A DNA stretch of 23,119 nucleotides, from positions 1 through 23,119 of the IMG/VR virus record IMGVR_UViG_3300030419_003879; one strand, 5' to 3'. The notes beneath the pieces are model-generated. The model was not told the origin of the DNA. It made no database searches and worked only from the letters and a program-made list of their open reading frames with translations. The translations under genes were made by a program, and so were the position numbers. Below are positions 1 through 23,119 of this stretch, piece by piece. Source of the DNA: a virus. Numbering within the stretch: the stretch's first letter is position 1; each line of letters opens with the position of its first letter.

Positions 1-202
1 CGATGCCACTTCGCGATTCTGGCGGTTCTACCTGTGTTTCTGGCGTCGTACAACCTGGCACGGGTCCAAACATGGAGGGGGGTGTTTGAACAGACCGCCC
101 GCACCCATGGTCCCCCACTGGAATCAAACGGGTCTATCCACGGGATTATTTGCTGAGAGTGTACAATACCGAGACATCGATAAACTGGAGCAATAGAATC
201 AA
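1..202. other. Leading edge, no gene assigned
   Basis: All three forward frames are open from the window edge for part of this stretch; frame 1 runs to a stop at 154-156 and frame 2 to one at about 194-196. Any of them could be the tail of a gene starting outside the window, and none has a recognisable protein signature. A TACAAT hexamer at 162-167 could be a -10 box for the gene at 203, but there is no good -35 box. Confidence 0.3.
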
Positions 203-667
203 ATGAGCGGCAACTTTGAATCGTCAAGGCCTTGGTATCGGTTGCGTCGGATGGTGGAGCGTTCGGACGCGACACGTCGTGTGGTACGTCCTGTGGAGCT
301 TCGGGAGTTTTATCGCCAGGTGGATGGTCACTTGAGTGGTTCATGGTTGAAGACCGAGGTTCAGGCATGTGGGGTGAGGTTGTACGTATTGTATCGCGAG
401 GTTGAGGAGCAGCTGGGTCGTGACGGAAGTTTGGAGTCATTTGCGTTGGTGTTGGGTGAGGGTACGCCACGGGTATTCAACTGGTTGCGTGGAGCTCAGG
501 GGGTGAAGCGGTACAGTTCTGACTTGTTGCATGCTTGGTCTACGTTGTTGACGAAGCACTGGTCGAAAGAGCAGGTTGTAGTAAGCATATTGTGTCATCC
601 GACTGGTTTGATTGAGCCGATAGTTTCAGGTGTCCCAACGTCTTCCGAAGGTATGGACAGCGAATAA
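203..667 (+). CDS. Hypothetical protein, 154 aa
   Basis: I do not recognise this protein. It is basic and rich in Arg, Val and Trp, with no signal peptide, membrane segment or cysteine motif. Its start is ATG 203; the nearest purine-rich stretch (GGAG at about 187) is further away than usual, so the start is uncertain. Codon use is GT-rich (many TTG, GTT, CGT), slightly unlike the genes after 1020. It lies just upstream of the repeat-bearing gap at 668-1019. By position alone it might be a replication-associated or regulatory protein; this is a guess. Confidence 0.55.
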   Translation: MSGNFESSRPWYRLRRMVERSDATRRVVRPVELREFYRQVDGHLSGSWLKTEVQACGVRLYVLYREVEEQLGRDGSLESFALVLGEGTPRVFNWLRGAQGVKRYSSDLLHAWSTLLTKHWSKEQVVVSILCHPTGLIEPIVSGVPTSSEGMDSE

Positions 668-703
668 GTGGGGTTCAATGGGGACTTTGGCTGCTTGGTA
701 TCG

Positions 704-917
704 CTGTGTCCCCACCTACACCCCCCCTGCTCTATAGGGGTAAGATTGTGTACTTCATTCATTAATTATTCTAATACACCATTTACATTACTTAGCTTAT
801 ATAGGAGAAAGGTTAGGACAGTAGGGACAGTAAAGAAAGCCGAGGTTCTTCCTACACTTTGCGCTGTCCCCCCGTACATCCCACCAGTGATTTGAGGTAA
901 GGACAGGTAGGGACATT
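704..917. other. Candidate replication origin: iteron-like repeats flanking an AT-rich stretch
   Basis: The 668-1019 gap holds no convincing gene. TGTCCCCACCTACA lies at 707-720; AGGACAGTAGGGACA at 815-829; TGTCCCCCCGTACA at 865-878; AGGACAGGTAGGGACA at 900-915. The 707 and 865 copies are inverted relative to the other two. The shared core is GTA(G/C)GG followed by GACA. Between the first and second copies (about 741-808) the DNA is strongly AT-rich. Repeats on both sides of an AT-rich segment match the origin layout known for SaPI Rep-type helicases, and this window encodes a VirE-type helicase with a C-terminal winged helix. Operator sites are the main alternative. Confidence 0.45.
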
Positions 918-1019
918 GCAGAAATTCCTTGCATCAACAAACCCCCTATGCTACCTATTGATGGAGCCATCGTCACCCACACGGACAATCGGTGGCCAAA
1001 CCCAAGAGGAACCAACATT

Positions 1020-1457
1020 ATGGAAGACACCACAAACACCACGATTTCCTTGTCCATTGCGATTGCTGATGGCGAGTACCTGGCAGGCACCTTGGTTGAG
1101 GCTTGCAATGACTTGCTTGAGCGTATTGACACGCTTGGCAAGGACCATCCGTTCTCTACTGTAGAGGAGCGGGAGGAGCTTCTTGAGATTTGGAAGGCGC
1201 AGCATTCGGCATTGAGCAAGTTGACTGCTTCTCTTGGTCGTGCGCTTGCTGATGTTGAGTACGTTGAGAAGGAGGAGGAGTTCTTCTCTGGTGAGTTGGA
1301 CCCTTCGGTTGACCTACTGGACGATGGCGATCAGGACAATTGGGATCGAGAGGCGCAGGCTATGTACGCTGAAGGGGAGGGCGAGACCTGCATTGATTGT
1401 GATGCCTTCCGTCCCAACGTGATCAGCTTCCCGACTGATGATGGAGGTGCCAAGTGA
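1020..1457 (+). CDS. Hypothetical acidic protein, 145 aa
   Basis: The frame is open from ATG 948, but ATG 1020 is preferred because AAGAGGA lies about 8 bases upstream. The N-terminal half looks helical (LVEACNDLLERIDTL) and the C-terminal half is acidic and holds a CxxC (ETCIDCDAF). I do not recognise a family. The last codons, encoding GGAK, contain the GGAGG SD of the next gene, whose GTG start overlaps this stop by 4 bases, so the two are probably translationally coupled. It is the first gene of the small-protein cluster to the right of the candidate origin. Confidence 0.7.
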   Translation: MEDTTNTTISLSIAIADGEYLAGTLVEACNDLLERIDTLGKDHPFSTVEEREELLEIWKAQHSALSKLTASLGRALADVEYVEKEEEFFSGELDPSVDLLDDGDQDNWDREAQAMYAEGEGETCIDCDAFRPNVISFPTDDGGAK

Positions 1458-1936
1458 ACATCTTTGTACTACACAAGCACCCGCGAATCGCTGCACGTAT
1501 GCAATGTGACCAGCATGTAGTCAAGATGACCTTGGAGTCAGCACAGATGCTGTCCACGGTAATCAACGAACTTGGTGGCGAAGGACCGTACAAGTCTACT
1601 CATGTGAACCATCCCTGCTCAGTGTGGGCAAGGCAATCACTGGGCAATTTCTTGTGGCTGTACGACCATGGCCTATCGTTAGCCAGAGAGTACACCCGCA
1701 GGTACAAGAAGGTACACAAGTCACAGGTTGCCATCGAGGCTTGCCTTGTAGCTTTGGATACCGTGCCATTGTATGACCTAGCGCGCACGCCGCATCCACT
1801 GTGCATGCCTGATGAGTACAAGTGTGACGATGTCATCGAGGCATACCGCGCATTCTACATTGGAGAGAAGGCTGGCTTCGCCCAGTGGAACAAGCACAGG
1901 CCACCGTTCTGGTGGCCACAAGGAGGTGCCAAGTGA
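1454..1936 (+). CDS. Conserved phage protein, CDxHVVKM/ESAQML type, 160 aa
   Basis: It begins with MNIFVLHKHPRIAARMQCDQ, followed by HVVKMTLESAQML. This pattern recurs in many phage proteins in which a Cys-Asp and His-Val-Val-Lys block follows a short beta strand. Some annotations tie such proteins to DNA glycosylase-like activity; I cannot verify that, so the function is left open. The C-terminal part has WNKHRPPFWWP, also typical of these proteins. The GTG start sits 6 bases after GGAGG at 1443-1447 and overlaps the previous stop (GTGA). Conserved Cys, His, Lys and Trp residues suggest an enzyme. Confidence 0.75.
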   Translation: MNIFVLHKHPRIAARMQCDQHVVKMTLESAQMLSTVINELGGEGPYKSTHVNHPCSVWARQSLGNFLWLYDHGLSLAREYTRRYKKVHKSQVAIEACLVALDTVPLYDLARTPHPLCMPDEYKCDDVIEAYRAFYIGEKAGFAQWNKHRPPFWWPQGGAK

Positions 1937-2154
1937 TCATGACCATTCTCATCACATCGTGTGTGTGGGCGGTGTTCTTCACCCTGCTCAATCAGCTGGA
2001 GCAGAAGAACTACCTCAAGCTTCAGGACCAGCGGGATGACCTGCGAGCTCTGCTTGTGGACATCATGAAGTTCCAGGTGAAGAACGACTGGCTGCACCTG
2101 CCCATCTGGGTTCGTGCGACCGAGACACTCAAGCGCACTGGAGGTGCGGGATGA
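1933..2154 (+). CDS. Small single-span membrane protein, 73 aa
   Basis: GTG 1933 overlaps the previous stop (GTGA) and follows GGAGG at 1922-1926 with a 6-base spacer, exactly as at the junction before it; ATG 1939 is a possible alternative. Residues of about 4-18 (ILITSCVWAVFFTLL) form one hydrophobic segment, followed by a charged helical region likely to be cytoplasmic. This single N-terminal anchor plus short coil is seen in many phage accessory proteins without known function. The C-terminus again reads GGA(G) because it encodes the next gene's SD. Confidence 0.65.
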   Translation: MIMTILITSCVWAVFFTLLNQLEQKNYLKLQDQRDDLRALLVDIMKFQVKNDWLHLPIWVRATETLKRTGGAG

Positions 2155-2534
2155 CCAACCGATTCAGGATTGATATGGCTGAGGCCAGCGTGCCGTTCGA
2201 CGCAATCGCTGGCTACCTTGTGCGCCTGGCGCTGGCCAACACTCGATTCGATTTGAATGAGAGTGACTTGGACATGGTTCGCTTCGAGGCGATTGCCGAG
2301 GGCAGTGACACTGCCAGCTTCACTGCTGGTCTGATGATGGTGACGGTCATGGACAAGACCCTGCCCATCGTCGTCTGGACTGCTGGTGAGCACGCGGGTG
2401 CGGGCACACCGTGCGAGGCATCGGAGGCCTTGATGGAGCATGAGTGCCCTGAGGAACTCGCCAACCAGCTGGTCATCATGGCTTGCAGGATGTGCCCAGA
2501 CGATAATGTCACTGACCATATGGACATTAATTGA
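2151..2534 (+). CDS. Hypothetical protein, 127 aa
   Basis: ATG 2151 overlaps the previous stop (ATGA) and has GGAGG at 2140-2144, the third junction in a row with the same layout. The product is acidic and moderately hydrophobic (AGLMMVTVMDKTLPIVVW), with Cys residues in the C-terminal third (ECPEELANQLVIMACRMCP). No family was recognised. The TGA stop lies inside the -35 box of the promoter proposed at 2531, so this gene probably closes one transcription unit while the next unit also has its own promoter. Confidence 0.65.
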   Translation: MTNRFRIDMAEASVPFDAIAGYLVRLALANTRFDLNESDLDMVRFEAIAEGSDTASFTAGLMMVTVMDKTLPIVVWTAGEHAGAGTPCEASEALMEHECPEELANQLVIMACRMCPDDNVTDHMDIN

Positions 2535-2559
2535 CCTACCCCTGTATCCGTGGTAGGCT
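2531..2559 (+). promoter_or_regulatory. Candidate sigma70-type promoter
   Basis: TTGACC at 2531-2536 is followed after 17 bases by TAGGCT at 2554-2559, 25 bases before the ATG at 2585. The -10 box is weak alone, but the TA-N3-T pattern, spacing and distance to the start match the stronger promoters at 5688, 12171 and 16258. A second -10-like TACAAT at 2559-2564 has a spacer that is too long. Confidence 0.35.
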
Positions 2560-2584
2560 ACAATCACACCACAGGAGAGACACC

Positions 2585-2938
2585 ATGCCACGACGAAATG
2601 TAGAACCCGAGGTTGCCTTCGAGGTGAAGGACCGAGCCGGTGGACACTGGTTCATCTACCACACCTACAAGAACAATGACTTCGACCAAGGGCGTCACCG
2701 CTTCTGGTACACGACCGATGTATCTGAGAGCGATGAGGAACTTGAGTTCGACATCCGACCGGTTGAGCAGTTGGTTGAGCGGGAGGCGGGCGAGTTGTCT
2801 CGGCGTGAGCGGTATCCGCTCTACGAGGACACGCCTGACCGCATCGTGCTTCAGAAGGCTTTGGACCTGGGCTTGGCCTCATTCACCGACAACGGTGAGT
2901 TGGTCCTCAAGAACACCACACTCGCGCAACGCGCATAG
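2585..2938 (+). CDS. Hypothetical acidic protein, 117 aa
   Basis: The frame is open from TTG 2531, but ATG 2585 has AGGAGAGA about 7 bases upstream and is the likely start. The product begins MPRRNVEPEVAFEVKDRAGG, probably a small beta-sheet domain, then a charged region rich in Glu and Arg. There are no cysteines and no membrane segment. I do not recognise it. The TAG stop is part of the next gene's SD (TAGGAGAA), giving tight coupling to 2949. Confidence 0.65.
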   Translation: MPRRNVEPEVAFEVKDRAGGHWFIYHTYKNNDFDQGRHRFWYTTDVSESDEELEFDIRPVEQLVEREAGELSRRERYPLYEDTPDRIVLQKALDLGLASFTDNGELVLKNTTLAQRA

Positions 2939-2948
2939 GAGAAACATC

Positions 2949-3266
2949 ATGCCAAGCGCAATGTACACGCACTACCGAGAGGTACACGACGACGACGGCA
3001 ACGTGGTCGAAGAGGTTGAGATTGAAGTCGAGGTTGACTACACCTCGCCAGAGGACCCCAGCTGGGACTCGCCTGGGGATCCGGGTGACGTGAGCATCTG
3101 CGGTGCTGTGTTGTCGGGCACCTTCACGAAGGTTGAGCTCACTGACGATGAGGTTCAAGACATCGAGAAGCACTTCTTCGATAGACTTGAAGACGAGCAG
3201 GGAGCTTACGAGGACCACATGTACGAGATGGACCGTCGCAACGACGTGTGCGACTACCCGTTTTAG
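2949..3266 (+). CDS. Hypothetical highly acidic protein, 105 aa
   Basis: It starts at ATG 2949, 10 bases after the TAG stop that forms part of TAGGAGAA. The protein is very rich in Asp and Glu (VVEEVEIEVEVDY; LTDDEVQDIEKHFFDRLEDE), with two Cys near the middle and end. Such acidity is typical of small phage proteins that mimic DNA or bind basic host proteins, but nothing in the sequence proves that role. It ends just before the promoter proposed at 3270. Confidence 0.65.
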   Translation: MPSAMYTHYREVHDDDGNVVEEVEIEVEVDYTSPEDPSWDSPGDPGDVSICGAVLSGTFTKVELTDDEVQDIEKHFFDRLEDEQGAYEDHMYEMDRRNDVCDYPF

Positions 3267-3269
3267 TCT

Positions 3270-3299
3270 TTGCCCGTCAGTGCCCGTCACTGGTATTAT
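3270..3299 (+). promoter_or_regulatory. Candidate extended -10 promoter
   Basis: TTGCCC at 3270-3275, an 18-base spacer, and TATTAT at 3294-3299 preceded by TGG (extended -10). The spacer region holds a direct repeat, TGCCCGTCA at 3271-3279 and again at 3281-3289, which could be a regulator site. The ATG at 3331 lies 31 bases downstream with a good SD. Confidence 0.5.
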
Positions 3300-3330
3300 G
3301 GTTACACACCGCAACCTTAGGAGAAACAGC

Positions 3331-3759
3331 ATGGCCGACTGGTCTGAAATCATGCCGACCATCGACAAGATGGATGTAGTCACGGGCACGCCCGTGCGGT
3401 TCTTGAAGGATAAGGAGGCCAACGGTTTCCCCCTTCGACACGACATGTCACTGACCGTTCGTCCTTGGGGAGAGGAGAGCGACAAGTGGTGCATGGTCAT
3501 CGATGACAAGGGCACCAATATACCGTGTCCGATGGACACCCTGGTCATTGACCTTGGGCATCCACTGGGGTGTGCTGCGGTACTCAAGTGGTTGAGGGTA
3601 TCGCAGCGCCAGCTGGACGGTTGGCACGATGGTCCTGACTGGTGGTGGAACATGCTGGATGCTTGGTCGGAAGAAGAACTCACTTGGTTCAAGCGCATCG
3701 AACTCGCGCAAGAGGTTCGTAGGGCGCACTTGGTCTTGAGTGGGACTGGTGAGGAATGA
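3331..3759 (+). CDS. Hypothetical protein, 142 aa
   Basis: ATG 3331 has TAGGAGAA 7 bases upstream. The product has a beta-rich middle (DMSLTVRPWGEESDKWCMVI) and a striking Trp-rich segment, GWHDGPDWWWNMLDAW, followed by a helical C-terminus. I do not recognise the family, and there is no membrane segment. It has its own promoter candidate and ends just before the duplicated winged-helix gene, so the two may share a transcript. Confidence 0.65.
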   Translation: MADWSEIMPTIDKMDVVTGTPVRFLKDKEANGFPLRHDMSLTVRPWGEESDKWCMVIDDKGTNIPCPMDTLVIDLGHPLGCAAVLKWLRVSQRQLDGWHDGPDWWWNMLDAWSEEELTWFKRIELAQEVRRAHLVLSGTGEE

Positions 3760-3790
3760 AATGAACACGAACACACGGGGAGGTGTGACA

Positions 3791-5071
3791 ATGGAAGAAC
3801 CCAAACAACCCAAAGACATGTGGCGGTATGACATCACGCGGGCGATAGGCGCTCACAGTGTCTACCTGGCAGCAAAGAAAGACAAGAAGATCCCAAGGTT
3901 GATTGACGATGGGCTCAAGTCGAAACAATCCATCGCAAACGTCATGGTCTACATGGCTGCGCAATATAAGCAGCACCTGACATCAGATGAAGTTGAGATG
4001 GGACTGTTGGCAGCAACATCGATGACTCAGGCCAGTAAGAAGCGAAAGAAGTCTGGTCCTAAGTTCGATGCTCTTGGTCGGGAGTATGCAGACAAGTTGT
4101 CCAAGCTGCTGACGGCGGATGACATCGGGAGTGAGATTAAGGACATCATTGACCGGTTCAACATGTATGACCCAACGAAGTCATCGTACCGCACGGTCGA
4201 GCAAGGCTTGGGCGCAGCGATGCGGATACTGGGTTGGGACTACACCAGGCGAATGACTGCTGGTGTTCGTCGGTATCGCTGGTATCCGCCTGAAGGTTAC
4301 TTCGATGAGCCAGAGCCGCTTGAGGACGAGGATGCTGTATTTGACGATTCCAGCATGGATGAGGTCTTCGATGATGGCTGGGCAGATGACATTGCTGATG
4401 AGGGGCCGGTTGAGGTTGCGCCAGTAAAGAAGAAGCGGCGCAGTGGTGTGAAGCCAGACGAAGCTTTGGCTGAGCGCATCCGCACGATGAATCTCTTTGA
4501 TGGCATCACGTCTTACGAGATTGCGCTGAACAGCTACGACTTTGTAGGCAATGACTTGGATGTTCCCAAGAGTGAAGAGGACATGACCCACAAGGTCAAG
4601 CTCTCCATTGGTGCCACGATGAAGGCGATGAACTGGAAGAAGCGCACTCGTCGTGTTGAAGGCATTCCGACTGTTGGGTGGTACTCGCCAAGCGACTGGG
4701 ATGTGGAACCTGCGATTGAAAGCGTGGTTCTTCGGAAGGCTGAGCCTGTAGTGGAGGAGCCTGAGCCTGAGCCTGAGCCTGAGCTCGCGGACACGTTGCC
4801 TCGACTGGCTGAGCCGGAGGATGACCTGCCATGGCCGGACATGTCTGAGTTCTCTGGTGATGACGAGGCTGAGGAAGAGTTCGAAAAGAAGATCTTCGTG
4901 AAGATGGTGAACATCGATGAGGGCACAGAAGATGTAGTCGAGAGGGTCATCGTGATGAAGAACGCAGGCACGTACTTGCTGGGTACGCCTGAGGATCCGC
5001 AAGAGCGCCTGCTTGAGTTTGACCCGGTGGAAGAGATTTGGGTCTGCAAGATGGGGTCAGCTGAGGAATAG
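3791..5071 (+). CDS. Protein with two winged-helix-like repeats, 426 aa
   Basis: ATG 3791 is chosen because GGGGAGGTG lies directly upstream; ATG 3761 and GTG 3740 are in-frame alternatives. Two regions, about residues 109-168 and 239-301, share a pattern: helices, a GAAM(R/K) helix followed by LGW or MNW, a basic turn, then a hairpin ending in WYP or WYSP. The same pattern ends the VirE-type helicase at 13519 (DIMRQLGYDKVRRRVAGQ). Acidic linkers follow each copy, including an EPEPEPEPE stretch at about 323-331. This suggests a DNA-binding protein with tandem domains, perhaps an origin or helicase partner. The function is inferred from pattern only. A terminator follows. Confidence 0.75.
   Translation: MEEPKQPKDMWRYDITRAIGAHSVYLAAKKDKKIPRLIDDGLKSKQSIANVMVYMAAQYKQHLTSDEVEMGLLAATSMTQASKKRKKSGPKFDALGREYADKLSKLLTADDIGSEIKDIIDRFNMYDPTKSSYRTVEQGLGAAMRILGWDYTRRMTAGVRRYRWYPPEGYFDEPEPLEDEDAVFDDSSMDEVFDDGWADDIADEGPVEVAPVKKKRRSGVKPDEALAERIRTMNLFDGITSYEIALNSYDFVGNDLDVPKSEEDMTHKVKLSIGATMKAMNWKKRTRRVEGIPTVGWYSPSDWDVEPAIESVVLRKAEPVVEEPEPEPEPELADTLPRLAEPEDDLPWPDMSEFSGDDEAEEEFEKKIFVKMVNIDEGTEDVVERVIVMKNAGTYLLGTPEDPQERLLEFDPVEEIWVCKMGSAEE
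4757..4780 (+). repeat. GAGCCT hexamer repeat inside the 3791 gene
   Basis: Four perfect tandem copies of GAGCCT encode the Glu-Pro part of the acidic linker. In-frame hexamer repeats of this kind change length easily by slippage without breaking the frame, so linker length may vary between relatives. Confidence 0.9.
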
Positions 5072-5090
5072 GGGAATCAGCTCGCGCAGG

Positions 5091-5123
5091 GAGGCCTGGC
5101 GCACAGAGGCCTCAACTTTTTTT
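5091..5123 (+). terminator. Rho-independent terminator
   Basis: A 7-bp perfect stem, GAGGCCT at 5091-5097 with AGGCCTC at 5107-5113, encloses a 9-base loop. It is followed by AAC and then seven T residues (5117-5123). It lies 20 bases after the stop at 5071 and would end the transcript of the small-protein block. Confidence 0.85.
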
Positions 5124-5205
5124 CGATGGTCGCGTTGACTCTTGGAGTGTCCGCACGGAGATCCTTATGAGGGGCTGTTCCCTCACCAACCAACAGAGAA
5201 ACATC

Positions 5206-5673
5206 ATGACACCAAAGAAAAAACCGAGCATAGTCCTTGAGAAAAAGTACACCGATGTGTTTGGCCACAGTTCGTTTCGCACCCTGATCACGGACCACTA
5301 CCAAGAGTTGAAGAGGCATGAGTCCAACAGTCAGAGCGGACGACTGTGGGATGAGAGGAACTACATGCTGGACCTTCTCGCCACTATGAGCAGCAGTTCG
5401 CAGAAGAGGCTGGACTTTAGCGACAGTAAGATGAGCATTGATGGGATGCTTCAGCTGGTGCGTTTGATTCGTAAGATCATCGAGACGGAAAAGATTCCAG
5501 AAGCAGCTGAACTCACGGCTCTTGCTGAGACAAGGGGCGAGAAGTTGATGGCGCAATGGCTCACTGAGCAGTGGCCGCCATTGCTTAGAGACGTGAAGGC
5601 CAGTGCGAAGAGAATAAAGAAACTGCGATGGGAGTTAATGAAAGCCCCGCCTGATTGGCACTTAGTCGAATAG
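5206..5673 (+). CDS. Hypothetical helical protein, 155 aa
   Basis: The frame is open from ATG 5167, but ATG 5206 has the usual AGAGAAACATC leader found before other genes here. The protein is basic at its start (MTPKKKPS), mostly helical, and ends with a Lys/Arg-rich helix (KASAKRIKKLRWELMKAPPD). I see no catalytic motif or cysteines. It follows a terminator, so it needs its own promoter; TTGACT at 5135-5140 is a -35 candidate but no convincing -10 box follows. A role in nucleic-acid binding is possible from charge alone. Confidence 0.65.
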   Translation: MTPKKKPSIVLEKKYTDVFGHSSFRTLITDHYQELKRHESNSQSGRLWDERNYMLDLLATMSSSSQKRLDFSDSKMSIDGMLQLVRLIRKIIETEKIPEAAELTALAETRGEKLMAQWLTEQWPPLLRDVKASAKRIKKLRWELMKAPPDWHLVE

Positions 5674-5687
5674 ACGCCTCAGCACTG

Positions 5688-5716
5688 TTGACACCACAAC
5701 AAATCAACACTATACT
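5688..5716 (+). promoter_or_regulatory. Near-consensus sigma70 promoter for the SF2 helicase
   Basis: A perfect TTGACA at 5688-5693, a 17-base spacer, and TATACT at 5711-5716 (5 of 6). The ATG at 5736 lies 19 bases further on, behind AGGAGAA. It is the strongest promoter in the window and should be read by the host polymerase soon after infection. Confidence 0.85.
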
Positions 5717-5735
5717 TAGTGTCAGGAGAAACACC

Positions 5736-7172
5736 ATGAATGACCAAAGATGCGTAGTGGGCGGGGGGAAGTTCCTGCCGCCGGGGTCACCGTACATCGA
5801 GGAGCTCCGCAAGAAGTTCCGTTGTCCCAACCCAGCTTACAAGCAGGCCATGGCCCTGCGGCAGAACGGCAAGTACATTCAGGTGCCTGACGAGAACGTG
5901 TACGCCTGCCAGATGATTCCTATCCGCCATCCGTGGGGCACTGGACTGATGGTGCCCAGAGGTATTTCTCTCAGGTCGCAGTACCCAGACCTTCAGGTCA
6001 CCAACAGGATTTCCTACCCTGGACTCACCGACCCTGACCACTCCCCGCTGTACATCCGCCACGGTCTCAGCCTTCGGCCCTATCAGCAAGAGGCCGTCGA
6101 TGCGATTGAGAAACACGGCCAGGGCCTTGTCATTGCCCCCTGTGGTGCAGGCAAGACGTTCATTGGACTTGCATCGATGACACGATTCAACACGAAGACC
6201 ATTGTGTTGGTTCACACGCATGACCTTGCCGAGCAGTGGAAGGACCGCCTTGAAGCGCAGCTGGTCACCCGTGAGGGCGCGAAGCCTCACGTTACCTTGT
6301 ACGGTGGCGGCAAGCGCGACGACTCTGGGCAGATTGTCATTGCTATGTTCCAGTCTGTCATCAAGGAGCGTTGGGAAGAACTGCATGAGTGGGGCAAGCA
6401 GTTCGGGATGTGCATCGTCGATGAGGCGCACCATGTGCCTGCGACCACATTCAGCCAGGTGATGATGTCGATGCCTGCCAAGATTCGCATTGGACTGACG
6501 GCTACACCTGACCGCCCTGACGGATTGAGCGACATCTTGTACTGGCACTTCGGCAAGGCGCTGTACCGCATCACAACCCAGAAGCTCATCGAGGAGGGCC
6601 GGGTGCTCGCTCCTGACGTTCACTTCACGCGCACGCGCTGGTCACCTCCAGGGAAGATGGACTGGGCCAAGCTGGTCAGCAACATGTGCAACGATGAGAC
6701 ACGCAACCGTCAGATTCTGGAGATGGTCCAAGAATTCGTCACACAGGAGCATCGGCAGGTCCTGGTGCTGTCTGACCGGGTGCAACACTGCATTGACATG
6801 GCAGAGCAGACCGCAAACCGTGGCGTGAGTGCTGCTGCTCTGGTCGGGAAGATGAGCAAGAAGCAGCGGGCAGAGGTGCTCAGTGCAGCTGACCGCAGAG
6901 AGGTCAAGGCCATCTTTGCTACGACTGTAGCCGATGAAGGGCTGGACCTTCCCGGTCTAGACACTGTGATTCTGACCACGCCAACCAAAGCTTTGGGCCG
7001 TATTCAGCAGCGGATTGGTCGCATCATGCGGACGGCCCCTAACAAAAAGAAGCCTATTGTCATCGACTTGGTCGATAACGCTAAGCCGTCGTACTACGCA
7101 CATAAGAAGCGGGCCAAGCTCTATCGGGAGCTTGGCTGCAATGTGCAAGAGCGGTGGTGGACGCTAGGATGA
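5736..7172 (+). CDS. SF2 DEAH-box helicase, XPB/UvsW-like, 478 aa
   Basis: An ATP-driven DNA helicase or translocase. An N-terminal region of about 110 residues precedes the core; then LRPYQQEA (113-120, Q-like motif), Walker A PCGAGKT (135-141), DEAH (229-232), TATP (255-258), and QRIGRIMR (425-432, motif VI with arginine fingers). This order is that of SF2 helicases such as phage T4 UvsW, which remodel branched DNA during recombination-dependent replication. The start at ATG 5736 follows AGGAGAA and the strong promoter at 5688. It overlaps the next gene by ATGA. With SSB, YqaJ and RecT nearby, a role in replication restart or branch migration is likely. Confidence 0.93.
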   Translation: MNDQRCVVGGGKFLPPGSPYIEELRKKFRCPNPAYKQAMALRQNGKYIQVPDENVYACQMIPIRHPWGTGLMVPRGISLRSQYPDLQVTNRISYPGLTDPDHSPLYIRHGLSLRPYQQEAVDAIEKHGQGLVIAPCGAGKTFIGLASMTRFNTKTIVLVHTHDLAEQWKDRLEAQLVTREGAKPHVTLYGGGKRDDSGQIVIAMFQSVIKERWEELHEWGKQFGMCIVDEAHHVPATTFSQVMMSMPAKIRIGLTATPDRPDGLSDILYWHFGKALYRITTQKLIEEGRVLAPDVHFTRTRWSPPGKMDWAKLVSNMCNDETRNRQILEMVQEFVTQEHRQVLVLSDRVQHCIDMAEQTANRGVSAAALVGKMSKKQRAEVLSAADRREVKAIFATTVADEGLDLPGLDTVILTTPTKALGRIQQRIGRIMRTAPNKKKPIVIDLVDNAKPSYYAHKKRAKLYRELGCNVQERWWTLG

Positions 7173-7423
7173 TGTGCCCAGAATGTAATACCAAAACGAA
7201 AGTGACCGCCTCGAGGAGCTTGGCTTCGCCAGGCCGAGGCTGGGAAATGAGGCGAGCTGAGGCAATGGTTGGGTGGTACACCCAAGACTTTGTCGTAAGG
7301 ATTCGTCACTGCCCAGAGTGTCGTTCAAACACATTTACCATTGAACTGCCTATGGAAGACATCAAAGGAATCATTTCCGAGACTGCTGTAGGACATGCAC
7401 CGAAGTCATTGACGCAAAGGTGA
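7169..7423 (+). CDS. NrdR-like zinc-ribbon protein, 84 aa
   Basis: It starts MMCPECN and has a second CPEC about 46 residues later (IRHCPECRSNTFTIE), giving one four-cysteine zinc ribbon. The pattern CPxC, basic stretch, (R)xxCPxC, FT(I/Y)E resembles the zinc-ribbon half of NrdR, the regulator of ribonucleotide reductase genes, but the ATP-cone half is absent. ATG 7169 overlaps the helicase stop (ATGA); GTG 7154 upstream is less likely. It is probably a small DNA- or protein-binding factor; the target is unknown. Confidence 0.75.
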   Translation: MMCPECNTKTKVTASRSLASPGRGWEMRRAEAMVGWYTQDFVVRIRHCPECRSNTFTIELPMEDIKGIISETAVGHAPKSLTQR

Positions 7424-7887
7424 AGATGAGAAAGAAACAACCAAAGCTAACCATTGTGCCGATTACCTTTGCTGAGGCAAAGGAGTACATCAGCAAGCAC
7501 CACAGGCATCACAAGCCGAGCATCAGCGCCAAGTTCTCTGTTGCTGTGGCAGATGAGGCCAACGAGATCCGTGGTGTTGCGATGGTAGGTAGACCGATTG
7601 CACGGATGCTGGACGATGGGTGGACCCTCGAGATTACGCGGGTTGCTACCGATGGTTGTCCGAACGCATGCTCGTGTCTGTATGGCGCAGCATGGAGAGC
7701 AGCGCGTGCATTGGGATATCGACGGGTTGTCACGTACACATTGCCAGAGGAGGGCGGGACTTCGCTCAAGGCCTCTGGATACGATTTGGTTGGCCAGGCT
7801 GGCGGAGGCAGCTGGAGCCGCAAAGACCGACCGCGAGTAGACCTCCATCCAACACAAGTAAAATTCAAATGGGAGAAACGATCATGA
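7420..7887 (+). CDS. XF1762-type phage protein, probably acyltransferase-like, 155 aa
   Basis: The features recalled for this phage family are all present: AKEYISKHHRHHKPS near the start, GVAMVGRPIARMLDDGWTLE, then TDGCPNACSCLYGAAWRAAR, GYRRVVTYTLPEEGGTSLKA, and GGGSWSRKDRPR. The order of strands and helices resembles a GNAT-type fold, which would imply an acyltransferase, though its substrate is unknown. It is common beside phage replication genes. GTG 7420 overlaps the previous stop (GTGA); ATG 7426, two codons later with AAAGGTG upstream, is an equal alternative. It overlaps the SSB start by ATGA. Confidence 0.85.
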   Translation: MKMRKKQPKLTIVPITFAEAKEYISKHHRHHKPSISAKFSVAVADEANEIRGVAMVGRPIARMLDDGWTLEITRVATDGCPNACSCLYGAAWRAARALGYRRVVTYTLPEEGGTSLKASGYDLVGQAGGGSWSRKDRPRVDLHPTQVKFKWEKRS

Positions 7888-8282
7888 ATCGTGTCATCAT
7901 CACAGGGAACTTGGGCCAGAGGCCTGAGCTCAAGCAGGCCAAGTCTGGTCTTGCAATCACCAACCTTCGGGTTGCCACCAACGAGCGCGTCAAGGATGGC
8001 GACCAGTGGCGAGACCACACCGAGTGGCACACCATCGTGGTGTTCGGAAAGCAGGCTGAGAACTGCGAGCAGTACCTGGACAAGGGTTCCAAGGTTGCAG
8101 TCGAGGGCAAGATTCGCACTCGTCAGTGGGAAGACAAAGAAGGCAACAAGCGGTACAGCACTGAGATTGTTGCTGACCGTGTGGAGTTCATGACCCGGCC
8201 TGACAACGGCGCTGAGCGTCAGTCAGCACCACGTACTCAGTCACAGTCGAACTACGCTCCTGACGAGAGCATTCCGTTCTAA
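7884..8282 (+). CDS. ssb: Single-stranded DNA-binding protein, 132 aa
   Basis: The first 105 residues or so form the OB fold typical of bacterial and phage SSB: MNRVIITGNLGQRPELK, then AITNLRVATNERV, W(H)TIVVFGKQAENC, and YLDKGSKVAVEGKIRTRQWED. A short, low-complexity linker leads to the tail DESIPF, the acidic tip that docks partner proteins. It probably coats single-stranded phage DNA and recruits the helicase, primase and annealase encoded nearby. ATG 7884 overlaps the previous stop (ATGA) and follows GGGAGAA. It lies just upstream of the tRNA. Confidence 0.96.
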   Translation: MNRVIITGNLGQRPELKQAKSGLAITNLRVATNERVKDGDQWRDHTEWHTIVVFGKQAENCEQYLDKGSKVAVEGKIRTRQWEDKEGNKRYSTEIVADRVEFMTRPDNGAERQSAPRTQSQSNYAPDESIPF

Positions 8283-8291
8283 GAACCAAAA

Positions 8292-8364
8292 TGGGGTGTA
8301 GCGCAATTGGCAGCGCATCCGGTTGTTACCCGGAAGGTTGGTGGTTCGAATCCACCCGCCCCAG
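8292..8364 (+). tRNA. tRNA-Asn (anticodon GTT)
   Basis: All arms fold: acceptor TGGGGTG with CGCCCCA (one G-T pair), D stem GCGC/GCGC with an 8-base loop, anticodon stem TCCGG/CCGGA with loop TTGTTAC (anticodon GTT), 5-base variable loop, and T stem GGTGG/CCACC with loop TTCGAAT. The first base is T and the discriminator is G, as expected for tRNA-Asn. The 3' end reads GCCT, so CCA is not fully encoded and must be completed by the host enzyme. It sits between ssb and a small regulator gene, so it may be cut from their mRNA. Confidence 0.95.
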
Positions 8365-8378
8365 CCTTTGGAGGCAGC

Positions 8379-8567
8379 GTGGCACGCCGTAAGCCTAAGA
8401 TGACTCAGCTGGTAGTTTCTATTGAGGAGGGACTGATGGAGTGGTTGGTGGCAAGTGCCGAGCAAAAGAACCAGACCGTCGAGCGTCGTGTTCAGCGGAT
8501 GTTTGAACTTGAGCGAAAGACGGACCAACGACGCAAAGAATCTGCGACATGGAGGCAGCATGACTGA
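8379..8567 (+). CDS. Ribbon-helix-helix-like small protein, 62 aa
   Basis: The open frame begins inside the tRNA, so the real start must be later. GTG 8379 follows GGAGG at 8370-8374 and is chosen; ATG 8400 is an alternative. A strand (TQLVVSIEE) followed by two helices (LMEWLVASAEQKNQ; TVERRVQRMFELERK) resembles Arc/MetJ-type ribbon-helix-helix regulators, which bind operators as dimers through the N-terminal strand. It overlaps the radical SAM gene by 8 bases and may regulate it or the operon. Confidence 0.65.
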   Translation: MARRKPKMTQLVVSIEEGLMEWLVASAEQKNQTVERRVQRMFELERKTDQRRKESATWRQHD

Positions 8568-9432
8568 GGAAAGAATCATCCGGGTGTTCCCACGCCGTAC
8601 ATCGCATACACCTAAGGACCGTCTTGCGTTCATCGGAGATCCGCCGCTGTTCCGTCCCCGTGTTGAGGATGTCTCAGAGGTCCACATCTCAGTGACCTTT
8701 ACATGGGACATCAAAGAGGCTGAGCGACTGCAGCGGGCGTGGGGAGCGTTGTATCCAGTGGTCAAGATTGGTGGTCCAGCACTGGATAGTCCAGAAGGGA
8801 AGTTCATCCCAGGCAAGTACATCAAGCCTGGGGTGACCTTCACTACTCGTGGGTGCAACCGGAAGTGCCCGTGGTGTCGTGTCCCTCAAACTGAGGGCTT
8901 GTTGTCTGAGTTTGATGACTACCCGCCAGGTTGGATTGTGCAGGACAACAACTTCCTGCAGGCAAGCCAAGAGCATCAGGCTGGTGTGTTCGAAATGCTT
9001 AGAACGCAACCGCACCCCATTCAGTTTGCTGGAGGCATTGACGCTAGGCTGGTGAACCCATGGTTTGCAGAACAACTGAAGACCATTCGACTGGGGCAGT
9101 TGTTTCTTGCCGCAGACACATCGCTGGCTGTTCGTGAGCTCGCTAAAGCCAGAGAGATTCTCAAGGACTTTCCCAGGAAGAAACTACGGTCGTACACCTT
9201 GATTGGATTTGGTAACGACACAATCGAGAAAGCCACCGAGAGGTTGGAGAAAGTCTGGGAGATTGGGTGCATCCCGCACGCCCAACTCTACCAGCCCGAG
9301 AACAACTGGATTGACTACTCACGGGAGTGGAAGCTGCTCTCGCGCCTATGGTCCCGTCCAGCTGCGATGTACGGCATGCACAAGGCCAAGCAAGCAATCA
9401 CTGACAAAGTTGAGCAGGTCTTGTTCGAATAG
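8560..9432 (+). CDS. Radical SAM protein, 290 aa
   Basis: The sequence TTRGCNRKCPWC places three cysteines at residues 99, 103 and 106 in the CX3CX2C pattern that binds the 4Fe-4S cluster of radical SAM enzymes. Further on, AGGIDARLV and YTLIGFGNDTIEKATERLE match the barrel and late glycine motifs. The N-terminus (RVFPRRTSHTPKD, IGDPPLF, VTFTWDI) resembles a family seen in other phages. Substrate unknown; methylthiolation or another modification of host or phage RNA or protein is possible. ATG 8560 follows GGAGGCAGC. The FmdB-type zinc ribbon next to it may be its partner. Confidence 0.88.
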   Translation: MTEERIIRVFPRRTSHTPKDRLAFIGDPPLFRPRVEDVSEVHISVTFTWDIKEAERLQRAWGALYPVVKIGGPALDSPEGKFIPGKYIKPGVTFTTRGCNRKCPWCRVPQTEGLLSEFDDYPPGWIVQDNNFLQASQEHQAGVFEMLRTQPHPIQFAGGIDARLVNPWFAEQLKTIRLGQLFLAADTSLAVRELAKAREILKDFPRKKLRSYTLIGFGNDTIEKATERLEKVWEIGCIPHAQLYQPENNWIDYSREWKLLSRLWSRPAAMYGMHKAKQAITDKVEQVLFE

Positions 9433-9441
9433 GAGAAGAGA

Positions 9442-9627
9442 GTGCCCCTATATGAATACATGTGTGAGAGTTGTGGTGACCGCCGTGAGGTACTGCAGAA
9501 GCACGGTGACCCACCGCCTGTGTGTCAGCAGTGCAAGTACGAAATGAAAAAGCAGATTTCTGTGACGAGCTTTTCTCTTCAGGGTGATGGCTGGGCAAAA
9601 GATAACTACGGATTGAAGAATGGCTGA
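9442..9627 (+). CDS. FmdB-type zinc-ribbon protein, 61 aa
   Basis: MPLYEYMCESCGDRREVLQ, followed by PPPVCQQCKYEM, matches the FmdB (putative regulatory) zinc-ribbon family: two CxxC pairs near the N-terminus and the tail FSLQGDGWAKDNYG. These small proteins often accompany metabolic operons but have no proven function. GTG 9442 follows AGGAGAAGAG, whose TAG is the radical SAM stop. It overlaps the next ATG by 8 bases. Its place beside a radical SAM gene suggests a paired role, perhaps substrate or iron-sulphur handling; that is inference. Confidence 0.88.
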   Translation: MPLYEYMCESCGDRREVLQKHGDPPPVCQQCKYEMKKQISVTSFSLQGDGWAKDNYGLKNG

Positions 9628-10111
9628 GCACTCCTTAGACGACATCGTTCACTCGATTCAGTCAGCTGTACTTGCTGCGACTGACATTGCAGAGCGCCAC
9701 GAACTTGACTCAATTATGAACCAGGAGTTCTGGGAACAGAAGGTCGATGCGAATGGAGACCCCGTAACGGATGATGACGGAAAGCACATATATGTACCTC
9801 GCACAGTCGTCATGGAGATCCCAACGTGGGAAGACGGAAAGCTCGTCCAGCGACGAGTACCTGTACCGCTACAAGCCCTCACGACTGGTCAAAGTCTACA
9901 AGTGGACACGCTCGAAGTTGAGATGTCTGTGGAGATCTCGGGTCTGAAGTCATCTAAGAACAAAGGCACGTTGATGGTTAGACCGTGTAGCCACGCATCG
10001 TGGTTCAAAAAGGAGACCAATACTGCTAAGCTGAAGCTCATCTTCAAGGGCGCAGAGCCACCAGAAGGTTATGCAAGAATCGATGACCAACTAATTAAGT
10101 TGCTTCCGTAG
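9620..10111 (+). CDS. DUF2589-type protein A, 163 aa
   Basis: The pattern is a helical start (SLDDIVHSIQSAVLAATDI), then a charged region with a proposed beta sheet (RTVVMEIPTWEDGKLVQRRVPVPLQAL), then LQVDTLEVEMSVEISG. This is the companion type to DUF2589 proteins, which often occur as adjacent pairs in bacteria; their function is unknown. There is no signal peptide or membrane segment. ATG 9620 overlaps the previous gene by 8 bases. The stop TAG is part of the TAGGAGAA SD of the second copy. The two proteins may form a complex. Confidence 0.75.
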   Translation: MAEHSLDDIVHSIQSAVLAATDIAERHELDSIMNQEFWEQKVDANGDPVTDDDGKHIYVPRTVVMEIPTWEDGKLVQRRVPVPLQALTTGQSLQVDTLEVEMSVEISGLKSSKNKGTLMVRPCSHASWFKKETNTAKLKLIFKGAEPPEGYARIDDQLIKLLP

Positions 10112-10120
10112 GAGAACATC

Positions 10121-10729
10121 ATGGCCGACTCCCTTGTAAACATGTCGTCGCAGTTCGGCGGGCTTCCCATGGACCAGCTGATTGGTGGTCCTCTTAAGGC
10201 TGCCTGTAGCGCTCAGACTCTTCTTGCTAAGGCGTCTAGCGACTTCATCAAGGACGTTGGCCTAAACGATTCTGGCGGCGGCAACATGGCTGCCCGCACT
10301 GTGGACTTCAGCTTCAACCGTCCAAGCCAAGATGCTGATGGCACAACCAAGATGGAGAAGGTGGACCTCCAGGTTCCCCTGCTTGCAATCATCAACACCC
10401 CAGCTCTTTCAGTGAAGGAGGCTGAGGTTCGGTTCACGATGGAAGTGAAGTCATCCACGTCCAGCAAGCAGACTTCCGACGCCAAGGCAGACCTTACAGC
10501 GCACGCCAAGTACAACGCTGGACTCTTCTCCTGCGATGTCACTATTCACGGCTCTGTGGCCACTCACAGCGAGAATAGCCGCAAGAGCGACAACAGCGCG
10601 AAGTACGACGTAAAGGTCGTTGCTCGCGACGACGGCCCGCCTGAAGGACTGATGAAGGTTCTCGACATGCTCAACGATGCAATCGCCCCCACGCCTAGTG
10701 CGGGCAGCCCTTCTGGAGGAAAGAAGTAG
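10121..10729 (+). CDS. DUF2589 protein B, 202 aa
   Basis: The start (LPMDQLIGGPLKAACSAQTLLAKAS, then FIKDVG) and the middle (VDLQVPLLAIINTPALSVKEAEVRFTMEVKSS) match the DUF2589 family closely, as does HGSVATHSENSRKSDNSAKY near the end. The function of DUF2589 is unknown. The N-terminal amphipathic helix and beta-rich body suggest an oligomeric or lipid-associating protein, but that is inference. The C-terminus is a short Pro/Ser/Gly tail. It directly follows protein A and precedes the secreted protein at 10757. Confidence 0.87.
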   Translation: MADSLVNMSSQFGGLPMDQLIGGPLKAACSAQTLLAKASSDFIKDVGLNDSGGGNMAARTVDFSFNRPSQDADGTTKMEKVDLQVPLLAIINTPALSVKEAEVRFTMEVKSSTSSKQTSDAKADLTAHAKYNAGLFSCDVTIHGSVATHSENSRKSDNSAKYDVKVVARDDGPPEGLMKVLDMLNDAIAPTPSAGSPSGGKK

Positions 10730-10756
10730 GGCTACACCACCCCAAAGAGAGACAAC

Positions 10757-11059
10757 ATGATTTTACTACTACTGATATCCCTAGCTACAGCTGGGGATCA
10801 TGACGGCAAGATTTACACCTACAAGATTCAAGAAGAACTTGTAGATGACATGGAGTATTGGGTCAAAGCATCCAACGGAGTCTTCTACTGCAAGGCTACT
10901 GTTTCATGCATTGGTCTTGATGTAGGTACGGAGATCCAGTCGTATCGACCAACGTGGCTTGGGCCGTTGCGCATCTACTACTTTGATGCCGATGTACTCA
11001 GGTACTGCGAGCTCAAGAGTTGTCAGAAAACCATGCCATTGGACTACCGAGATCTATAG
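10757..11059 (+). CDS. Small secreted or periplasmic protein, 100 aa
   Basis: MILLLLISLATAG is a short, clear signal peptide, with cleavage likely after residues 11-13. The mature part of about 87 residues is beta-rich with four cysteines, at FYC, VSC, RYC and KSC, a number that fits two disulphide bonds in an oxidising compartment. I do not recognise a family. ATG 10757 has AAAGAGAGA upstream. Export of a small disulphide protein next to a DUF2589 pair suggests an envelope target, for example superinfection exclusion; this is inference. Confidence 0.7.
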   Translation: MILLLLISLATAGDHDGKIYTYKIQEELVDDMEYWVKASNGVFYCKATVSCIGLDVGTEIQSYRPTWLGPLRIYYFDADVLRYCELKSCQKTMPLDYRDL

Positions 11060-11069
11060 GAGAAGCAAC

Positions 11070-11402
11070 ATGGGAATCCGAGGGAACTCTCTAAGGGGAG
11101 TCGTACTGTCTTACATCATGTCAGAGCCTGGCAGAGAGACAATCAACACTATTGCCAAAGACCTCAACACGGACGGTGAAGACCGTGGCAAGCGCTACCG
11201 TGCAATCTTCAATGCAGTGGAGAACCTCGAGCAACGAGGCTTCATTAAGGTTGGCCTTGGGCCCAATAAATCCAACAGTGAACTGTGGCCAGACGAAATG
11301 ATCTTTCAGGAATCAGGTGTCTTTAAACGCCATTCGGAGTGTGACCTTGGAGGTCGGGCTATTCAGAGTAACTTGCCCACCGCCGAGTCCCTTTTCCGTT
11401 GA
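11070..11402 (+). CDS. Winged-helix-like protein, 110 aa
   Basis: ATG 11070 follows TAGGAGAA, whose TAG is the previous stop. Residues of about 8-62 (LRGVVLSYIMSEPG, then TIAKDLN, RYRAIFNAVENLEQRGFIKVG) read like a winged helix of the MarR or ArsR-like kind: helices, a recognition helix, then a beta wing. The last 30 residues or so overlap the end of the leftward gene at 11313 by 90 bases. The tail is thus unusual and may reflect insertion of the leftward pair into this gene's 3' end. It is the last rightward gene of the accessory block. Confidence 0.68.
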   Translation: MGIRGNSLRGVVLSYIMSEPGRETINTIAKDLNTDGEDRGKRYRAIFNAVENLEQRGFIKVGLGPNKSNSELWPDEMIFQESGVFKRHSECDLGGRAIQSNLPTAESLFR

Positions 11403-11690
11403 GCACCAGACACGCATTCCGGCAAGGATGGGGAACCCCGCACCAAAGATGTAATGCGTGGTGTTGTTGGCAGGAAAGTACAGAAGGGTGTCATTTTGCG
11501 TTGAGGTTGCACCACCAGATGCCGCCCAGTTGATGCGTACCCAAACGGCTTTCTCGTTTGGGTTTACGCCTTCAACCATGTAGAGCGTCGTGTTCGCATC
11601 GTTGAATGTCTCAAGAGTAGTGTTCGCCTCTGTATCGACAACGACGGTTGTATAAAGAGGACTGGATACGGTACTTGTGCTTACACCCAT
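11313..11690 (-). CDS. Beta-rich structural-type protein, second of pair, 125 aa
   Basis: It is encoded leftward, opposite to its neighbours. Low-complexity, Thr/Asn/Val-rich sequence (MGVSTSTVSSPLYTTVVVD) suggests an all-beta virion-type protein. Its start lies 9 bases after the stop of the MALK protein at 11700, so the two form an operon. The pair matches the order of the pair at 21425-22185, and the second members share Ser/Thr-rich strands and a glycine turn near the end. The last 90 bases overlap the rightward gene ending at 11402. It is probably a decoration or fibre-type protein; exact role unknown. Confidence 0.68.
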   Translation of the reverse strand: MGVSTSTVSSPLYTTVVVDTEANTTLETFNDANTTLYMVEGVNPNEKAVWVRINWAASGGATSTQNDTLLYFPANNTTHYIFGAGFPILAGMRVWCSTEKGLGGGQVTLNSPTSKVTLRMAFKDT

Positions 11691-11699
11691 GATGCCCTC

Positions 11700-12065
11700 C
11701 TACGAGCAAACAGCAATGACAACGACGGTTCCACCAGGAGCATCGGTATCAGATGTGTTTGGACCATCGTTGGCCCAAAAGGTCAGCTGACTGAACGGAA
11801 GGCCGCCTGGAATATCCAGCTTCCTACTCGTGCTTGCAGCAATTCTGAACATGAGGTCAGGCTCACTGGTTCCTGCTGTGTACTCGCCAGCTGATAGAAA
11901 GAACTTGATGTACACAGTGGAACTGTGCTGGTTGTCCAAATCAAGAGAGTAAAGCGTGCCAGAAGTACCAAGCACGTCTACGTCTGCAGTTTGAGTAACA
12001 GTGCCTTGCTCAACGGTTTTGTAGGTGAGCGCGGTCGAACTATACCCTGAAACCTTCAAAGCCAT
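11700..12065 (-). CDS. Beta-rich structural-type protein, MALK paralogue, 121 aa
   Basis: MALKVSGYSSTALTYKTVEQ aligns by eye with the protein at 21823 (MALKATSFNDALDYKIINET). Both then have a 'GTLYSLDLDN'/'GKLYSVKAVN' stretch, an IPGGL turn (KLDIPGGLPF / MLEIPGGLDF), and end APGGTVVVIAVCS or APDGGTVALTLVCS. These are clear paralogues of similar length. ATG 12065 has ATGGGAGACTCGAC upstream. A leftward extended -10 lies at 12104-12112. Structural function is inferred from the copy beside tail and lysis genes. Confidence 0.8.
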   Translation of the reverse strand: MALKVSGYSSTALTYKTVEQGTVTQTADVDVLGTSGTLYSLDLDNQHSSTVYIKFFLSAGEYTAGTSEPDLMFRIAASTSRKLDIPGGLPFSQLTFWANDGPNTSDTDAPGGTVVVIAVCS

Positions 12066-12103
12066 GTCGAGTCTCCCATTAAATGGAGTGATGCATCGTT
12101 GGT

Positions 12104-12112
12104 ATCATATCA
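12104..12112 (-). promoter_or_regulatory. Leftward extended -10 element
   Basis: Read on the minus strand, this is TGATATGAT, an extended -10 (TGN plus TATGAT). It lies 39 bases before the ATG at 12065. No good -35 box is present at the usual distance, which extended -10 promoters tolerate. The segment also reads TGGTATCAT on the plus strand (12100-12108), so two-way activity is possible. Confidence 0.45.
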
Positions 12113-12170
12113 AAATAAGGCTAACTGTGCCCGCAAAAGGCTGAGCACAAAATGTGGTGTCCTCATCTTC

Positions 12171-12199
12171 TTGACAGCACCACTGCTGTGTCCTACGGT
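12171..12199 (+). promoter_or_regulatory. Candidate sigma70-type promoter for the HTH/primase operon
   Basis: A perfect TTGACA at 12171-12176, a 17-base spacer, and TACGGT at 12194-12199 as a weak -10. The ATG at 12223 lies 23 bases downstream with AAGGGAGA before it. The weak -10 and perfect -35 match the promoter at 16258, which suggests activation or a shared regulator. Confidence 0.6.
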
Positions 12200-12222
12200 G
12201 AGAACACCAAAAGGGAGACAAG

Positions 12223-12492
12223 ATGAATACAGACAGTACACCGCTGGTAATCGACACCACGAAGGCCTTGAAGGCTTTGGTAGATGAGATTGGTGGCAGT
12301 TATCGGGAGTGTGCCAGGATCATGGGATGTGGGCACACGCATCTTTGGGGAGTGCTCAACGGCAAGCGTCCTCCAGCAACACTGGACACCTTGGTTCGGT
12401 ACGCAGCACGAGCTCAGGCTGAAGCAGGCATCTCGATGTCAGTGCTGGTTACGCATGACCAACAGGTGAGGTATCAGATCAAAGCAGCCTAA
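12223..12492 (+). CDS. Small HTH regulator (Cro/YdaS-like), 89 aa
   Basis: Residues of about 14-62 carry a helix-turn-helix: ALKALVDEIGGSYRECARIMGC, then HTHLWGVLNGKRPPATLDTL. The phrase 'W.VLNGKR...LDTL' is typical of small Cro- or YdaS-like repressors, with the recognition helix near residues 37-46. ATG 12223 has AAGGGAGACAAG upstream and a TTGACA promoter 23 bases before it. It is the first gene of the primase-helicase operon and may control that operon or its own promoter. Confidence 0.82.
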   Translation: MNTDSTPLVIDTTKALKALVDEIGGSYRECARIMGCGHTHLWGVLNGKRPPATLDTLVRYAARAQAEAGISMSVLVTHDQQVRYQIKAA

Positions 12493-12521
12493 AGTCGCCA
12501 TGACACCACGGAGAAACAACA

Positions 12522-13532
12522 GTGTGGATAAATCAAGTAGAGTCGATTGCAGTTTCAGAAATAGCGCAGAGGTTAGGGCTGACTCAAGGCAGAAGCGGGT
12601 CATACGGGCCGTGCTTTCAATGTGGCGCAGAGCAGCGCGGAAGCACCGATAAGCGTGGACCGATTGGCCTAAGGCGAGATGACCTTGGCTGGAAGTGCCA
12701 CAAGTGTGGACACGGGGGTTCAGGTATAGATCTGGTCTCGTATGCGTATAGTTGTCGCAGTTTTAAGGAAGCAAACGATCACGCTCGCGATCAAGTGCGA
12801 GAATGGTTTGAAGAAATGAAAAGTCTTGAGCCAATGAAGCCAAAGAAGGTCAAGCAGCCATCTAAGAACAAGAGTCAACGACCACCCATCAAAGAGGTGC
12901 ATGCGCTCTGGAAGAAGTCATACAGGCTGCATGAGATTCCAAACGATGACGCAGTGCTTGAGTTTTTGAAGAGCAGGAACCTAAATCTTGAGGCCTTGGC
13001 CCGAACTGGTGTGGCTCGCGTTACTCCAAGTAGACGTGACTATGATTGGCCTCGGTGGTGGCCGGGAGGGAGAAGCATGACATGGCGTCTGATTGTGCCT
13101 GCCTTCGATGCCAATGGGACATTTTGTAGCCTTCATGCCCGAGCTGTAGTGCAGACAAACGGAGCACCTAAAACTCTTTGGCCAAGCGGCTTCCAGGCTG
13201 GCGGCCTGTTTATGCCTAACCGCCATGCAGTGAAGATGATGAAGGGTGAAGCAGAGGAACTCGATGGAGTTCTTTTTGTGGAGGGCATTACTGATTTCTT
13301 GAAGGTCGTCGCAGAAGCAGAGAAGGACTCGATGCGCTTGGCCGTTCTTGGCGGGACATCTGGTTCTTTCGGCAGCGTGGGGAAACTCAACATTCCAGAT
13401 GGCATTGATGTCTACGTTGGCACGGATCCCGACCAAAAGGGAGACGAGTATGCAAAGACAATTCAGATGCAGCTGAACTCGCGGGACTGCTACCGTCTTC
13501 CACTCAATGGAGGCGACGGTGCCAGACCTTGA
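12522..13532 (+). CDS. DNA primase: CHC2-type zinc ribbon plus Toprim, 336 aa
   Basis: It makes RNA primers for phage replication. An N-terminal zinc ribbon has C31, C34, C59 and C62 (CFQC ... KCHKC) followed by GHGGSGIDLVSY, typical of CHC2-type primase zinc domains. The Toprim part has VEG at 253-255, with the catalytic Glu, and DPDQKG at 302-307 with the paired aspartates. Between these lies a basic linker (105-121). The GTG 12522 start has ACGGAGAA upstream. It overlaps the VirE-type helicase by 14 bases, so the two are probably made together as a primase-helicase pair. Confidence 0.92.
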   Translation: MWINQVESIAVSEIAQRLGLTQGRSGSYGPCFQCGAEQRGSTDKRGPIGLRRDDLGWKCHKCGHGGSGIDLVSYAYSCRSFKEANDHARDQVREWFEEMKSLEPMKPKKVKQPSKNKSQRPPIKEVHALWKKSYRLHEIPNDDAVLEFLKSRNLNLEALARTGVARVTPSRRDYDWPRWWPGGRSMTWRLIVPAFDANGTFCSLHARAVVQTNGAPKTLWPSGFQAGGLFMPNRHAVKMMKGEAEELDGVLFVEGITDFLKVVAEAEKDSMRLAVLGGTSGSFGSVGKLNIPDGIDVYVGTDPDQKGDEYAKTIQMQLNSRDCYRLPLNGGDGARP

Positions 13533-14856
13533 TCAAGTACTCTCGGGTGAGCCGGATGCCCCTACACTTTCTGAACTACTGAAAGCAGCGAAGGAATCAC
13601 ACGAGAAAGGAAAGCAGAATGGGCCAGAAGGTGGTGTACTTTCTCGATTGGAGATCACCACAACAAGAGACGGCAGTGACAAGATCGTCTCATCGGTCCC
13701 AAACCTCATTACAATTTTCAAGTACGACCGTCGTTGGAAGACACGTATCTGGCTGAACACTTTCAGAAACGTCATCACGTTTGATGGTGCAGACTTCAAG
13801 GACACTGACTCTACAAGAATCAAGCAGTGGATGCACCGTCACTACAACGTGCACTTCAGTACTGACTGCATCATCGAGTCAGTTGGCTTGGTAGCAGAGG
13901 ACAATGGACGAAACCCACTGACGGAGTGGCTCAATGAGATTTCTTGGGATGGCACCCCCAGAGTCGATGAGTGGCTAATCCGTGCTGTAGGAGCCGAAGA
14001 CACGAAGCTGAATAGGGAAATGGGTCGTCGGTGGCTCATCCAATGCGTTGCACGAGCGCTCAGACCTGGCATTAAGGCCGACTGCGTACTCATCTTAGTT
14101 GGACCACAGGGAGCAAGGAAAAGCACGACGTTCAGGCTGCTTGCGTCAGACGAGTACTTCTGCGATACCCCCATGGACATTGGTTCATCCAACGCCTACA
14201 TGCAGATTCACAAAGCATGGATCTACGAAGTAGCGGAACTTGACTCAATCCGACGTGCTCACAACTCTGCAACCAAAGCATTCTTGTCAGCTCAAGACGA
14301 CACCTTCAGGCTTCCATATGCTCGCATGACAACTACACTGAAGCGCCACACGGTGTTTTGTGGAACCACAAACAAGGGTGAGTTCATCACCGATATGACT
14401 GGCTCTCGACGCTACTGGCCCGTTCAGGTCGGAAAGATCGATACTGAATGGACGGTGAACAACCGAGCGCAGGTTTGGGCAGAGGCAGTTGTTGCATTCA
14501 ACAATGGCGAGAAGTGGTATCTTGAAAACGAGGCAGAGCAGGCTCTTGAAAAACAGTCATCCGATTTCCGCCAGTACGACCCTTGGCATGAAGTCATCGA
14601 GAAGTGGCTCATCGGTTTCGGTATGAGTGTCTCTACGAGCGAGATCATGTCGAAAGGGCTTAGCCTTGAGAAATACCAGATGACTCGCACTAATGAGATG
14701 CGGGTGGCAGATATCATGCGCCAGCTGGGGTACGACAAGGTTCGTCGAAGAGTTGCAGGCCAAAGAGTTTACTTGTGGGAGAAGTGCAGGGAAGACAACA
14801 TCATTCCCATAGTGAAACCAGAACTTGTTGAACATGCTGAAAATGGAGAGACCTGA
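13519..14856 (+). CDS. VirE/VapE-type replicative helicase, 445 aa
   Basis: GTG 13519 follows GGAGG at 13509-13513; ATG 13507 has no SD. The core matches VirE/VapE-type P-loop ATPases: LNEISWDGTPRVDEWL, Walker A GPQGARKST (195-203), Walker B-like WIYEVAELD (234-242), then FCGTTNKGEFITDMTGSRRYW with the sensor and arginine finger. In the Walker A loop Arg replaces the second Gly, a variant I recall in phage members. The C-terminus (372-422) is a winged helix, IMRQLGYDKVRRRVAGQ. It probably unwinds DNA at the origin, guided by that domain. Confidence 0.92.
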   Translation: MPDLDQVLSGEPDAPTLSELLKAAKESHEKGKQNGPEGGVLSRLEITTTRDGSDKIVSSVPNLITIFKYDRRWKTRIWLNTFRNVITFDGADFKDTDSTRIKQWMHRHYNVHFSTDCIIESVGLVAEDNGRNPLTEWLNEISWDGTPRVDEWLIRAVGAEDTKLNREMGRRWLIQCVARALRPGIKADCVLILVGPQGARKSTTFRLLASDEYFCDTPMDIGSSNAYMQIHKAWIYEVAELDSIRRAHNSATKAFLSAQDDTFRLPYARMTTTLKRHTVFCGTTNKGEFITDMTGSRRYWPVQVGKIDTEWTVNNRAQVWAEAVVAFNNGEKWYLENEAEQALEKQSSDFRQYDPWHEVIEKWLIGFGMSVSTSEIMSKGLSLEKYQMTRTNEMRVADIMRQLGYDKVRRRVAGQRVYLWEKCREDNIIPIVKPELVEHAENGET

Positions 14857-15464
14857 TGCCGACTGAAGTGCTTACGTGTGACTCAAGAGATGTGATGGAA
14901 ACCATCGACATGTACCTCACAGAGGACGACAAAGATTCAATCTTCGGAAAGCTAAAGGCAAAACGCATTCGATCAGTTCATGGCGGTGACCGGTTCCTCA
15001 CGCACTCTATTGCCAACAAGGTAAAGAAGTTCGTTGAAGATGGTCACTACGTTGCATTCATCGCATACGGCGTTGACTACATGCTGTTCGAAAAGCCAGG
15101 TTCATTCAGCACACAGACGTTTACATGCCATGAAGAACTGACCAACGTGGTTCATGAGATTTGCTACCAGTTCTACCAGGATGGCGGCGAAATCGACGAC
15201 GAGACGCTTGATAGAATCTATGCTTGGTTGATGATCAGCCCCTATGCTGCGATGTCTATGACTGAGGATGTCCGTCATGAACTTCACAAGGCTGTCGATT
15301 TCTTCTGGGTATGCACTGCTACAGGCAACAGAGCTCTGGCCACTCAGTGCTATGATCGTGGAAAGGACATGACCAACCGCTCAATACAGCACTGGATGGA
15401 CAACGTGCTCATCATGGCAAAAGGGTGTGGGTACACCAACATCATCCAACCACAGGAACTCTGA
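14856..15464 (+). CDS. Hypothetical helical protein, 202 aa
   Basis: Its ATG overlaps the helicase stop by one base (TGATG). The product is acidic and helical (ETIDMYLTEDDKDSIFGKLK, FDDETLDRIYAW-like segments), with aromatic residues and several cysteines spread along its length but no CxxC. No family was recognised. There is no signal peptide or membrane segment. Tight coupling to the helicase suggests a replication accessory role, for example a loader or clamp-type partner; this is inference from position. Confidence 0.7.
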   Translation: MPTEVLTCDSRDVMETIDMYLTEDDKDSIFGKLKAKRIRSVHGGDRFLTHSIANKVKKFVEDGHYVAFIAYGVDYMLFEKPGSFSTQTFTCHEELTNVVHEICYQFYQDGGEIDDETLDRIYAWLMISPYAAMSMTEDVRHELHKAVDFFWVCTATGNRALATQCYDRGKDMTNRSIQHWMDNVLIMAKGCGYTNIIQPQEL

Positions 15465-15691
15465 TGTCGGATTTGAAGGAGATCCAAAGGATTTGGACCA
15501 TGCCAGATGGTTGGAGTGTTCGTGTTGGAGGCAAGCACATGGAAGTGCTGGACTTGGACGGCGAGGTCGTCGCTCAAACAATGACGCAGATCTCCGTCAT
15601 CGAAACCATTCAGAAGCACCTGCAAACGCAGGACTCTATTGGTGCCGCTGGAATGTTGATGACGAGCCTTAAGAAGCCAATCGAAGGCTGA
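15464..15691 (+). CDS. Hypothetical small protein, 75 aa
   Basis: ATG 15464 overlaps the previous stop (TGATG). The sequence has a beta-hairpin-like start (GWSVRVGGKHMEVLDLDGEVV) followed by a helix (VIETIQKHLQTQ). The function is unknown. It is the last gene of the primase operon and its stop abuts, with no spacer, the stop of the leftward H1-like gene, so transcription converges here. Confidence 0.65.
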   Translation: MSDLKEIQRIWTMPDGWSVRVGGKHMEVLDLDGEVVAQTMTQISVIETIQKHLQTQDSIGAAGMLMTSLKKPIEG

Positions 15692-15937
15692 TTACTTCTT
15701 AGCAGTCTTCTTCTTGGCGGGTGCCTTCTTAGCCGGTGCCTTCTTGGCTGGCGCCTTCTTGGCGGGTGCCTTCTTGGCGGGTGCCTTCTTGGCCGGCTTT
15801 GGTGCCGCAAGTTCGGCTTCCAGTTGGTCGATGTACCTGAAAAGTACAGGAACTACGTCAGTCAGCTGATAGCCATGACGGCAGCTCTTGACCTTAGTCA
15901 CGATTCGCATTGCATCGACTTTATCTTTGAGACTCAT
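15692..15937 (-). CDS. H1-like Lys/Ala/Pro-rich DNA-binding protein, 81 aa
   Basis: The frame is open from codon 15985, but ATG 15937 has GGAGTGGACA just upstream. The first 50 residues are a small helical domain (MSLKDKVDAMRIVTKVKSCR, YIDQLEAELA). The last 30 are about six repeats of the (A)PAKKA type, the kind of basic tail found in histone H1, chlamydial Hc2 and some HU proteins. It would bind DNA non-specifically and may compact DNA. The tail is encoded by a 15-base tandem repeat. It lies 14 bases after the regulator gene in one leftward operon. Confidence 0.8.
   Translation of the reverse strand: MSLKDKVDAMRIVTKVKSCRHGYQLTDVVPVLFRYIDQLEAELAAPKPAKKAPAKKAPAKKAPAKKAPAKKAPAKKKTAKK
15721..15795. 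repeat. 15-base tandem repeat encoding the basic tail
   Basis: Five copies of a 15-base unit related to GTGCCTTCTTGGCGG run head to tail, with single-base changes mostly in the third codon positions. They encode the Pro-Ala-Lys-Lys-Ala units of the leftward H1-like protein. Copy number could change by slippage or recombination. Confidence 0.9.
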
Positions 15938-15951
15938 TGTCCACTCCAATC

Positions 15952-16191
15952 TTAAGAACGCAGACTGGAATTCAAACCAGGCCACTCTCTTACAGAGACT
16001 ACACCACCGGTTGCTTTTTCGATACCAATCGCCAGTGGCAACGATGGTGTCTTTCGCCCATTTTCAAGGTCACGAAGGTATCCAATGCTTAAACTTAAAT
16101 CGAACTCACCCAGTTGTTCATTGAGCCACTTCGTAAATGCGACTCGAGTACTTTTTCCGGGCAAACTTTTTCGGTAGGTTTCGACAACCAT
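15952..16191 (-). CDS. Cro/CI-like XRE-type regulator, 79 aa
   Basis: ATG 16191 has AAGGTGTGTCTA upstream; two earlier in-frame starts lie inside the operator region. The sequence KSTRVAFTKWLNEQLGEF, then LSIGYLRDLENGRKTPSLPLA, then IEKATGGVVSVREWPG is a typical small Cro-like helix-turn-helix; 'I.KATGG.V.V' is the usual last part of the fold. It faces YqaJ-RecT divergently, with a palindrome between them. It probably represses one or both directions, as in lysis-lysogeny switches, though no integrase is seen here. Confidence 0.85.
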   Translation of the reverse strand: MVVETYRKSLPGKSTRVAFTKWLNEQLGEFDLSLSIGYLRDLENGRKTPSLPLAIGIEKATGGVVSVREWPGLNSSLRS

Positions 16192-16224
16192 TAGACACAC
16201 CTTATCAATCAAAAGTAGCGCATA

Positions 16225-16239
16225 GGACATGTTTTGTCC
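16225..16239. promoter_or_regulatory. Operator-like palindrome GGACA-N5-TGTCC
   Basis: GGACATGTTTTGTCC at 16225-16239 has perfect 5-base arms around a 5-base centre. It lies between the regulator start (16191) and the TTGACA of the rightward promoter (16258), about 20 bases upstream of that box. It is probably bound by the regulator next to it. The half-site GGACA also occurs in the repeats at 815-915. Confidence 0.6.
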
Positions 16240-16257
16240 ACAACGGGGTGTGGCTCC

Positions 16258-16286
16258 TTGACACACTTAGGGTAAGGTAGTACCTT
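16258..16286 (+). promoter_or_regulatory. Promoter for the YqaJ-RecT operon
   Basis: A perfect TTGACA at 16258-16263, a 17-base spacer, and TACCTT at 16281-16286 (weak -10). The ATG at 16307 is 20 bases downstream with AAAGGAGAAA before it. The GGACA/TGTCC palindrome sits just upstream. Confidence 0.65.
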
Positions 16287-16306
16287 GGCCAAAGGAGAAA
16301 ACAACC

Positions 16307-17278
16307 ATGAACCAAGCTGAAAGAGAGGCCTGGCTTGCTGAACGCAAGAAAGGTCTGGGTGGCACCGACATTGCCTGCATTATGATGGCTGGCGCTGATG
16401 CAGCTGAAAAGGTTGGTTGTTTCGAGGGAAGTGTATTCAAGCTTTGGTCCGAGAAAACGGGCATTTATGCATCGGAGTCTTCTGACAATCAGATCCTGAT
16501 GCGTGGCCGAGTCATGGAGAAGTACGTTTGTGAGTTGTACGAGCTCCATCTTGGGGAGGGATGTCGCCTTTGGGAGAAGGGATTGACTTGGCATCCGACA
16601 CGGCCACGCATCTTTGGGACTCCAGATAGTTTGGTAGAGCATAATGGCATCACATTCGGAATGGATGCAAAGACTCGTCGCCGCAGAAACGGATGGGGCA
16701 AGAGTGGGACCACCGACGTACCACTAGATGTAGAGTTGCAGATGCGAGTCTACATGGAGATCTTCGACGCGCCGTATTGGGATATTGCGACTCTCTTTAA
16801 TCTCGATGACTTCAGGGTGTACCGTCTCATGCGAGACGAGGAACTGGGGCAACAGATTCTCGATGTGGCTGACGAATGGTGGGAAAAGCACGTAGTGGGA
16901 GAAGTACCTCCGCCACCTGATGGCACAGATATGTGTAGAGAGACGCTCGGTAAACTGCATCCAAGGGTCAAAGATGATGTACTGCGTCCTGCCACTGTTG
17001 CAGAGCGCGACTTGTACGAGAAGCTCTTGAAAGTCCGCCAGGAGCATAAAGAGGTTGTAGAGAGAAAGAACGAACTCGAGAACCGGCTTCGGCACTGTAT
17101 TGGTGAGTCATTGGGAATAGCTGCTGTAGCAACGTGGAAGCCCACAGCTCCAAGAAAGACATTTGATAAAAAGAAGTTCAGCGCTGACCACCCGAAACTA
17201 TACGAAGAATACGTTAACGAGAAGCCTGGAAACCGCATGCTTCGAATCATGGAGCCACGAAATGACAACAGCGATTAG
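16307..17278 (+). CDS. YqaJ-type exonuclease, 323 aa
   Basis: A phage 5'-3' exonuclease of the YqaJ/lambda-exo type, which resects double-strand ends for the annealase. Seen motifs: LGGTDIA (17-23), RGRVMEKYV with E71, GTPDSL with D107, MDAK with D120 and K122, and QMRVYME with Q145, the usual order of the PD-(D/E)xK core. The C-terminal third has a coiled helix (RQEHKEVVERKNELENRL) and a basic end. ATG 16307 follows AAAGGAGAAA. It overlaps the RecT start by 17 bases, so the nuclease and annealase are made together. Confidence 0.93.
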   Translation: MNQAEREAWLAERKKGLGGTDIACIMMAGADAAEKVGCFEGSVFKLWSEKTGIYASESSDNQILMRGRVMEKYVCELYELHLGEGCRLWEKGLTWHPTRPRIFGTPDSLVEHNGITFGMDAKTRRRRNGWGKSGTTDVPLDVELQMRVYMEIFDAPYWDIATLFNLDDFRVYRLMRDEELGQQILDVADEWWEKHVVGEVPPPPDGTDMCRETLGKLHPRVKDDVLRPATVAERDLYEKLLKVRQEHKEVVERKNELENRLRHCIGESLGIAAVATWKPTAPRKTFDKKKFSADHPKLYEEYVNEKPGNRMLRIMEPRNDNSD

Positions 17279-18149
17279 TACACGGGACAAGCTTGCTTCT
17301 CTCAATCAGTTCCTTGGAACAAAGCGCGATAGCCTTTTGGAAATTGCCCCGAGCGGGACAGACGTTGACCGTATCATTCGAGTCGCAATGTTTGAGGCAT
17401 CAAAGAATGAGCGGCTTGTACAGTGCTCACCTAGTTCGATCTACTTGGCATTAGCTAAAGCCTGCGAACTGAATCTTGTTGCCGGTGGAGTCCTGCATCG
17501 CGCGTCTCTCATTCCCATGTGGAACTCAAAGAAGAAGACATACGATGCTGAACTGATCATTCAATACACCGGCTTGATGGACCTTGCGAAACGCTCTGAA
17601 GAAGTTGCTCATTTCGTTTCTCGTGTGGTCTATGAAAACGATGAGTTTGAGCATTACTTTGATCTTGAGAGTGGTGATGTCTTGAAGCATCGAGTCAATC
17701 ATGATGACCCAGGTGACCTGAAACTGGCCTATGCCGTGTGCTACTACACGGACGGACGGAGACAGGTTGAAGTGATGTCAAAGCGTCAAATCAACCAGAT
17801 CCGAAAATCATCCAGAAGTGGTGACAGTGGACCATGGGTTCAACACGCTGCTGAGATGTGGAGAAAGACCGTCATTCGTCGCATCTGCAAGTATTTGACG
17901 CTGACTCCCGAAGCCTCTGCCGTACTTGAACATGATATTAAGTCGGACTTTGGTGATGACGAATGGGTTGACACTGCCAACAATGGGCATGGAGAACCAG
18001 TTAAGGATAGTGGTACAATCGAACAGAACATTATTGATGTCCAACCGGACGAGAAACCCAAGAAGCAACGGAAGTCAAAGGTTAAGAACTTGGTGGAGAA
18101 AGCCAAGAAGAACGATCTTCCAGAGCCAGAAGCAGACTTTACTGATTAG
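17262..18149 (+). CDS. recT: RecT-type single-strand annealing protein, 295 aa
   Basis: ATG 17262 has GGAG 7 bases upstream; the longer frame from TTG 17163 lies inside yqaJ. Typical RecT features are PSSIYLALAKACELNLVAG near the start, LIQYTGLMDLAKRS, SRVVYENDEFE, SKRQINQIRKSS, then GPWVQHAAEMWRKTVIRRICKYL. The protein anneals complementary single strands made by the YqaJ exonuclease. The C-terminal 50 residues or so are a low-complexity, lysine-rich linker and an acidic end that may bind SSB. The TAG stop is part of the next SD (TAGGAGAA). Confidence 0.94.
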   Translation: MTTAISTRDKLASLNQFLGTKRDSLLEIAPSGTDVDRIIRVAMFEASKNERLVQCSPSSIYLALAKACELNLVAGGVLHRASLIPMWNSKKKTYDAELIIQYTGLMDLAKRSEEVAHFVSRVVYENDEFEHYFDLESGDVLKHRVNHDDPGDLKLAYAVCYYTDGRRQVEVMSKRQINQIRKSSRSGDSGPWVQHAAEMWRKTVIRRICKYLTLTPEASAVLEHDIKSDFGDDEWVDTANNGHGEPVKDSGTIEQNIIDVQPDEKPKKQRKSKVKNLVEKAKKNDLPEPEADFTD

Positions 18150-18157
18150 GAGAACCG

Positions 18158-18832
18158 ATGTCCCTTATTGACCAGGCCAGCGCCAGCAAGAACCCACACA
18201 AGCCCCGCATGGCTGAGACAGCCGGAACGGTTGAGAACCCAAAGATCATCCAAACGACTGAGTTCATGTCTCAGCTGCGAGGTGTGCTGGAGAATAATGT
18301 TCTCGACAAGAAGACTCAGAAGCAGTGGAAGGACTATCGCCACCGTTTGAAGAAGGCACATTGGCCGCTTGAGGGTTTGACCAACAAGGTTGATGGCGAG
18401 ACTTGGAAAACAATGTGTGAGGCTGTTCTCACTTCTATGGTCAAGCACATCAACAACTCTCAGCCGAATGGTGAGTGGAAGCTGGGAGAATATGAAATCG
18501 ACATTCGGCCAGACGCCAATGGCAACGAGTCTATCGTTATTGCTTGCAAGTGGATTGATGCGAACAACGCTCACGACCTTCGATATCAGAACGGAGTTCC
18601 TGCAGTTGATGTCAACATCAACATGGCCGACTCCAACAAGGAACTGATTGAAGCTATCTCTAAGAAGCAAGACGATTCAAATGATGACGAGCTCAAGGAA
18701 TTGATGAAGCAGTTCATCGCTACTATGGCTGGCAAGGCTGTGGAAGAAGCGAAGAAAGATGAGCCTGCAGATGCGCCTACGGTTGCGCCTGCGGAGGACA
18801 TCGACGATCTTGCTGAAGACTTTGAAGGGTAG
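18158..18832 (+). CDS. Conserved RecT-linked hypothetical protein, 224 aa
   Basis: Its ATG lies 8 bases after the recT stop, behind TAGGAGAA. The first part is basic and helical (KKTQKQWKDYRHRLKKAHW), and the middle has a mixed alpha-beta look (WKLGEYEIDIRPDANGNES). The last 60 residues are acidic, ending DIDDLAEDFEG, resembling an SSB-type or anti-DNA tail. The family was not recognised. Position in the YqaJ-RecT operon suggests a recombination partner, for instance a nuclease regulator or annealing cofactor; this is inference. Confidence 0.75.
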   Translation: MSLIDQASASKNPHKPRMAETAGTVENPKIIQTTEFMSQLRGVLENNVLDKKTQKQWKDYRHRLKKAHWPLEGLTNKVDGETWKTMCEAVLTSMVKHINNSQPNGEWKLGEYEIDIRPDANGNESIVIACKWIDANNAHDLRYQNGVPAVDVNINMADSNKELIEAISKKQDDSNDDELKELMKQFIATMAGKAVEEAKKDEPADAPTVAPAEDIDDLAEDFEG

Positions 18833-18837
18833 CATCT

Positions 18838-18922
18838 CCTCTGGTCCTCCTGACATGCCACACCATTAGTTTTTTTAAGCAGTGGGGGATATGTGGACCC
18901 TGCCGTCAGGAGGACTCAGAGG
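18838..18922. repeat. Long inverted repeat, 17-bp stem with large loop
   Basis: CCTCTG (18838-18843) plus GTCCTCCTGAC (18844-18854) pairs with GTCAGGAGGAC (18905-18915) plus CAGAGG (18917-18922); only one bulged T at 18916 breaks the stem. The 50-base loop contains CCACA/TGTGG, which can extend the fold, and a run of seven T residues. It begins directly after the stop at 18832. It could be a structured RNA 3' end or a DNA site such as a packaging or recombination signal. It does not have the form of a normal intrinsic terminator. Confidence 0.7.
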
Positions 18923-18942
18923 CTTGCTGATAGGGCGAAAGT

Positions 18943-19122
18943 ATGCGGATGATTCGTCACTGGGTTCGAGGTGATCGACATCGTATGGAAGATGGTCGAT
19001 TGATGTTTCGGTCTGCATGTGGGCGATGGATACGCAGGAAACAATCAGCTGTTCCTGACCAAGTGACTTGCAAGCAATGCAAACGATACTTGTCGAGAGT
19101 CATTGGTGGAAAATCGCGTTAA
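18943..19122 (+). CDS. Short zinc-ribbon ORF, 59 aa
   Basis: ATG 18943 to TAA 19120-19122 encodes a basic peptide starting MRMIRHWVRGDRHR. It ends with a cysteine pattern: ACGRW near residue 26, then VTCKQCKRYL near 42-51. One Cys followed by CxxC and a His/Arg-rich start is common in short phage zinc-ribbon proteins of unknown function. AGGG lies about 7 bases before the ATG. It lies between a long inverted repeat and a run of hairpins, and is probably a real small gene. Confidence 0.62.
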   Translation: MRMIRHWVRGDRHRMEDGRLMFRSACGRWIRRKQSAVPDQVTCKQCKRYLSRVIGGKSR

Positions 19123-19306
19123 ACAACTTCAGTGGTCTTTTTACGTCCCGTTTTCAGGCCACTATTCCAACACAAATGCCCGTGAGGGCACTAATGCTGG
19201 GGTGACATGAGCCCGCTGGTGGATTGGCCACTGGCGGGTTTTTCAACGGGATCCGCAGATTGAACCCCGTTCAGGTGTCGCGGCCAGGACGGGGTTATCT
19301 CTTGAT
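19123..19306. other. Hairpin-rich gap before the membrane gene
   Basis: No gene is seen. Four perfect or near-perfect hairpins follow each other: AGTGGTC/GGCCACT (19131-19163, 19-base loop), TGCCC/GGGCA with a GTGA loop (19177-19190), the terminator at 19212-19243, and AACCCCGT/ACGGGGTT (19263-19296, 18-base loop). The density suggests a structured RNA leader or 3' region. Confidence 0.55.
19212..19243 (+). terminator. Rho-independent terminator
   Basis: An 11-bp stem, CCCGCTGGTGG at 19212-19222 with CCACTGGCGGG at 19228-19238 (two wobble pairs), encloses loop ATTGG and is followed by TTTTT. It should end rightward transcription from the recombination operon. Confidence 0.88.
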
Positions 19307-19606
19307 ATGGCACGATGTGGACGATGCGGACTTTGGGCTAAGTACCCACCAAACTGGAAAGAGCAGAAGTACGCTGGTGTGTGCATGTGGTATCGCTTTC
19401 GCCTTCCTGAAGATCAGGTGTACAAGAAGCGAAAGTGCTCTGAGTTCTTTGAGGCAATGCCTCACTGGAATGAGCAGCAGCATTGGAACTACGCGACTCG
19501 ACACGATGATTTGGGGCGCAGTTGGCGTGCCAGTAGACGAGCCTTGATCTTCTCGCTGTTCTCACTGGTATTGTCCGCCGCCGGGCTTGCGTTCAAATTT
19601 ATCTAG
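19307..19606 (+). CDS. Zinc-ribbon protein with C-terminal membrane segment, 99 aa
   Basis: MARCGRCGLWAKYPP has a CxxC near the start, with more cysteines at GVC and KKRKC, which fits one zinc site. Residues of about 79-98 (ALIFSLFSLVLSAAGLAF) form one C-terminal membrane helix, so the N-terminal zinc part would face the cytoplasm. ATG 19307 lacks a clear SD; the 19263-19296 hairpin is just upstream. It follows a terminator, so it needs its own promoter. The TAG stop shares CTAG with the leftward gene's stop. Confidence 0.65.
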   Translation: MARCGRCGLWAKYPPNWKEQKYAGVCMWYRFRLPEDQVYKKRKCSEFFEAMPHWNEQQHWNYATRHDDLGRSWRASRRALIFSLFSLVLSAAGLAFKFI

Positions 19607-19878
19607 GAGTCTTTGTTCTCAATCATCTTAGCAATGTCTTTCTTGAGCTGGTCCTGCTTCTTCGACTCAATGATGACATCGAGCTTGGCGTTGTTTGACG
19701 AAAGCTGCTCAGCAATATCAGATGCTACTGACTCGCTCTTGGCCATGACTCGGTCAAGACGCTTCTGCGCAAACCAGTTGGTGGCGATCAAGTAGATGGC
19801 GAAGATGCCCATCGCTCCGTACTCCAGCAGTGCGGTGACTACACTGCTGGTGGTATCGGATACAACCTCGCCTTCCAT
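19603..19878 (-). CDS. Single-span holin-like membrane protein, 91 aa
   Basis: Residues of about 17-36 (LLEYGAMGIFAIYLIATNWF) form one membrane helix, followed by a charged coiled-coil-like C-terminus (KRLDRVMAKSESVASDIAEQL). The design resembles small BhlA/UviB-type holin-like proteins, which also place one helix before a charged tail. ATG 19878 overlaps the lysin stop by one base. Its stop is the reverse of the same CTAG used by the rightward gene. It probably helps release or activate the lysis enzyme, but this is not proven. Confidence 0.65.
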   Translation of the reverse strand: MEGEVVSDTTSSVVTALLEYGAMGIFAIYLIATNWFAQKRLDRVMAKSESVASDIAEQLSSNNAKLDVIIESKKQDQLKKDIAKMIENKDS

Positions 19879-20453
19879 TAGTCCTGTGGCTCGTCGATCA
19901 AGGTGTAAGTGAACTGCGGGCCATAGGTCTCAGCGGACTTCTCGACGATGGCCATGAACGCAGCAAAGTCATCGGCGTTTGCCCAGACTTGGCAGCCAGC
20001 TGACCACTTGTCTACTTCAGTAGAGTGAGAGCCTGCCTTGTGCAGATTAATGCCCCAGTAACCGTCCTGCTCAGTAGCAGGGTCCATATCGAGGATGTCG
20101 TCCTTGTTGTTGTCCCGATATACACAAACGCGACCACCGGTCTGCACCAGCGCCTTGTACTTGCCGCGATGAAGACCAATCTTGTGTGACCCCCGATACT
20201 GGCCGGGCACAAGAATCGCTGTTCCCTTGACGTTCATTGGGTGCTCTCGCCAGTAGGTGCCAGGGTCTGTTGTGCAGTGCCAAGTACGAGTGACCCATCC
20301 GTGCTCATCCTTGTAGACCACATACATATGGTCGTTAAACTTATTGGCGTTGTCGTCAGGCGTGCGGACACCGATGATATTCAGGTTGTATAGTCCATTC
20401 TCAAAAACGGCATGGCCTAAGGATTCGACATGGTCAAGGATTTGAGGTCTCAT
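19878..20453 (-). CDS. L,D-transpeptidase-like lysis protein, 191 aa
   Basis: Its hallmark is GYWGINLHKAGSHS followed by KWSAGCQVWAN: H138 and C154 in the SxGC arrangement match the YkuD-type catalytic Cys-His pair that cuts or joins peptidoglycan cross-links. Upstream, PMNVKGTAILVPGQYRG and IGLHRGKYKALVQ match phage members I recall. No signal peptide is seen, so export would need a holin. It overlaps the gene upstream (20450-20740) by ATGA and the holin-like gene downstream by one base. It is the likely endolysin. Confidence 0.82.
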   Translation of the reverse strand: MRPQILDHVESLGHAVFENGLYNLNIIGVRTPDDNANKFNDHMYVVYKDEHGWVTRTWHCTTDPGTYWREHPMNVKGTAILVPGQYRGSHKIGLHRGKYKALVQTGGRVCVYRDNNKDDILDMDPATEQDGYWGINLHKAGSHSTEVDKWSAGCQVWANADDFAAFMAIVEKSAETYGPQFTYTLIDEPQD

Positions 20454-20740
20454 CTACAACGTGCCCCCGTGGCCTGACAGATGGCCGACTGGTTGGTCAT
20501 TAGTGTCTTGAGGTCGCGAGACATCTCATTCTGCTGAGTCTCGATCTTCTCAATACGAGTCTCTCCCGCCGTGTGGCCCTCAGCTGCAACATGAATAGCA
20601 AGCTCACTCTGCTGCGTATCAAGCGTTTCTTGAATCTTGGTCACGTCCGAAGACATGGCTTCAAGGTGCCACCATCCACCACCAGCAAGGAACACAACAC
20701 TGCAAATCCAAATGACCAACTTCGTGTCCATTTCTTTCAT
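20450..20740 (-). CDS. Membrane protein with coiled coil, spanin-like, 96 aa
   Basis: Residues of about 6-22 (TKLVIWICSVVFLAGGG) anchor it in the membrane. The rest is a charged helical region (VTKIQETLDTQQSELAIHV, ETRIEKIETQQNEMSRDL) likely to form a coiled coil. An N-terminal helix plus long coil is the design of i-spanin and Rz proteins, but no lipoprotein partner is clear. ATG 20740 is used; ATG 20731 is an in-frame alternative. It overlaps the lysin gene by ATGA. Confidence 0.62.
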   Translation of the reverse strand: MKEMDTKLVIWICSVVFLAGGGWWHLEAMSSDVTKIQETLDTQQSELAIHVAAEGHTAGETRIEKIETQQNEMSRDLKTLMTNQSAICQATGARCR

Positions 20741-21177
20741 TTTAGACCCCCGCTACCGTATTGATAAGCAGCACCAAGGCCTGCAGCAACCACGCCGACC
20801 GTTACAAGTGTCTCTATTCTACCAAACCATCGCTGTGTCGCCGGCCTTTCGAGAAATGGAGTTGGCTCTAATTCCTTTTCCAACTTGGCTTTGTACCAAT
20901 CTCGCTCCATTTCCAAAGCGGCGGTATCGACTTTGTATTGTTGTGCGACTGACTTTGCCCATACTTCTGTTTGAAGCAAATCAGAGAATTGAGAGAGGGG
21001 CACAGCCACTGAGGAACAGTTCGCTTTTCCAGACGGGGAGAGAAGCGGGGAGGGCAGTGGCTGGCCCCTGTTAATTGAGTATACCTTCGAGCACTCACCG
21101 GCTACAGGCTTTGGTGCCTCAGGACGCTTGATTGGCTCAGATGCCAATGCCATGCCAAGGAAAAGGAGGGTCATCAT
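20737..21177 (-). CDS. Exported or membrane protein with signal peptide and C-terminal anchor, 146 aa
   Basis: MMTLLFLGMALAS is a signal peptide with probable cleavage near residues 12-13. The mature part has two cysteines (GECSKVYSINRG, KANCSSVAVPLSQF) then a helical region (ALEMERDWYKAKLEKEL), and a second hydrophobic helix near the C-terminus (LVTVGVVAAGLGAAYQY). It overlaps the 20450-20740 gene by ATGA (4 bases) and the gene at 21174 by the same motif. It may be a lysis accessory or tail-envelope protein; the family is not certain. Confidence 0.62.
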   Translation of the reverse strand: MMTLLFLGMALASEPIKRPEAPKPVAGECSKVYSINRGQPLPSPLLSPSGKANCSSVAVPLSQFSDLLQTEVWAKSVAQQYKVDTAALEMERDWYKAKLEKELEPTPFLERPATQRWFGRIETLVTVGVVAAGLGAAYQYGSGGLK

Positions 21178-21428
21178 CGTCTTCGTCTCGCGTTGCCCAG
21201 AGCAGCAAGATCGTCACCAGGAGAGTCCCCAGTAGTAGCAGATCGAATACGATCTACTTCCTCCTCAAAGCTTTCTTGAATGACCTTGCCAGCCGCTTTG
21301 GCCGCACGGTTTTCAGGTGGCTTTGCGTCCTTTTTTTTGAAAAACTCTTTTCGATGCATGAACGCTAAGAGAGCTCCGACTCCAAGCAAAGAAATAATGG
21401 TCAAAGCCTCATTAATCCAATCGCTCAT
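21174..21428 (-). CDS. Small single-span membrane protein, 84 aa
   Basis: ATG 21428 overlaps the upstream stop (ATGA), so it is preferred to GTG 21434. Residues of about 8-24 (ALTIISLLGVGALLAFM) form one membrane helix; then a basic region (HRKEFFKKKDAKPP) sets the inside orientation, then an acidic helical tail and a final Arg run. This design is common in phage holin-type proteins. It lies between the structural pair and the lysis genes. Confidence 0.65.
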   Translation of the reverse strand: MSDWINEALTIISLLGVGALLAFMHRKEFFKKKDAKPPENRAAKAAGKVIQESFEEEVDRIRSATTGDSPGDDLAALGNARRRR

Positions 21429-21814
21429 GAGCACACCAACTTAACGATGACATCATTTGCTGCAGCAGTTGTGTCGCCAATAGTCACGCTTGTGGTTCCC
21501 CAAACAGAAACGCCAGCAGCATACGTATGACCATCTGGAATAACGTAGGTGATCTTCTGGTATGCCGGACAAGAGAACATCAAGTCTGGAGTCCCTGCAC
21601 CATTTGATGCCGTGTTGGCTGGCGCAGCACTGCTGGCGTCCTTGATCTTGAAATAGAACGTCGTGGAGTTGGTGGTGTTGTCGATTTGAACTAGATAAAT
21701 CTTTCCACTACTTGCACTCGTGACGTTAGCGCTAGCTGTAGATGCCGATACCGCCAAGTCGATGACAATCTTGCCGCCAAGAGCGGTGATCGATGATGTT
21801 GTCGATGAAGCCAT
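21425..21814 (-). CDS. Beta-rich structural-type protein, second of pair, 129 aa
   Basis: TTG 21817 is also open, but ATG 21814 has GAGGTGATTG upstream and is preferred. Ser/Thr/Ala-rich beta strands (MASSTTSSITALGGKIVID) and the end VIVKLVCS resemble the MALK paralogues. It follows the 21823 gene in the same order as the 11313-12065 pair, with SD sequence overlapping the upstream stop. It is probably a virion surface or tail-associated protein. Confidence 0.72.
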   Translation of the reverse strand: MASSTTSSITALGGKIVIDLAVSASTASANVTSASSGKIYLVQIDNTTNSTTFYFKIKDASSAAPANTASNGAGTPDLMFSCPAYQKITYVIPDGHTYAAGVSVWGTTSVTIGDTTAAANDVIVKLVCS

Positions 21815-21822
21815 CAATCACC

Positions 21823-22185
21823 TCAGCTGCAAACAAGAGTTAACGCAACAGTGCCACCATCTGGTGCAGTTGTATCCGTTGGGCTTTGGTATCGTGTGGC
21901 CGCAATGCTGAGTGTGGTGAAATCAAGCCCGCCAGGGATCTCCAGCATGGAGGTAGCACTTCCAGTTATTGCAACGACAAGCACTGGGAGTGTTGCCCCA
22001 AGAGTAGGGTTCGGGTCATCAAAAATCTTCACGAACGATGCGCTACTCGACCCATTGACGGCTTTCACAGAATAGAGCTTACCAGGCGCAATCGTGACAT
22101 TCGAGTTCAGGCTGTTTGTTGCAGCCGTCTCGTTGATGATCTTGTAATCAAGCGCATCATTGAAACTGGTAGCCTTAAGCGCCAT
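21823..22185 (-). CDS. Beta-rich structural-type protein, MALK paralogue, 120 aa
   Basis: MALKATSFNDALDYKIINET aligns by eye with the 11700-12065 product, as does the LYS(V/L) strand, the MLEIPGGL turn and the ending GGTVALTLVCS. No disulphide pattern or signal peptide is seen. ATG 22185 has AGGTAGACC upstream. It lies among tail-side genes, so its pair here is likely the resident one and the pair at 11313-12065 the moved copy, though the direction is inferred. Confidence 0.8.
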   Translation of the reverse strand: MALKATSFNDALDYKIINETAATNSLNSNVTIAPGKLYSVKAVNGSSSASFVKIFDDPNPTLGATLPVLVVAITGSATSMLEIPGGLDFTTLSIAATRYQSPTDTTAPDGGTVALTLVCS

Positions 22186-22192
22186 GGTCTAC

Positions 22193-22651
22193 CTACTTCC
22201 TCATCTTATCTGCAAGAATCTCATCATCACTTTTGGCTGGAGCAGGAACTTTGCCACCTGTGACGATTCCAGCCGCTGGCGCTCGACCTTTAATTTGAGT
22301 CACAGGCGCAGTGTATGAACCGCCTCTTTCAAGGGGATCACGAGCTTGAATAGGAGTTTCGGGAAGAACAACTGTGCCTTCTTCCGTAGTATATGCACCC
22401 CTCCCGTAGGTAGCAGATGCAGGTTGAACCTTCTGCACAGGCATTGTTCTGACTTGTGGGTAAGGAACATTTGCAGAACTAAAGACTCTTTGGATTTGTT
22501 CCTCAGACGCGCCACGAGCTCGCAGACGGTCTGCTACTGCCATGGGATTGGTCTTCATTTCCTGAAGAGCATGTAGTCTTTGTTGCTGAACATACCTTTG
22601 CTGTTGTTCAGGCGTCATTCGCGCAAGTTGATCTGGAGTAAGAGGCTTCAT
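22193..22651 (-). CDS. Q-rich structural-type protein, 152 aa
   Basis: The first 60 residues are a Gln-rich helical region (MKPLTPDQLARMTPEQQQRY, VQQQRLHALQEM, RARGASEEQIQRVF). The remaining part is Pro/Gly/Thr-rich and probably disordered (YTTEEGTVVLPETPIQARDP). There is no membrane segment or cysteine pattern. I do not recognise a family. Position next to tail-type genes suggests a tail or neck assembly role. ATG 22651 has AAATG-type spacing with a weak SD. Confidence 0.65.
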   Translation of the reverse strand: MKPLTPDQLARMTPEQQQRYVQQQRLHALQEMKTNPMAVADRLRARGASEEQIQRVFSSANVPYPQVRTMPVQKVQPASATYGRGAYTTEEGTVVLPETPIQARDPLERGGSYTAPVTQIKGRAPAAGIVTGGKVPAPAKSDDEILADKMRK

Positions 22652-22659
22652 TTTTCAAC

Positions 22660-22848
22660 CTACTTCTTCAGCGCTGACATGGCCTTCTCAGCCGAGTCGC
22701 CAGCAATGTACGCGAGACCCAAGTAGAGCCACTGGGTTGAGTCAAGCATGCCTGCAGCAAGCAGGCCGGTGCCAAGCGCCAACACGGTGATTCGTCGCCA
22801 GGACATGCGGCTCTGAGAGCAAAAAAGCTTCGTAAGCAAGTTCTTCAT
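22660..22848 (-). CDS. Small two-span membrane protein, 62 aa
   Basis: Two hydrophobic stretches, about residues 19-34 (RITVLALGTGLLAAGM) and 38-50 (QWLYLGLAYIAGD), are joined by a short turn; the N-terminus is basic. Small proteins of this design often sit beside tail genes in phages. It may be a holin or a membrane protein of entry. ATG 22848 has GAGGATTGACTA upstream. It is separated by 11 bases from the beta-propeller-like protein. Confidence 0.62.
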   Translation of the reverse strand: MKNLLTKLFCSQSRMSWRRITVLALGTGLLAAGMLDSTQWLYLGLAYIAGDSAEKAMSALKK

Positions 22849-22859
22849 TAGTCAATCCT

Positions 22860-23119
22860 CTATACAGGTAAGTAAACGTCAGCGGCGACGGCGTCTAGGT
22901 TTTCGACGTTGCTGCCTGAGCTTGGGAAGGTCAGCTGGCCGCCCGTCTGTTCTGCCCAGTTGCCAGCAGTGCCATCATTGGTGTTGACCGAGACACGCCC
23001 AGCGTCGTGAACAACGACCCATGTACCGTTGCCATCTGTGGCCAAATCTCTGGCGTCAGTCCTCGTTAGATCATCCGAGTCACTGGTGTACTTCGTCCAG
23101 TCTTGACCACCATCTGTAC
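22860..23119 (-). CDS. C-terminal part of a beta-propeller-like tail protein
   Basis: The frame is open to the window edge, so the start lies outside. At least 86 residues are seen. The first visible stretch, TDGGQDWTKYTSD, resembles BNR/Asp-box repeats (S-x-DGG-x-TW) of sialidase and photosystem-type propellers, followed by another blade-like segment (DGNGTWVVVHDAGRVSVNTN, DGTAGNWAEQ). It ends LDAVAADVYLPV. Such repeats are common in tail fibres and host-binding proteins. Full length and domains upstream cannot be seen. Confidence 0.72.
   Translation of the reverse strand, partial: TDGGQDWTKYTSDSDDLTRTDARDLATDGNGTWVVVHDAGRVSVNTNDGTAGNWAEQTGGQLTFPSSGSNVENLDAVAADVYLPV

Follow-up and report, generated by a model that had tools for sequence, protein, structure and literature searches.

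The window analysed here, 23,119 bp long, is an IMG/VR virus record in its entirety. It carries two adjacent genes, D1 and D2, whose products are the only DUF2589 proteins recovered by a profile search of the whole record. Both exceed the curated cut-off of the family, which is 23 bits, and a profile-profile comparison shows the two proteins to be mutually homologous (hhalign, 98%). The genes and features relevant to this pair are the following.

8560..9432, + strand: radical SAM gene (rSAM); phrog_9298 at 5e-24, CxxxCxxC present by eye; a neighbour, outside the cassette
9442..9627, + strand: FmdB-type zinc ribbon protein, 61 aa; NCBIfam TIGR02605 at 9.6e-15, Pfam Zn_ribbon_8 at 4e-11
9620..10111, + strand: D1, the smaller DUF2589 protein, 163 aa; PF11655 at 5.3e-15, 56.5 bits
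10121..10729, + strand: D2, the larger DUF2589 protein, 202 aa; PF11655 at 1.3e-43, 149.4 bits
10757..11059, + strand: EXP, 100 aa, four Cys and a short hydrophobic N-terminus; a neighbour outside the cassette that adjoins rSAM in relatives
11070..11402, + strand: wH, 110 aa, possible winged helix by eye; a neighbour outside the cassette, 3′ of EXP in cassette-less relatives
19878..20453, − strand: endolysin, 191 aa, the proposed functional partner; phrog_33083 (endolysin) at 6e-16, invariant H...SAGC motif
20450..20740, − strand: Rz-like spanin candidate of the lysis cassette; weak match to phrog_739 at 6e-4, one hydrophobic N-terminal segment
9442..10744, + strand: the cassette FmdB-D1-D2, missing as a single block from close relatives
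9436..9442, + strand: AAGAGAG at the left cassette edge, one of five copies in the window and possibly there by chance
10745..10751, + strand: AAGAGAG at the right cassette edge; the empty site carries AAGAGA once

An earlier note on this DNA had placed a radical SAM gene and an FmdB-type gene upstream of two adjacent DUF2589-type genes and had counted four Cys in the 100-aa protein, and the matches above bear this out. It had also called the product of the next gene a winged-helix protein; this fits by eye and the gene is conserved, but the protein has no match in Pfam, PHROGs or NCBIfam. EXP likewise lacks a family match in Pfam or NCBIfam. Because EXP and wH are conserved at 75-94% in relatives, we regard both as real genes, and the hydrophobic N-terminus of EXP makes its export plausible. 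The further claim that all junctions are tightly coupled by TAGGAGAA does not survive inspection. A stop codon leading into GGAGAA or GAGAAG is found at three of the five junctions (rSAM/FmdB, D1/D2 and EXP/wH), the FmdB and D1 reading frames overlap by 8 bp, and the D2/EXP junction, where the cassette ends, carries no motif of the GGAGAA type.

Elsewhere in the window, positions 7420-7887 encode a Mom-like DNA modification protein (phrog_1384, 1e-37) with 97% identity in the relatives L195 and L196. A 97-aa protein on the minus strand (15692-15985) has a repetitive tail rich in Lys, Ala and Pro (AKKAPAKKAP...), of histone-H1-like composition, and similar tails occur in related phages. Several small, mutually similar proteins are also encoded on the minus strand (11313-11690, 11700-12065, 21425-21817 and 21823-22185). 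About half of the related phage loci have several divergent copies of this type, and those that were scanned have no PHROG match.

A portable three-gene cassette

At ~83% DNA identity, the relatives L195 and L196/L202 align colinearly with the window on both sides of the cassette. Their alignment stops at window position 9441 and resumes from 10745, so that the block 9442-10744 is missing, and the empty site, read directly, consists of rSAM, 20 bp, and then EXP and wH, nothing else intervening. At other loci D1-D2, in many cases with FmdB, is found in the absence of rSAM, EXP and wH. Because these relatives keep rSAM-EXP-wH and lack exactly FmdB-D1-D2, the unit is a 1.3-kb cassette of three genes that were gained or lost as one piece, and rSAM, EXP and wH are residents of the site.

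The earlier note had read all six genes as one self-contained accessory module whose members should recur together. A six-gene module is rejected on the evidence of the empty site. What stands is an accessory cassette of FmdB-D1-D2, with the putative exported protein and regulator as residents outside it; similarly, the six-gene set fails to co-occur in the genomes surveyed, but the D1-D2 pair recurs almost without exception. The FmdB and D1 proteins of the window are closest to those of L011, the replication genes of which are of a different class, and gain of the cassette by the window is therefore favoured over loss by its relatives. In one phage with a window-type endolysin (93%), FmdB is followed by a wH-like gene (37%), with no D1-D2 in the stretch examined (L189:11767-12136).

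Recurrence of the pair and constraint on its sequence

The window-type phage set comprises the best 80 of 184 viral relatives of D2. Within this set D1 is found with D2 in 79 of the 80 loci, usually 9 bp upstream, and FmdB is present in 53 of them. The pair of these phages lies on the same strand and in the same operon as replication and recombination genes, not lysis genes. Among eight phage records of 55-75 kb, seven have exactly two DUF2589 genes, and the eighth shows one, at a contig edge.

Identity to the window proteins among the best 80 of 184 is ~87% for D2 and ~81% for D1; the D2 value is biased upward because these relatives are the closest ones, a bias that affects D1 less, as the search did not start from it. 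Median identities for the exonuclease, RecT, primase and VirE-like proteins on the same contigs are 28-50%. Synonymous sites in D1 and D2 are near saturation (pS ~0.70, dS ~2) and dN is ~0.11, compared with 0.37-0.84 for the other genes. A dS of ~2 with so low a dN indicates that the identity of D1 and D2 is held by selection; recent lateral transfer as its cause was rejected on account of the near-saturated dS.

A second large phage group, probably phages of Bacteroidota from the look of their lipoproteins, carries both D2 and D1 in 80 of 80 loci and includes contigs of ~270 kb. In this group a small zinc ribbon gene lies beside the pair in 66 of 75 loci, compared with 3 of 142 control windows, and in the other phage group a zinc ribbon adjoins the pair in 45 of 63 loci, compared with 15 of 180. 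No such linkage is evident in bacteria (2/78 versus 11/205). Five phage contigs of 250-274 kb, which is jumbo-phage size, have a DUF2589 pair together with a zinc ribbon (L302, L304, L306, L309 and L361).

Association with endolysin genes in phages

An endolysin gene is convergent with D2, ~1.4 kb beyond it, in 54 of the 80 window-type loci (best 80 of 184). The window itself lacks this arrangement, its endolysin gene lying 9 kb from the pair on the opposite strand. In L244/L243/L256 and in L278, two lineages at a greater distance, the pair is directly upstream of the endolysin gene on the same strand and in the same operon. L278 has the zinc ribbon gene first, then D2, D1, the endolysin gene and a spanin-like gene, with a gap of 2 bp between D1 and the endolysin gene.

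Between phages with only 8-14 reciprocal best hits in common, the endolysin, D2 and D1 rank with the most highly conserved proteins, and this is also true of G005, although the genes there are far apart. The divergence of D2 follows that of the endolysin (0.42) and of D1 (0.40) more closely than that of RecT (0.16) or the exonuclease (0.19), and the identity of D1 is decoupled from that of the replication genes. When the search was started from the endolysin, whose relatives were sought with an alignment query (a single-sequence query gave 5 loci), 16 of 24 large endolysin-bearing records proved to be without DUF2589. The endolysin therefore does not depend on the pair, and the pair is optional. 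Within the stretch examined, an endolysin or GH19 enzyme is encoded in 22 of 80 loci of the second phage group.

DUF2589 loci in bacteria

A scan of one bacterial genome per species yielded 296 relatives, the best 80 of which were analysed. Almost every one of these 80 loci has a D1-type gene close to D2, and the window-type endolysin was found in none of them. Four bacterial genomes that were searched whole have exactly two DUF2589 copies, and in Vibrionaceae the family is present in 22 of 247 genomes, nearly always as neighbouring copies.

A third protein of ~90 aa, termed T, is encoded beside the pair in 76 of the 80 bacterial loci (L089-L168; for example, L131:8659-8928). Its consensus is VxRxVVGxxNP...LNRCL...GEHQVV...YHVGFxRKP. 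T corresponds to no model in Pfam, NCBIfam or PADLOC, and was not found in the 80 phage loci or in the window. An independent search for T in Vibrionaceae recovered it from 8 of the 22 genomes with DUF2589 and from 0 of the 225 without (Fisher p 1e-9). T is close to D2 in all 8 genomes that carry it, and the other 14 DUF2589 genomes lack it. Proteins of ~146-214 aa with no Pfam match and a D1-like N-terminus are encoded at L104:9036-9680, L099:7145-7684 and L112:9003-9443, and judging from this resemblance they may be a third, divergent DUF2589-like subunit.

Of 44 non-redundant bacterial loci, 28 encode a peptidoglycan hydrolase or peptidoglycan-binding protein no more than 3 kb away, compared with 2 that encode one at a greater distance, counts that are approximate owing to simple gene calling on GC-rich contigs and that leave out a 29th locus, which rests on the seed L121, not confirmed as a hydrolase. 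A Pfam tally of near neighbours versus distant genes agrees with this linkage. The hydrolase genes usually run in the same direction as the core and are often less than 100 bp from it. Their class is exchangeable between loci (GH108, GH19, GH24, Amidase_2, CHAP, Muramidase and others), whereas D1-D2-T is constant. The hydrolases are leaderless, in that 25 of 25 hits have no N-terminal hydrophobic segment. No hydrolase is nearby in 16 of the 44 loci. Small hydrophobic, holin-like proteins near the core are rare (4 of 44 loci, also an approximate count), and at least two have signal-peptide-like starts.

Some bacterial loci also have toxin-like neighbours, namely a TcdA/TcdB-type glycosyltransferase, patatin, a WHH/colicin-type nuclease or a pesticin-type lysozyme. 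Genes for the glycosyltransferase, patatin and WHH/colicin-DNase-type nuclease kinds are located at L123:4973-6499, L085:418-1941, L094:9006-10001 and L131:8913-10214.

Structure predictions and profile searches

AlphaFold models of D1 and D2 each predict a long N-terminal helix, a beta-sheet and a C-terminal helix, with a pLDDT of 77 for D1 and 65 for D2; residues 113-156 of D2 are effectively unmodelled. With these models of modest confidence, Foldseek against the PDB gave no match at E 0.001 and none below E 0.08, and the best VIA Z scores were 3.5 for D2 and 2.9 for D1, which is no convincing match to a solved fold. The only significant BFVD match to the D2 model is a protein of 178 aa, 34% identical and presumably another DUF2589 protein. 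A sequence search for relatives of solved structure returned none for D2 and a chance row for D1 (E 0.21). Because the models are of modest quality, we do not claim a new fold.

Pfam assigns D1 and D2 to DUF2589, with one further sub-threshold chance row and no peptidoglycan hydrolase family, and NCBIfam contains nothing for D1, D2, T, EXP or wH. No PADLOC defence model matches D1, D2, EXP, wH or rSAM, and the zinc ribbon yields a single chance-level Cas8b row (E 0.095). Neither D1 nor D2 of the window has a transmembrane segment (maximum 19-residue hydropathy 0.91 and 1.12, respectively), and T has no hydrophobic segment.

A possible partner of endolysin-type hydrolases

In phages the constant neighbours of the pair are lysis genes, and in bacteria they are wall hydrolases. 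From this context we therefore propose that D1-D2 is a cytosolic two-subunit partner of endolysin-type peptidoglycan hydrolases, a reading to which we give about an even chance. A cytosolic location would agree with the lack of hydrophobic segments in D1, T and the window D2. We infer that D1 and D2 would form a hetero-oligomer in the cytosol, and that this oligomer would work with endolysin-type peptidoglycan hydrolases. In phages it might assist or time host lysis. In bacteria, D1-D2 and T might work with a dedicated leaderless hydrolase that opens or passes the cell wall, and the role there would probably be lysis or the release of leaderless proteins.

The recurrence of the pair, its constraint, the hydrolase linkage in 28 of 44 bacterial loci, the co-conservation with the endolysin and the arrangement in L244 and L278 all argue for this proposal. 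Counted against it are the distance of 9 kb to the window endolysin, the 16 of 24 endolysin records without DUF2589, the presence of an endolysin or GH19 enzyme in only 22 of 80 loci of the second phage group, the 16 of 44 bacterial loci with no hydrolase nearby, the position in a replication operon, and the lack of a recognised fold in D1 and D2. To our knowledge, Archaeoglobus has no peptidoglycan. Archaeoglobus fulgidus has four neighbouring short DUF2589-related genes, AF0414-AF0417, which are reported to be up-regulated on lactate (PMC3949148), and these archaeal genes caution against linking every member of the family to peptidoglycan.

The strongest competing explanation is a regulatory or host-takeover complex that acts early. 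Here the zinc ribbon and a D1-D2 oligomer would target a conserved protein or RNA of the host during the early or middle phase, and nearness to lysis genes would reflect an end-of-operon site that collects accessory genes. The shared strand and operon with replication and recombination genes in window-type phages, the zinc ribbon beside the pair in both phage groups well above controls (66/75 and 45/63 versus 3/142 and 15/180) and the very strong constraint on D1 and D2 are all consistent with such a complex, which we consider possible if rather unlikely, since it leaves unexplained both the repeated link to many hydrolase classes in bacteria and the operon shared with the endolysin in two other phage lineages.

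A structural or virion-associated assembly, with D1 and D2 building a ring, tube or shell, is improbable. The Foldseek neighbours of the D2 model do include coat, tail-tube and FliF ring proteins, all of them weak and non-significant. However, the pair, with D2 more than 84% identical, occurs in phages sharing few or no recognisable virion proteins, and the chromosomal pair of bacteria accompanies hydrolases, not phage structural genes.

The earlier note had suggested that a module with EXP and the regulator might modify the host envelope or mediate superinfection exclusion, which now appears very improbable. FmdB-D1-D2 is indeed an accessory cassette in a phage, and the hydrolases provide a link to the envelope, but EXP and wH are outside the cassette, PADLOC offers no defence model, most large endolysin-bearing phages are without the cassette and no immunity context was seen. 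Nothing speaks specifically for this suggestion; the genes that recur beside the pair encode peptidoglycan hydrolases and lysis proteins, and these implicate the envelope at the lysis stage of infection. Finally, that the high identity reflects only the recent spread of a mobile cassette and is uninformative on function would suit the exact presence/absence of the block between close relatives and the decoupling of D1 from replication genes, but is largely excluded, and in our estimate exceedingly improbable, as the substitution pattern of D1 and D2 (pS ~0.70, dS ~2, dN 0.11) shows identity held by selection.

Returning to the hydrolase-partner proposal, a broader version of it can be formulated, which we put forward as a speculation that is more probably wrong than right by a wide measure. 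D1, D2 and, in bacteria, T could make up an unrecognised machine, present in several bacterial phyla and in their phages, jumbo phages among them. With no holin involved, it would activate leaderless peptidoglycan hydrolases, and perhaps the toxin-like proteins encoded nearby, or transport them across the envelope; phages would take it up as a zinc ribbon joined to the pair, a cassette that aids lysis or sets its timing.

DUF2589 is a widespread family that has received almost no study, and the analysis supplies a testable role for it. The family divides into two subclasses that are nearly always paired, accompanied in bacteria by the unclassified protein T, and in phages the zinc ribbon and the pair make up a portable cassette. 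If the pair does serve peptidoglycan hydrolases, an unknown part would be added to phage lysis, and bacterial hydrolases would have a possible holin-free route.

Comparison with known systems

D1 and D2 both score above the cut-off of DUF2589 (PF11655), but the family entry gives no function. In the literature searched, DUF2589 is mentioned only in passing, and we found no description of the paired subclasses, of T or of their association with zinc ribbons and hydrolases. The cassette opens with a gene for an FmdB-type zinc ribbon protein (TIGR02605), whereas the second phage group has another small zinc ribbon at the same place. In several phage lineages the pair adjoins, or is embedded in, a phage lysis cassette of holin, endolysin and spanins. 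It differs from these known components in that D1 and D2 match no holin, endolysin or spanin profile in Pfam, PHROGs or NCBIfam, and in that many phages with the same endolysin are without D1-D2.

The type 10 secretion system (T10SS) is a holin/endolysin-derived export system in which a leaderless endolysin-type hydrolase is encoded with accessory genes (PMC9527704, PMC13284979). We found no mention of DUF2589 in the passages of these papers that were consulted. The bacterial DUF2589 loci likewise combine a leaderless endolysin-type hydrolase with accessory genes and sometimes toxin-like neighbours, but they rarely have adjacent holin-like genes (4 of 44), a holin encoded elsewhere being possible. 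Because a linked holin was not found, we do not class these loci as T10SS; by analogy, it is nevertheless T10SS that the bacterial DUF2589 loci would seem to resemble most closely in their working.
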